Part shown: positions 1 through 56,439 of the stretch, in pieces | Position numbering within the stretch: the stretch's first letter is position 1 | Layout: every line of letters begins with the position of its first letter | Source of the DNA: Caldilineaceae bacterium | GTDB taxonomy: Bacteria > Chloroflexota > Anaerolineae > Caldilineales > Caldilineaceae | Assembly: GCA_020433455.1 (NCBI GenBank) | Contig: JAGRCP010000029.1 | Coordinates: 1 to 56,439, forward strand | Direction: 5' to 3' | DNA: 56,439 bases | Program-made: the position numbers and the translations under genes | Notes under the pieces: model-generated | Database searches by the model: none | What the model saw: only the letters and a program-made list of their open reading frames with translations | Told to the model about the DNA's origin: nothing

Positions 1-1439
1 TCGCCCAGGCCGATGCTGTCATGGGTGAGGACGTAGATGACCCGGATGCCCATGAGCGCGGCCAGGCGCATGCTGCCGCGCATGTAATCGCTGAAGACCA
101 GGAAGGTCGCGCCGTAGGGGATCACCCCGCCGTGGAGGGCCATGCCGTTGAGGATGCCCGCCATGCCGTGCTCGCGTACGCCGAAGTGAATGTTGGGGCC
201 GGCAAAGCTCGCTGAGTCCACAAAGGGTTGGCCTTTGATGGTGGTGTTATTGCTGGCGGCCAGGTCCGCGCTGCCGCCGATCAGGTTGGGAATCACCGGC
301 GCGAGGGCGTTGATAATCTTGCCGCCGGCGGAGCGGGTGGCAATTTTACCGTCGGGAGCAAAGACGGGGATCGCCTCTTCCCAGCCGTCGGGCAAATCGC
401 CGCGCAACATGCGGTGATATTCAGCCGCGGCGTCAGGATATTTGGATGTGTACCGATCCACCCGCGTGCCGTATTCCGCCTCCAGCCGCTTGCCGTGCTC
501 CACCGCGCGTCCGAAGAGTTCGGCCACATCGTCGGGGACGTAGAAGCTGGGTTCCAGCGGCCAGCCCAGGTTTTCCTTGGTGGCGCGCAACTCATCTTCG
601 CCCAACGCCGCGCCGTGGACGCCTGATGTGCCGGCCTTGTTGGGGCTGCCGTAGCCGATGGTTGTGCGGCAGCCGATAATGCTGGGACGCTCATCCGCCT
701 GGGCGGCTTCAATCGCGGCGCTGACGGCATCAGCGTCCAGGCCGTCCACTTTCTGTACGTGCCAGCCGTAGGCGTCAAAGCGTTCGGCCCAATCTTCCGT
801 ATAGGCAATCTCGGTCGAGCCGTCAATCGTAATGTGATTGTCGTCATACAGGTAGATCACCCTGCCCAGCTTCAAGTGGCCGGCCAGGCTGGCCGCTTCG
901 CTGGCTATGCCCTCCATGAGATCCCCGTCGCCCACAATCGCGTAGACGTAGTGATCTACCAATGTTTCGTCGGCGCGGTTGAAGCGGTCGGCCAGCCAGC
1001 GCTCGGCCATGGCCATGCCGATACCGTTGGCCACACCCTGCCCCAGGGGGCCGGTGGTCGTCTCCACGCCTACGGTATGACCGTACTCGGGATGACCGGG
1101 CGTCTTGCTGCCCCACTGGCGGAAGTTGCGCAATTCATCCAGGGATAAGCCGTACCCCGTCAGGTGGAGCAGCGCATAGAGCAGCATGGAGCCGTGCCCC
1201 GCGCTGAGGACGAAGCGATCCCGGTCGTCCCAGCCTGGGTTGCTGGGGCTATAGCGCATGTGGCGGGACCAGAGCACAAAAGCCGGCAGGGCCATGCCCA
1301 TGGGCATACCGGGGTGGCCGGAATTGGCGGCCTGTACGCCATCCGCGGCCAACATGCGAATGGTGTTGACGGCCTTTTCCTGCAGGGCCTCATCGATTTC
1401 TACATCAGCAAGAAATGCTTTCCGTTCCATTTTGGTCAT
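1..1439 (-). CDS. tkt: Transketolase (C-terminal part beyond window)
   Basis: Thiamine diphosphate enzyme that moves two-carbon ketol units between sugar phosphates in the pentose phosphate pathway. About 479 codons are visible and the reading frame runs off the left edge, so the C-terminal third is missing. The N-terminal part has the GHPGMPMG segment near residues 41-48, the TTTGPLGQG segment, and the diphosphate/metal motif GDGDLMEG near residue 169. The start of the pyrimidine domain has GVREHGMAG, which supplies the cofactor-activating glutamate. The start at 1439 (MTKMERK) follows a GAAAGG ribosome site; a second ATG lies at 1430. It is the last visible gene of a minus-strand group with two sugar-nucleotide/hydroxyacid enzymes upstream. 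Confidence 0.95.
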
Positions 1440-1532
1440 TTTCCTTTCACTTAAAAATTATTGGCTCAACCAGATTTTATGATCATCAGTAGGACGCGCC
1501 TTTTCGCCACACACGCTCCTCCGCCCCCTGGC

Positions 1533-2564
1533 TCAATACCCCAGCCGCTTATCCACCACATTGCGCAAGGGCTGCCCTGCACGATAACGCGCCAGGTTAT
1601 CCAGAAAAATCGCCAGACCGCGTCGGTCATATTCAGGCGAGAGCCCTGAATAATGGGGCGTAATAAAAACGTTACCCATCCGCCACAGGGGAGACTCGGG
1701 CGGCAGGGGTTCGGTTTCAAAGACGTCCAGCCCGGCCCAGGCGATGGCGTTGCTTTCCAGCGCCTGAACGAGCGCGTCCTCGTCCGTTGTGCCGCCGCGG
1801 CCGATGGTGATGTAAACGGCGTGATTGGGCAGGGCGGCAAAGGCCGCATCGCCAAAAATGTGACGGGTCTCTTCGGTGTAAGGCAGGGCATTGACCGCAA
1901 TGTCGGCACGCGTCAACGCGTCCAGCATTGCGTCAGGTCCGACCATCTCATCGACTCCCGCGGCTGTACGGGACGGATTACGCCGTACGCCGATGACGCG
2001 CATGTCAAAGGCCCGGGCCAGCCTGGCCGTGCGGACGCCGATCTCGCCCACCCCGGCAATGAGCATGGTTTTGCCGGCCAGCTCAAAGACGTCATCCCGG
2101 TCGATGACGGGCAGATACTTCCGTCCCGCGCGGTTAGAGAGCGCGTAATTCCGCTCCCAGTTGTTGCGCAGCCACACAACGTCATCCTGGGCGCGCAGCG
2201 AGTCGGGCAAGCGGCGGCTAAAGGCCAGAAGCAGGCCGAAGATGTGCTCGCTGATGGGAATGGCGTGGATGCCCGATACGTTGGTGAGGATGAAGTCCAG
2301 TTCCCGCACTTCAGGATACTGCATGAGCCAGTCCGCGCCGGCTCCCCACTGTTGCAGCCAGCGCAAGCGGGACGCGCGGGGTAGGAGATCGTGGGGAAAG
2401 CTGCCGGCAGCAACCTGAACTCTGTCCAGGATTTCCTCGATTGTATCCCGGTCGCGCGTCTGTACGACTTCCAAATTCGCAGCCTGGGCGGCCTGCTCAA
2501 TCAGGGCCATGTTCTCCGGATGAAACGTATCCGCGGCAAAGCCGAGGAGTAAAATCGGCGTCAT
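1533..2564 (-). CDS. D-2-hydroxyacid dehydrogenase family protein
   Basis: NAD(P)-dependent oxidoreductase of the phosphoglycerate/hydroxypyruvate reductase type, 343 aa, cytoplasmic. The Rossmann motif GVGEIG is at residues 171-176. The family's catalytic positions are present: Arg256 in IGRGG, an acidic residue in LDVFETEP (281-287), and His304 in TPHYSG. The ATG overlaps the stop of the upstream UDP-glucuronate decarboxylase gene by four bases, so the two are translationally coupled. The exact 2-oxoacid substrate cannot be read from sequence. A clear paralogue lies at 53533-54570 and shares the PLPPESPLW segment and a similar C-terminus. Confidence 0.88.
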
Positions 2565-3520
2565 AATGAGCGGCCCGCGCTCTCCGTAACGCTCAGCTTT
2601 TCGGCGAACCAGGCAATCGTCTCCTCCATCCCCGCGTCCAGAGCAACCTGGGGCGACCAGCCCAGCACCGTCTCCGCTTTGGTAATATCCGGCCGCCGCT
2701 GTTTGGGATCATCCACGGGCAAGGGTCGGTAATCGATCCCGCCGGGGTTGTCGGTGATCGCGTTAATCGACCGGGCGAAGTCGAGAATGGTCATCTCCGC
2801 CGGATTGCCGATGTTGGTGGGCTCCACTTCATTGCTCAACAGCAGGCGGTAGATTCCGTCCACCAGGTCGCTCACGTAGCAGAAGCTGCGGGTCTGGCTG
2901 CCGTCGCCGTAGACGGTGAGGGGATTGCCGCGCAGGGCCTGGCGGATGAAGTTGGGCACCACGCGCCCGTCGTTGATCCGCATGCGCGGGCCGTAGGTGT
3001 TAAAAATGCGTACAATGCGCGTCTCAACGCCGTGGGCGCGATGGTAGGCCATGACCATGGCTTCGGCGAAGCGCTTGGCCTCGTCATAAACGCCCCGGGG
3101 CCCGATGGGATTGACGTGCCCCCAGTAATCTTCCGTCTGAGGGTGGACCTGGGGATCGCCATAAACTTCGCTGGTGCTGGCCAGGAGCAAGCGCGCGCCT
3201 TTGGCCATGGCGAGACCCAGGGCATTGTGGGTGCCCAGGCTGCCGACCTTAAGAGTCTGGATGGGCAGTTCTAAATAATCAATGGGACTGGCCGGACTGG
3301 CAAAGTGGAGAATTGCGTCCAAATCGCCTTTAATGTAGATATAATTGGTGACGTCGTGATGGATAAAATGAAAATGGGGGTTGCCCGCCAGGTGCGCGAT
3401 GTTATCTACAGAGCCGGTGATGAGGTTGTCCATGGCAATGACGTCATGGCTCTCACGCAAGAGGCGGTCGCACAGATGGCTGCCCAGAAATCCGGCGCCG
3501 CCGGTCACCAGAACACGCAT
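2561..3520 (-). CDS. UDP-glucuronate decarboxylase-like NAD-dependent epimerase/dehydratase
   Basis: Short-chain dehydrogenase of the extended class, 319 aa. It probably converts UDP-glucuronate to UDP-xylose for surface polysaccharides. The nucleotide motif GGAGFLGSH is at residues 7-15. The catalytic triad is Ser117 in STSEVYGDP, Tyr145 and Lys149 in VYDEAK. The [15 protein letters not shown] segment (126-140) is typical of the UXS family. There is no N-terminal membrane anchor, unlike many eukaryotic UXS proteins. It starts the minus-strand group and overlaps the downstream dehydrogenase by ATGA. A related dTDP/UDP-sugar epimerase specificity is the main alternative. Confidence 0.88.
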
Positions 3521-3594
3521 AGAGGCAATTCCTTTCCAGAGTAAGATGGGGGTAGAATGAGTATATCAAGCGAACCTATTGAAAAGAAGTGACG

Positions 3595-4332
3595 ATGTTT
3601 CCAACTTTACCTTTTGGTCCCGCCTCCCTGCCCACCGGTCCGGTCTTCACCCTTCTGGCTATGTGGATCGGCCTGGAGACGGCCAGCCGCTATGCGCGAC
3701 GATTGGGCCTTCACCCTGACACGGTCTGGAACGCAGGGCTGATCGCCATTCTTATCGGATTGATTGTAGCCCGTCTCTGGAATGTGGTCCAGTTTTGGTT
3801 TATCTACGTCGAGCAGCCGCTGCTCATCTTTAGCCTGCGCCCCAGCGGCTTCGCCCTCATTCCGGGCGTAATCAGTGCGCTGGGCGCTGGCTATGCGTTT
3901 CTCGTTTATCGATCCCTGGACCCCGTCCGCATGGGGGCGGCCCTGGCCGTAGGCGGACTGGCTGCTGCTGCCGTGCTCAATTTGGGTGCGTATCTTACCG
4001 GCGAAGTTTTGGGCATAACGGGCGGGGGCCTCTTTACTTTGCCCTACTTCGGCGTTGCGCGCTATCCGGTTGCCCTCTTTCGGGCGGCGGGCATGCTTTT
4101 GGCGCTGGCGCTCCTGCTTTTTTATGCAGACAACCGGCGTCCGGCCCGAACGATCTGGCTGGCCGGGCTGGGCTATGCGCTGGTTCACCTGATTTGCGAC
4201 GCGTTTCTGGCAGAACCGGCGCTGTTTGGAGCCCTGCGCGTGAATCAAATTTTGGCTTTGCTGGGGGCGCTCCTCTTTACGCTCCTGCTGGCTCGCTCAT
4301 CATCCGGCAAAAAAGCGTCATCACCCGACTGA
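3595..4332 (+). CDS. Lgt-like integral membrane protein, signature residues missing
   Basis: A 245-aa protein with about seven hydrophobic segments and the overall plan of prolipoprotein diacylglyceryl transferase. ARLWNVVQFW, PSGFALIPG and LGAYLTGEVLG followed by RYPVALFRAAG align with the order of conserved blocks in Lgt (the HGG loop, RxGNFxNGE, and HPSQLYE). The essential residues differ: no His is seen in the HGG position, and the RxGN signature reads NLGA. Only the terminal GE of that motif is kept. It is therefore either a divergent paralogue with another role or an inactive relative. ATG at 3595 is chosen over GTG at 3589 because an AGAAG stretch sits five bases upstream. Confidence 0.6.
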   Translation: MFPTLPFGPASLPTGPVFTLLAMWIGLETASRYARRLGLHPDTVWNAGLIAILIGLIVARLWNVVQFWFIYVEQPLLIFSLRPSGFALIPGVISALGAGYAFLVYRSLDPVRMGAALAVGGLAAAAVLNLGAYLTGEVLGITGGGLFTLPYFGVARYPVALFRAAGMLLALALLLFYADNRRPARTIWLAGLGYALVHLICDAFLAEPALFGALRVNQILALLGALLFTLLLARSSSGKKASSPD

Positions 4333-4347
4333 TAAGGGCAATTGACT

Positions 4348-5724
4348 TTATTCTAACTGTAAACGGTATCCCCGCCCGCGTACCGTAACCAGAAAGCGGG
4401 GATTGCCCGAATCCGCTTCGATCTTCTGGCGCAGGCGGCTGACGAGCTTCTCAATGCGCGCATCGTCAACTTCATCGATGTAGCTTTCGCCCCACACGTT
4501 GCTGACGATTTCATACTTGTCCACAATCTTGCCCGTACTTTGGAAGAGAAGGAGCATGAGCTTATATTCCAGATTGGTCAGCGTCTCCGTTTCCATACCG
4601 CCCACATAGACCTCGCCGCTGTCTACGTCTACCCAGAGCGCGCCGCCATCGACCAGCGGTTGCAGCGCCAGCCGTTGGATGTAATCGCTGAGCAGGCGGC
4701 TGAATAGCTGGTAGCGACCCTCGATGGGTAGAAGCAGGTGGCTGCGAACAAGTCGTTCAAGTCCGGCCGGGGCAGGAGGTTCAACGCCGGTAAAGAGGTT
4801 GCGCAGTTCTTCCTGCTCTTCCTCGCTGAGTTGACGCCAGATTTTCCGACACTCCGCTTGCAGGATAGGGTTTTCATGCAGTTGCCGCGCCGTATCCCGG
4901 TAAAGTTTTTGACGCATGGTGACGTCCCCCAATCCCTGACCGGAAGCAGCAACGGCCGCGTCCAATATGCGGCAGACGCCTTCCATCATCGTCGGGTGGC
5001 CGCCGCCCCATTCACAGATAAAATCAAAATCCGCGGCAATAAAATCAGCTTCGTAAGCATTCGCATAGCGTCGGATAAGCCGTTCCGAGTCGCTGCGCGT
5101 CAGGGGCGCGAGATGCCACGTGCGGTGGCGGAAGAGTTCGCTGAATTCGCTCCGCTGCTCGTCTTGACGAATGACGTTTTGTGCTTTAGCGGTCGCGGTC
5201 AGATAGACCAGCTTGTCGGGATAACGATCCCTCAACGCGCGCAGATTGAGAAAGACACGCGGGTCAATCTGGGCAAAGGGTTCATCAAATTCGTCAAAGA
5301 GAAAAATCAGGCGTTGGGTTGTACCGGTGAGCGCGGCGGTAAGCCCCCGGTTAAAGCTCAGGGGGATTTGGAATTCCGTGGCCGGATGAATCAGCGCACT
5401 GTACGCTTTGTCCAGTTCGGGCAGGGCGGCCACTCGGTCGCTGCTCTCTTGCAGACAGCGCAGGACCAATTCATAAAAGCCCTGATCCGTCATGCCGAGC
5501 ATGCGGTTACAATCGATGTAGACGGGCAGGAATTCCTGCGCGGCTTCGCCCAATTCCTGGATCCAGACGTCCGTTTGGGCCAGGAGGCGCATAAACCCGG
5601 ATTTTCCGATATTGCTGAAGCCGACAATTTCTACGCACTGCAAGCCATAGATGTAGCGGATGACGCTTTGGATGTCGGTGCGGCGCATGTAGCTGCCGTC
5701 AGGCAGGCGCAAGGTTTTCGGCAT
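4348..5724 (-). CDS. P-loop (STAND/AAA-like) ATPase fused to OmpR-type winged helix
   Basis: A 458-aa putative signal-responsive transcription regulator. Walker A is GFSNIGKS at residues 35-42 and Walker B is LIFLFDEFD at 139-147. A helical region follows, and the C-terminal ~95 residues form an OmpR/PhoB-type winged helix. That part contains LTNLEYKLMLLL, the recognition-helix region DDARIEKLVSRLRQKI, and the terminal wing VRGRGYRLQLE. No receiver domain is present, so the ATPase presumably does the sensing. The start at 5724 (MPKTLRLPDG) has GGAAGAAG upstream; an in-frame ATG at 5832 would add 36 low-complexity residues. It is transcribed divergently from the ileS leader. Its target genes are unknown. 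Confidence 0.75.
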   Translation of the reverse strand: MPKTLRLPDGSYMRRTDIQSVIRYIYGLQCVEIVGFSNIGKSGFMRLLAQTDVWIQELGEAAQEFLPVYIDCNRMLGMTDQGFYELVLRCLQESSDRVAALPELDKAYSALIHPATEFQIPLSFNRGLTAALTGTTQRLIFLFDEFDEPFAQIDPRVFLNLRALRDRYPDKLVYLTATAKAQNVIRQDEQRSEFSELFRHRTWHLAPLTRSDSERLIRRYANAYEADFIAADFDFICEWGGGHPTMMEGVCRILDAAVAASGQGLGDVTMRQKLYRDTARQLHENPILQAECRKIWRQLSEEEQEELRNLFTGVEPPAPAGLERLVRSHLLLPIEGRYQLFSRLLSDYIQRLALQPLVDGGALWVDVDSGEVYVGGMETETLTNLEYKLMLLLFQSTGKIVDKYEIVSNVWGESYIDEVDDARIEKLVSRLRQKIEADSGNPRFLVTVRGRGYRLQLE

Positions 5725-5869
5725 GGCAATCTTCTTCCGGTAGCGGATTTCCCGTTTTTGAGATGCTGCTTTGTATCTATACGGGGGCCTCCGGAAAAAC
5801 CTCCCGGAGGCTGTACCGTAATGCTGTTTCAAATATTGTAACGAAAAGCGTTCTCACGCGCTATTTTTG

Positions 5870-5898
5870 TTGACACGCCCTTTTCCGCATGCTAAACT
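5870..5898 (+). promoter_or_regulatory. Sigma-70-type promoter for the ileS T-box leader
   Basis: A perfect TTGACA -35 box (5870-5875), a 17-bp spacer and a TAAACT -10 box (5893-5898). This would start transcription near 5905, just before the first pairing strand of the T-box leader. Confidence 0.7.
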
Positions 5899-5904
5899 CC
5901 TCCC

Positions 5905-6248
5905 GTAAAATAGCCAGTGGCGAAGATGGAGCCGAGTAAACGACGCCAACCTTCACAGCGAATCCGGGACGGTGGGAGCCGGATGAAGCGCCCGTCGTTG
6001 AAGATCACTCCGGAGCCGCGGCCCGAACCAACGGACATCGTTTTTAACTCCGTTTCAGTAGACGCCGCCGGGAGCGTGGCCCGTTATCCCCACGGCAGAC
6101 TCAGCCGCAAGCAGTAACCGCGGCCGGCTTTGCACCGAGGCGCTCATTCTTTGCGAGCCGCACCATGCAGCGGAATGCGCAAATGATGAGAACCGGGGTG
6201 GTACCGCGGACCAGCTTGGCCCGTCCCCGCATGGGGATGGGCTTTTTT
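5905..6248 (+). promoter_or_regulatory. T-box riboswitch, isoleucine specifier (ileS leader)
   Basis: The leader RNA senses uncharged tRNA-Ile and controls ileS by antitermination. The T-box core GGGTGGTACCGCGG is at 6196-6209. Its TGGT bulge can pair with the ACCA end of a tRNA with discriminator A, as in tRNA-Ile. A strong terminator follows at once. Stem I features are present: an AGTA of the loop E motif near 5935, and a distal-loop-like GGTGGGAGCC at 5981-5990. A GAAG stretch followed by ATC at 6004-6006 gives the Ile codon as the likely specifier. The 3' boundary is the U-tract; the 5' boundary is inferred from the promoter. Confidence 0.9.
6219..6248 (+). terminator. Intrinsic terminator of the T-box leader
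   Basis: A ten-base-pair stem GCCCGTCCCC/GGGGATGGGC with a GCAT loop, followed by six T residues. Its position just after the T-box core fits the terminator that competes with the antiterminator. Confidence 0.9.
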
Positions 6249-6509
6249 GATTGGTTGGCTCTGGTTGGATGGTTGACTTGTCGATTGCGGTTGTCTGCAG
6301 CATTGCGTCAGCGTTTGGTTGCGCAGGAATCCGCAAGCAACAGCAAGCAACACCTGTCACCCTGAGCGGATCCCACCCGATCTCTCGGATTGGGCGGCAG
6401 ATCAGCGAAGGGTCTCGTCTTCGTCATGACGCTTGTTTCTTATCGTGAAAACAGATAAAGCTTGAACATTTGGAACCGGAATATTCAGCCTTGACCAAGG
6501 AGAAGTCAT
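6249..6509 (+). other. Gap between T-box terminator and ileS, with a nested hairpin
   Basis: About 260 bases separate the leader terminator from the ileS start. I see no supported gene. 6355-6416 contains an imperfect outer inverted repeat (CACCCTGAGCGGATC against GATCAGCGAAGGGTC) that encloses a 7-bp hairpin (6376-6382 with 6388-6394). This resembles a REP-like mobile intergenic element. The stretch ends in the ileS ribosome site AAGGAG at about 6498. Confidence 0.45.
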
Positions 6510-9500
6510 ATGGCGACGGATAAAACAGTCCAGCGCTTTACGCCGGTAAACCCCGGCGTTCATTACCCCGACATGGAAGAGAAAATCTTGCGGCTATGGC
6601 AAGAGCGGGACATCTTTCACCGCTCCATGGAAGAGCGCAAGGACGGCCCGCGTTACGTCTTCTTCGAGGGTCCGCCCACGGCCAATGGTCGCCCCGGCAT
6701 CCATCATGTGCTGGCTCGGGCCTTCAAGGACATGTTCCCCCGCTACAAGACCATGCAGGGGTACTACTGCTATCGTAAGGGCGGTTGGGATACCCATGGC
6801 CTGCCCGTGGAAATCGAGGTGGAGAAACAGCTCGGCATCACCGGCAAGGAGCAGATCGAAGCGTACGGCGTGGAAGCGTTCAATAAAAAGTGCCGGGAGT
6901 CAGTCTTTACTTACGTGGATGAGTGGGAAAAGCTCACCACGCGTATGGGCTATTGGGTTTCGCTGGAAGACGCCTACGTGACCATGAACAGCGATTACAT
7001 CGAATCCGTCTGGTGGATCCTCCAGCAGTTCTGGGAGCAGAACCTTCTCTACCAGGGCTATAAGGTTGTGCCCTATTGCCCCCGTTGCGGCACGCCCCTG
7101 AGCAGCCATGAGCTTTCGTTGGGCTATAAGGAGGGCACGCTGGATCCCAGCGTCTATGTGAAGTTCAAGGTTCAGGATACGGAGAACGAATATCTGTTGG
7201 CCTGGACCACCACGCCCTGGACTTTGCCCGGCAACGTGGCCCTGGCCGTCGGTGAAAATGTGGACTACGTGAAGGTGCGCGATGCAAGCGGAGATATCCT
7301 CTATCTGGCCAAGGCGCTGACGGAGCAGAAGCTAACGCCCGGTTATGAAGTGCTGAGCGAAATGAAGGGCCGCGATTTGGCCGGCATGCGCTATGAGCCC
7401 CTCTACACGTTCTTTCCGGTTGACGCAGACTACGCCTATGTGGTCACGGCCGACTTCGTCAGCACGGATGACGGCACGGGCATCGTCCACATTGCGCCCG
7501 CGTTCGGCGCCGACGACATGGAAGTCGGTCGCCAATACGATCTGCCCGTGATCATGACCGTGGACAGCGACGGCACGTTTAAGGACGAGGTGACCTGGGC
7601 GGGACAGTTCGTGAAGGATGCCGATCCCCGCATCGAAGAGGAGCTGGCAAGCCGGGGCCTGCTCTACAAGAGCGAAACCTACGAGCACACTTATCCCTTC
7701 TGCTGGCGCTGCGACACGCCCCTCCTCTACTACGCGCGGGAGACCTGGTATATCCGCACCAGCGCGCACAAGGATGAGCTGGTCGCGCTCAATCAGGAGA
7801 TTAACTGGGTGCCGTCTCATGTAAAAAACGGGCGGTTCGGCAACTGGCTGGAAAACAATATCGACTGGGCGCTGGGCCGGGAGCGTTTCTGGGGAACGCC
7901 GCTGCCCGTCTGGAAGAGCGACGCGCCGGGCAGCAACTACATGGAGTGCGTCGACAGCCGAGCGGAACTGTCGGCGAAAACCGGACGGGATCTAAGCGAG
8001 CTGGACCTGCATCGCCCCTACGTGGACGAGATCACCTGGCCCGCCCCAGACGGCGGCGTCATGCGCCGCGTGCCCGAAGTTATCGACGTCTGGTTCGACA
8101 GCGGCTCTATGCCCGTTGCCCAGTATCACTTTCCGTTTGAAAACCACATCGTGTGGGAAGAGCAGAAGCAGGCCGACTACATCTGCGAGGCAGTGGATCA
8201 GACGCGCGGCTGGTTCTATTCGCTCCATGCCATCAGTTCCCTGCTTTTCGATCGGCCGGCATACAAGAACGTCATCTGCCTGGGCCATATCCTGGCCGAA
8301 GACGGCAGCAAGATGAGCAAAACCAAAGGCAACGTGGTCAATCCCTGGGAGGCTTTCGACGCTTACGGTGCAGACGCAACCCGCTGGAACATGTACACGG
8401 CCGGCCCGCCTGGAAACAGCCGCCGCTTCAGTTTGGACCTGCTGGGCGAAACCGTGCGCAAATTCCTGAACACGCTTTGGAACACCTACAGCTTCTTTGT
8501 GACCTACGCCAATCTCAGTGAGGAATCGGCGGTTTGGGGCGAAGAGGCGGCCGCGGCATCCACCAATCTAATGGATCAGTGGGTGCTGTCGGAATTGAAT
8601 CTGCTGGTGCGAGAGGTGACGGACGCTTACGAAACGTATGACGCCGTGGGCGCGACCCGCCCCGTGGCCGATTTTGTGGACAGCCTGAGTAACTGGTACG
8701 TACGCCTGAATCGGCGGCGCTTTTGGGACGGCGAAGCGGACGCCCTGGCTACGCTTCACCACGTGTTGACGACGCTTGCCCACCTTCTGGCTCCGGCTAC
8801 GCCCTTCGTGGCGGACGAGATCTATCAAAACCTGGTCGTGACGGCCGCCTTGCCCTATGCCGACGGCGAAGCGCCCGCGGACAGCGTTCACCTGAGCCGC
8901 TGGCCTGCGGTCAGTGCAGCCCTCATCAATGAGCAGCTTAGCCAGGATATGGCGCTGGTGCAAAAGGTGACCAGCCTGGGCCATGCCGCCCGCCAAAACG
9001 CCAATCTGAAGGTGCGGCAACCTCTGGCCGAGGTCATCGTCCGCACGCGCAGCGAGGCGGAGGAGGCGGGACTGATCCGCTTGCAGCAATTGGTTCTGGA
9101 TGAATTGAATATCAAGGCGCTGAACTTTGCTCATTCCAGCGGCGATTTGGTGGATGTGGAGGTCTTCCCCTTCCCCAAGCAGTTGGGGCAAAAGTACGGC
9201 TCCGGTTATCCCAAGATTCGTGCGGCCATGGGTCAAATGGAGCAGGCCGAGCTTGCCGCTCGCTTCCAGGCCGGCGAGGCGGTCGCGATCAAGACTGAGG
9301 GCGAGACTTACGCAGTTGCGCCCGAAGATGTGGAAGTGCGCATGTCGCCCCGGGCCGGTTATAGCGTGGCCGAAGACAGTGGTTATCTGGTCGCGGTGAC
9401 GACGGAGTTGACCCCCGAGCTGGAGCAGGAGGGCATGGCCCGGGAACTGGTTCGCCGCATCCAGCAATTGCGTAAGGATGCCGGTCTGGCCATCAGTGAC

Positions 9501-9737
9501 CGCATCATCACCTACGTGATAGACGCTGACGGCGATGAGAGCGCCCTGCTGCAGGAAATGCTGACCGCCAATGGGGAGTATATCCGCCGGGAAACGTTGA
9601 GCACGCGCCTGGTTCAGCAGCCGGCAGAATTAGACACGGAATCAGGCAATGGGACGCTTGCTGAGCTGCCCCAGGCCAGCTTTGACCTGAATGAGCGCAC
9701 GCTGACCATAGCCCTGGAAAAGAGCGCGCCGGAATAG
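6510..9737 (+). CDS. ileS: Isoleucine--tRNA ligase
   Basis: Class I aminoacyl-tRNA synthetase, 1075 aa, charging tRNA-Ile. The nucleotide site contains [13 protein letters not shown] (residues 54-66), which replaces the classical HIGH with GIHH, as I recall for the long eukaryote-like IleRS type. The KMSKT signature lies near residue 599. The editing (CP1) domain spans roughly 190-400, with the [12 protein letters not shown] segment. [12 protein letters not shown] and CWRCDTPL look like zinc-binding cysteine clusters. A long anticodon-binding and C-terminal domain follows. The start has AAGGAG seven bases upstream. Expression should depend on the upstream T-box. Confidence 0.97.
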
Positions 9738-9759
9738 CAGGGTAGATAACGTAAAACAG

Positions 9760-9838
9760 GCGGTCTGTCCTGGGAGCGCCGGACTCCAGTCCGGCCGTAA
9801 CGCCAAGCTGGAGCCTGGCGCTCCCAGAGGCGGACCGC
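9760..9838. repeat. Three-arm (cruciform) intergenic repeat after ileS
   Basis: The outer stem CTGGGAGCGCC (9770-9780) pairs with GGCGCTCCCAG (9817-9827), and flanking GCGGTC/GACCGC extends it. Two inner hairpins lie inside: one at 9778-9795 (GCCGGACT..AGTCCGGC) and one at 9802-9819 (GCCAAGC..GCCTGGC). The 24 bases 9772-9795 recur exactly at 38307-38330. It lies just after the ileS stop and could also end transcription, though there is no U-tract. Confidence 0.75.
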
Positions 9839-9900
9839 AATTGATTACTTACTTGGCTTCTCGCTTAGATTTATCCGGAAAGCGGGGAAGGAGAATGGGA

Positions 9901-10272
9901 ATGAGTCGCATGCGTGCGCTGGTGAATCAACGCTGTCCGGTTTGTCTTCAGGGCCCTGTCTTTAGCGGTTTCTTACGCACCCGCACCCATTGTCCCGTCT
10001 GCGACATCCGCTTTCAGCGGGAGAGCGGCTACTATCTCAACGCCATGTTCGTGGCTTATGTGTTGGGGTTTCTTCTGCTGGCGCCCCTGGCGCTCGTTTT
10101 GTACTTCAACGCTGTCTCACCCCTGCTATTCACCCTCATCATCGTCAGCGTCATCACCCTGCTCTGGCCGCTGGTCTTTCGCTACTCGCGCGTCATCTGG
10201 CTCCACGCGGATCAACTGATGGAGCCGCGTCAGGCGCCGGCGGCAAAAGACGCATCGTCTCCGGACGCCTAA
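9901..10272 (+). CDS. DUF983 family membrane protein
   Basis: A small protein (123 aa from the chosen start) with an N-terminal zinc-ribbon-like part, RCPVCLQGPVF followed by HCPVCDIRF. Two transmembrane segments follow (about residues 45-70 and 75-95). This matches the DUF983 family; its function is unknown. ATG at 9901 is preferred because GGAAGGAG ends seven bases upstream. The ATG at 9895 would be too close to that site, and an in-frame TTG lies at 9841. It is convergent with galK across a perfect hairpin. Confidence 0.75.
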   Translation: MSRMRALVNQRCPVCLQGPVFSGFLRTRTHCPVCDIRFQRESGYYLNAMFVAYVLGFLLLAPLALVLYFNAVSPLLFTLIIVSVITLLWPLVFRYSRVIWLHADQLMEPRQAPAAKDASSPDA

Positions 10273-10301
10273 TCGGGCCGGCACAGTCCCGCTTGAAGGC
10301 C

Positions 10302-10338
10302 GGCGCTCCATGTCCGCCTGCAACGGACATGGAGCGCC
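10302..10338. terminator. Perfect hairpin between convergent genes, likely bidirectional terminator
   Basis: GGCGCTCCATGTCC (10302-10315) and GGACATGGAGCGCC (10325-10338) form a 14-bp stem with a 9-base loop. It sits between the ends of the DUF983 gene and galK. An AT-rich stretch (ATCAATATTTT) follows on the plus side. The stem shares the GGAGCGCC core of the other repeats in this window. Confidence 0.6.
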
Positions 10339-10362
10339 GTATCAATATTTTCTCGCGTCGGC

Positions 10363-11562
<1,200 letters not shown>

Positions 11563-11610
11563 ATTCGCTATTCTCTCTCAAAATATATCGGGCGCATGAA
11601 CCGCCCGGGT

Positions 11611-12381
11611 TTAGCGTGCCGCCCGGCCGCGCGTCCCTGCCCGGCGCTGGAGCAGCACATACAGGTTCAAGTTTCCCTCCCGGCCGTCGGCGCGGAAGGT
11701 TGTCAGCGTTTCTAACCCGGCTTGTGTCGCCAGGCGCTGGAATTCGTCTGCGTCAATCAGGTGGACGTACCGCACCGCGTACACTGCCTGCTTCCACGGC
11801 AAAAGCGCGTCGCCCGGCTCAACAGCGGACGGGGCCACGCCCGCCGTTGACCAGTCCAGCAGGCGCCCGCGCAGGCGCGGGCTGTCCATGAATTGCCATC
11901 CGGACAGGGCGACGATACCGTCCGGCCCGGTCAAGCCGGCCAGGTCGCTCACCACCCGTCGGCGCAACGCGTAGCCGGGCATATGCTGGAGCGTAGCCAG
12001 GCAGACGACCGCATCAAAGTCGTCTTCGGTCAGGGCGGCGCGCCAATCGGGTTCGGCCAGGTCCGCCTGCACGAAACGAGTGCGGACATGGGTTAACTCA
12101 GCCGTATTGCGGGCGGCAGCGGCCAATAGCTGCGCCTCGCCGTCCACGCCCGTATACTCGACTGCACGTCCCGCTCCTTCCAGCATGACGGCCAGCCGGC
12201 CGTTGCCGCAGCCCGCATCCAGCACGCGCAGGGGGGTAGCCCGTCGCTGCGCCGTCAGTTGCGCGACCAGTTGCGCCTTACCCGGCGTTGGGGCCTGACG
12301 CGTGGCGTCGAACGGATGGGCCACCGCGGCGTAAAATTGGCGATTGAGGGTTAGCAGACGGTCGCGCGTCACATCATCCAT
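11611..12381 (-). CDS. Trm9/ALKBH8-like SAM-dependent tRNA methyltransferase
   Basis: Class I methyltransferase, 256 aa. The SAM site is LDAGCGNGR (residues 54-62). Beyond the general fold it carries blocks of the Trm9 family: an N-terminal NRQFY..HPFDATR segment like the FSQTR region, DALLPW at 191-196 like VPW, RYVHLID at 204-210 like RYYHL, and a terminal DGREGN resembling the D..N of Trm9. Trm9 methylates 5-carboxymethyluridine, the product of Elp3. The elp3 gene starts 29 bases away on the other strand, which strengthens the call. The start at 12381 avoids overlapping elp3; ATGs at 12408 and 12411 are also in frame. Activity is inferred. Confidence 0.7.
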   Translation of the reverse strand: MDDVTRDRLLTLNRQFYAAVAHPFDATRQAPTPGKAQLVAQLTAQRRATPLRVLDAGCGNGRLAVMLEGAGRAVEYTGVDGEAQLLAAAARNTAELTHVRTRFVQADLAEPDWRAALTEDDFDAVVCLATLQHMPGYALRRRVVSDLAGLTGPDGIVALSGWQFMDSPRLRGRLLDWSTAGVAPSAVEPGDALLPWKQAVYAVRYVHLIDADEFQRLATQAGLETLTTFRADGREGNLNLYVLLQRRAGTRGRAAR

Positions 12382-12392
12382 GGTTGACTCTA

Positions 12393-12410
12393 TGGTATAC
12401 TGCTCCATCA
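12393..12410 (+). promoter_or_regulatory. Extended -10 promoter of elp3, possibly leaderless
   Basis: TGGTATACT (12393-12401) is an extended -10 element (TG-N-TATACT). Expected initiation is within a few bases of the elp3 ATG at 12410, and no Shine-Dalgarno sequence precedes that ATG. The palindromic GTATAC core could also serve the divergent methyltransferase gene. Confidence 0.4.
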
Positions 12411-14155
12411 TGAAACGAATTCTGGCGCAAGATGAAATTCCCGACGACATCATACAAAAAAGCCGCCGCTGGCAGCAGAGCCGCAATACATTCGATCCCG
12501 CGGAGCATAGCGCGCCGGTCTATGCAATTTTGCAGGAAATCCTCGCCGTGCCGGAGGATGAATGGAACGGCCAATCCAGCCTGCGCCCAATCTTAACCCG
12601 CTTCCCCAAAGAGGGCAAAGGTCTCTACTCCAAAGCGAACCTCATTGCGTGCTATCGCCGCCTCATTGCCGAGGGCGATTTGGAGCCGGATCCGCTCATC
12701 ATGCGCCGCATCCGTATGAAGCCCATGCGCACCCAAAGCGGCGTAGCCCCCGTCACGGTGCTGACCGCGCCGGCGGGCTGCCCGGGCAAGTGCATCTTCT
12801 GCCCCGACGACTGGCGCATGCCCAAAAGCTACATCTATGATGAGCCGGGCTGTCAGCGCGCCGAGCGGGACGGTTTTGATCCCTTCCGCCAGACGCTGGG
12901 ACGCATTCGCTCTTTTGAAAGCATCGGCCATAGCGCCAATAAAGTCGAGCTGCTTATTTTGGGCGGCACGTGGAGCGCCTACAGCCGCAACTACCGGGAA
13001 TGGTTTATCCAGCGCTGCTTTGATGCGATGAACAGCGCGGGGGCGTTTGATGCGGCGATGGTTGATACGGCGGAGGAAGTTGCCTCTGCGTCACTGGCGG
13101 AAGCCCAGCAGCGCAATGTGGAGGCGCAACATCGCAACGTGGGGCTGGTGATTGAGACCCGGCCCGATTGGATTACGCCCGACGAGATCCGCCACCTGCG
13201 GCGTCTGGGGGTCACCAAAGTGCAAATCGGCGTCCAGAGCCTGGATGATGAGATCCTGACGCGCAACAAGCGGGGTCACGACGTGGCCGCGGTGCGGCAT
13301 GCCCTGGGCCTGTTGCGCACCGCCGGCTTCAAGCTTCACCTCCACTGGATGCCCAATCTTTACGGGGCGACGCCCGACTCCGACCGGGAGGACTTCGCCC
13401 GCTTTTTTGACGATCCGGCCATCCGGCCCGACGAACTGAAAATCTATCCCTGTTCCCTCATTGCCGATACGGAACTCTATACGCTTTGGCAGGAAGGCGC
13501 GTATCATCCTTACACCCAGGATGAACTGGTGGCGCTGTTGGCCGACGTGAAGCCGACCATCCCGGCCTATACCCGCGTGAATCGCCTCTTTCGGGATATC
13601 CCCGCCCACCATATTCAGGCCGGCGTCACCATGAGCAATCTGCGCGAAGTGGTGCATGACGAGCTGGTCCGGCGCGGCGCGCGCTGCGGTTGCATCCGCT
13701 GCCGGGAGATAAAATGGCGGCGCGTGCGGCCGGATGAATTGACGCTGCGGGTGACGACCTACGCGACCGACTTGACCACAGAACATTTCCTGGAATATGT
13801 GACCGGGCCCCAAAGCGAGGAGCCGGGTCTCATCGCCGGATTCCTGCGCCTGAGCCTGCCCCGGGAACCCGGCGTCGGCAGCCGGCGCTTTATGGACGAA
13901 ATCCACAACAGCGCCATGATTCGGGAAGTCCACGTCTACGGTCCTGCACTAGCCGTGGGCGCCGAACGGCCGGGCGCGCCCCAGCACGCCGGCCTGGGCG
14001 AACAGCTCATGGACGCGGCCCGGGAGATCAGCCGGGCCGCCGGCTTTACGCGCATGAGCGTTATCGCGGCTACCGGCACCCGGGCCTACTACGCCGCGCG
14101 GGGGTTTACCCTGGGCGACCTCTACATGCACAGTGATTTGCTTCCGCGCGCCTAA
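12410..14155 (+). CDS. elp3: Elp3 family tRNA uridine-34 carboxymethyl/acetyl transferase (radical SAM + GNAT)
   Basis: A 581-aa bacterial homologue of Elongator subunit 3. It uses a radical SAM centre and acetyl-CoA to make cm5U at wobble uridine 34. The 4Fe-4S site is CPGKCIFC (Cys124, Cys128, Cys131), followed by RMPKSYIYDEP. The C-terminal GNAT domain (about 440-575) has the acetyl-CoA loop QHAGLGEQLM and TRAYYAARGF. Such stand-alone Elp3 proteins are known from Dehalococcoides. The ATG at 12410 gives the family-typical N-terminus; upstream in-frame codons would overlap the divergent Trm9-like gene. The pairing suggests an mcm5U-type modification. Confidence 0.93.
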   Translation: MKRILAQDEIPDDIIQKSRRWQQSRNTFDPAEHSAPVYAILQEILAVPEDEWNGQSSLRPILTRFPKEGKGLYSKANLIACYRRLIAEGDLEPDPLIMRRIRMKPMRTQSGVAPVTVLTAPAGCPGKCIFCPDDWRMPKSYIYDEPGCQRAERDGFDPFRQTLGRIRSFESIGHSANKVELLILGGTWSAYSRNYREWFIQRCFDAMNSAGAFDAAMVDTAEEVASASLAEAQQRNVEAQHRNVGLVIETRPDWITPDEIRHLRRLGVTKVQIGVQSLDDEILTRNKRGHDVAAVRHALGLLRTAGFKLHLHWMPNLYGATPDSDREDFARFFDDPAIRPDELKIYPCSLIADTELYTLWQEGAYHPYTQDELVALLADVKPTIPAYTRVNRLFRDIPAHHIQAGVTMSNLREVVHDELVRRGARCGCIRCREIKWRRVRPDELTLRVTTYATDLTTEHFLEYVTGPQSEEPGLIAGFLRLSLPREPGVGSRRFMDEIHNSAMIREVHVYGPALAVGAERPGAPQHAGLGEQLMDAAREISRAAGFTRMSVIAATGTRAYYAARGFTLGDLYMHSDLLPRA

Positions 14156-14196
14156 TTTTCCCTCCGGCGTAACTATCGACCCCTTTCTGCGTCTCT

Positions 14197-14237
14197 CCTG
14201 ATAGAAGAATAAGATCCAACTTGGTTTCCCTATCAGG
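14197..14237. repeat. Short inverted repeat upstream of the CotH gene
   Basis: CCTGATAG (14197-14204) and CTATCAGG (14230-14237) form a perfect 8-bp inverted repeat in the 147-base gap between elp3 and the CotH gene. It may be a weak terminator for elp3 or an operator. There is no U-tract. Confidence 0.3.
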
Positions 14238-14302
14238 ATAATTCGCGCCTCTGCATCACCGCTCATCCATGCAAGGCTGCAATATATGAAGGTATCCGCT
14301 TT

Positions 14303-16786
14303 ATGCAGATCCGCCTCCCTAAAAGACGCTTTACATTTCTGCTCCTCATCACAATGCTTTTTGTGGGTTGGATGACGGCTTCCGGCACTCTGATCCATTC
14401 CTCGGTCGCGCGCGGGCAGACGATTCCGCCGGGCACGATTCCCCCGTCCGCCCTCATTTATATCAACGAGATTATGGCCGACAACGAGACAACGCTGGCC
14501 GATGGCGACGGCGATTATCCCGATTGGATCGAACTCTTTAATGCAGGCGATACGACCGTCAACCTGGCCGGTTGGAGCATTACTGACAAGCCGCATGTCC
14601 TGACGCGCTGGGTTTTTCCCGCCGTGAGCGTACCGCCGGGTGGCTATCTGGTTCTCTTTGCTTCGGGCAAGGATCGGCGTGACCCGGCCTATGAACTGCA
14701 TACGAACTTCAGCTTGAGCGCAGGCGGCGAGTTTCTGGCCTTGCTGGATCCTGACGGCATTATGGTTGCCGCCTATTCTCCCGCCTATCCGCCTCAATAT
14801 CCTGATATGGCCTACGGGCTGGATATGGCCGGCAATGAGCGCTATCTGCCCATTCCCACGCCGGGCAGCGACAACAATGTGGCCGGGAATCTGGGGCCGC
14901 TGATCAGCCGCGTGGCCCATAGCCCGGAGCAACCATTGCCCAATGAGGCGCTGGAAGTGACGGCCGTACTGCAAACCGCATCTTCCGAGCCGACCGATGA
15001 AATTACCGGAGTGGAGTTGATCTATCGTATCAACTTTCAGGCTGAGCAGCGCCTGGCCATGGCGGAAACGCCTACGCCGACCGGCGCAACGCGTACCTTC
15101 CGCGCTATAATTCCCGCGGCGGCGTACAGTCAGGGAGATATCGTGCGCTATGCCGTGCTGGCAACCGATGCGGCCGGTCGCGAAGCGCGCTATCCTCTCT
15201 TTGTCGAGCCTTCCGCCTCCCCCCAATATCAGGGGACGCTGGTGATAGACGCGAGCGTGGAAAGCTCACTGCCCGTCTTTCATTGGTTTATCCAGAATCC
15301 CAATGGGGTGGAAGAGGCGAACGTGACGCCTGCCGTCGTCTTCTACGACGGCGTGCTCTACGACAACGTCCATGTTCGGCTGCGCGGCGATACGTCCGCG
15401 GCAGCCGGCGCCAAAAAAAGCTACAAGTTTTTCTTCAACGACGGCTACCACTTGCGCCTAACGCCCGACGGATATGCAGTCGATGAGATCAACGTCAATA
15501 CCAATGCCGCGGATGCCAGCTACCTGCGCCAGGCCCTGGCCTGGGAAGCATTTCGGGATGCCGGCGCGCCTTATTCTATGGCCTTCCTGGCGCGCGTTCA
15601 GCGTAACGGAAGCTTTTTCGGCCTCTACACCCTGGTCGAGAGCCTGGAAGAGCCCTATTTTGAACGTCAGGACCTGGACCCGGCAGGCGCGTTATACAAG
15701 ATGCATGAGAACAACCTGAATAACTCGACTGAGGGAATCGAGAAGAAAACCCGGGGAGAAGAAGACAACCGCGATCTGATCGACCTGATCGCGGGCATTC
15801 ATCGCAACGGCGACAGGCGCACGACGTACCTGTACGACAACATAAACATCCCGGCCGCGATCAACTACCTGGCCGTGAGCGCGGCAATCCATCACTGGGA
15901 CATGGTGATCAAAAATTACCACGTCTATCGCGATACGGAAGATACGGGCGAGTGGACTTTTCTGCCCTGGGATATGGACCTCACCTTTTACGCCCCCTCG
16001 GCTGACGGCTTAAATGCGCACCCCTTTCACGGCACGCAGGCCTATCCCCTCTACTATATTCCCGGCGGTTTTGGCTACTGGAATCATCTGATTGACGCGC
16101 TTCTGACGACGCCGGATATTCAGGCAATGTATCTGCGGCGGCTGCGCAGTGTTATGGATCAGCTCTTGCAAGAGCCCGATGCGCCTTATGAGCAGCGCTA
16201 CTTTGAGACGCGCATCAATGCTTTGCTGATTCAGGCGGAGGCTGATGCCCAGCTCGACTTTAATCGGTGGCATCCGTCCACATCGTTTGCCGATGCGGTC
16301 AGAGAGTTGAAGGATGATATCAGCGCCCAGCGCACGCACCTCTACCTTACCCACGGCCCTGCTGAGGGGATTATTCCTGAGGCTCAGCCATCCGACGCCC
16401 GGGTTCTCTTCGGCGCTATCGAGCTGGCCGCAGCCGGAGCCGATCTGTCCAGCGAATATTTTGTGCTCACCAATCCGAATCAGTATGCCGTGGATATTTC
16501 GGGATGGCGCGTGGCGGGCGATGTGGAATATCGTTTTCAGCCGGGCGTGGTGATTCCCGCACGCGGCGCGCTCTACGTTGCCAAGGACGTCACCGCCTTT
16601 CGCAACCGTCCCCTTGCTCCCACCGGCGGCATGGGGCTGCTGGTTCAGGGCGGCTATGCCGGCAACATGACCGGACGCATCGGCAATCTGCGCCTCTTGA
16701 ACAAAAATGACGAGCTGGTAGACCGGGTTACCTATGGCTACCCGCTCCCGACTAATATCTTTCTGCCCGTGGTACGTACGGAGTAA
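14303..16786 (+). CDS. Secreted CotH-domain protein with two lamin-tail-like domains
   Basis: An 827-aa exported protein with a signal peptide or anchor at about residues 10-38. A lamin-tail (LTD) domain follows at about 51-175 (YINEIMADNE, DYPDWIELFN, LAGWSI). A CotH kinase-like region lies at about 305-650 (FGLYTLVESLEEPYF, ALYKMHENN, TFLPWDMDLTF). A second LTD-like fold is near 690-815 (YFVLTNPNQYAVDISGWRV). CotH proteins are atypical protein kinases best known from spore coats; many bacterial ones are secreted with unknown targets. The chain ends in IFLPVVRTE, one of several LP tails in this window. It is followed by a 44-bp palindrome. Confidence 0.85.
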   Translation: MQIRLPKRRFTFLLLITMLFVGWMTASGTLIHSSVARGQTIPPGTIPPSALIYINEIMADNETTLADGDGDYPDWIELFNAGDTTVNLAGWSITDKPHVLTRWVFPAVSVPPGGYLVLFASGKDRRDPAYELHTNFSLSAGGEFLALLDPDGIMVAAYSPAYPPQYPDMAYGLDMAGNERYLPIPTPGSDNNVAGNLGPLISRVAHSPEQPLPNEALEVTAVLQTASSEPTDEITGVELIYRINFQAEQRLAMAETPTPTGATRTFRAIIPAAAYSQGDIVRYAVLATDAAGREARYPLFVEPSASPQYQGTLVIDASVESSLPVFHWFIQNPNGVEEANVTPAVVFYDGVLYDNVHVRLRGDTSAAAGAKKSYKFFFNDGYHLRLTPDGYAVDEINVNTNAADASYLRQALAWEAFRDAGAPYSMAFLARVQRNGSFFGLYTLVESLEEPYFERQDLDPAGALYKMHENNLNNSTEGIEKKTRGEEDNRDLIDLIAGIHRNGDRRTTYLYDNINIPAAINYLAVSAAIHHWDMVIKNYHVYRDTEDTGEWTFLPWDMDLTFYAPSADGLNAHPFHGTQAYPLYYIPGGFGYWNHLIDALLTTPDIQAMYLRRLRSVMDQLLQEPDAPYEQRYFETRINALLIQAEADAQLDFNRWHPSTSFADAVRELKDDISAQRTHLYLTHGPAEGIIPEAQPSDARVLFGAIELAAAGADLSSEYFVLTNPNQYAVDISGWRVAGDVEYRFQPGVVIPARGALYVAKDVTAFRNRPLAPTGGMGLLVQGGYAGNMTGRIGNLRLLNKNDELVDRVTYGYPLPTNIFLPVVRTE

Positions 16787-16848
16787 ATGGGGCATTCGGA
16801 TCGCATGTGGTTGACAAAGGGGAGACCGTCCGGCGTTTGAGTCTTTCG

Positions 16849-16892
16849 GCAGGGAGCGCCCCTTGCGGGCGCCCGCAAGGGGCGCTCCCTGC
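16849..16892. terminator. Perfect 44-bp palindrome, likely bidirectional terminator/repeat
   Basis: The two 22-base halves meet at 16870/16871 without a loop and are exact complements (GCAGGGAGCGCCCC... against ...GGGGCGCTCCCTGC). It lies between the ends of the CotH gene and the convergent hypothetical gene. It contains the GGGAGCGCC core shared with the repeats near 9772 and 38307. No U-tract follows. Confidence 0.6.
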
Positions 16893-16921
16893 TGCATGAA
16901 ATCTCGAAGAACCCACAATTT

Positions 16922-17650
16922 TCATCCCGTCCCGTTGCCCAGGTCAGACCCGCCCAGGGTGAGCAGGGCCCGAGCCACGCGGCGCAAACAGCCGTTCAGG
17001 TCCCCGGCTAACATGTCCGGCTCCAACTCCAGAGTCTCCCACCGTTCGGCCAAAACGCGGGAGCGGGCCTCGGCCGTCCGCCGATCCTCCCGGCAGCGAA
17101 TCCCCAGATAGCCGCCCCGCGCCTGCAGCGTAACGTCCATAACCTCGCCGGCTACGATACGATTTGACAGCGGCCGCAGGCGCGCGGCGCGCAGCGCCTG
17201 CCAGAAGCGCTCGAACGGATCCTCGTGATAGAACAGTTCCTTCACGTCCTCTGCGGCCAGAAGATGGCCCATGGTAGTGTGGATAAAGGTGATGCGACGC
17301 ATGCGCCGGGCAGGGACAGGGCGCGCCAGTCGGGTCAGGGGCCCTACGTCGATGCGAAAGTAGTACTCATGCGCCCTAGGATGGTCCGGTTGAGAGGGCA
17401 ATAATTCGCCCCGGGTGAGGAGATGGTAGCGGCGAACCGGCGCATAGAAGGCTACATGATGCGCCTCGCCGTCCGCCTGAAAAGCGCCGGTCTGATAGAA
17501 GGCCAGGTACTCGGCGCCGATGCGACGCGGCGCGTGGCGTTGAGGAATGCGATACCAGCCTTCCTCCTGTGCGCGGGCAAAATCCGCGCGGTTGTTCATC
17601 ACGGCGACGAGCACGGTACAGCGGCGGATGCGAGGGTCAGCATACGGCAT
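16922..17650 (-). CDS. Conserved-looking hypothetical protein, 242 aa
   Basis: I do not recognise a named family with confidence. The N-terminal half (AVMNNRADFARAQEEGWYRIP, then YLAFYQTGAF and VAFYAPVRRY) looks like a compact beta-rich domain with conserved aromatics. The C-terminal half (YLGIRCREDRRTAEARSRVL) has a charged helix-strand pattern that could be a degenerate nuclease-like fold. There is no signal peptide or membrane segment. It is alone on the minus strand between two large secreted-protein genes. Its codon usage matches its neighbours, so it is probably a real gene. Confidence 0.55.
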   Translation of the reverse strand: MPYADPRIRRCTVLVAVMNNRADFARAQEEGWYRIPQRHAPRRIGAEYLAFYQTGAFQADGEAHHVAFYAPVRRYHLLTRGELLPSQPDHPRAHEYYFRIDVGPLTRLARPVPARRMRRITFIHTTMGHLLAAEDVKELFYHEDPFERFWQALRAARLRPLSNRIVAGEVMDVTLQARGGYLGIRCREDRRTAEARSRVLAERWETLELEPDMLAGDLNGCLRRVARALLTLGGSDLGNGTG

Positions 17651-17695
17651 GGGGGATTTGCCCGTTTCTGATAGTCAATTGCGTGTAGTGAATCC

Positions 17696-17750
17696 CGGCG
17701 GAAATTCGCACACCTATATCGCGGGAGGTAAAACCGACGAATTTCCGCCG
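17696..17750. repeat. 13-bp perfect inverted repeat, 29-base spacer
   Basis: CGGCGGAAATTCG (17696-17708) and CGAATTTCCGCCG (17738-17750). It sits 46 bases upstream of the hypothetical gene start on the minus strand, so it may be an operator or part of its leader. The two arms are exact. Confidence 0.5.
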
Positions 17751-17859
17751 TAGTCGTCACGCCATCCTGTAACAGTGAGCAATAGCGGCTCAACTATAGC
17801 CCAGCCCGTGCGGTTCGACAAGCGCTCCTGATCGACTGCCGCTTGCCCGGCGAAGAATC

Positions 17860-17888
17860 TTTACAACATTCCCGCGGATCGGTATGAT
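17860..17888 (+). promoter_or_regulatory. Promoter of the surface-protein operon
   Basis: TTTACA (17860-17865), a 17-bp spacer and TATGAT (17883-17888), each one base from consensus. It implies a leader of about 165 bases before the FG-GAP gene at 18062. Confidence 0.55.
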
Positions 17889-18061
17889 TGGCCCCGTATT
17901 CAATATTTTGATCCGGTCGCCCGTCATTTTACCGATATCCGCATCCGACTCCCTCGCGATAGCGTATAAACCCAAAGCCGCGGGCTTACAGCGCTCGCTT
18001 AACCGTCATCGACTATACATTGTCACTCGCCCGGTAATGCTCCATTCCCCTACTCAATATC

Positions 18062-21000
18062 ATGCATAATCACTTTTTTCAGTCCCGTCAGCGCAGCATG
18101 TTCCTTCCTCTTTTGTCCCTGACGGGAATGCTGTTTTTGATGCTGTTTTTGCCGTCTCCGGCCGCGGCCCAGGGCGTCGGCATTCCTCTGGGGCCGCCCC
18201 AGGTTCTGGCCACAGGGATTGACGGCGCGCATTCCGTCTACGCCGGGGATATGGACGGCGACGGCGATCTCGACGTGGTGGTCGCCTCACGCATGGACGG
18301 TCGCATTCGTCTCCTGCGCAACGACGGCGCGCCCGCACCCGGCTTTTCCGTGCGGACCGTGGCCGAACTGCCCGGCGCATATATGGCCATTCCCGTAGAC
18401 ATCAACCAGGATGGGCATCTGGATATTGCCGCCGTCGCGGTGGAGACGGTCCAGCCTTCGGCCCAGCCGAATGGAGCGGACGCGCCCGCGGCCAACGGAT
18501 CGGTCGTCTGGCTGGAAAATAACGGTGCATCCACCCCGGAGTTCGCGCCTCATCGGATTGCCGACGGGTTGGATTACCCGGTTTCCATCTTCGCCGGTGA
18601 TATGGACAATGACGGCGACGTGGACCTCCTCTCTGCCTCACGCAATGACAACCAGGTGCGCTGGTATCGTAACGACGGTGCGACGAATCCCGGCTTCAGC
18701 GCCATCACCATCAATGATGGGGCGTTGGGCGCGGTTTCGGTCCACGCAGGCGATCTGGACGGCGACGGCAATTTAGACATTGTTTCCGCTTCGGAAGATG
18801 ACGATCAGATCGCCTGGTATCGCAACGACGGCTCCGACAGCCCCGTTTTTTCACGCCAGATTATTCGCTCGGCCGGCGGCGTCACCCCGGTCGGCATCGA
18901 CCTGGCCAAATCGGTCTTCGTGGCCGATCTGGACGGGGACGGGGATCAGGATATTGCTTATGCCTCGGAAAATGCCAATGAAATCGGCTGGTACGAGAAT
19001 GACGGCGCCCCTATGCCCGGCTTTCTTCAGCACGTAGTGGCCACGAACCTGGATCATATCAAGCAGGTTTATGCCGCGGATCTGGACCTGGACGGCGATA
19101 ATGACCTCTTTTCCGCCTCCAGCGGCGACGGGCGCATTGCCTGGTATGAAAATGACGGCAGTGATGATCCCCTTTTCACGCAGCATATTGTCGTCGAAGG
19201 CGCGGCCGGCGCACGCGGCGTCAGCGTGGCCGATTTGGATCAGGACGGCGATCCGGATATCCTGGCCGCGGCGCGTGATGCAAACGAGGTCTACTGGTTC
19301 GAGAATCAGACCATCCATCGCAACGCGCGCTATACGCCTTTGCCCAACATGTTTTTGGCGCCTCAGACCGCGCCGCGTCACGCCATCGGGTCCGATATTG
19401 ACGGCGACGGCGATACCGACATTCTTTCCATCGGCCATAGCGCCCTCATTTGGCATGAGAACGACGGCGGACGACCGCCTGCTTTTACCCCGCACGTCAT
19501 CGACTCCGAAATCGCCGGCGGGCGTTGGGTAGAGGCCGGCGATCTGGACAATGACGGCGATCCGGATATTGTGGCCGCTTCGCTCAATAATCAACTGCTG
19601 CGCTGGTATATTAATCAGGGCAACGGGCAGTTTACGCCCCGCACCGTAGCCCGGGATTTTATCTTTCCCCGCGCGGTCATTGCCGCGGATCTCAACAACA
19701 ACCACGATCTCGATCTCGTGGCCGCATCGGATGAAAATAACGCCATCTTTTGGTTCGCCAATGACGGCGGCGACGTGCCCCGCTTCGCGACATATCTCAT
19801 TACCGATCAGGCCGGTTACGCACGTTCGGTCTTTGTGGCCGACGTTAACGGCGACGGCGATCCGGATGTCCTCTCCGCCGCCCAACAGATGGGCGAAATT
19901 GCCTGGTACGAAAACAACGGCGCCTATTGGCCCGACTTTCGGCGTCACGTTATCGTGAGCGGGCGGGAGGATGAGAAGCTTCCCGACGGCGCGGGCGGCG
20001 TGTGGTGGCCCAATGGCGCGCAGCACGTCCACGCAGCGGATCTGGATGCGGACGGCGATATGGACGTGCTTTCTGTGTCGGAGCACGATTCCACCATTGC
20101 CTGGTATGAGAACGACGGCAACGATCCGCCCTCATTCACGCTGCACTTCATTTCGCGTACGGCTCGGGGCGTTCATGCCGTTTATACGGGTGATGCCGAT
20201 CAGGACGGCGATATCGACGTTATGGCCGCGATTGAGTATGATCACGAGATCGCCTGGTATGAAAACGACGGCCGTCGGGATGCGCCGCCCCAATTCGTCT
20301 ATCACAAAATTTATGATCAGGCGCTCACCGCCCATTCGGTCCATGCGAATGACGTGGACGGCGACGGCGATTTGGACGTGATCGCCACCGCCAGGAGCAA
20401 TGACAACGTGCTCTGGTTTGAAAACCTGGGCGGCCAATATCGCATTCAACTCATGGACCAGTTGACCGGCTCGTTGATAGGAGGGCAGTCGAACTCGCTC
20501 ATGCGCGTGCGCGTACTTCATCGCGGGCGACGACCGCTGGACGCGTCTTTTTATCTGGGCAAACTGAGCGTCATTTTTCAGGACGGTCGCAGCAGCCCCA
20601 TGACCGCCGATCAGCTACGCGCCGTTTTGCCCCGCCTTGCGGTTTATCAGGATAGCGACGGCAACGGTCAATTCGATGCCGATCGCGACGCACTGATTAC
20701 CCAAACTGCTGATTACGCCCTCGAGGATGACGGCCTTCTTACGCTGAATTTCCCCCGCACAAATCCCGATATCCAAATCGAACCGGGGACGTTCAAGGAT
20801 TATTTTCTGGTGGGTGATGTAAGCGGCGCGTGCGGCGATGCCACGCCCCGCATCCAGGTCACTCTCGTCACCAATAGCGGCGTCTTCAGCGCCCAGGATG
20901 ATCGCCCTCTTCTGCCCGAATTTTCCCGCAGCATCACCGGGGAAGACACCCCGTACGAACAGGAACCGCTGGCCCTGCAAATCAACGAATTCATGGCCGA

Positions 21001-21466
21001 CAACGTAAGCGTTCTGCCCGATCCCGACGAGCCGGGCGAATTCCCCGACTGGATCGAGCTGTATAACCGCAGCGCTTTCCCCATGGATATCGGCGGTCTC
21101 TACCTCTCCGACGACCCCGGCCAACCCACCCGCTATCGCATTCCCGACGGCGTTACCGTTCCCGGACGCGGTTATATCGTCTTCATTGCCGATGGGGAAT
21201 TCACCCAGGGCCCGCTCCACACCAATTTTCGTCTCGCCAAAGGCGGCGAATCCGTCGCCCTCTTTGACCGGGATGCGATGAATAACCAGCTCATCGACAT
21301 CCACACCTACGGCGCGGTCGAAGCCGATCAATCTATCGGACGCCTGCACGATAACGCCGAAGAATGGGAGATTCTTCCCGTCCCTTCGCCCGGCAGCATG
21401 AACGTGGATGCGCCCTTGGACCGTCAGTTCTTCCTGCCGGCCATACGCCTCGAAATCGGCTGCTGA
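18062..21466 (+). CDS. Secreted FG-GAP/VCBS repeat protein with C-terminal LTD domain
   Basis: A 1134-aa exported protein. The signal peptide covers about residues 1-36, with AAA before Gln37. Some 14 tandem units of roughly 50-60 residues follow, each with a calcium-binding DxDGDGDxD loop and a (W/F)YxNDG-like end (about residues 45-795). These probably fold as beta-propellers. After a linker, a lamin-tail-like domain (about 975-1110; INEFMADN, FPDWIELYN) matches the one in the CotH protein. The chain ends QFFLPAIRLEIGC. The next gene's ATG is one base after its stop, so the two are cotranscribed. Adhesion or scaffold roles are plausible but unproven. Confidence 0.88.
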   Translation: MHNHFFQSRQRSMFLPLLSLTGMLFLMLFLPSPAAAQGVGIPLGPPQVLATGIDGAHSVYAGDMDGDGDLDVVVASRMDGRIRLLRNDGAPAPGFSVRTVAELPGAYMAIPVDINQDGHLDIAAVAVETVQPSAQPNGADAPAANGSVVWLENNGASTPEFAPHRIADGLDYPVSIFAGDMDNDGDVDLLSASRNDNQVRWYRNDGATNPGFSAITINDGALGAVSVHAGDLDGDGNLDIVSASEDDDQIAWYRNDGSDSPVFSRQIIRSAGGVTPVGIDLAKSVFVADLDGDGDQDIAYASENANEIGWYENDGAPMPGFLQHVVATNLDHIKQVYAADLDLDGDNDLFSASSGDGRIAWYENDGSDDPLFTQHIVVEGAAGARGVSVADLDQDGDPDILAAARDANEVYWFENQTIHRNARYTPLPNMFLAPQTAPRHAIGSDIDGDGDTDILSIGHSALIWHENDGGRPPAFTPHVIDSEIAGGRWVEAGDLDNDGDPDIVAASLNNQLLRWYINQGNGQFTPRTVARDFIFPRAVIAADLNNNHDLDLVAASDENNAIFWFANDGGDVPRFATYLITDQAGYARSVFVADVNGDGDPDVLSAAQQMGEIAWYENNGAYWPDFRRHVIVSGREDEKLPDGAGGVWWPNGAQHVHAADLDADGDMDVLSVSEHDSTIAWYENDGNDPPSFTLHFISRTARGVHAVYTGDADQDGDIDVMAAIEYDHEIAWYENDGRRDAPPQFVYHKIYDQALTAHSVHANDVDGDGDLDVIATARSNDNVLWFENLGGQYRIQLMDQLTGSLIGGQSNSLMRVRVLHRGRRPLDASFYLGKLSVIFQDGRSSPMTADQLRAVLPRLAVYQDSDGNGQFDADRDALITQTADYALEDDGLLTLNFPRTNPDIQIEPGTFKDYFLVGDVSGACGDATPRIQVTLVTNSGVFSAQDDRPLLPEFSRSITGEDTPYEQEPLALQINEFMADNVSVLPDPDEPGEFPDWIELYNRSAFPMDIGGLYLSDDPGQPTRYRIPDGVTVPGRGYIVFIADGEFTQGPLHTNFRLAKGGESVALFDRDAMNNQLIDIHTYGAVEADQSIGRLHDNAEEWEILPVPSPGSMNVDAPLDRQFFLPAIRLEIGC

Positions 21467-21467
21467 T

Positions 21468-23471
21468 ATGCAAGGTTTCTCTTTCGTCTGCGTTCGTGAT
21501 TGCAGGCGTCGCCCGCTGCTGATTGGGTTGCTCTTTGCCCTGATCTGGTGGGGCGCGCAGGCCGCCAGGCAATCAGAGCCGCTGCTGGCGCAGACAGCCG
21601 GCGACGATGCCGAAGAAATTGTGGTTATCGACGCCGGCGGTTTTATCCGCGTCTATGACCCCGCTTTTAACGCCGGCGAGAGTTACGGCAGTGAGATCCG
21701 CTGGTTTAGCCCCGTGGGGGGATTTACCGATGTCGCTTTGGGGAACGTCAATCAGGATGACGGCCTGGAGATCATCGGCGTACGCGGCGGCATGGATGAC
21801 GGGCAGCTCATCATCTACGACCCGGTCGTCGAAACCATTACCGGCGCGGCGGTGGACGGCTACATCAACGGCATTCCGTGGGCGACGCTGTATGTCCGGG
21901 ACGTGCCGGGCAGGCCCACCCTGGTGGGAGCCGGCGACCTGACGCGGGATCGGCCGCAGGACGAGATTATCTTCGGCTCCCGCATCAACGACGCGATTGC
22001 CAATGATGATAACGCCGACTATCAGCTGACGATTCTTCAAAGCGCGGGCGATCCAATCACCGGCCGCAGCTGGATCACGCTGGTAGACCAGAAGGAGTAC
22101 CAGGACGAATGGACCTGGATGGACGTGGGCAATCTGGATAACGAGGGCACGGACGAAATTGCACTGGTGGATGATGAGGAAGGCAAACTTTTTGTCTATC
22201 GCAGCCTGCTGAACGAGGCGCTCCTGGAACGCGAGAACGGCAGCCTGCCCTGGCGCGCCGCGCTTTTCGGCAACTTCATGAATCGCAATGAGCCCAACCT
22301 GCTGGCCATCCGTAATGCCGGACCGGGCATCAGTAACTTTTGGGTCTTTCGCTATGACGGAAGCCGCTGGCAAGATCGCTATAACGAACAGTTCTTTCCG
22401 CCTACCGAATTCCTCTTTCTGGCGGATGTGGAATTCAGCGGCGGCGATGAGGCGTTTATGCTCCGCAGCCTGCCGGCCGATATCACCAATCGCCCCCGTC
22501 TTTTTTCCCGCGATGAACAGGGCGGTTCGATTATCGAGGATTTTCTCAACAACACGGACAATCAATATCAGGCTGGCGCAGGCGGTAATGTGGACGGCGA
22601 CTTCGCGGACGAAGTCGTCATTATCCGCGACAACCGCATCCGCATTTATACCGATCCGGCCAATAACAATACGTTTCAGGAAGTTGAGTTCAGCACCAAC
22701 AGCCGCACCATCCGCATCGGCAACCTGGACGGCGGGAGCTTTGATTCCCAGCCGATCCTCACCGTGAACGGCCAGGATCGCACGGATATTAGCCTGGCGC
22801 TGGGGCAGGGGATCGTTCAGACTGACCCCGGCGAGGGGAGCAAGGTGCTGATCGACGCCTACGTGCCCGGTACGAGTTCCTCTGTGGCGGGCGTCTCATT
22901 CAGCTATAGCGTTGAGGCCGTGCCCGGCCTCCCCCTGGATTGGGTGACGGTTGGCACCGATCCGGCAGGCGCAGCAGCCGAAACGCCCGCCACCCTGAGC
23001 GTTCTGTTCAATACCCGGGGTTTGGCTCCCGGCACGTACGCGACGGTCATTCGTCTGCGTTCCGAAGAGGCCGATTTGACCAACCAGCCGGTCAGCATCT
23101 TTGTTACGCTGGAGGTGACGCCCAGCCTTGACGTCCGTCCCAACCCGGCCGTCTTTCTCTTCGATCCGTGCGAAGAGCCCCTGGAGCCCCAGGAACGCAC
23201 CTTCACCATTGTGGGGGCGTTCGGCCTGGAATATGCCGCCCAGGTAGGCGGCGGCGATGCCGAGTGGGCCACCGTGACGCCGGCCGGAGGAACCATCCCC
23301 AACGTCTTTACCGTGCGCGTCGATCCCGCACCCCTGGCCCTTAATAATCCCGTGTGGAGCGAACTTATCATCGACCCCCTGGACGGATCCGGCTCCTATG
23401 CCCGCCGTACCGTGCCCATTCTCCTGCTCTGCGTTAACGGCCGGGCCCGTCTACCCGTCGTCCAGCAATGA
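21468..23471 (+). CDS. Secreted beta-propeller-like protein with BACON-type domain
   Basis: A 667-aa exported protein. The N-terminal hydrophobic segment (about 15-33) is followed by AQTAGDD. The middle part carries VCBS-like repeats (ALGNVNQDDGLEIIGV, DVGNLDNEGTDEIALV, GNVDGDFADEVVII). Near residues 470-560 is a BACON-like module (LDWVTVGTDPAG, RGLAPGTYATVIRL, QPVSIFVTLEV). A second Ig-like module follows, and the chain ends GRARLPVVQQ. The start at 21468 follows the previous stop by one base; an earlier ATG at 21408 would overlap the upstream gene. It overlaps the next gene by four bases. Function is unknown. Confidence 0.8.
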   Translation: MQGFSFVCVRDCRRRPLLIGLLFALIWWGAQAARQSEPLLAQTAGDDAEEIVVIDAGGFIRVYDPAFNAGESYGSEIRWFSPVGGFTDVALGNVNQDDGLEIIGVRGGMDDGQLIIYDPVVETITGAAVDGYINGIPWATLYVRDVPGRPTLVGAGDLTRDRPQDEIIFGSRINDAIANDDNADYQLTILQSAGDPITGRSWITLVDQKEYQDEWTWMDVGNLDNEGTDEIALVDDEEGKLFVYRSLLNEALLERENGSLPWRAALFGNFMNRNEPNLLAIRNAGPGISNFWVFRYDGSRWQDRYNEQFFPPTEFLFLADVEFSGGDEAFMLRSLPADITNRPRLFSRDEQGGSIIEDFLNNTDNQYQAGAGGNVDGDFADEVVIIRDNRIRIYTDPANNNTFQEVEFSTNSRTIRIGNLDGGSFDSQPILTVNGQDRTDISLALGQGIVQTDPGEGSKVLIDAYVPGTSSSVAGVSFSYSVEAVPGLPLDWVTVGTDPAGAAAETPATLSVLFNTRGLAPGTYATVIRLRSEEADLTNQPVSIFVTLEVTPSLDVRPNPAVFLFDPCEEPLEPQERTFTIVGAFGLEYAAQVGGGDAEWATVTPAGGTIPNVFTVRVDPAPLALNNPVWSELIIDPLDGSGSYARRTVPILLLCVNGRARLPVVQQ

Positions 23472-25813
23472 GTCGAAACTCTGCAACCGAACCGTCCATC
23501 GGACCGCCTGCAGAGCCGCGCCGATCATCCATTTTGCTTCGATTGGCGGCGGCGCTCTTCCTGTTGGGGCTGCTTCTGCTCCAGTGGGGCGTCACCATGC
23601 GCCGGGGCATTAATCACGACGAGCATCAGTTTATTGCCGCGGGCGCACTCCTGGCGCGTGACGGCCTGCTGCCCTATGTCGATTTCCCCTATTTTCACCT
23701 GCCGCTCCTGACCTTTATCTATGCGGCGATCTTTCGTCTGGGAAATGAGCTGCTGCTGGGCGCCCGGGCTTTTTCCGTGCTCTGTGCCTGGCTCCTGTTG
23801 GGGTGGATCGCGTGGACCGGCTATCATCTGGCGCCCGGCAAGCGGGTAGGCGAGCGGGCAACGCTGGGTGCGGCCGGGGCTTTGCTCCTTGCTTTTACGC
23901 CCCTTTTCGTCTACACCAGCGGCCGGGCCTGGAATCACGATCCGGCAGCCCTCCTGTCATTTTTGGCTGCAAGCCTGTTGCTTTACGCAGTTGACCGCAA
24001 ACACACCGGGCCCGGCCCGTGGACGCCTCTTCTCGCCGGCCTGCTTTTGGGCTTAGCGATTATCACCCGCTCCTCATTTGCCTTGCTTATCCCCGTCTTT
24101 TTGATCGGCTGGTGGCTCAGCGCGCCGACTGCTTCCCTGCGCCGGCGCCTGATTCTTTGGTTCGGCCTGGGCGGCCTGCTGGGCGCGCTGCCTGCGCTCT
24201 GGCTCTTTGCCCGCGCGCCCGAGGCGTTTATCTTCGGCAATCTTACCTATGTGCGTCTCAACACCCGCTATTATCTCACTCAGGCCGCTGCTTATCCCGG
24301 CCTCTCCTTAGCCGGTAAGTTGCGCGTAGGGGGGGAACTGCTCATTACGCAGCCCGCCAACGCTCTGCCTCTCCTTCTTTTTGGCGGATTCAGCATCCGG
24401 GCCTGGCCTGGTGCGTCCCAGTCTGTCCGCCGGCAGCTTCTGTTTTTGGCAGGGATGGCGTTGGCCGCGTTTATCGGCGCGCTGCTGGCTACGCCCGCGC
24501 AAACCCAGTACTTCTATGCGCCCTTGCCCTTTGTCGTGCTGGGAGCGGTTTATGCCGCGGCTGCCTTGCCCCGGCCCCGTCAGCGCACCGGCCTCTGGTT
24601 GATGGCCGGCGGCGCTGTTCTGGCTGTTGCGCTCACCGGGGCCGCGTATGCGCCCGGTCTGGCCGTTGTCTTGCGCCCTGGTGAATGGACGCCGCACAAG
24701 GTCCATGTCCGAGGCGAATTGGCGGCGGACCTCGTCGATGGTCGGGGCCCCGTCCTCACCCTGACGCCCACCCTGCCCCTGGAAGGCGGCGCGGATATTT
24801 ATTCCGCTTTCGCCACCGGTCCGTTTGCCGCACGCGTGGCCCATCTCATGGACGATGCCCAGCGTGAGCAAATGGGCGTCATCGATCCGGTAGAAGCCTT
24901 TGACGGCGGTCTGGGCGCTGCGCCCCGGGCTCTTCTTACAGGCATGGACAACGATGACGCGGCCGAAGAAGCGCCCCTGATCAACGCCGCCCGTGAACAA
25001 AGTTATCTGCCCGTCAACCTGCCCGATGAAGGGATCCTCTGGCTCTCGCCCCTGGCTGAGTTTGATGATGCTCTGCGCCTGGGCGCCACGCTGCTGCCAT
25101 CCGCGCCCCTGCAACCGGGAGCGGATGGGCTTGCGACTCTCTATCTTCAGGCCGTTACGCCCATGGAGCAGGACTTCAACCTGTTGCTGCGGTTGATCGA
25201 CAGCAGGGGAGGGGAAGCGTGGCGGGCGGACGGCTGGCCCTACGGTGCGCCCACCTCGGCCTGGCCTGTAGACGAAGTGCGGGCCGTCGGCTACGCGATC
25301 GCTCTTCCGCCCGACACTGCGCCCGGACTTTATCAGCTGGAGGCCACGCTCTATGACCCGGCTACGCTGGACCCGCGCGGCGAGACCGTGCAGGCAGGCG
25401 TCATCGCGGTTGCGCCTTTGCCCGCGCCCGGAGCAACCACCGCGCGTCTGGGCGATCACATTACGCTTCACCAAACGGCCCTTACCGCCACAGAGAGCGG
25501 CGTCACCGTCAGCCTGCTCTGGCAAAGCGACGCCCGGCTGCCTGAAGGACTCATCCGTTTTATCCAGGCATTGGATGCAAGCGGGCAGGTTGTCGCCCAG
25601 GCTGACGGACCGGTTATGACCGGTTTCCTGCCCAGCGAACAGTGGCCTATCCGCACGCCCGTCGCAGAGGAGATCGCGCTCAATTTGCCGCCGGGGAGTT
25701 ATACTGTCATTGTCGGCTTCTACGCACGCGCTACCCTTGCCCGCCTGCCCGTGTACGTGAACGGACAAGCAGCGGGCGATTACGTACGCCTGGGCGCGCT
25801 GACAGTCCCCTGA
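23468..25813 (+). CDS. GT-C family membrane glycosyltransferase (ArnT/PMT-like) with C-terminal domain
   Basis: A 781-aa polytopic membrane protein. About ten or more hydrophobic helices fill residues 25-400. The first external loop carries GINHDEHQFIAAGALL with an Asp-Glu pair, and YVDFPYFHLPLL follows. This is the arrangement of lipid-linked sugar transferases (GT39/GT83-type). The C-terminal ~350 residues are soluble and beta-rich, and include two Ig-like parts. It overlaps the BACON gene by ATGA, so it belongs to the same operon. It may glycosylate the exported proteins encoded just upstream; that is inference from context. Confidence 0.8.
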   Translation: MSRNSATEPSIGPPAEPRRSSILLRLAAALFLLGLLLLQWGVTMRRGINHDEHQFIAAGALLARDGLLPYVDFPYFHLPLLTFIYAAIFRLGNELLLGARAFSVLCAWLLLGWIAWTGYHLAPGKRVGERATLGAAGALLLAFTPLFVYTSGRAWNHDPAALLSFLAASLLLYAVDRKHTGPGPWTPLLAGLLLGLAIITRSSFALLIPVFLIGWWLSAPTASLRRRLILWFGLGGLLGALPALWLFARAPEAFIFGNLTYVRLNTRYYLTQAAAYPGLSLAGKLRVGGELLITQPANALPLLLFGGFSIRAWPGASQSVRRQLLFLAGMALAAFIGALLATPAQTQYFYAPLPFVVLGAVYAAAALPRPRQRTGLWLMAGGAVLAVALTGAAYAPGLAVVLRPGEWTPHKVHVRGELAADLVDGRGPVLTLTPTLPLEGGADIYSAFATGPFAARVAHLMDDAQREQMGVIDPVEAFDGGLGAAPRALLTGMDNDDAAEEAPLINAAREQSYLPVNLPDEGILWLSPLAEFDDALRLGATLLPSAPLQPGADGLATLYLQAVTPMEQDFNLLLRLIDSRGGEAWRADGWPYGAPTSAWPVDEVRAVGYAIALPPDTAPGLYQLEATLYDPATLDPRGETVQAGVIAVAPLPAPGATTARLGDHITLHQTALTATESGVTVSLLWQSDARLPEGLIRFIQALDASGQVVAQADGPVMTGFLPSEQWPIRTPVAEEIALNLPPGSYTVIVGFYARATLARLPVYVNGQAAGDYVRLGALTVP

Positions 25814-25843
25814 TTGCCAACGGCGTATCGACTCTGATAAGAT
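25814..25843 (+). promoter_or_regulatory. Candidate promoter for era
   Basis: TTGCCA (25814-25819), an 18-bp spacer and TAAGAT (25838-25843), the latter preceded by TG at the extended -10 position. It begins right after the glycosyltransferase stop and about 110 bases before era. Confidence 0.4.
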
Positions 25844-25950
25844 CAGGCCATCATGCGTGGCGGTGCGGTTATGCGTTAAGACGATAATCGGACCATGCGT
25901 CACGCCCAGGCTCATTTATCTGTATTTTTAGCTGCATTTTTCGGAGGCCC

Positions 25951-26919
25951 ATGCTACCCATACCCGAACAACTTCCTGATGACCATCGTAGCGGTTTTAT
26001 AACCGTCATCGGTCGCCCCAATGTGGGCAAGTCCACACTGCTCAACCGGCTGCTGGGCCAGAAGATCGCCATCACCAGCCCCAAGCCCCAGACAACCCGG
26101 GACCAGATCATGGGCATCTTCACCACCGAGGAGATGCAGATCGTCTTTCTGGACACGCCGGGCGTCCACGCGCCGACCACCAAGCTGGGCGAACACATGA
26201 TGAGCGTGGTGAATCTGTCGGTGGACGATGCCGACGTCATTCTGTGGCTTGTGGATGTCCACGTGCCGCCCAAGGATGAGGACCGGGCCATTGCCGAACT
26301 CCTGCGCGAAGCGGCCCGCCGCGGGACCTTGCCGCCGGTGATTATCGGCCTCAATAAGCTGGACCGGCCCGAAAACTTCGCCGTTCTTCCCGCCCGACGG
26401 CAGGAGTACGCCGCGCTGCTGGATTGGCTGCCCGCGTCGCGGGATGCGGTCGCGCCGCCCGTGGAGACTGTCGCCTTTAGCGCGCTCAACGGCGAGAACG
26501 TCGATACGCTGCTGGCCTTGCTCCAGCAGCGCCTGCCCTTGGGGCCGCGCTATTATCCCGCGGATCAGGTGACGGATTTGCAGGTACGTTTTATCGTCGC
26601 CGAGTTGATCCGGGAAAAAGCGCTGCTGCACCTCCAGCAGGAAGTGCCCCACAGCCTGGCCGTAGTGGTGGACGAGTTTTCTCCCCGGGATGATGACATG
26701 ACCTATATTTCCGCGGTAATCTACGTGGAGCGCAGCAGCCACAAGAGCATCGTCCTGGGCCGGGGCGGCAGCATGATCAAGCGCATCGGCCAATCCGCGC
26801 GCCCCGAGATCGAGACGCTGGTAGGAACCAAGGTCTATCTGGAACTGTGGGTTAAGGTGTGGGAGAAATGGCGCAGAAAAGAAGCCATGCTGCGCAGGCT
26901 GGGGTATGCGACGGAGTAA
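25951..26919 (+). CDS. era: GTPase Era
   Basis: GTP-binding protein of 322 aa that acts in 30S ribosomal subunit assembly by binding the 3' end of 16S rRNA. G1 is GRPNVGKS (21-28), G3 is DTPG (68-71) and G4 is NKLD (135-138). The C-terminal KH domain (about 235-310) has SIVLGRGGSMIKRIG. A 10-residue N-terminal extension and a slightly long linker after G4 account for the extra length over the usual ~300 aa. The ATG follows GGAGG closely. Confidence 0.97.
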   Translation: MLPIPEQLPDDHRSGFITVIGRPNVGKSTLLNRLLGQKIAITSPKPQTTRDQIMGIFTTEEMQIVFLDTPGVHAPTTKLGEHMMSVVNLSVDDADVILWLVDVHVPPKDEDRAIAELLREAARRGTLPPVIIGLNKLDRPENFAVLPARRQEYAALLDWLPASRDAVAPPVETVAFSALNGENVDTLLALLQQRLPLGPRYYPADQVTDLQVRFIVAELIREKALLHLQQEVPHSLAVVVDEFSPRDDDMTYISAVIYVERSSHKSIVLGRGGSMIKRIGQSARPEIETLVGTKVYLELWVKVWEKWRRKEAMLRRLGYATE

Positions 26920-26963
26920 ATAATAAAGGGAAGATTTCTTTCTCTAATCCTTAATTTCTATGC

Positions 26964-26969
26964 TATGAT
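26964..26969 (+). promoter_or_regulatory. Extended -10 promoter candidate for mutS2
   Basis: TGC-TATGAT, with TATGAT at 26964-26969, is an extended -10 element about 100 bases before mutS2. No good -35 box is seen. Confidence 0.35.
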
Positions 26970-27069
26970 CGGGGATGCTTTGCGTGCTGCAACCCGCGGC
27001 CCAAAGCGATCTTTGTTTGTATGACCATTTTGACGCAATTTTCTTTTGCATAATCCGTGAGGAAACAGC

Positions 27070-29505
<2,436 letters not shown>

Positions 29506-29517
29506 CAATGCAATCGG

Positions 29518-29621
29518 TAATGAGGAATGAGAAATGAGGAATGAGTAATTCAGTTGCGCCCTTATGCATTACTGGTTACTCATTCCTCATTACTGATTTC
29601 TCAATTTCTCATTCCTCATTC
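29518..29621. repeat. AT-rich inverted repeat of ATGAGGA/TCCTCAT units
   Basis: The left arm (29518-29549) is built of repeated GGAATGAG-type words. The right arm (29565-29621) has the complementary CTCATTCC words in several copies. The arms can pair imperfectly over about 30 bases. This low-GC stretch contrasts with the surrounding genes. It creates an artificial N-terminal extension of the following glycosyltransferase frame. Confidence 0.7.
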
Positions 29622-29643
29622 CATATATGTACGAGGTAATCTT

Positions 29644-30621
29644 TTGGAATCCAGAACCAAGCAAACCGTCATTCCATGCAGCATCTGCGTGACGGCCTAC
29701 AACGAAGAAGAGAACATCGGCGGGTTGCTGGCCGCGTTGCTGGATCAGCATCTCCATGACGCCCAAATCGACGAAATTATCGTCGTGGCCAGCGCGTGCA
29801 CGGACAACACCGTCCCCATCGTGCAGGAATTCATGGCAGTCGATGACCGCATCCATCTCATCGAGCAGACCGAACGCGAGGGGAAGACCGCGGCCATTAA
29901 CCTCTTTCTGGAAGCGACGCGCAACGAAATCTGCGTGCTGGAGAGCGGCGATACCCTGCCCCATGAATACGCGGTGGAGCATCTGGTGCGCATGTTCCGC
30001 GACCCGGCGGTGGGTATGGTGGGCGCACAAAAGGTTGCAGTGGACACGCCCGATCATATTTCCGGGCTGCTGAGTCACCTGCGCCTGCGCATGGAGCACG
30101 AGCTGTGCCTGGAGATTCCCCGTCTGGGCGAGATGGTGGCGTTCCGCAAAGTCTTTGACCGCATTCCGCCCGATGTGGCCATGGATGAAGCCTTCGTAGA
30201 GGCCATCGTCGTGGAGCACGGCATGCAGGTGAAGTATGCGCCTGACGCAATTGTTTACAATACCGGCCCCACCACCGTCACCGACTTCGTCCGCCAGCGG
30301 CGGCGCAACCATGCGGGGCATCTTTACCTCAAGCACAAGTACGGATACGCGGTGAGCAGCATCCAGAATCGTAGGGTGGCCCGGGTCGCGTTCAACGAGG
30401 TGTGGGGCGCCGTGCGTCTGCTGTGGGTGCTCTTTCTCCTGGCCGGCATTGAAGGCGTCAGCCGGGTGTTGGGCTGGTACGACTTTGCCGTGAAGCGGGA
30501 TCGCCACGTGATCTGGAATATGGCCTGGACCCAGAAGCAGGATGTGAAATCCGTCCGCAGCGCGACGGAAGCGGGAACGTCCTCCTTTGCCGTGACCTCC
30601 CAAAGCCAGGCCAAGCGGTAG
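29644..30621 (+). CDS. Family 2 glycosyltransferase
   Basis: A GT-A fold glycosyltransferase of 325 aa. The N-terminal SICVTAYNEEENIGGLL binds the nucleotide sugar. EGKTAAIN and VLESGDTLPHEYA mark the region of the metal-binding motif, where the usual DxD is replaced by ESGD. RQRRRNHAGH fits the (Q/R)xxRW-like processive region. One hydrophobic segment lies near residue 260. I choose TTG at 29644 as start: AGGT ends six bases upstream, and the frame before it is translated intergenic repeat (an ATG at 29554 would read through that repeat). It is followed after six bases by a flippase-like gene. Confidence 0.85.
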   Translation: MESRTKQTVIPCSICVTAYNEEENIGGLLAALLDQHLHDAQIDEIIVVASACTDNTVPIVQEFMAVDDRIHLIEQTEREGKTAAINLFLEATRNEICVLESGDTLPHEYAVEHLVRMFRDPAVGMVGAQKVAVDTPDHISGLLSHLRLRMEHELCLEIPRLGEMVAFRKVFDRIPPDVAMDEAFVEAIVVEHGMQVKYAPDAIVYNTGPTTVTDFVRQRRRNHAGHLYLKHKYGYAVSSIQNRRVARVAFNEVWGAVRLLWVLFLLAGIEGVSRVLGWYDFAVKRDRHVIWNMAWTQKQDVKSVRSATEAGTSSFAVTSQSQAKR

Positions 30622-30627
30622 CCGCGC

Positions 30628-31635
30628 ATGAACGTTCTCTCCGGGGAAAATCGCCGCCGGCTCAGCAATTTGCTCAAGCTGGTGGTGGGCGTCGGGCTGC
30701 TCTACTTCCTCTACACCAAGCTCCAGGATCCCGCGGGGCTATGGCAGCAGGTTCGCACCTCCAACAAATCATTTTTGCTGGCAGCCCTGGTCGCCTATGC
30801 CGCTGCCGTGGCCATGAGCGGCTTGAAGTGGGGCATACTTTTGCGCGCTGTCGGCATCAGCGTCCCTCTGTCGCGCCTGCTGGCTTATCAGTGGGTCGCG
30901 GAATTTTTTAACAATTTTTTGCCTGCCCAGGTGGGCGGCGATGTCATGCGCGGCTTTGCTCTGGCTTCAGATACCCACCGGCGGGCCGATGCCGCGGCCA
31001 GCGTACTCATCGATCGATTTTTGGGCCTGCTGGTCTTTATGCTCTCCGCGGCGGCGGCCTCATCGGCCATGCTGCTCTTTGGCCGTCCCGATGGATCGGC
31101 CTTTACCGGCGATGAATTGCTCGCCATGCGCGCCATGAGTCTGGGCAGCGTCGCCATCTCTTTGGTCCTGGTGATGGTGCTGACGGCCATGCTGAGCCGG
31201 CGTCTCAAAGCATTCGTCGAGCGTATCCTGGCCCGCTTGCCGCTTTCCGCGCGGATCATGCCCATTTGGCATCATCTGGCCGATGCCTTCAATGCCTATC
31301 GCCACCAATACCGGGCCCTGGGACTTTCTGCCGCGGGCAGCCTGGTCATTGTGGCCTTAACCAGCGTGCAGATCTGGCTCATCGCGGCGGCTATCCAGCC
31401 GGGCGCGATCTCGCTGCTGGAAGTGCTGGTCATCAACCCCATTATCGTATTGTTGCTGGTGGCCGTGCCTCTCTCGCCCGGCGGATTGGGCGTGCGCCAG
31501 GGCGCATTTTCCATCATGTTCTATCTCATCGGCGCAGGCAGCGATCTGGGCTATGCCGTGGGCTTGCTCCAGCAATTTATTGTCTATCTCGTCAGCGTGC
31601 CCGGCGGCCTGATCTGGATACGCGGCCGAAGATAG
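30628..31635 (+). CDS. Lysylphosphatidylglycerol synthase TM-region/flippase-like membrane protein
   Basis: A 335-aa protein with about eight membrane helices, of the UPF0104/AglD2-like family. Seen here are SGLKWGILLRAVG, the conserved FNNFLPAQVGGDVMRGFAL, VLIDRFLGL, and PLSPGGLGVRQGAF near the C-terminus. Related proteins are fused to MprF or sit beside glycosyltransferases and probably move lipid-linked molecules. The close spacing behind the GT2 gene (six bases) suggests they act on the same lipid product. Confidence 0.85.
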   Translation: MNVLSGENRRRLSNLLKLVVGVGLLYFLYTKLQDPAGLWQQVRTSNKSFLLAALVAYAAAVAMSGLKWGILLRAVGISVPLSRLLAYQWVAEFFNNFLPAQVGGDVMRGFALASDTHRRADAAASVLIDRFLGLLVFMLSAAAASSAMLLFGRPDGSAFTGDELLAMRAMSLGSVAISLVLVMVLTAMLSRRLKAFVERILARLPLSARIMPIWHHLADAFNAYRHQYRALGLSAAGSLVIVALTSVQIWLIAAAIQPGAISLLEVLVINPIIVLLLVAVPLSPGGLGVRQGAFSIMFYLIGAGSDLGYAVGLLQQFIVYLVSVPGGLIWIRGRR

Positions 31636-31723
31636 GTCCGCAAACCCATTGCGACGCGTCCATCACGGCGGTCACGCCGTCAAATTTCTGCCCTGGGATT
31701 CACGCCGAACTGTCCGAGGAATC

Positions 31724-32365
31724 ATGCTCTCTCAATCCGAAGCGCGGGAATTGTATACCCAGGGCGATGCAGCGCATGATTTTGATCACGTGCTGCGGGT
31801 GGCGCGTCTGGCGGAGGCGATTGCGCTGGCCGAAGGCGCGGACGTCTCAATTGTGCGCACGGCCGCCTACCTGCACGATGTGCCCGTCCAGCATCAGAAT
31901 GGACGCATGGTGCGCAGTGCGCATCATCTGGCCGCGGCCGACTTTGCCCGGGAACTGCTGACGGCACGCGGAGTCGGAAACAAAACCGTTGACGCAGTCG
32001 TTCACTCTATCGAGGCCCACCGCTTCCGTGATCAGTCCATTACGCCCCGGACGCTGGAAGCCCAATGCCTCTACGATGCTGACAAGCTGGACAGCATGGG
32101 CGCTATCGGCATTGCCCGAGCTTTTGCCTTCGCCGGCGCACATGACAGCCGCCTGTGGACGGAATCCTGGTCCGACGCTCCGGCGGATGATGCGCAGCCC
32201 GCGGGCGCTGAATATACGCCCGTCCATGAGTACGTCTACAAGCTGAGTCGGCTCCAGGCCACGCTTTATACCGCGACGGCCCGACGCATGGGCGAAGCGC
32301 GTCATGCGTTCATGCGCACATTCTTTGATCGGCTGGATAACGAAATGATGGGGGCGGATTCGTAA
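31724..32365 (+). CDS. HD-domain hydrolase (YedJ-like)
   Basis: A predicted metal-dependent phosphohydrolase of 213 aa. HDFDHVLRV (18-26) supplies the first histidine, YLHDVP has the HD pair at 51-52, and LYDADKLDSMGAIGIARAF near 116-134 carries the distal aspartate and the family signature. This matches the YedJ-type HD proteins, whose substrate is unknown. ATG at 31724 has GAGGA just upstream; an in-frame start at 31649 would add residues with no family match. Confidence 0.8.
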   Translation: MLSQSEARELYTQGDAAHDFDHVLRVARLAEAIALAEGADVSIVRTAAYLHDVPVQHQNGRMVRSAHHLAAADFARELLTARGVGNKTVDAVVHSIEAHRFRDQSITPRTLEAQCLYDADKLDSMGAIGIARAFAFAGAHDSRLWTESWSDAPADDAQPAGAEYTPVHEYVYKLSRLQATLYTATARRMGEARHAFMRTFFDRLDNEMMGADS

Positions 32366-32391
32366 ACGCAAATTTTTGTGAGGATTCCACC

Positions 32392-34749
32392 ATGTTACTA
32401 CGCCGGCTCTCTGCCTTTCTCATTCTAGTTCTGCTGCTCAGCACCCTCTTGCCGGTCGTTGCCGTCGCCCAGACCATTCCGGACTCTGCCGGCCCCTTTT
32501 CTCTGGATGACGTTCCCGACGCGCTGCGCGTCAGCGATGGAACTTACTACAAGCCGGGGGAAGTGCTGGTCGCGCTCAGGGATGAGGCAGCCTTGTCCCG
32601 CCAGGTGCAGCGCGGGTTGGACATCATCGCAGCCGAAGCGTTGGACGTGCGCGGCGTCGAGCATCTGCTCGGCGAGCAGGCGGGCTCTACGGCTGTCACC
32701 GGCCGCACGTTGACAGTTCCCGCGGGCGAGGAGTGGGCGGTCATCGTGACCCTGCGCCAGGATCCCGGCGTCCTCTTTGCTCAGCCCAACTGGGTCATCA
32801 GCGCGGCCCAGGATGCTGTACCCGAAACGCCCTATTCCGTTAACGATCCCCTCTACCGCGGCGAGCAGTGGTATCTCCAACGCATTCAGGCCGCGCGTGC
32901 GTGGCCTGTGGTTGACGCCCACGCTCAAAATGATGAGCGGGTACGCGTCGCGGTGATTGACAGCGGCGTGGATGGCTCCCACCCGGATTTCGGCGGACGG
33001 GTGGCGGAGATCACCTCCTACGTGCGTGACGCACAGGGCAACCTGATCCGGGTCGATGATTTTGGCCACGGCACCCACATTGCAAGCCTGATCGGCGCGA
33101 CGCGTAACAATGAGCGGGGCATTGCCGGCGTGGCTCCCGGGGTGCGCATCGATCCGTACAAAGTGCTGAACTGGCAGGGCAACGGCTACATTTCCGATGC
33201 GGCCGCGGCCATTCGTGCGGCAGCGGATAAGAAAGCCGATATCATTAACATGAGCTTCTCCATCAAGGCCAGCGTCATTGACGGCAACCCGTCTCTGGAC
33301 AATCTTCTCCATAGCGCGATTTATTATGCGGCGGACAAGGATGCGCTGCTCATTGCTGCATCGGGCAATTTTGCCAGCGAGCCCGTGACGTTTCCCGCCG
33401 CCTATCCCGAAGTGATGACTGTGGCCGCGACAGATTACCAGAATGAACGCGCCGGCTACAGCGCACAGGGCAGTGCGGTCGAATTGGCCGCGCCCGGCGG
33501 TACGAATACGCAGCCCATGGCCGGAGCCTGGCCTGTGGGCCTGCCCTGCCCGTCCACGGTAGGCGGCCTGAGCGGCTATTGCAACAAGTACGGCACCAGT
33601 TTCTCTACCGGCCTGGTCAGCGGCGCCGCCGCCCTGTTGTTGAATATGGACCCCTCGCTTACCGCGGCTGAATTGCGTGCGCTCCTCATTGAATCGGCTG
33701 CGCCGCTTAACGGCACGTCTGCTGAAGTGGGAGCCGGCCTGCTGAACTTGCCGGGCGCGGTGCGCAGCCTCTTGCCGGCCGGGGCCGCGATTGCCGGCGG
33801 CAGTGTGGGCCTCTCGACCGCGCCCCGCAGCGCGCCCATGACCCACACGCTCCTGATCCGCAATGAGAGCAGCGAGCCCGCTACCTGGACCCTGTCGCGC
33901 CCGGCCGACGCGCCCTGGCTCGTCTTCAGCGACTATCCCAACCAAACCCGCACCATCAACGGAACCAGCGCATATGATCATGATGGCCTGGTCACCTTGC
34001 TGGCTTCGCCCGGCGCGCTGGAGCCGGGCGTCTACAGCGCCCGTCTGACCCTTACCGTGTCGGATGAGGACAATCAACCGGAAGTGTCCTATTTTGACGT
34101 CAAAATGGCGCTGCTGGCGGTGAGCCAAACCCGCTATCTTCCTTTTGTCGCGGCAATCGGATCGCCTGAGAATGTCTCCAGGCCCCTCTACCCCGCCTGG
34201 GAAACGCCCAACGCCGCCGGCCGCACCGTGCTGGACCTGAGCGCGGGTCAGTCCGTTTCCTTGCCGCTGCCTTTCTCATTCCCGCTGGGCGGACGGAATT
34301 ATACTGACCTGCGCGTCCATGCTGATGGTTATCTCACCTTTCCGGCTGCGGAGGTGCGGAGCGTCTCTGCGCCGAGCTGCCTGCCCGCCGTTGATTGGCC
34401 CAACCAGGCCGTCTACGGCTGGTGGGCGAGATTAAATCCGGGTGCGGAAGGGGCCCGGATCAGCGCCTTCCGCACGGTAGACGGCAGCTACGTCGTCGAG
34501 TTTGACGGGGTTCCGTCCCTGGCCGCGACCGCTTCCGGCGTCGCGACCTTCCAGATGGTGCTGCATGGGTCCGGTGCGGTCAGCCTCAACTACCGGGCTC
34601 TGCCCGGGTCCATGCAGGCCACTACAGGCGTGGAGGCCCTGGACGGGCGGCTTTTTAACCTGGTCCATTGTCAGGACAGTAGTCGCCGACAGGGCTTGCC
34701 GCCCGTGGCCGGACAATCTCTCTACATTTCTACCCAAGGAGTCTACTAA
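32392..34749 (+). CDS. Secreted subtilisin-like serine protease (S8)
   Basis: A 785-aa exported protease. The signal peptide is about residues 1-27 (VVAVAQ). An I9-like propeptide region spans about 50-138. The catalytic triad is Asp190 ([14 protein letters not shown]), His226 ([13 protein letters not shown]) and Ser403 ([18 protein letters not shown]), with ASGNF supplying the oxyanion Asn. After the catalytic domain comes an Ig-like segment ending [12 protein letters not shown] (about 580), then a further beta-rich domain to the C-terminus. It overlaps moaB by one base, so the two may be cotranscribed despite unrelated functions. Confidence 0.93.
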
Positions 34750-35255
34750 TGCCCGCCGATGATCATCGCGCCCTGGCGGCGGAAAAAGGCGAAATTCGCT
34801 TGGCCATCGTCACGGTAAGCGACACGCGCACGCCGGAAACAGACAAGAGCGGCCAACTGATCCGCGCCCTGACTGAAGGCGCAGGCCATCGGGTGGCGGA
34901 TTACCGCATCGTCAAGGATGAGCCGGATCAGGTGCGGCAGGCGCTGGATGACTTTGCTGCTGGGGCGGCTCAGGTTATCGTTTTCAACGGCGGAACGGGC
35001 ATTAGCAAGCGGGACCGCACCTACGACGTGATTAGCCGGGCGCTGGAGAAGACGCTGCCCGGCTTCGGCGAGATATTTCGCATGTTGAGTTATGAGGAGA
35101 TCGGGGCCGCGGCCATGCTCAGCCGGGCCACGGCCGGCGTCTACCGGGAAACCGTGGTGGTCAGCGTTCCCGGCTCATCCAACGCCGTGGGATTGGCCAT
35201 GGAGAAGCTCATTTTGCCCGAAATTCAGCACCTGGCCTGGGAAATGACGCGCTAG
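34749..35255 (+). CDS. moaB: MoaB/MogA-type molybdopterin adenylyltransferase family protein
   Basis: A 168-aa protein of the MoaB/MogA fold, which activates molybdopterin with ATP before metal insertion. [17 protein letters not shown] opens the domain (19-35). The nucleotide loop [16 protein letters not shown] is at 79-94. [16 protein letters not shown] and [12 protein letters not shown] are typical. AAGGAG lies seven bases before the ATG, within the end of the subtilase gene. No other cofactor genes are in view, so MoaB versus Mog cannot be decided here. Confidence 0.9.
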
Positions 35256-35266
35256 AGAATCTGACG

Positions 35267-35357
35267 GATAATGGAGAATGATGAATGATGAATTGAGAAT
35301 GGTTAATGGGAGAATCGACGCCCATTAACCATTCTCAATTTTCCATTCTCCATTATC
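35267..35357. repeat. Long AT-rich inverted repeat between moaB and plsC
   Basis: The inner stem is 20 bp and perfect (35291-35310 with 35321-35340, ten-base loop). The outer stem GATAATGGAGAATG (35267-35280) pairs with CATTCTCCATTATC (35344-35357), also perfectly. It is built from GAGAATGG/GGATAATG words, akin in style to the element at 29518. It could act as a terminator after moaB. Confidence 0.8.
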
Positions 35358-35370
35358 TATTTTAATCTGC

Positions 35371-35399
35371 TTGGCGTGGTCCGGGGCATAGTGTACAAT
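35371..35399 (+). promoter_or_regulatory. Promoter of plsC
   Basis: TTGGCG (35371-35376), a 17-bp spacer and TACAAT (35394-35399). The predicted start of transcription is about 40 bases before the plsC ATG. Confidence 0.55.
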
Positions 35400-35444
35400 G
35401 CGCCTCATTAACCCGTCACCACTTTCACCCCGTTGAAGTACGCC

Positions 35445-36248
35445 ATGCGAACATTACTCGGAGCCGCGCGCCTGGCCGTTATCGCGGTCTTTCTGATTGT
35501 CTGTACCCCCATTGTCCTCATTGCCGGTTTGCTGCACATTCGCTTCGGCATTGCCGGCCTGGCCAACTGGCTCTGCGTCTACATGGCGCGTTTTTTCGAC
35601 TGGCTTTTCAACGTCAAGGTGACGTCTACCGATACCAAGCGCCTCTACGAACACCAGGGCTTCATCACGCCCAACCACTCTTCCTACCTCGATATCGTCA
35701 CCCTGACCCACATTTTACCCCTGCGCTTTATGGCCGCCATCGAAGTGAAACGGCGGCCCTTCATCGGCTGGCTGGCCCAGGCCATCGATACGGTCTTTGT
35801 GGATCGCACCAGCCTCTCCTCGCGGCGGGACGCCGTCAATTCCATCGCCGACGCCTATCACGCACAGCCGGACCCGCCCATCGTTATCTTCCCTGAAGGG
35901 CGTCTGGGGTTGGGCGATAAGCTGTTTCCGTTCAAGTTGGGGACATTCAAACTGGCCCAGCGCAATCATATCGCCTATCTGCCGGTGGCCATTGATTATC
36001 AGGAAAAGGAAGTTGCCGTTTGGAAAGGGGGCTTGGGGGAGAAGATGCTGCATGCCGTTTGGCGCCTGGCCTGCTTTCCCGGTCCTCTCCACGTGACGAT
36101 TACGCCCCTCGCGCCTGTGCTCCCCGAACCGGATGAGCGCTCCGTTAACCTGGCTGACTCCGCCCAGTACGCGATTGAGGAGACCTTGGGGCTTCCCCAT
36201 CAAAAACCCGAGACGGCCGCGCAGAAAAAGGCCGCGCAGGTCGCGTAG
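35445..36248 (+). CDS. plsC: 1-acyl-sn-glycerol-3-phosphate acyltransferase family protein
   Basis: A membrane-associated acyltransferase of 267 aa that makes phosphatidic acid from lysophosphatidate. The N-terminal hydrophobic segment is at 8-32. The catalytic motif NHSSYLD (77-83) is the NHxxxxD box, and IFPEGR (148-153) is the acceptor-binding motif. The Ala/Lys-rich tail is not conserved in the family. ATG at 35445 is preferred over an in-frame TTG at 35433; neither has a clear ribosome site. It converges with selD after 24 bases. Confidence 0.88.
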   Translation: MRTLLGAARLAVIAVFLIVCTPIVLIAGLLHIRFGIAGLANWLCVYMARFFDWLFNVKVTSTDTKRLYEHQGFITPNHSSYLDIVTLTHILPLRFMAAIEVKRRPFIGWLAQAIDTVFVDRTSLSSRRDAVNSIADAYHAQPDPPIVIFPEGRLGLGDKLFPFKLGTFKLAQRNHIAYLPVAIDYQEKEVAVWKGGLGEKMLHAVWRLACFPGPLHVTITPLAPVLPEPDERSVNLADSAQYAIEETLGLPHQKPETAAQKKAAQVA

Positions 36249-36272
36249 CGCTTTTTCTGGTCGCTTACGCTT

Positions 36273-37394
36273 TTACGCCTCTGCCGTCACCTCGATTCCC
36301 TCAATTCCCGCCACAACCTCGCCGATCGGCCATGCCGCCTGCCCGTGTTCGCCGCAGGCGGCGATGAAGCGTTCTACATTGGCTGCGGGCACGGCAATCA
36401 GCAGGCCGCCGCTGGTTTCCGCTTCCCAAAGCAAGGTGCGCTGTTCGGGCGTTACGTCCGGCTCAAAGCGAACCTGTTTGCCGAAGCTGGCCGGATTGCG
36501 TTCGCTGCCCCGGGTCAGGTAGCCGCCCTGAATGTAATCAAAAGCGCCGGGTAACACAGGCACAGCACCGGCAAAAATGCGCAGGCCCACGCCGGTCTCC
36601 CGGCCTGCGGCAAGCGCCATCTCGCTGCCGTGACCCAGCAGCCCAAAGCCGGTAATATCGGTTGCGGACCGGACGTCCGCGGCCTGGGCCGCCTGGGCCG
36701 CGCAGCGGTTCAAGTGCAACATGGAAATAACGGCCGCATCCAGATCGGACTTGCGCAACCTGGGCTTGCCCCGGCGCAGGCGCCATTGACGGCCCAGCGC
36801 GCCCGCGCCGGGACCGACCAGCTTGGCCGCCGTGGTAATCACGCCCGTTCCCAGGGGCTTGGTCAGGAAGAGGGCATCGCCCGCGCGGGCGCCGCCCTTG
36901 CGCATGACGTTATCGGGATGAACCATCCCGGTTACGCTCAGACCATAGAATGGTTCGGGACTGTTTACCGTGTGGCCGCCGGCAATTGCGGCGCCGGCCT
37001 GCTTGACCTTGTAGGCCCCGCCGGTAAAGACCTGGGTGATGCTCTCGGCGCCCATCCGGGCAGGAAAGCCGGCGACATTGAGGCAGAAGAGCACTTCGCC
37101 GCCCATGGCGTAGACGTCGCTCATGGCGTTGGCGGCCGCGATCGCGCCCCACGTCCAGGGATCATCCACGATGGGCGTAAAGAAATCCGTCGTCGTGATC
37201 AGGGCGCGCGTCTCGTCCAGCCGGTAGACAGCCGCGTCATCCGGCTCGCCCAGTCCCACCATCACCTGTTCATATTCAGTTGCCGGAAAGAATCCGGCTA
37301 AATGTCGCACGACCTGCGACAGCGTCTCCGGCGGGAGCTTAGAGGCTCAACCGGCGCATTCGACCATAGCGGTCAGGGGTTTTTCATTGTTCAT
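36273..37394 (-). CDS. selD: Selenide, water dikinase (SelD), likely selenocysteine-containing
   Basis: It makes selenophosphate from selenide and ATP for selenocysteine and selenouridine synthesis. The start at 37394 gives 373 aa if the in-frame TGA at 37347-37349 is read as selenocysteine. The N-terminus then reads ECAGUASKLPPETL, with Sec16 and Lys19 exactly where E. coli SelD has catalytic Cys17 and Lys20 (AGCGCK). Downstream blocks are typical: DDAAVY, TTDFFTPIVDDP, ANAMSDVYAMGG, AGGHTVNSPEP, TDITGFGLLGH, TSGGLLIAV. Starting after the TGA (GTG at 37310) would remove both catalytic residues. An AGGAA lies ten bases before the ATG. Confidence 0.9.
37321..37339 (-). promoter_or_regulatory. 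SECIS-like hairpin after the selD UGA
   Basis: Starting about ten bases after the UGA, CTCC and GGAG can pair around a CGCC loop. AGC/GCT can extend the stem with a bulge. Distance and size suit a bacterial SECIS element, but such hairpins are poorly conserved, so this is only a candidate. Confidence 0.3.
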
Positions 37395-37457
37395 AGTTGC
37401 ATCGTTCCTGCTTGTATTGAGTGTGAAGGATTACCATATGGACATTGACCTTACTGA

Positions 37458-37523
37458 TTGGGGAATTGTACGTCAAATTCATCGGCGGTGGCGGGTTGGG
37501 GAATTGCATACCCGTCACCGCCG
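37458..37523. repeat. Hairpin and direct repeat upstream of selD
   Basis: A 14-bp near-perfect hairpin: CGGCGGTGGCGGGT (37483-37496) with ACCCGTCACCGCCG (37510-37523), one mismatch. The word TTGGGGAATTG occurs at 37458-37468 and again at 37496-37506, inside the loop. It lies between the lipoprotein stop and selD, with no U-tract. Confidence 0.55.
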
Positions 37524-37559
37524 GCCAAGGGTGAACGCTGCGCTAAAACCTTCCAGTCT

Positions 37560-38240
37560 TCACCATACCGAGCCGAACGTAAAGCCCTGAATATATTCGC
37601 TTTCTTCAAAGGCGAGAAGCGCGACGCGCTCGGTTAGCTCATCCGCACCGTAGACGGCCGTTTGTTGATCCATCATCTCCCGGTAGCGGTCGGACTGCAT
37701 GATTTTCCCGTCCGGCAGTGCAATGCGCACCAGCATCAGATCGGTCAGGCGTTGAGGCTCCAGGGCTTCCATCAAAGCGGCAATCTCAGCTTCTTCCAGG
37801 CGCAGCACCGCAACCCCGGGATCGATGATGTCCAAACCAATCAGCAGGCCATAGTGAAGCCGCTTAACATCGTACATGGCCTCAGCAACCAATGCCGCGC
37901 GATTCATCTCGACGTAGAGGGGGTGGCGGGGCGGAAGCAGCGCGCCCGGACCAATCGAGAGGTAAGGCGTAATCGAGCCGCCCAGGCGGGCCGCGGCGGC
38001 ATCAAAAGCGTAGCCAACGCTAAGCTCATCGGTGCTGCGCAGCGCGAGGATTGCTTGGGCGTCGCTTGCCGCAAGGGCGGAGACGTAGGCTGTAAGCGCC
38101 TCCTCGGGCGTGGCATGGACTGCGGTTTCCATGACCGTCCCTGACTCCGGTGACACCAGCAACAGCCTGTTCGGATCCAGGCAGGCGCTCAGAAAGAGTA
38201 ATGCGCCCAGCAGCAACAGAACACGCGGTATACGTATCAT
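37560..38240 (-). CDS. Putative lipoprotein of unknown function
   Basis: A 226-aa exported protein. The signal peptide ends in a lipobox (FLSAC), so it is probably anchored at the membrane by a lipidated cysteine near residue 20. The mature part is mixed alpha/beta and begins with a helical segment (TPEEALTAYVSALAASDAQAI), which recalls NTF2/DUF4878-like lipoproteins; that is only a suggestion. ATG at 38240 follows AAGGGG by five bases. An ATG at 38351 would include translated repeat sequence. It is preceded by a GC-rich intergenic repeat. Confidence 0.7.
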   Translation of the reverse strand: MIRIPRVLLLLGALLFLSACLDPNRLLLVSPESGTVMETAVHATPEEALTAYVSALAASDAQAILALRSTDELSVGYAFDAAAARLGGSITPYLSIGPGALLPPRHPLYVEMNRAALVAEAMYDVKRLHYGLLIGLDIIDPGVAVLRLEEAEIAALMEALEPQRLTDLMLVRIALPDGKIMQSDRYREMMDQQTAVYGADELTERVALLAFEESEYIQGFTFGSVW

Positions 38241-38306
38241 CTTCACCCCTTGCTTAACTTGGTAAATATCCATTTCAAGTTGGCGGTATGCTGTTTCAGC
38301 CGTCCC

Positions 38307-38330
38307 GGGAGCGCCGGACTCCAGTCCGGC
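38307..38330. repeat. Copy of the GGGAGCGCC / inverted GCCGGACT repeat
   Basis: These 24 bases are identical to 9772-9795 and contain the palindrome GCCGGACTCCAGTCCGGC. Here only one arm of the larger cruciform is present. It lies between the Nudix and lipoprotein genes. Confidence 0.75.
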
Positions 38331-38340
38331 AATGCGGCCT

Positions 38341-38814
38341 TTATTCCTCATGCTCTTCTTCTAACCCCCGACTCACCAGCACCTCCGGCGGATAGACTGG
38401 CCGGCCGGCAGCTAATTCCGCCAGTAACTCGGGAATACGCGCACTGCGATGATGCAGTTGGGTCAGTTCATCCAGCTTGAACCAGGCGGCGCGCAGCGTA
38501 TGCTCATCGGGCGTTGATTTGGGCGGCGTATCATCCAGCGGTAACGCCAGGAAGAGAACCTGTATGCGCATGATATCCGGTGCGTACACCTGCTGACGCA
38601 CTTCGATAATCCCTTCCAGACGGATGGCGATGCCGGCTTCTTCCATCGTTTCCCGGTGGGCTGCCGCAATCAAACTCTCGCCCGGTTCCACCATCCCCGC
38701 GGGCAGGAACCACGGATTATCTGCCAAATTCTCCTGCACCAGCAGAAATTCATCCGCCCGGCGCACCACTACCCAGACGAAAAAATAGCTAGGAATGGGA
38801 TCGCGCGCAAACAT
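38341..38814 (-). CDS. Nudix hydrolase
   Basis: A 157-aa protein that hydrolyses a nucleoside diphosphate linked to another moiety; the substrate is unknown. The Nudix box is complete, from Gly40 to Ile62 (GMVEPGE..., RETMEEAGI), with the metal-binding REXXEE glutamates at 55, 58 and 59. The N-terminal strand FFVWVVVRRADEFLLVQE is typical. It ends in an acidic tail (EEEHEE). It is the second gene of a minus-strand run after the GNAT gene. Confidence 0.92.
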   Translation of the reverse strand: MFARDPIPSYFFVWVVVRRADEFLLVQENLADNPWFLPAGMVEPGESLIAAAHRETMEEAGIAIRLEGIIEVRQQVYAPDIMRIQVLFLALPLDDTPPKSTPDEHTLRAAWFKLDELTQLHHRSARIPELLAELAAGRPVYPPEVLVSRGLEEEHEE

Positions 38815-38889
38815 ATCCGCTCCATGTTGTTGTTCGGTTATTTAGAACGCGCTCCGGATATCCTTTCCGGCGGATGGGAGCGCAGCTCA

Positions 38890-39660
38890 TCAGCTGATTC
38901 TCGCCGTGGTGATAGGATGGTGGACCCATATGTTCGGCTCCACATAGCGGCCGATATCCATGAATAAATCCATCTCCACGGGAGCCAGCGCGCCGGGAAC
39001 GATGTATTCGCCGCTGTCCGGGAAGGCCATCTCCGTCCACGCTTCCCATTGCGCGATACTGCCCTCGATGACCATGGAGGGATGGGCCACTTTGAGAATC
39101 TCGCCGCCGCAGCGCCAATGCACCCGCAACCACGGATCGAAGGGCGTGCCGTCCTCCCGCTGCCAGCGCACGTAGCGGGCCATGGGCGTCAAGGGATATC
39201 GATCTTTCCAGGAGGGCCGGACGGCGACGATAACGGCCTGAAATCCCGCTGCTTCCGCCCGCGCGCGCAGCGCTTTCACCATGCGGTAGCTGACGCCTTG
39301 GCCCTGCCATTCGGGCTTGATGGCAATTTCCAACGCATTCAGCGTGTTGGGCGTCAGCCCCGCACGCTGGCCGTCGGCGGCTTGCTGAAGGGCCCGATCC
39401 CAGCCCACCGGGAGGCCCGCCACTGTTCCATCCCACACAAGCGGCGCGCTCTGGGCAACAGCAATGGGATTACCGTCTTCGTCCAGCAGGTAGAGCTGAA
39501 AGTCGGCGAAAAAATCGTGCAGCGCAGACCACATGCGATTGGACGTCCAGTCTTCAAACATATAGCCGGGCCAGATGCGCTGCTTCTGGGGCCAAAAGCG
39601 TTCGGCCAGGGTAGCGTCGTCCGCCAGCGTAGCCAGGCGTAATGCGTTCACATCGGGCAT
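38890..39660 (-). CDS. GNAT family N-acetyltransferase
   Basis: A 256-aa protein. The acetyl-CoA binding segment is LEIAIKPEWQGQGVSYRMVKALRARA... (about residues 110-135), with the (Q/R)xxGxG/A signature as QGQGVS. The N-terminal part and the long C-terminal extension (about 170-256, with CGGEILKVAHPSM) are not typical of small GNAT enzymes. The extension may form a second substrate-binding lobe. AAAGGA lies about seven bases before the ATG. The acceptor is unknown. Confidence 0.75.
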   Translation of the reverse strand: MPDVNALRLATLADDATLAERFWPQKQRIWPGYMFEDWTSNRMWSALHDFFADFQLYLLDEDGNPIAVAQSAPLVWDGTVAGLPVGWDRALQQAADGQRAGLTPNTLNALEIAIKPEWQGQGVSYRMVKALRARAEAAGFQAVIVAVRPSWKDRYPLTPMARYVRWQREDGTPFDPWLRVHWRCGGEILKVAHPSMVIEGSIAQWEAWTEMAFPDSGEYIVPGALAPVEMDLFMDIGRYVEPNIWVHHPITTARIS

Positions 39661-39820
39661 AGTTGGTCCTTTCCTCCGCGTTGGGATGCGCGTGGCGCGT
39701 CATCCGCAAATTTTGCTGGAAACAATCCTCACATAATCACCGATCAATTGCAAGCGCACTTTTGGGTGAGCATATCTCCGCGCAATTTATTCACACGTTG
39801 GCGTGTCGGGCCGATAACGC

Positions 39821-39854
39821 GCCGGAGTCCACTCAAACCTGAGCGGACTCCGGC
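39821..39854. terminator. Perfect 10-bp hairpin downstream of the left catabolic arm
   Basis: GCCGGAGTCC (39821-39830) and GGACTCCGGC (39845-39854) with a 14-base loop. It is about 70 bases beyond the Gfo/Idh stop on the minus strand. It has no U-tract, but its position suits termination of the transporter operon. The stem word is close to the repeat family at 9772 and 38307. Confidence 0.5.
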
Positions 39855-39922
39855 AACGGCTAAAATTTACGCAACTCCGGGAATGACAGCTGCCCCTAAA
39901 TTCGTGAAGCGCTGAAATCCGC

Positions 39923-41095
39923 TTAGTTCGTGACGGACTGTTCGCCGTCCAGGGGCAGATTTACCCAACGGTGTTCCCGATGGGATAGTGCGGCGGCGTT
40001 AATAATTTCCTGCACCCGCGCGCTTTGGGCAAAATTTCCTTGATTTTCCTCACCCCCATCGGTAATTTCTTCCATGAAATTTTGTACCAGATTGCCGTAA
40101 AACGCGGTGCTCCACGGATCATCAGGCTGAGCGCCGGGGGCAAAGAAGCGTTCCGGAATCTCCAGCGGCACAAACTCTACAGCATCCGGCTTGGCGGCAT
40201 GCAGGGTCTGGATCACACCGAATTCCTCGACAAGTCGCACAATGAGCGCGCCTTCCGAACCATAGATGCGCGCTTCAATGCCCGGATAATTGCCGACCGT
40301 CACATAGCTGCTCTGCATGGAATAGAGCGCACCATTGGCGCATTCACCGATAAACATGTCAGCGTCATCGATGTTGATGCGCTCCCATTCGCTATCCAAA
40401 TTGGTGCGCCTGCGATAAGGGACCATATTTGCCAGGATACCCACTACCTGCGTCAGATCGCTATCCACCAATTCCAGGCCAATATCAATCGTGGGCGCTC
40501 CATAACCCTCCAGTGCGGAGACGTGTATCCCCTCCCGTGAAAAGTCCGTTCCCCAAGGCTCTTCGCCTTCGGGTTTTGTTTTGTGGATGCGCTTATCCAT
40601 AGGGTTATTCGGGTCCAACCACTGGCTGTTTTGCTCGTAGCCGTTGAAGATAAAGGGTTGGCCGATAAAGCCTTCCTTAACCAACTCAAACATATATTGC
40701 ACAGCAGGCGCATAGCGGAACGTCAGCCCGACCTTGGTCTTCAGTCCTTTGGATACCGCCAGCCGATGTGCACGCCAAACGTCCTGGTAACCGTGGCAGA
40801 CCGGCTTTTCCACCAGGCAATGCTTGCCTGCCTCCAGCACGGCAAAGACCAGGTCCTGATGGTCGCCTCGCGTAACGACATCGATAACGTCAATATCGTC
40901 ACGCGCCAGCATCTTCTCATAGTCGGTGACGAACTCCGGAATATCAAATTGGGCGGCCCGGCTTTCTCCCAACTCCCGATCCAGATCACAAAGCATGACC
41001 AAATCGCACAGGGGGGAACGAACGTAACCGGGCAAGTGGGCGGAAGCTGACCAACGGCCGGCTCCGATTACGCCAACGCGTAGGCGGTCTGACAT
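39923..41095 (-). CDS. Gfo/Idh/MocA family oxidoreductase (left arm)
   Basis: NAD(P)-dependent sugar-type dehydrogenase, 390 aa. The Rossmann motif is GVIGAGR (8-14). The EKP motif at 96-98 (LVEKPVC) carries the substrate lysine. The C-terminal domain provides the beta-sheet face that binds the sugar. It is the outermost gene of the left arm, 54 bases after a permease gene, so it probably oxidises or reduces an imported carbohydrate or cyclitol. It is not closely similar to the right-arm family member (52487-53479). Confidence 0.88.
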   Translation of the reverse strand: MSDRLRVGVIGAGRWSASAHLPGYVRSPLCDLVMLCDLDRELGESRAAQFDIPEFVTDYEKMLARDDIDVIDVVTRGDHQDLVFAVLEAGKHCLVEKPVCHGYQDVWRAHRLAVSKGLKTKVGLTFRYAPAVQYMFELVKEGFIGQPFIFNGYEQNSQWLDPNNPMDKRIHKTKPEGEEPWGTDFSREGIHVSALEGYGAPTIDIGLELVDSDLTQVVGILANMVPYRRRTNLDSEWERINIDDADMFIGECANGALYSMQSSYVTVGNYPGIEARIYGSEGALIVRLVEEFGVIQTLHAAKPDAVEFVPLEIPERFFAPGAQPDDPWSTAFYGNLVQNFMEEITDGGEENQGNFAQSARVQEIINAAALSHREHRWVNLPLDGEQSVTN

Positions 41096-41149
41096 GAGTT
41101 ATCTCCTTCTTGTGTAGAGTCAATCAGCAAAATGGTGATGGATAAGATC

Positions 41150-42037
41150 TTACCGTTGCGAGCGCGGCTCAAGCGCATCGCGCAGGCCGTCGCCTAATAG
41201 ATTGATGGAGAGCACGGCAAGCATAATGGCGAGTCCGGGGAACGTTGTAATCCATGGCGCGTGGCGGAGATAGCTGCGGCCTTCGCTCAGGATCAGCCCC
41301 CACTCGGGCGTAGGCGGCTTGGCGCCCAGACCCAGAAAACTCAAGGCGGCTCCGGCGATAATCGCACTCGCCACACCCAGCGTGGCAATGACAATGATCG
41401 CTCCCAGGATGTTGGGCAGAATATGGCGCAGGAGAATGCGTTGCGGCGGCGCGCCGGTCGCAACGGCGGCCTCTACGTAGGTAGTCGCTTTGATTTGAAG
41501 CACCATGCCTCGAGTTACCCGGGCGTAGGTGGGCGAGGCGGCAATGCCCACTGCAATCATCGCGTTGTAAAGGCTGGGTCCTAATACAGCGATAATGAAG
41601 AGCGCCAGAAGGATTCCCGGAAAGGCCAGGGTAAGATCCACCAGGCGCATAATTAACGTGTCGGTCCAACCGCCGAAGTAACCGGCCAACATGCCGCTCG
41701 TCACGCCCAGAAGCGCGGCAATGGTGACGGAGATAATACCCACGCTCAGGGATATGCGTCCGCCGTAGAGAATGCGGGTAAGCATATCCCGGCCAAAAGC
41801 ATCCGTTCCCAGCCAATACCGGGGGCCGGGCGGCTGTAGCCGCTCCGATGATACGATCTCGATGGGATCGTAACGGGTTATCCAGGGCGCAAGCAGCGTT
41901 AACGTGATGATAATGACAAGCAGCGCCAAACCTAACATGGCTCCGGGATTGCTGCGTAGGCGACGCAGAGCATCTTCCCACAGGGAGCGATGCTCTTCCG
42001 GCCCCATTGTCTCTTGGGGCAGAGATGGTTTACTCAT
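41150..42037 (-). CDS. Dpp/Opp-type ABC transporter permease C (left arm)
   Basis: Inner-membrane permease of 295 aa. The N-terminal helix (about 32-52) is followed by the OppC-like segment WLGTDAFGRDMLTRILYGGRISL (75-97). The ATPase-contact loop is near 195-215 (ATYVEAAVATGAPPQRILLRHILPN). The C-terminus has SFLGLGAKPPTPEWG. It overlaps the B permease by eight bases. It pairs with DppB to import peptides or oligosaccharides delivered by the adjacent lipoprotein. Confidence 0.92.
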   Translation of the reverse strand: MSKPSLPQETMGPEEHRSLWEDALRRLRSNPGAMLGLALLVIIITLTLLAPWITRYDPIEIVSSERLQPPGPRYWLGTDAFGRDMLTRILYGGRISLSVGIISVTIAALLGVTSGMLAGYFGGWTDTLIMRLVDLTLAFPGILLALFIIAVLGPSLYNAMIAVGIAASPTYARVTRGMVLQIKATTYVEAAVATGAPPQRILLRHILPNILGAIIVIATLGVASAIIAGAALSFLGLGAKPPTPEWGLILSEGRSYLRHAPWITTFPGLAIMLAVLSINLLGDGLRDALEPRSQR

Positions 42038-42959
42038 ATCGAATCCTCGGATCTAGCAGCGCGTAGGATAGATCAACCAGAATGTTGATCACGATGATGA
42101 GCAATGCGAGAATCAGGGTCAGCCCCTGAATCATCATGATGTCCTTATTCAGGATTGATTCGACATACATTTTGCCTACGCCCACGCGGGCGAAGATGGT
42201 TTCTGTAATGACGGCGCCGCTCAACAGACTGCCGAATTGAAGGCCGATGACGGTAATGGAGGGGATCAGGGCGTTGCGCAATGCATGGCGCAAGATGATT
42301 ATGCGGCCGCGTAACCCTTTGGCCCGTGCCGTACGAATATAGTCATTAGAGAGTACATCAAGCATCGTGCTGCGCACCAGGCGCGCCAAGGTGGCCGAAC
42401 CGAGCAGTCCCAGGGTCAACGCTGGTAAAATTAACCGGTCCAGGCTCCCCTGGCCCATGGGCGGCAGCCATTTGAGCGTCACGGAAAAAAGGAGAATTAG
42501 CAGCAAGCCCAGCCAGAAGACGGGCATAGAGACGCCTACCAGCGCCAGCGCCATAGCCAGGCTGTCGATCCATGTGTTGTGTTTCAGCGCGGCAAGGATA
42601 CCTAGCCCAAAGCCCAATACCAGGCTAATAAGCATGGCGCTTATCGCCAAACGGAGCGTATAGGGCAGCGCATCCAGTATCTGGGTGCGTACCGGCTGTC
42701 GATTGAAGAGGGATTCACCCATGTCGCCCCGAACCAGATTCCCTATGTATGCGGCGTATTGCTGGTACAGAGGTTTGTCCAGCCCCATTTCATGCCGCAC
42801 TTGCTCCAGCAATTCCGGCGTGCTGCGCTTCTCTCCCAGGAAAATTTCCGCCGGATCGCCGGGAATGAGTTGCAGCATCAGAAAAACCAGAATCGTCAGC
42901 GCAATCAGCGTGGGAATGGTGGCGAACAGTCGTATAAAGGCATAGCGGGTCATGGACAT
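42030..42959 (-). CDS. Dpp/Opp-type ABC transporter permease B (left arm)
   Basis: Permease of 309 aa with about six helices. The OppB N-terminus (MTRYAFIRLFATIPTL) and FLMLQLIPGDPAEIFLG are clear. The EAA loop is YIRTARAKGLRGRIIILRHALRN. ATG at 42959 has AGGA seven bases upstream and gives the usual OppB N-terminus. An in-frame ATG at 43025 would add an unrelated 22 residues. It lies about 140 bases after the binding-protein gene. Confidence 0.92.
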   Translation of the reverse strand: MSMTRYAFIRLFATIPTLIALTILVFLMLQLIPGDPAEIFLGEKRSTPELLEQVRHEMGLDKPLYQQYAAYIGNLVRGDMGESLFNRQPVRTQILDALPYTLRLAISAMLISLVLGFGLGILAALKHNTWIDSLAMALALVGVSMPVFWLGLLLILLFSVTLKWLPPMGQGSLDRLILPALTLGLLGSATLARLVRSTMLDVLSNDYIRTARAKGLRGRIIILRHALRNALIPSITVIGLQFGSLLSGAVITETIFARVGVGKMYVESILNKDIMMIQGLTLILALLIIVINILVDLSYALLDPRIRYE

Positions 42960-43096
42960 ATAGCATTCCTGACAGGCAATGAACGAATGGATAGGAGGCA
43001 GGCGGCAGGGCGGCTTGATGCGCATGGATCAAGCGCATCAAGCCGCGTATTGCAGATTCCTACCGCTAGCCAATTCGGGTCACAGGGAAGAACATA

Positions 43097-44752
43097 TTAT
43101 TGGCTAATCGTTGCGGCATAGAAGTAGGGCGTGTTGCCGCCGAGATAGTAAGTTATATTAGCCAAATCCTTACTGTGGGCGTAGAGGATTACGGGGTCAG
43201 CCCAGAACTCCATGATCGCCTCATCCTTCACCTTTTTTTGGATGTCGGAATAGAGTTCACAGCGGGCTGTCGGGTCGGCTTCCGCGGCTGCTGCATCGAG
43301 CATCGTATCCATTTCTTCGTTGATGTAGTTGTTGCGATTGGTGCCGCCTCCGGCGTTGCTGCTATGAAAGAAGATGCGCAGAATGTCGGGTTCTGTGCCT
43401 GTATCCCACCAGCCCTGGGTGTTATGCTGGCCGGAACGCACGGCATCGAAGTACCCGCTGCGACTCAGCCCGTTCAGCTCGACGTCGATGCCGATTTTAG
43501 CCATATTGTCCTTCAGGAAGGCGGCTTCTGCATTGCTGTTGCCTGCATCAGCACGGTAGTAATGGCCGATAACCAGCGGTTCGCCATCTTTCTCCCGGAT
43601 GCCGTCGCCGTTCGTGTCCACCCAACCGGCTTCTTCCAACGTCTGATTCGCTAAATCCAGATCGGTCGGATACATATCGCACAAACTCGCATCGTAGCAG
43701 AAGACGACGCTGGTCAGCGGACCGCAGGCCGGCGTGCCGAAGCCGTTGTAAACGGTATCAATCATGCCTTGTCGATCCATTGCCAGCTGCATAGCGCGGC
43801 GTACAGGCAATTCGCTGCTGGGGTACTGCTGCTGGTTGAACATAAGCGCCCAACCGGATCCCGGCTGAGGCAACTCCACGGTCTCGATATCCGGATTCTC
43901 GGACAAAGCAGCGAAATCTATCTCCGGCGTCTGATCCATAAAGTCAATCTCCCCGGTCTCCAGTGCAGCAGTGCGCGTAGACGGTTCTTCGATAAACTTA
44001 TAGATGAGGCGCTCTGCATTTGCCGGGCCGGTTTGGCCTGTCCATTCCGGTCCCCAGGCGTAATCGGGATTGCGTACCAGCACAATCTCCTGATTAAGAA
44101 TCATGGAGTCGAACATGAATGGCCCGGTACCGACAAATTCGGTGATCCCCCAATCCTCATTGCCGACCGCCTGCTGCGCTGTCGGCGAAACGGGTACCAG
44201 CGTCGTACCGGAGAGGTTGTCCAGGAAAGGAGCATAGCCGCTGTCGAAGCGGACAATCACCTCATAGTCGTTAACCACCTCGGTCTCTTTATACGGACCG
44301 ATGTTGCTGAAGGCGGATTGAGATTGGGTTTCCGGATCCACGATGCGATCAAATGTGAACTTGACGGCTTCGGCATTGAATGGCGTGCCGTCATGGAAGG
44401 TCACGTCATCGCGCAGTTTGAAGCGATATTCTGTCGCGTCTTCATTGATTTCCCACTCGGTTGCCAGACCCGGCGCGTAGACGCCCGGTTCCACTTGCCA
44501 GACTAATGGATCGGTCATGTGCAGGGTAATGTTGCCCACGCGGGAGAAAGTGGTGACATTGGGGTCCAGCCGGTCAAAGCCGGCCGGCATGCCTACAGTG
44601 ATGACGCCGCCCGTCGATGCGGCTGATTCCTCCCCGCCGGTTGCAGCATCATCCCCGGACGGTGATGCCGGCGCGGCGCACGCGGTCAACCCGATGACCA
44701 GCAGCAAGAGAAGTGCAGGCCAAAGTTTGGAACGCAAGGACAAACTGTACAT
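43097..44752 (-). CDS. Solute-binding lipoprotein, SBP_bac_5 family (left arm)
   Basis: A 551-aa extracytoplasmic binding protein. The signal peptide ends in LTAC with lipidated Cys25. A linker rich in Ala, Ser and Gly follows, then the family-5 fold beginning GGVITVGMPAGFDRLDPNV. KLRDDVTFHDGTPFNAEAVKF and AMQLAMDRQGMID are family hallmarks. It feeds the two permeases downstream. ATG at 44752 has AAAAGGAG eight bases upstream; an in-frame ATG at 44842 would precede an atypical leader. Ligands of this family include peptides, nickel and oligosaccharides; uronate-rich sugars are suggested only by the locus. Confidence 0.92.
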   Translation of the reverse strand: MYSLSLRSKLWPALLLLLVIGLTACAAPASPSGDDAATGGEESAASTGGVITVGMPAGFDRLDPNVTTFSRVGNITLHMTDPLVWQVEPGVYAPGLATEWEINEDATEYRFKLRDDVTFHDGTPFNAEAVKFTFDRIVDPETQSQSAFSNIGPYKETEVVNDYEVIVRFDSGYAPFLDNLSGTTLVPVSPTAQQAVGNEDWGITEFVGTGPFMFDSMILNQEIVLVRNPDYAWGPEWTGQTGPANAERLIYKFIEEPSTRTAALETGEIDFMDQTPEIDFAALSENPDIETVELPQPGSGWALMFNQQQYPSSELPVRRAMQLAMDRQGMIDTVYNGFGTPACGPLTSVVFCYDASLCDMYPTDLDLANQTLEEAGWVDTNGDGIREKDGEPLVIGHYYRADAGNSNAEAAFLKDNMAKIGIDVELNGLSRSGYFDAVRSGQHNTQGWWDTGTEPDILRIFFHSSNAGGGTNRNNYINEEMDTMLDAAAAEADPTARCELYSDIQKKVKDEAIMEFWADPVILYAHSKDLANITYYLGGNTPYFYAATISQ

Positions 44753-44838
44753 TATGTGTCTCCTTTTGGTTGGATAGAGCAGACGATAAGGTGAGTAACA
44801 GCAGTAAGGGACTGGGAACCGCAATGGGGAGCTTTTGC

Positions 44839-46539
44839 TCAAAAAATATCGCCACGGCTGCGCATGCTTTCCGCAACCAGGGCGACAGGAATAGAGCCGT
44901 AGGATAAAAATGTGTCGTGAAAGCGCCTGAGGCTAAAGCGAGCGCCGGCTTTGGCTTCAAGCTCGCGTCGCAGATCGTAAATTGCATCCGTGCCAAATAG
45001 GTACATCATGGCTGCGCCGGGAAACATGCTGTTTTTTACAGCTTCACTGTGGGCGGCGGCCGGACTCATTCCCGCCTGCTGTACGTAGAATGCAGCTGCC
45101 TCATCCAGCGTAAATTCTCCTCGATGAAGCTTGACGTCCACAATAGCCCGCGCGCTCATCCGCCGCCGCGTCTGCACCTCTGCATATTCTTCCAGCGGTG
45201 TGAGAAACCCGGCCTCGCGCATAAGTTCTGTGGCGTAACAGGCCCACCCCTCGGCCATGGACCCGCCGCAAAACATGGCGATCCGTGCTGAGCCGTCCAC
45301 CGCGGCCACGCGCCCAATCCTCGAGCGAGCGCGACAGGCATGCCAGTTCTGTATGTGATGGCCGATCGCGCCATGGTGGATCACGTGATTCAGCTTGATA
45401 ACACTGTCGTTATGCGCGCGCAGAAAGGCTTCCTGTTCTCCGGCGGATGTCGTATCGGGCAGCGGCGAAACAAGATATTGGTGTACGGACGGTTGGTTAA
45501 AAGCCGGCGGCGTTCGATAAAAGAGGAAGTACAGATGGGGGGCTGTCTTGCGTACCCAGGTCGGCCGCGGGACATATTCGATAGGGGAATCCGGCCACGT
45601 CAATAGGTCCTGTTCCGTTGCAAATGTTCGGCACGCCTGCCAATACGCTTCGTAACGCTCATAGTATTCTGCGCGTGTGGGGTGAAGGTTGGCCAGTTGC
45701 GCCAGAACATCCGCCGGATCGTGCATGCCCCAGACGCCGGCCTGGGAGCGAAGCGTATCATCGGCCTTGCGCAGCGCCTCTTGGGCATAGCGGATCATCT
45801 CATCGCCGGAATACGACAAACCATGCCCCTCGCGCATGAACAGGGTGAAAGCCTCTTCTCCGCAGCCGTATTCCGCCTCAGAGCTAACCGTGATTTCGTA
45901 GCGTAGGTCGTGGGCAAAGGCAGCAAACGCCGCACGCGCGCGCTTCGCCGCGTCATGGATGCGATCATCATCGATGTTATGCTCCGCAGCCAGGAGGTAG
46001 ATTCCGGTTCCCAAAAAATGATCCGCTCCCGCGCACTCATCCAGCGCGCGTTCCGCCCATGCTGCCGGCGCAAGCCGGATGGTGGAGCGTGCCTGGGCCA
46101 GAAAATCCGGAATCCGCCTCATGCGTTCTATAGCCGCCTCAAAGCGTTCCGACAAAGGCGCGTAGTCGCTGAGGAAGAGCGATAAGATACCAAAAATCGC
46201 CTCTCCTGCGTAGAGGGATGGATTGCCGCGCTGAAAGTGAGAAGAGAGCATCTCCCAAATTTGAATACGCAAGAAGCCGGTTGCCAGCCGGACATCGATC
46301 ATCTCAGTTTCGGAAGCGTCTGCAAGCACAAGTTCATCACCGCGCTGCAGGAGATAGCGCATGGACTCGACCGCGTCATCCAACCCTGCTTCTGAAAAAT
46401 CGGGCAATAGGCGATCATACTCATGTCGGCCGATAAAGGTGGCATCTATCGGTCTTTCCCGGTAATAAGCAGCGAAAAATGCGTCGAGCCATTGGGATAC
46501 GTTTGTTTGGGGTGCAAGAGGTTCACTTTGGCGGGACAT
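44839..46539 (-). CDS. DUF885-like protein with altered metal motif (left arm)
   Basis: A 566-aa, mostly helical protein. The region corresponding to the HExxPGHxxQ metal motif of DUF885 reads HHGAIGHHIQ (about residues 386-395), so the catalytic-type Glu is His. The later GSMAEGWACYATELM (about 425-440) keeps the downstream glutamate. The C-terminal part (YVQQAGMSPAAAHSEAVK, GTDAIYDLRRELEAKAG) fits the family. There is no signal peptide. It is the first gene of the left arm, with GGAG before its ATG, and it starts 194 bases from gntR. It could be an atypical metalloenzyme or a binding protein. Confidence 0.75.
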   Translation of the reverse strand: MSRQSEPLAPQTNVSQWLDAFFAAYYRERPIDATFIGRHEYDRLLPDFSEAGLDDAVESMRYLLQRGDELVLADASETEMIDVRLATGFLRIQIWEMLSSHFQRGNPSLYAGEAIFGILSLFLSDYAPLSERFEAAIERMRRIPDFLAQARSTIRLAPAAWAERALDECAGADHFLGTGIYLLAAEHNIDDDRIHDAAKRARAAFAAFAHDLRYEITVSSEAEYGCGEEAFTLFMREGHGLSYSGDEMIRYAQEALRKADDTLRSQAGVWGMHDPADVLAQLANLHPTRAEYYERYEAYWQACRTFATEQDLLTWPDSPIEYVPRPTWVRKTAPHLYFLFYRTPPAFNQPSVHQYLVSPLPDTTSAGEQEAFLRAHNDSVIKLNHVIHHGAIGHHIQNWHACRARSRIGRVAAVDGSARIAMFCGGSMAEGWACYATELMREAGFLTPLEEYAEVQTRRRMSARAIVDVKLHRGEFTLDEAAAFYVQQAGMSPAAAHSEAVKNSMFPGAAMMYLFGTDAIYDLRRELEAKAGARFSLRRFHDTFLSYGSIPVALVAESMRSRGDIF

Positions 46540-46606
46540 GCTTTTCTCCAGATTACAGTGGGTAGGCAGTTGGTTGAGCGGGGCGGGGCTAAGGAAAAAT
46601 AGCGTA

Positions 46607-46635
46607 TTGACAACCGGTCAAAGCAGTGATAGGGT
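46607..46635 (+). promoter_or_regulatory. Promoter of gntR and the right arm
   Basis: TTGACA (46607-46612), a 17-bp spacer and a weak TAGGGT (46630-46635). Initiation would fall at about 46642, inside the palindrome, so a bound regulator would block it. Confidence 0.45.
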
Positions 46636-46636
46636 A

Positions 46637-46662
46637 ATTATCGAAAATCGATTTTCGATAAT
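46637..46662. promoter_or_regulatory. Perfect 26-bp palindromic operator between the divergent arms
   Basis: The half site ATTATCGAAAATC is followed directly by its exact complement GATTTTCGATAAT, with the centre at 46649/46650. It lies between the divergent starts of the left arm (46539) and gntR (46733), and just downstream of a -10 box. GntR/FadR-type dimers bind such symmetric AT-rich sites. Control of both arms by the adjacent regulator is inferred. Confidence 0.75.
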
Positions 46663-46732
46663 CTAGCATATTTTCAAAAACTTGCCAATCGTAAAAAAAC
46701 AGGATTATCCCCCACCTAACAGAAGGCAAATT

Positions 46733-47425
46733 ATGGCGCATATCAACAGACTTCGCTTGGTAGATGATGTCCGACGTAATCTGGAGGAAGCAATTCTTTG
46801 CGGGGAGATGCGTCCGGGCGATCGTCTGCCCGTGGCCCAAGTCGCCGAGGAGTTCAGCGTAAGCCTGACGACCGTACGCGAGGCGCTTCTGATGCTGGAA
46901 AATCAGGGTTTGGTGGTTAACAAGCCCCGTCACGGTGCATTCGTCACCCGACTATCGGAGGAGGAGGCTCAGGAACTGTGCGAAGCGCGCGCCTTGTTGG
47001 AATCTTTTGCCGTCACGGTAGGATTTGAGCGCATCGACGCCCAGTTTCAGGAGCGTTTTATGGGCCTCGTAGGCGAAATGGCAGAGTGTGAATTGCCCCA
47101 AGACCTGCCAAAGCTTATTCGTACTGATCTGAAAATCCATCACGAAGTTATTTCATTGGCCGATTCGGCCCGCATCACGGAACTCTGGACCGGGCTCAAC
47201 GGCCAAATCGGCGCCCTCATTATGCGCGGCGTGGAGCAGCAAGGTTCAAAAATTAGGGACATTGTAGAATTTCACCGCACGCTGGGCGAGGCGCTTTTCT
47301 CCGAGGATATTAACCTCGCGCGCCAGGAGGTTGTGAGCCACTATCTGTTTAGCTGGAGTGAATATAGGTATTTTGCCACGGCGGTCATTCAGGTCGCCGA
47401 CGCAAACGTTGATTTTGTCTCCTGA
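46733..47425 (+). CDS. GntR family transcriptional regulator (FadR/FCD subfamily)
   Basis: A 230-aa DNA-binding regulator. The N-terminal winged helix spans about 5-72 (LEEAILCGEMRPGDRLPVAQVAEEFSVS, TTVREALLMLENQGLV). The C-terminal helical FCD ligand domain starts near 80 (EEEAQELCEARALLESFAV). This subfamily includes UxuR and ExuR, the hexuronate regulators, which fits the uxuA gene in the same operon. ATG at 46733 has AGAAGG upstream. The palindrome at 46637-46662 is the probable operator. Confidence 0.92.
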   Translation: MAHINRLRLVDDVRRNLEEAILCGEMRPGDRLPVAQVAEEFSVSLTTVREALLMLENQGLVVNKPRHGAFVTRLSEEEAQELCEARALLESFAVTVGFERIDAQFQERFMGLVGEMAECELPQDLPKLIRTDLKIHHEVISLADSARITELWTGLNGQIGALIMRGVEQQGSKIRDIVEFHRTLGEALFSEDINLARQEVVSHYLFSWSEYRYFATAVIQVADANVDFVS

Positions 47426-47450
47426 TGGTTGCAAATGACAGAGGAAGAAA

Positions 47451-48644
47451 ATGCTTAGTCGTGATACGCTGGCATACGGGGAACGCATAGCCGCCGCTCT
47501 TCTCGGCGTAGATGCGCTTTATCGACGCGAAAGCGGCGATGAAGAAGGACTGGTTGTCCTCAATATGGCGGCAGACGAGCTAACGCCTGCGCTCTATGCT
47601 GATTACGATATTGCTGCGGCTTCATTTCTGGCGCTTCAGCGCGATGCGGCAGAATTGCCTGAGGCTGATCGACGGTGCTACTACGATCAGCTCTGCCATT
47701 CAACGTTGGCGTTCATCCGTTGGCGCACCCGCGGGATTCCGTTTGAGGAGCAGTTAACTGATTTTCTTCACGTACCCGCTGCGCCGGCCACGACAGAGGA
47801 GCTAACCGAACTGACCGAATCCGCCGGTGAGTTACTCGGTCGCATGGGGTATGCGGGGAATATCAGGGAACAATGCGCAGCCTGGGAGCAAAGCCAGCGG
47901 ACATCAGCTGATCAAGTTCCCGCTGTGGCGGATGCACTCCTCAGTGAGGCGTGGGATCGCACCGCCGCCGTGATGGAAATTCCCGCGCCCAAGCATGACG
48001 GCATGAAGGTTATCCCTGTAAGCGGCCAGGCTTTCAACGCGCGCTGCAACTACCTGCAACGCCGGGTTGAGTTGAATACCGATCCTGTCCTTACTCGCCC
48101 GGGATTGAAGCACCTTGCCGTTCATGAAGGGTATCCCGGTCATTACGTCCAATTCAAGATTCGGGAAGTGCGCTATCGGGAAGGTAAAGGGCCGGCCGAC
48201 AACCTCCTGTCAGTCGTGAATACCGCCAGTTCTTCACCCTTTGAGGGAATTGCGGATACAGGCATGGCCATGCTCAGTTGGATTGATGAGCACGATCAGG
48301 TGCAGATGCTTCTCAATCGTCACCGCGCCGGTATTGGTACGGCGGCTGCCTGGCAACTTCATGCGGAACAGCGCCCGGAGCGTGAAGTTGCGGCTTGGCT
48401 GAGTGAGCAGGCATTGGTGGGCGGCGACGGCTGGGTCAGAAACCGGATGCGCTTCATTGCTGCGCCGGCGCGGGCCGTTCTCATCTGGTCGTATTGGTGG
48501 GGCGAGCCGACGGTCACCCGCGTCTATGAAAAAGTTCCGTTCCATCAGCGCGCTGAGTTTTTTGATTACCTCTATGGCCGCATGCACTCGCTGGAAACAG
48601 TGGGCATGTTTTCCTCGGCCGCGGACTTCGCTCCGACAGGATAA
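47451..48644 (+). CDS. HExxPGH-motif protein, DUF885-like (right arm)
   Basis: A 397-aa protein that is probably a metal-dependent hydrolase. The motif HEGYPGHYVQ (residues 225-234) is complete, and SSPFEGIADTG near 265 supplies the downstream glutamate. It is shorter than usual DUF885 proteins and has no signal peptide. GAGGAAG lies before the ATG, 25 bases after gntR. It occupies the position that mirrors the 566-aa left-arm protein, but the two are only distantly alike. The substrate is unknown. Confidence 0.78.
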   Translation: MLSRDTLAYGERIAAALLGVDALYRRESGDEEGLVVLNMAADELTPALYADYDIAAASFLALQRDAAELPEADRRCYYDQLCHSTLAFIRWRTRGIPFEEQLTDFLHVPAAPATTEELTELTESAGELLGRMGYAGNIREQCAAWEQSQRTSADQVPAVADALLSEAWDRTAAVMEIPAPKHDGMKVIPVSGQAFNARCNYLQRRVELNTDPVLTRPGLKHLAVHEGYPGHYVQFKIREVRYREGKGPADNLLSVVNTASSSPFEGIADTGMAMLSWIDEHDQVQMLLNRHRAGIGTAAAWQLHAEQRPEREVAAWLSEQALVGGDGWVRNRMRFIAAPARAVLIWSYWWGEPTVTRVYEKVPFHQRAEFFDYLYGRMHSLETVGMFSSAADFAPTG

Positions 48645-48773
48645 GCGAATTCTACGTTATCGCCTTATACATACTGCCGCCGCGTTGCTCCGTTGGCGTT
48701 GACCGTATTTTCGTTATCATCCGATCATCATCCGTTTTCAACTGTTTACCCACAACCTTAGGAGAAAATCTGT

Positions 48774-50414
48774 ATGATTCGAATGAAGTCTGTACAATTT
48801 ACTTTGCTTATCGCGCTCCTTATGCTGATAAGCGCATGCGCTGCGCCGGCCACTCCCGGCGACGCGGCAGAGTCAGGTCAGACCGCATCAACAGAGAGCG
48901 GAGAGAAGGTTCTGCGCATCGCCTACGGCGCGGAGATCGACACCCTCAATGCCCTAACGAGCCAGAACCTAACCGATATCGAGATACTCATGGTAGAGGG
49001 TCTTATCATGAGCAACGATCAGAACACGTATATCCCGATACTGGCCAAGGAAATTCCCACGTTAGAGAATGGCGGCGTCGTTATGAACGACGACGGCTCC
49101 GTCACCATGACGTGGAACCTGCACGAAGGCGTCAAGTGGCATGACGGCGAAGAGTTCACCAGTGAAGATGTCTGCTTTACGTGGGATTTTATCGTTAGTG
49201 AAGCCGGCTCCGCGGTCTATAATCAGACTGAGTACCTGAACATTGAATCATGTGAAGCGCCGGATCCCTATACTGTCGTTTTTACGTGGAAAGCGCCCTA
49301 TGCGCCCTATGCGAGCCTCTTCGACACGATTCTGCCCAAGCATGTGCTGGAGGGGCAGGACGTCTTGACCTATGACGCCTATAATCGCAGCCCCCTGGGA
49401 ACCGGCCCGTTCAAATTTGTGGAATGGAAAACCGGCGAATACGTACAGGTGGAAAAGAACGAGGACTACTGGCGCGGCGATCCCTATCCCAACATAGACG
49501 GCATCATTGTCCAGTTTATCCCCGACCCCAACACCCGGGTGAATGCGCTGAAGGCGGGCGAGTATGATTTCGGTCAAATTCTGCCTAATCAGGTCAAAGA
49601 AGTGGAAGATCTGGCCGGTTATAAGGTAGAGCTGGTCAATACGAATGCCTGGGTTCACTTCGACCTCAATATTGCCAGCGAGCGAGGCGCCATGCTCTTC
49701 AGCGATCAGGCCGTGCGCCAGGCGCTCTTCCACGCCATTGATCGGGAAGCCATTGCCAGGGATCTCATGGAAGGCACTGTTGAGGTAGCCGATACCGGCA
49801 TCACGCCCAACAGCCCCTATCACAATTCGGATGTAATGAAGTACGACTTTAACCCTGAGATGGCCCGGCAAATGCTGGAAGAGGCCGGCTGGACCGACAG
49901 CGATGGCGACGGCATCCTTGATAAGGACGGCGAATCCTTCTCCTTTACCATCATTAACCGCAACAGCCGCCCCGAGCGTGTTGCCATTGCCCAGGTCATC
50001 CAGGCCAACTTAAAGGATATTGGCGTAGAGGTAACGTTCGAAAATCTGGAAAACGCCTCGTGGATCGAAAAATGGCTCTCGAAGGATTGGGAAGCTGTCG
50101 TCAGCGGTTGGATCATTCCGGCCGATCCGAGCCTGACCAGCCTCTATGCCTGTGACGCATCCAATAATTTCACCGGCTTCTGCTCTGACGAGTTGGATGC
50201 AGCTATGGAAGCATCAGACATGGTGTTGGAATTCAGCGACCGTAAGCCGCTGGTGGATGAAGTGCAGGCCATTCTGGCCGAGGAGGCTTGGTCACTGCCG
50301 CTCCATTATCTGGTGAACCCTTTCGTGTTGCGCGAGGATTTCCAAAACTTTAAGGGCAGCGGTACAAACCTGGGCAGTTATTGGAACAGCTACGAGTGGG
50401 ACTTTGGTCAGTAG
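48774..50414 (+). CDS. Solute-binding lipoprotein, SBP_bac_5 family (right arm)
   Basis: A 546-aa extracytoplasmic binding protein. The signal peptide ends LISAC with lipidated Cys22, followed by a polar linker. The fold begins VLRIAYGAEIDTLNAL; NLHEGVKWHDGEEFTSEDVCF and RQALFHAIDREAIARDL are family-5 hallmarks. TTAGGAG lies before the ATG. It shares only family-level similarity with the left-arm protein, so the two transporters likely prefer different ligands. Confidence 0.93.
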   Translation: MIRMKSVQFTLLIALLMLISACAAPATPGDAAESGQTASTESGEKVLRIAYGAEIDTLNALTSQNLTDIEILMVEGLIMSNDQNTYIPILAKEIPTLENGGVVMNDDGSVTMTWNLHEGVKWHDGEEFTSEDVCFTWDFIVSEAGSAVYNQTEYLNIESCEAPDPYTVVFTWKAPYAPYASLFDTILPKHVLEGQDVLTYDAYNRSPLGTGPFKFVEWKTGEYVQVEKNEDYWRGDPYPNIDGIIVQFIPDPNTRVNALKAGEYDFGQILPNQVKEVEDLAGYKVELVNTNAWVHFDLNIASERGAMLFSDQAVRQALFHAIDREAIARDLMEGTVEVADTGITPNSPYHNSDVMKYDFNPEMARQMLEEAGWTDSDGDGILDKDGESFSFTIINRNSRPERVAIAQVIQANLKDIGVEVTFENLENASWIEKWLSKDWEAVVSGWIIPADPSLTSLYACDASNNFTGFCSDELDAAMEASDMVLEFSDRKPLVDEVQAILAEEAWSLPLHYLVNPFVLREDFQNFKGSGTNLGSYWNSYEWDFGQ

Positions 50415-50501
50415 GAGGCGTTAAGCTGCTGCATCAGGCTATTGCGCCAGTGTGAAGCGGCGCTCTGCACGAAGCTGCTGCTGGAACAAATAGGGTAAGG
50501 G

Positions 50502-50558
50502 TTTGGCGGATATACGCAGACTTCTACAAATCTCTGGAGATCCGCGCTATCCGCCAAA
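50502..50558. repeat. 11-bp inverted repeat between binding-protein and permease genes
   Basis: TTTGGCGGATA (50502-50512) and TATCCGCCAAA (50548-50558) are exact complements 35 bases apart. They lie in the 207-base gap after the binding-protein gene. A stem-loop here could stabilise the upstream mRNA or attenuate the permease genes, as often seen in Opp operons. Confidence 0.5.
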
Positions 50559-50621
50559 TTCCTGCTCCGCTCTTCTGCCCCGATTTCTGCATTCCATCCG
50601 ATCATCTTGTGAAGAAATAAC

Positions 50622-51575
50622 ATGGGTCGCTACATACTACGCCGTCTCGTTCAGATGATCCCTCTTCTGCTGGGCATCTCTATTATTATCTTTCTGGTCA
50701 TCCAAGCTGCGCCTGGCGGACCGGAGACGGTCTTTCTGGGACAGGGACGCTTTGTTGACCCGGAAATTATGGAAAAGTACCGTCAGCGGCTAGGCCTGGA
50801 TCAACCCATCTATGTGCAATACTTGCGCTGGATCGGCGCCGCTCTGCGCGGCGATTTCGGCTATAGCTATACGGCTGCTCGCCCCGTCAGCCAGATGATT
50901 CTGGAACGCCTGCCGGCAACGCTGGAGCTTATGGCTGTGGGTTTTGTATTGGCGGCCATTATCGCTCTGCCGCTGGGCATTTACAGCGCAATTCGTCAGT
51001 ACAGCATTTTTGACTATTTGGGGACCAGCTTCTCCTTTTTGGGGATCGCCATGCCTGTTTTCTGGTTTGGTTTGATCCTGCAGCTCATCTTTGCCGTGCG
51101 GCTGGGATGGCTGCCTACCTCCGGCCGCATCACGGTAGGGAATACCGGGTTTGGCGATCAGGTCGCACACCTCATTCTTCCGGCTGTCGTTCTTTCCCTG
51201 CGTTATATTGCCGGGTGGTCCCGCTATATGCGCGCCAGCTTTCTGGGCGTGATTAATACCGACTATGTGCGAACCGCGCGCAGCAAGGGCCTATCAGAGC
51301 AAAGGGTGGCGCTGGTGCATGCCTTGAAGAATGCGGCCATCCCCGTCGTCTCCATCATGGCGCTGGACCTGGCCGGCCTTTTTTCCGGCGCAGTCATTAC
51401 CGAGACCATCTTTGCCTGGCCCGGCATTGGTCGCCTGTTTATCCAAGCCATGTTTGACCGGGACTATCCGCTGCTTATGGGCATCCTCATGCTTGGCTCG
51501 CTCATGGTCGTCTTTTTCAACCTGATTGCCGACATTATTTACGGCATCCTTGATCCGCGTATCACTTATGACTAA
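50622..51575 (+). CDS. Dpp/Opp-type ABC transporter permease B (right arm)
   Basis: Permease of 317 aa. MGRYILRRLVQMIPLLLG is the OppB-type start, and RFVDPEIMEKYRQRLGLDQPIYVQY is a typical periplasmic loop. The EAA loop is DYVRTARSKGLSEQRVALVHALKNAAIP. The C-terminus is IADIIYGILDPRITYD. It overlaps the C permease by eight bases. Confidence 0.93.
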   Translation: MGRYILRRLVQMIPLLLGISIIIFLVIQAAPGGPETVFLGQGRFVDPEIMEKYRQRLGLDQPIYVQYLRWIGAALRGDFGYSYTAARPVSQMILERLPATLELMAVGFVLAAIIALPLGIYSAIRQYSIFDYLGTSFSFLGIAMPVFWFGLILQLIFAVRLGWLPTSGRITVGNTGFGDQVAHLILPAVVLSLRYIAGWSRYMRASFLGVINTDYVRTARSKGLSEQRVALVHALKNAAIPVVSIMALDLAGLFSGAVITETIFAWPGIGRLFIQAMFDRDYPLLMGILMLGSLMVVFFNLIADIIYGILDPRITYD

Positions 51576-52467
51576 TTCCCGTCTCCAGCGTAAGCAACAG
51601 AAAGCGCTTCCAACCAAAGAACGTACCCAGAGCAGCATCATCTGGCGCAAATTCCGTCGTCATAAAGCGGCCATGGTTTCGGCGGCAGTGCTGCTCATTC
51701 TTACGACGATGGTCTTTCTGGCGCCATGGATTGCCCCGTATGATTTCGACGAGATCGACTTGCCCAATCGTCAGGAGCCGCCCAGCCTCCAGCATCCGCT
51801 GGGCACCGATGATTTGGGTCGCGATCTCTATACGCGCATCCTTTACGGCGGCCGCATCTCAATTACTATCGGTCTGTTTGCAGCGTTAGCCAGCACGCTA
51901 CTGGGAACATTTTTGGGCGCGCTGGCCGGCTTCTACGGCGGCGCGATTGATAACGCCATCATGCGCTTCACGGATATGGCCATCTCCGTTCCATCCCTTC
52001 CCTTGCTTATCGTGCTCAGCTCCTATTCCAGTGCAGCCATCCCCATCATGATTCTGATCATCGCATTATTGAGTTGGATGTCTACGGCCCGAGTGGTGCG
52101 GGGCGCGGTTCACTCTATCAAGCAGCAGGAGTTTGTCAATGCCGCCGCGTCTATCGGCGGGCGCAACGGTTATATCATCCTGCGCCACATTATTCCCAAT
52201 GTTATGGGGCCGGTGATCGTAGGCGCAACTCTGGGCGTAGGCGGGGCCATCATCATTGAAAGTTCTCTGAGCTTTCTGGGGCTGGGAATCTCTCCGCCCA
52301 CGCCCACATGGGGCAATATGCTGCAGGATTCTCAAGCGACAATGGCCAGTAAGCCATGGTTGACCATCTTCCCCGGTCTGGCAATTTTAATTACGGTTCT
52401 TTGTATCAATTTCCTGGGCGAAGGCCTGCATGATGCTTTGGATCCAACATTATCAAACCGCGGTTAG
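51568..52467 (+). CDS. Dpp/Opp-type ABC transporter permease C (right arm)
   Basis: Permease of 299 aa. An N-terminal basic stretch is followed by the first helix (AAMVSAAVLLILTTMVFLAPW). LGTDDLGRDLYTRILYGGRIS is the OppC signature. The EAA loop is EFVNAAASIGGRNGYIILRHIIPN, and SFLGLGISPPTPTWG closes the core. The ATG at 51568 lies inside the end of the B gene (ATGACTAA overlap). Confidence 0.93.
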   Translation: MTNSRLQRKQQKALPTKERTQSSIIWRKFRRHKAAMVSAAVLLILTTMVFLAPWIAPYDFDEIDLPNRQEPPSLQHPLGTDDLGRDLYTRILYGGRISITIGLFAALASTLLGTFLGALAGFYGGAIDNAIMRFTDMAISVPSLPLLIVLSSYSSAAIPIMILIIALLSWMSTARVVRGAVHSIKQQEFVNAAASIGGRNGYIILRHIIPNVMGPVIVGATLGVGGAIIIESSLSFLGLGISPPTPTWGNMLQDSQATMASKPWLTIFPGLAILITVLCINFLGEGLHDALDPTLSNRG

Positions 52468-52486
52468 ACGAAAGGAGTAACTCTTT

Positions 52487-53479
52487 ATGGCCACCGCTCT
52501 GCGCTGGGGCGTACTTAGCACCGCAAACATTGGACGTGCAGCCGTCATTCCCGCCATTCAGCAATCACATAACGGTGAAATGGTTGCTGTTGCGAGCCGC
52601 ACCATCGCCGCTGCCCAGGAATTTGCAGGGCGCATGAATATTCCTCGCTACTTCGGCAGCTATGAAGCCTTGCTGGCCTCAGATGAGGTCGACGCCGTCT
52701 ATATTCCCCTGCCTAACAGCCTGCATAAAGAATGGAGTATCCGCACTGCGCAGGCAGGCAAACATATCCTCTGTGAGAAGCCGCTGGCCCTCACCGCCGC
52801 GGAATGCGAGGAAATGGCCGCGGCTGCAGCTGCCAACGGCGTCTATCTCATGGAAGCTTTTATGTACCGCTTTCACCCGCGCATCGTTCGTGTTCAAGAG
52901 CTGCTGGACGCGAATGCCATCGGCGCTCAGCGCTTTATCTACGCGACTTTTACGTTCCGGCTAACCGACGAGAAGAATATTCGGTTTCAGTCGAATTTAG
53001 GCGGCGGCGCGCTGATGGATGTCGGCTGCTATTGCGTCAACGCCGCGCGTACCCTGGCCGGCCGCGAGCCCTGTCAGGTGCAGGCCAACGCCGTTTGGCA
53101 CAAAACCGGCGTGGATAGCCGTTTGGCCGGTCTTTTGGATTTTGGCGACGGGCTGATTGCCCAGTTCGATTGCGCCCTCACCATGGCTCGCCGGGAAGCT
53201 TTTCAGGTAGCGGGCGATGATGGTTATCTGGAAGTAGCCGACGCTTTCCTGCCTGGTACAAAAGATGTGATAATTGTAGAGCGGCATGGTCGGGATGCGC
53301 CGATCGTTCATCCTGTGACTGGCGTTGATGAATACCGACGCATGGTGGAGCATTTTAGCGATTCCGTACTGCACCAGCGTCCTTTGCAGTATGATGCGGC
53401 CGAAGCGGCGGCCAACATGCGCGTCATCGAGGCCCTCTACCGCTCTGCCCGTAACGGCGGCGCTCCGACAATGGTCTGA
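52487..53479 (+). CDS. Gfo/Idh/MocA family oxidoreductase (right arm)
   Basis: NAD(P)-dependent dehydrogenase of 330 aa. GVLSTANIGR (8-17) is the Rossmann loop, CEKPLAL (96-102) carries the catalytic-type lysine, and GGALMDVGCYCVN is the second conserved block. It resembles xylose/dihydrodiol dehydrogenase-type members. In an operon with mannonate dehydratase and no visible uxuB, it may supply the fructuronate/mannonate redox step. AAAGGAG precedes the ATG. Confidence 0.88.
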   Translation: MATALRWGVLSTANIGRAAVIPAIQQSHNGEMVAVASRTIAAAQEFAGRMNIPRYFGSYEALLASDEVDAVYIPLPNSLHKEWSIRTAQAGKHILCEKPLALTAAECEEMAAAAAANGVYLMEAFMYRFHPRIVRVQELLDANAIGAQRFIYATFTFRLTDEKNIRFQSNLGGGALMDVGCYCVNAARTLAGREPCQVQANAVWHKTGVDSRLAGLLDFGDGLIAQFDCALTMARREAFQVAGDDGYLEVADAFLPGTKDVIIVERHGRDAPIVHPVTGVDEYRRMVEHFSDSVLHQRPLQYDAAEAAANMRVIEALYRSARNGGAPTMV

Positions 53480-53532
53480 GCCATGATCCTTTTCCAACCG
53501 TCCAATCCCACTCCAAGACAGCTTATCTATCC

Positions 53533-54570
53533 ATGAACCATTCTTCTTCATCCTACAATCTTCTCATCGCCAGCTATCTGGAGCCCGAGCATGTCGCACG
53601 GATTCGCCAGACGAGCGATCGGCTAAACGTACTCTATGCGCCGGATTTACTGGCGCCGCCCCGCTATCCGGCCGACCATTTCGGGGGTCCCTTCCAGCGT
53701 ACGCCCGAGGAGGAAGCGGCCTGGCAGGGGTTACTGGCCCAGGCCGATATCCTGTTTGATTTTGACCACAGCCATCGGGACGATCTGCCCGAATTGGCCC
53801 CCCGCGTCTGCTGGATTCAGGCCACCAGCGCGGGAATCGGGCAGTTTGTCAAGCGCATGGGCTATGCTGAACGCATGCCTAATACCATTTTTACCACCGC
53901 CAGCGGCGTTCACGCTCGCCCCCTGGCAGAGTACTGCATGATGGCCATGCTTATGCACTACAAGCGCCTGCGCCATATTTTGGCGGAGCAGGAGGCCCAT
54001 CACTGGGAAGGCTATGCCGGGTCTGATCTGGAGGGGCGCACCCTGGCCGTCGTGGGGCTGGGACGCATCGGACGTGAGGTCGCCCGCATGGGGAAATGTC
54101 TGGGCATGCGGACTGTGGGAACACGCGCTCGGGGTGAAGATGAGAGTGTGGACCGCTTCTATCCGCCTCATGCGCTCCACGCCATGTTGGGGGAGGCGGA
54201 TGCGGTGGTGGCGATTGTTCCCCACACGCCGGAGACGGAGGGCATGTTCGATGCTGCGGCATTCAGCGCAATGAAGCCGGGCGCTTTCTTTATCAATATC
54301 GCACGCGGTCAGGTCGTTGACGAAGAGGCCCTCATATCCGCGCTGCGTTCCGGCCGCTTGAGCGGCGCGGCGCTGGACGTCTTTGCCACAGAACCCTTGC
54401 CCCCCGAAAGCCCGCTCTGGGACATGGAAAACGTGCTGGTCAGCTCTCATTCGGTCAGCAACAGCGATCGGGAAAACGCGCGGGTTACGGATCTTTTCTG
54501 CACGAACCTGCGGCGCTATCTGGCCGGCGAGCCGTTGGAAAACGTATTGGACACAGAGCGACTCTACTGA
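53533..54570 (+). CDS. D-2-hydroxyacid dehydrogenase family protein (right arm)
   Basis: NAD(P)-dependent oxidoreductase of 345 aa. GLGRIG (175-180) is the Rossmann motif. INIARGQVVDEEAL holds the catalytic Arg, LDVFATEPLPPE follows, and His is kept in SSHSVSN where most members have TPH. It is paralogous to the protein at 1533-2564. Encoded 14 bases before uxuA, it probably acts on a 2-oxo or 2-hydroxy sugar acid in the same pathway. Confidence 0.88.
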   Translation: MNHSSSSYNLLIASYLEPEHVARIRQTSDRLNVLYAPDLLAPPRYPADHFGGPFQRTPEEEAAWQGLLAQADILFDFDHSHRDDLPELAPRVCWIQATSAGIGQFVKRMGYAERMPNTIFTTASGVHARPLAEYCMMAMLMHYKRLRHILAEQEAHHWEGYAGSDLEGRTLAVVGLGRIGREVARMGKCLGMRTVGTRARGEDESVDRFYPPHALHAMLGEADAVVAIVPHTPETEGMFDAAAFSAMKPGAFFINIARGQVVDEEALISALRSGRLSGAALDVFATEPLPPESPLWDMENVLVSSHSVSNSDRENARVTDLFCTNLRRYLAGEPLENVLDTERLY

Positions 54571-54584
54571 TACGCTTTTGGGCT

Positions 54585-55607
54585 ATGCAACTCACATTTC
54601 GTTGGTTTGGCCATCGCGACCCCGCTTCCCTGGCCCGCATTCGCCAGATCCCCGGCGTTACCGGCATCGTCGCCGCGCTCTATGATGTGCCCCCCGGGCG
54701 GCTGCTTCCCCGGGCGCGCCTGCACGCGCTCAAGACGGAAATTGAAGCCGCGGGCTTGACCTTCACCGTGCTGGAGAGCATCCCCGTGCACGAAGACATC
54801 AAGCTGGGCCGGGCCGCCCGGGATGAACAGATCGACATCTACCGGCAGAATATTGCCCGGCTGGGCGAAGCGGGCATTGGCGTGCTCTGCTACAACTTTA
54901 TGCCACTCTTCGATTGGATGCGTACGGATCTGGCCTTCACCCTGGCCGACGGTTCCACAACCATGGCTTATGACGACCGTCAGCTGGCTCATATTGCCGA
55001 TCCGTGGGAGGCGGAGCTGCCGGCCTATTTCCCGCTGGACGACAGCCCCGAAAATCTCAAAGCAGCTTACCGCGCAATTGATGAGGAGGCGCTGTGGGCG
55101 AATCTGGCCTATTTTTTGGCGGGCGTGCTGCCTGTCGCCGAGGAAGCGGGCGTGCGCCTGGCGCTGCATCCTGACGATCCGCCCTGGTCCATCTTCGGAC
55201 TTCCCCGCATCATCACCGATGAGGCGGCGCTGGCACGCGTGCTGGCTCTTTCCGCCAGCCCCGCCCACGGCCTTACGTTTTGTACGGGATCATTGGGCGC
55301 GGACCCGCGCAATGATCTGCCCGCCATGGTTCGTCGCTTCGGCCCGCGCATTCACTTTGCCCACTGTCGCAACCTCAGGCGCACCGGCCCCAGGCAGTTC
55401 CACGAGACCGGACATCCCCGGGCTTGCGGGGATATAGACTTGCCAGCGGTCATGGCCGCGCTACGCGACGTGAATTTTACCGGTCCCCTGCGTCCCGATC
55501 ACGGACGCATGATCTGGGGTGAAACGGGCATCCCCGGTTACGGCCTCTACGATCGGGCATTGGGCGCAACCTATTTGCTGGGATTGTGGGAGGGACTGGG
55601 CGCCTGA
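54585..55607 (+). CDS. uxuA: Mannonate dehydratase
   Basis: It dehydrates D-mannonate to 2-dehydro-3-deoxy-D-gluconate in hexuronate breakdown. The protein has 340 aa and a TIM-barrel fold. Family blocks are clear: RWFGHRDPASLARIRQIPGV, IVAALYDVPPG, VLESIPVHEDIKLG, LALHPDDPPW, FCTGSLGADPRNDL, FAHCRNL and GYGLYDRALGATYLLGLWEGL, which include the metal-binding His and Cys. It is the last gene of the right arm. No kinase or aldolase for the product is in view. Confidence 0.95.
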   Translation: MQLTFRWFGHRDPASLARIRQIPGVTGIVAALYDVPPGRLLPRARLHALKTEIEAAGLTFTVLESIPVHEDIKLGRAARDEQIDIYRQNIARLGEAGIGVLCYNFMPLFDWMRTDLAFTLADGSTTMAYDDRQLAHIADPWEAELPAYFPLDDSPENLKAAYRAIDEEALWANLAYFLAGVLPVAEEAGVRLALHPDDPPWSIFGLPRIITDEAALARVLALSASPAHGLTFCTGSLGADPRNDLPAMVRRFGPRIHFAHCRNLRRTGPRQFHETGHPRACGDIDLPAVMAALRDVNFTGPLRPDHGRMIWGETGIPGYGLYDRALGATYLLGLWEGLGA

Positions 55608-55645
55608 GCGGCGGAGGCCGGTAATGCTTGCCTGCGGACGATGGC

Positions 55646-56439
55646 TTACGCCGCGTTATGGAGCGCAACGGCGATGCGGGCCGCAACACGCGCATTATTG
55701 CGCAGCAGGGCCAAGTTGGCGCGCAAGCTGGCTTCGCCCGTTAATTCGGCCAATCGGCTGAGCAGAAAGGGCGTCACCTGGGCCGAACGCAGTCCCAGTT
55801 CGGCGGCTTCCTCAACAGCCTGCTCAATGGCGGGAGCAATCGCCGCGGCGGGAATCTCCTCTGCGCCGGGAATGGGGACTGCCACCAGCAGCCCGCCGGG
55901 CAGGCCCAGCGTCTGCTTGGCTCGCCACAGGTCCGCCACCTCTTCGGCGCGATCGCAGCGCACGTCCGCGGGCAGGCCGCTGCTGCGGCTGTAAAAGGCC
56001 GGGAATTCGTCCGTGCCGTAGCCGACCACCGTCACGCCAAAAGTTTCCAGATACTCCAACGTCGCGGGCAGATCGAGAATCGCCTTGGCTCCTGCGCAGA
56101 CGACGATCACCGGCGTTTGCGCCAGCTCTTGCAGATCCGCGCTGACGTCCGTGCCGTCGCCCCGATGGACGCCGCCGATGCCGCCCGTGGCGAAGACCTC
56201 GATCCCCGCCAGATGGGCGCAGATCATCGTCGCGGCGACGGTCGTGGCGCCGGTCCGGCCCGCGGCGAGGCAGGCGGCGAGATCGGCGCGAGAGAGCTTC
56301 AGCGCGTCGGGCGTGCGGGCGAGCGTCTCCAGCGTCGCGGCGTCAAGGCCCGCATGGATCGCGCCGCCCATGACCGCGATGGTCGCAGGCACGGCGCCTG
56401 CGGCGCGGACCGTGTCCTCCACCCGCCGCGCTGTTTCCA
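55646..56439 (-). CDS. psuG: Pseudouridine-5'-phosphate glycosidase (N-terminus beyond window)
   Basis: It splits pseudouridine-5'-phosphate to uracil and ribose-5-phosphate. The frame stays open to the right edge, so about 264 codons of a ~305-residue protein are visible and the start is missing. KLSRADL holds the catalytic Lys, TDVSADLQEL the metal-binding Asp, GTDEFPAFYSRSSG is a family signature, and the terminal ANLALLRNNARVAARIA has the Asn. It converges with uxuA. The visible 5' part, beyond about 56200, is richer in GC than the rest. Confidence 0.93.
   Translation of the reverse strand, partial: ETARRVEDTVRAAGAVPATIAVMGGAIHAGLDAATLETLARTPDALKLSRADLAACLAAGRTGATTVAATMICAHLAGIEVFATGGIGGVHRGDGTDVSADLQELAQTPVIVVCAGAKAILDLPATLEYLETFGVTVVGYGTDEFPAFYSRSSGLPADVRCDRAEEVADLWRAKQTLGLPGGLLVAVPIPGAEEIPAAAIAPAIEQAVEEAAELGLRSAQVTPFLLSRLAELTGEASLRANLALLRNNARVAARIAVALHNAA

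Follow-up and report, generated by a model that had tools for sequence, protein, structure and literature searches.

The selD gene of the Caldilineaceae bacterium, found on the minus strand of the window (the whole analysed stretch of DNA, 56,439 nucleotides), is almost certainly of the selenocysteine (Sec) type. Its in-frame UGA would be decoded as Sec by means of a SECIS hairpin at 37303–37321, SelB and tRNA-Sec(UCA), with translation from ATG 37394. The preliminary description of this DNA had noted a TGA at the position of the catalytic Cys17 of E. coli SelD, with the essential Lys retained three residues further on; both the coordinates and the peptide proved to be exactly as it gave them. 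The present analysis adds the location of the SECIS hairpin and a conserved CxxU motif (Cys13-x-x-Sec16).

The selD frame and the catalytic loop

The selD frame begins with ATG 37394–37392, contains TGA at 37349–37347 and is then open up to the stop ending at 36273. This TGA is the only one inside the frame. The peptide read at the N-terminus is MNNEKPLTAMVECAG-U-ASKLPPETL. The product passes the cut-offs of the SelD family, with 336.7 bits against 125 for TIGR00476 and 317.4 bits against 299 for PRK00943. The eukaryotic name of the enzyme is SPS2 or SEPHS2. The features of the gene and of its catalytic loop are as follows.

36273..37394, minus strand: selD coding sequence (selenide, water dikinase), from ATG 37394 to the stop, with one in-frame UGA
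37406..37409, minus strand: AGGA, a possible ribosome-binding site 11 nt 5' of ATG 37394, read from the sequence
37308..37310, minus strand: GTG, the start chosen by mechanical ORF calling, overlapping the SECIS hairpin; highly improbable as the genuine start
37356..37358, minus strand: codon of Cys13, forming CxxU with Sec16; Cys in 33/33 same-family SelD genes
37347..37349, minus strand: in-frame TGA, residue 16, the predicted Sec codon, aligned with Cys17 of E. coli SelD
37338..37340, minus strand: Lys19 codon AAG, equivalent to the essential Lys20 of E. coli; invariant in the SelD alignment A1

The best PDB match is selenide, water dikinase 3u0o, the E. coli enzyme of the same family. The catalytic loop is aligned without gaps, AGC17-GC-K20 of 3u0o corresponding to AG-U16-AS-K19 of the window protein. 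The two proteins differ in that E. coli SelD has Cys17 and Cys19, whereas the window protein has Sec16 and Ser18, and an extra Cys13.

The latter residue, the first one in the Cys13-A-G-Sec16 motif, is conserved in all 33 same-family genes, in 11 of 20 genes at the class level, and in 35 of the 64 UGA-type SelD genes from named genomes. In marine metagenomes, CxxU was observed in about 5.6% of single-domain Sec-SelDs (PMC2398784), as opposed to every same-family gene here. One may speculate that the family-wide motif marks a redox-regulated or Cys-assisted SelD, in which a Cys13–Sec16 selenenylsulfide would protect or switch the enzyme, but we consider this rather unlikely.

Two neighbouring genes may be mentioned. 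About 1 kb past the end of selD, at 34749–35255 on the plus strand of the window, there is a MoCF_biosynth (MoaB/MogA-like) gene. Formate dehydrogenase needs a cofactor of this type, and the proximity to selD may or may not mean something. Upstream of selD, at 37560–38351 on the minus strand, a predicted lipoprotein-like ORF of 263 residues has no Pfam match.

Selenocysteine genes in the genome and its relatives

The source genome is a draft of 5.25 Mb in 172 contigs, 99.0% complete, with an estimated contamination of 3.9%. The suggestion of the preliminary description that the organism decodes Sec is supported by the complete set of genes that it had proposed to look for. The genome contains one selA (540 bits), one true copy of selB above the cut-off (307 bits) and one tRNA-Sec above the cut-off (72 bits), its anticodon UCA confirmed by ARAGORN. 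SelB features the SelB-wing_2 and SelB-wing_3 domains; in E. coli, it is the last winged helix of SelB that binds SECIS. The selA, selB, selC and selD genes reside on four different contigs of the draft. No second selD was found in this genome. A search of the genome for ybbB, encoding tRNA 2-selenouridine synthase, yielded nothing above the cut-off, and hence selenouridine is an unlikely reason for the retention of SelD here.

The gene encoding the alpha subunit of formate dehydrogenase, FdhA (L075, G000:C108:106345-108345), also has one in-frame TGA. It is situated at the Sec site, NIDNCSRA-U-HAPTVAGL, and is followed, 18 nt after the UGA, by a hairpin with the GGUCU loop. Together with selD, this brings the predicted selenoprotein genes of the organism to two or more.

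SelD matches, some of them weak, are present in 56 of 61 genomes, the source genome and its relatives taken together. In the alignment of the N-termini, TGA occupies the identical column, that of Cys17, in 53 sequences, among them the window gene itself and the second gene of a tandem pair in G037, so its placement is not fortuitous. Only two sequences have a Cys codon there, TGC in G010 and TGT in a divergent second copy in G002. It is the in-frame UGA, and not an intact gene of the Cys type, that close relatives maintain; neither of the two situations that the preliminary description had named as contradicting its reading was observed. The LTxxVxCAG residues preceding the UGA are conserved across the relatives as well.

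The set of SelD genes from named genomes shows the same pattern. These relatives were recovered by an alignment query, a single-sequence query having yielded none, and come mostly from Chloroflexi/Anaerolineae metagenome assemblies, plus Clostridia, Photobacterium and others. TGA stands at this site in 64 of the 79 readable genes, and a Cys codon in the other 15. The nearest named relative of the window SelD, 71% identical to it, belongs to a Chloroflexi assembly, and on the basis of SelD the window would most probably be assigned to the Chloroflexota.

The selA gene is found above the cut-off in 53 of the 61 genomes, and nearly all relatives with Sec-SelD have it. Partial selA matches are seen in G026 and G038. 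The genomes with UGA-type selD and no selA match, G003 and G040, are only 85% and 70% complete, respectively.

Several relatives have an atypical selD content. G037 contains a tandem selD pair (L059, G037:C278:12000-14257) with an in-frame UGA in both genes, the second of which reaches the contig end. In G002, a UGA-type selD coexists with a divergent Cys-type one of 35% identity (L030 and L067). The same-family genome G010 has selA, and its only selD is of the Cys type (L066, G010:C86, 46% identity); this is either a change from Sec to Cys or replacement by a foreign gene. Finally, in G012, G048, G058 and G060 selA is above the cut-off, while SelD is absent or represented only by weak or fragmentary matches, which may be due to assembly gaps.

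The hairpin downstream of the UGA

Two hairpins are located after the UGA.

37303..37321, minus strand: bacterial SECIS hairpin UGUCGCA-GGUCG-UGCGACA, loop at 37310–37314, beginning 32 nt past the UGA; folding energy −9.5 kcal/mol
37326..37337, minus strand: minor hairpin CUCC-CGCC-GGAG, nearer to the UGA, with 60% of cells paired in a fixed register

Conserved pairing after the UGA, which the preliminary description had proposed to seek in related genomes, is observed at 37303–37321. Among some 5,400–5,800 combinations of position and loop size scanned along selD, this is the best-paired hairpin, with 99% of cells paired in the family set and 94% in the class set, and the pairing breaks down once either strand of the stem is shifted against the other. 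None of 200 shuffles folds as well. In 29 same-family genes, the excess of synonymous identity peaks at codons +3 to +15 past the UGA, where it is 0.35 against the gene mean of 0.10 (sd 0.07). The stem features compensatory changes: TCG at codon +10 goes with CGA or CGG at codon +14, and GCG goes with CGC or CGT, while the stems GGCACA/UGUGCC and GACUCA/UGAGUC are seen in more distant genomes. Of 109 distinct UGA-type sequences, 79 form all six core pairs, whereas none of the 17 sequences of the Cys type does. Phylogeny confounds this contrast in part, and so does the protein sequence, since the amino acids encoded in this stretch are frequently different in Cys-type genes.

The SECIS of E. 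coli fdhF has the AGGUCU loop about 18 nt after the UGA. The selD hairpin resembles it, as well as the hairpin of the organism's own fdhA, in the small GC-rich stem and GGUC in the loop. However, the selD loop, lying 32 nt past the UGA, is 14 nt further out than that of fdhA. The bacterial SECIS model allows for a loop of 3–9 nt, a stem of 4–16 bp, G in the first two loop positions, a distance of 16–37 nt from the UGA and a minimum free energy not exceeding −7.5 (PMC13188914). The selD hairpin satisfies all these constraints, having a 5-nt loop GGUCG and a 7-bp stem at the distance and energy listed above.

The minor hairpin was also considered as the SECIS and rejected: it is paired in register in only 60% of cells, and its loop, about 13 nt from the UGA, is too close for the model. 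When the 45 nt after the UGA were folded as a whole, the energy was no better than that of shuffles, and hence the single-sequence energy of that stretch was given no weight. Scanning the window against Rfam produced no match.

Alternative readings and implications

The TGA could be a normal termination codon, or else a TGC or TGT rendered wrongly by an error of sequencing or assembly, selD then being a pseudogene or a Cys-type gene. Indeed, a single base separates TGA from the Cys codons, and Cys-type SelD does occur in the relatives, namely in G010 and in the second copy of G002. However, the TGA is shared by the 53 SelD genes, nearly all of them from other, independently assembled genomes, so the error version is already refuted; besides, the remaining frame is intact and well conserved, and the hairpin is restricted to the UGA-type genes. 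This possibility is thus extremely improbable. Hardly better are the chances of a start at GTG 37310, from which a truncated SelD-like product lacking the catalytic loop would be made. The mechanical ORF caller does select this codon, truncating the gene just as had been anticipated for automatic annotation. But such a start removes residues 1–28, and with them Sec16 and the invariant Lys19, the loss that had been foreseen for any start after the TGA; moreover, the LTxxVxCAG residues are conserved though they would be untranslated, and the GTG overlaps the constrained hairpin.

It is likewise very doubtful that the UGA is read through as a standard amino acid, e.g. Trp, by a code change or suppression. 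There is a precedent in the insect SPS1-UGA genes, where UGA is read through without Sec (PMC4561486). In the window gene, however, the codon occupies the position of the catalytic Cys or Sec and is the only TGA inside the frame. A SECIS-like hairpin is situated downstream, the genome contains the full Sec machinery, and the Sec site of FdhA is organised in the same way.

Under decoding of the UGA as Sec, and by analogy with the established biology of E. coli, translation would begin at ATG 37394, and the hairpin would hold SelB with GTP and Sec-tRNA-Sec(UCA) near the ribosome at UGA 37349–37347, so that Sec would be inserted in place of termination. Sec16, which shares the flexible loop near the N-terminus with Lys19, would then take part in the synthesis of selenophosphate from selenide and ATP. 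SelA would use the selenophosphate to form Sec-tRNA-Sec, and SelD would thus help to make the very amino acid that it contains.

Sec-containing SelD was among the two commonest selenoprotein families already in 2006 (PMC1794560) and is the second most widespread prokaryotic one (PMC13188914). Sec-SelDs have been surveyed (PMC1794560; PMC4561486), the SECIS of bacterial selD has been computed previously (PMC4561486), and three Chloroflexi selenoproteins were counted earlier (PMC1794560). The window gene agrees with known bacterial Sec-SelDs in the family, the catalytic position, Lys three residues on, the UGA, the downstream SECIS and the accompanying SelA, SelB and tRNA-Sec. It is an ordinary instance of a known and common arrangement, and leaves the knowledge of selenium use unchanged. 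At the same time, it sets right how selD is annotated in a family of the Chloroflexota whose genes mechanical ORF calling would shorten, provides a clean comparative set for the selD SECIS, with UGA-type genes having the hairpin and Cys-type ones lacking it, and indicates that this lineage decodes Sec.

Follow-up and report, generated by a model that had tools for sequence, protein, structure and literature searches.

What is the function of a perfect 26-bp palindrome placed between two divergent transporter arms in a bacterial genome, and which protein would recognize it? In the window, the whole stretch of 56,439 nucleotides analysed here, such a palindrome lies between a DUF885 gene on the minus strand and a gene for a GntR/FCD regulator (gntR) on the plus strand, each heading an arm for a peptide-type ABC transporter. 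Judged from sequence, the palindrome is quite probably the operator of the adjacent GntR/FCD protein, which would repress its own gene, and probably silence the DUF885 arm as well, through a set of TCGA boxes. The site is ordinary in its role and unusual in its box and layout. It gives an otherwise uncharacterised regulator, and the two transporter arms around it, a concrete candidate operator present in a single copy.

A single-copy palindrome between two transporter arms

The palindrome (ATTATCGAAAATCGATTTTCGATAAT) occupies positions 46637–46662 and consists of two arms of exactly 13 bp (ATTATCGAAAATC and GATTTTCGATAAT) without interruption, as the initial annotation had read it. Its AT richness, also pointed out there, is borne out by a GC content of 0.23, compared with 41% in the surrounding 193-bp spacer (46540–46732) and 54–64% in 2-kb blocks of the window. 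Dinucleotide shuffling of the spacer, repeated 20,000 times, gives a longest perfect arm of 11 bp (once), and 40 shuffles of the whole window likewise reach 11 bp once, so the palindrome is beyond chance. The claim that its length stands out holds for the arm of 13, which exceeds all shuffles, but not for the window as a whole: a GC-rich perfect palindrome of 44 bp (arms of 22), resembling a terminator-type hairpin, is found at 16849–16892, and length alone is therefore not unique.

No second match to the palindrome with up to 3 mismatches is present in the window, and none in 399 other genomes; the inner 22 bp has no further match at the same tolerance in the 5,249,681 bases of its own genome that were searched. 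The exact half-site occurs in that genome only as the two arms, with three more places at 1 mismatch. The wide scatter that would have spoken against an operator is thus not seen, and the single occurrence marks the palindrome as a local element.

On the plus strand, gntR (46733–47425) encodes a winged helix-turn-helix and an FCD domain (Pfam GntR 1.8e-17, FCD 7.7e-12). It is followed by a gene for a protein of 397 aa (47451–48644) with no Pfam family at E 0.001. This protein contains the motif HEGYPGHY, and its ortholog in the genome G007 (61% identity) adjoins the DUF885 ortholog. The rest of the plus arm, assigned by Pfam, spans 48774–55607 and comprises SBP_bac_5 (48774–50414), DppB-like (50622–51575), DppC-like (51526–52467), Gfo/Idh/MocA (52487–53479) and 2-hydroxyacid dehydrogenase (53533–54570) genes and, at its end, UxuA of the D-mannonate dehydratase family (54585–55607). 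The SBP_bac_5 and DppB-like genes follow gaps of 129 and 207 bp, respectively, and the arm is assumed to form one transcript with gntR. On the minus strand, the DUF885 gene (44839–46539; Pfam 1.8e-61) is followed within 39923–44842 by SBP_bac_5 (43097–44842), DppB-like (42030–43025), DppC-like (41150–42037) and Gfo/Idh/MocA (39923–41095) genes, likewise by Pfam. Shuffled sequences contain at least as many terminator-like and promoter-like matches as the region does. A permease and binding-protein set is present in each arm (39923–44842 and 48774–52467), with no ATPase gene among the arm ORFs examined; the ATPase for both may come from elsewhere.

Predicted facing promoters and the proposed mechanism

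Upstream of gntR, a proposed promoter is found on the plus strand at 46607–46635, with TTGACA (46607–46612) and TAGGGT (46630–46635) separated by 17 bp. Its score is reached by 0.4% of 1000 shuffles; a stricter promoter scan did not call it, because the -10 element TAGGGT matches consensus at 3 of 6 positions. This -10 element ends 1 bp before the palindrome. On the minus strand, a consensus scan gives a possible promoter of the DUF885 arm at 46660–46688 (9/12), with TTGGCA (46688–46683), a 17-bp spacer and TAGATT (46665–46660), overlapping the far end of the palindrome. The match is weak, with 0.5 such expected by chance in the stretch. Across 46480–46800, the sole promoter-like match called is on the minus strand and overlaps the palindrome. 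If both promoters are used, the usual spacing would place their starts at about 46642 (plus) and 46653 (minus), facing each other inside the palindrome. The distance from the symmetry axis to the start of gntR is 83.5 bp and to that of the DUF885 gene 110.5 bp, and the palindrome edge is 98 bp from the minus-strand gene. The promoter matches thus agree with the placement given in the initial annotation, between the divergent arms, beside gntR and over the expected transcription start.

In the proposed mechanism, GntR dimers on the TCGA boxes would cover the -10/+1 region of gntR. Since the palindrome sits on the predicted gntR start, 1 bp past the -10 element, bound GntR would block RNA polymerase, and a role as autorepression operator is likely. 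The opposing promoter match ends on the other edge of the palindrome, so the same complex would silence the DUF885-transporter arm, with one operator serving between two face-to-face promoters. From its position and the weak second promoter match, sharing with the minus arm is probable. In E. coli, the bio operator is a single palindrome over the face-to-face bioA and bioBFCD promoters, with BirA as regulator. The present arrangement resembles it in having one palindromic operator for two opposed promoters, though the starts here are only predicted and GntR is unrelated to BirA.

The layout also resembles the divergon operators of the FadR subfamily as described in the consulted part of PMC4494728, being an AT-rich palindrome about midway between two operons that diverge, with the regulator gene in one of them. 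According to the same part, a single FadR-type or HutC-type site in a divergon is usually placed centrally and controls both operons. The window site lies slightly nearer to the regulator gene, the reverse of the average given there (PMC4494728).

TCGA boxes repeated every 7 bp

The internal order of the palindrome, absent from the initial annotation, consists of three TCGA boxes at 46641–46644, 46648–46651 and 46655–46658, placed at a 7-bp step with the middle box on the symmetry axis. The step is equal to the centre-to-centre step of the half-sites in the FadR-type motif TKGT-N3-ACMA (PMC4494728, in the part consulted), for which steps of 7 bp (N3) or 6 bp (N2) apply. Recognition would therefore proceed through boxes 7 bp apart, with boxes 1 and 2, or 2 and 3, each forming one site of the usual geometry. 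Dimers may thus sit on either pair, and one or two of them could be bound. The boxes themselves differ from the TKGT/ACMA described in that source. They read TCGA, three equal copies are present, and the axis falls inside the middle one; the first T, the third G and their complements agree, whereas the inner T/A differs, C stands in place of K, and the GT/AC core is missing. The consulted part of Suvorova et al. 2015 (PMC4494728) describes GntR sites with additional boxes 7–12 nt away from the centre.

The three-box pattern TCGANNNTCGANNNTCGA occurs once in the genome, at the 46637–46662 site. ATCGANNNTCGAT has two copies outside the palindrome. One, at L094:3765–3777 (C157:120764–120776), is a single ATCGATCTTCGAT; a DapA-like gene begins 40 bp downstream of it, and an ORF reading places an IclR-like regulator nearby. 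This copy could be chance or a second target. The other copy lies inside listed ORFs of the locus L095. Among six related places in the genome, the three with 1 mismatch included, five lie in ORFs and one between same-strand genes. As further operators, the two copies and the six places were treated as chance.

The GntR/FCD protein and its candidate effector

The local regulator has an N-terminal GntR winged helix-turn-helix, starting at residue 11, and a C-terminal FCD domain, both above the Pfam cut-offs, which places it in the GntR/FCD (FadR) subfamily. The metal-site residues of the FCD domain, D132, H136, H181 and H203, are present in the order Asn/Asp-x3-His, His, His. In an alignment of 74 rows, three of which repeat others, the histidines are conserved in 74, 73 and 64 rows and Asp in 57. 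Metal-site residues of the same pattern are named for an FCD protein in the consulted part of PMC7674646. The pattern is compatible with a carboxylate effector, and a carboxylate metabolite of the pathway may release the operator. Mannonate, fructuronate and glucuronate are candidate effectors because uxuA is the last gene of the plus arm and the FCD metal-site pattern is conserved.

At position 45, Arg is found in 46 of the 74 aligned rows, Leu in the local protein and, by the same alignment count, Lys in the homolog from the genome G124. The equivalent residue presumably contacts DNA in FadR. Leu45 can be taken as a lead for the changed TCGA box, and a recognition helix changed in this way together with a non-consensus box makes a testable pairing.

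A 7-bp signature upstream of GntR genes

No close ortholog of the local GntR was found (best identity 36%, with two partial matches besides), and the question was therefore put to the GntR family. The set comprised 116 regions of up to 250 bp upstream of GntR genes, with the start codon taken as the nearest ATG, GTG or TTG upstream of the match. Of these, 56 are the loci L002–L057, the window's own included, and the other 60 were picked among the matches listed, with weaker listed matches left out. Some regions are related to each other, and a few precede genes with long open frames that may not encode FCD proteins.

A palindrome score of at least 8 is reached in 31 of the 116 regions, the G124 site among them, against 22 of 580 shuffled regions (3.8%); the remaining 85 regions have no strong palindrome. 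When best internal periods from 5 to 12 bp are compared, 16 of the 23 AT-rich palindromes (GC at most 0.5) have 7 bp, or 15 of 22 without the window's own site. In 1000 shuffles that keep the symmetry, the mean is 2.7 and the maximum 8. Other score cut-offs give 17/31 (cut-off 7), 16/24 (7.5), 14/20 (9) and 9/13 (10). Control AT-rich palindromes elsewhere in the same loci have a 7-bp period in 4 of 30 cases (Fisher p 3.5e-5; 6.5e-5 without the window). For these controls, the loci L205–L227, which had been retrieved through TCGA patterns, were excluded, any copy of a test palindrome was masked, and the initial 31 were reduced to 30 by dropping a site in the genome G049 that serves as a test case. 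Strong phasing, a lag-7 identity of at least 0.55, is seen in 12 of 23 GntR palindromes and in 1 of 30 controls. Since related pairs occur (L144 and L145 share a core, L129 and L142 share boxes), the 16 cases amount to about 14 independent ones. A strict lag-7 test on whole regions gave 1 of 56 and no enrichment, in a set whose 23 minus-strand loci were taken from the wrong side of the gene.

Many of the phased palindromes also lie at predicted promoters. In 10 of the 16 phased and 12 of the 23 AT-rich palindromes, a promoter match overlaps or shortly precedes the palindrome with a score that at most 1% of shuffles attain, and the other 6 phased ones have no good match in the place searched. 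The gap of 1 bp between the -10 element and the palindrome recurs at L033, whose GntR is 36% identical, and before the DUF885 ortholog of G049. For most other GntR genes that have a phased palindrome, its boxes differ from TCGA. A 7-bp step within an AT-rich palindrome that lies on the gntR promoter could serve as a rule for finding GntR operators without orthologs in a little-studied phylum.

Strong palindromes whose best period is not 7 bp are found upstream of GntR genes at L017, L165 and L188, those of L017 and L188 on good promoter matches. A second operator layout may exist.

TCGA ladders and repeats in relatives

Upstream of the G124 gene, whose GntR protein is 34% identical to the local one, TCGATAGTCGAAAGTCGACTATCGA contains four TCGA boxes in 7-bp steps and precedes the frame's first ATG by 21 bp. 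The 250-bp cut had removed the promoter region there, and the longer sequence places a promoter match 9 bp before the palindrome. Three-box matches number 27 in G124, most of them in tandem TCGACCC arrays, which makes its GntR site less telling than one in an array-free genome, although this site is the sole match there of a more AT-rich four-box pattern. In the window's own genome, neither four-box matches nor TCGA heptamer arrays are found.

Across 400 genomes, 17 hold four-box matches, with 72 in G123 and 19 in G310. One locus was taken from each four-box genome, and in many of these loci heptamers are arrayed in tandem next to unrelated genes. On this count, the idea that a TCGA ladder proves a GntR site, whatever the genome, was rejected. 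As the loci L205–L221 show, some genomes of the phylum are rich in 7-bp tandem repeats that contain TCGA, some of which enter reading frames as repeated SNFE-like or IRYS-like peptides. Heptamer repeats of this type are tandem and occur at many places per genome; the window site has neither property.

Together, the phased AT-rich palindromes of related GntR genes and the G124 ladder support the part of the initial annotation that read the palindrome as a GntR operator, while its extension to an operator shared by both arms is held as probable only.

Alternative explanations

The palindrome might be a GntR operator serving only the gntR operon, with the minus arm under a promoter and control of its own. 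The plus-strand promoter match is far better than the minus-strand one, and many comparison sites lie on the promoter of the regulator itself. This narrower role is nevertheless unlikely, given that the one promoter-like call around the palindrome is on the minus strand, that transcripts starting within the 98 bp before the minus-strand gene would begin near the bound complex, and that a similar palindrome in G049 lies on the promoter of a DUF885 ortholog. An operator for a regulator acting from elsewhere, for instance of the LacI type, would account for a box that departs from the FadR-type consensus and for an axis on CG, a central CG being frequent in LacI-type sites. It has a small probability: no other regulator gene is present among the ORFs of the two arms, the palindrome is single-copy in the genome, and the 7-bp step marks the sites of GntR genes in the comparison set.

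TCGA is its own complement, so heptamer arrays built on it, which are frequent in some genomes of the phylum, can be palindromic, and the site could be a remnant of such repeats with no regulatory role. This is very improbable for an element whose arms are perfectly symmetrical instead of tandem copies, which sits exactly on a promoter match, and whose genome holds no four-box match and only one three-box match; moreover, most of the phased palindromes at other GntR genes are made of other boxes. The RNA would fold into an 11-pair hairpin (-8.3 kcal/mol, z -3.4), as expected of an RNA hairpin or a bidirectional terminator. Any perfect palindrome folds, however, and with 3 G+C of 13 per arm the element lacks the G+C-rich stem and T run of an intrinsic terminator; none is called in 46480–46800. 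If transcription begins at about 46642 and 46653, each transcript would lack part of the hairpin, and a role in RNA can hardly be expected. The GntR operator remains the preferred reading.

Comparison with known GntR operators

NanR of E. coli, acting on (GGTATA)3, offers a parallel in that a GntR protein recognizes three neighbouring boxes overlapping the promoter region, on which several dimers can crowd (PMC8012715, in the part consulted). The NanR boxes are direct repeats, whereas those of the window are inverted and self-complementary, and the 32-residue N-terminal extension that NanR needs, according to the same part of PMC8012715, is missing from the local GntR. The window site is thus not of the NanR type. 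DgoR of E. coli, in the consulted part of PMC7674646, is likewise an FCD regulator of sugar-acid genes encoded first in its operon, binds inverted repeats at its own promoter and carries metal in the FCD pocket; it differs in having two separate inverted repeats and a known ligand. A literature search on GntR operators with overlapping palindromes found no paper, and the 7-bp ladder is absent from the titles and abstract openings listed for searches on half-sites and on Chloroflexi.

A broader proposal, offered tentatively and open to considerable doubt, is that GntR/FCD regulators of the phylum use a ladder operator on the -10/+1 region of the promoter, built of boxes, self-complementary or inverted, that recur strictly every 7 bp (three here, four in G124, five in G049). 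The box number would then determine how many overlapping registers are open to the dimers. If so, the window would hold the smallest odd ladder, with two dimers sharing or competing for the central box, and such competition could make a switch between the two opposed promoters.

Gene arrangement in relatives

In G049, a gene cluster contains homologs from both arms at 61–83% identity together with a GntR gene at 29%. Its DUF885 ortholog (57%) is preceded by a different palindrome of 33 bp, ATCCTATATCCTCTAGGATAGAGGATATAGGAT, phased at 7 bp and placed 1 bp after TTGACA-17-TATCAT; in comparison with the window site, the sequence is another and the step and placement are equal. In G007, the two genes of the DUF885 side stand next to each other in one direction, close to a contig end. 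At L126, L127 (G049) and L128 (G007), the gene set runs in one direction and includes orthologs of either or both arms. These arrangements mean that neither G049 nor G007 retains the divergon as such, and the two arms look like modules reshuffled among relatives.
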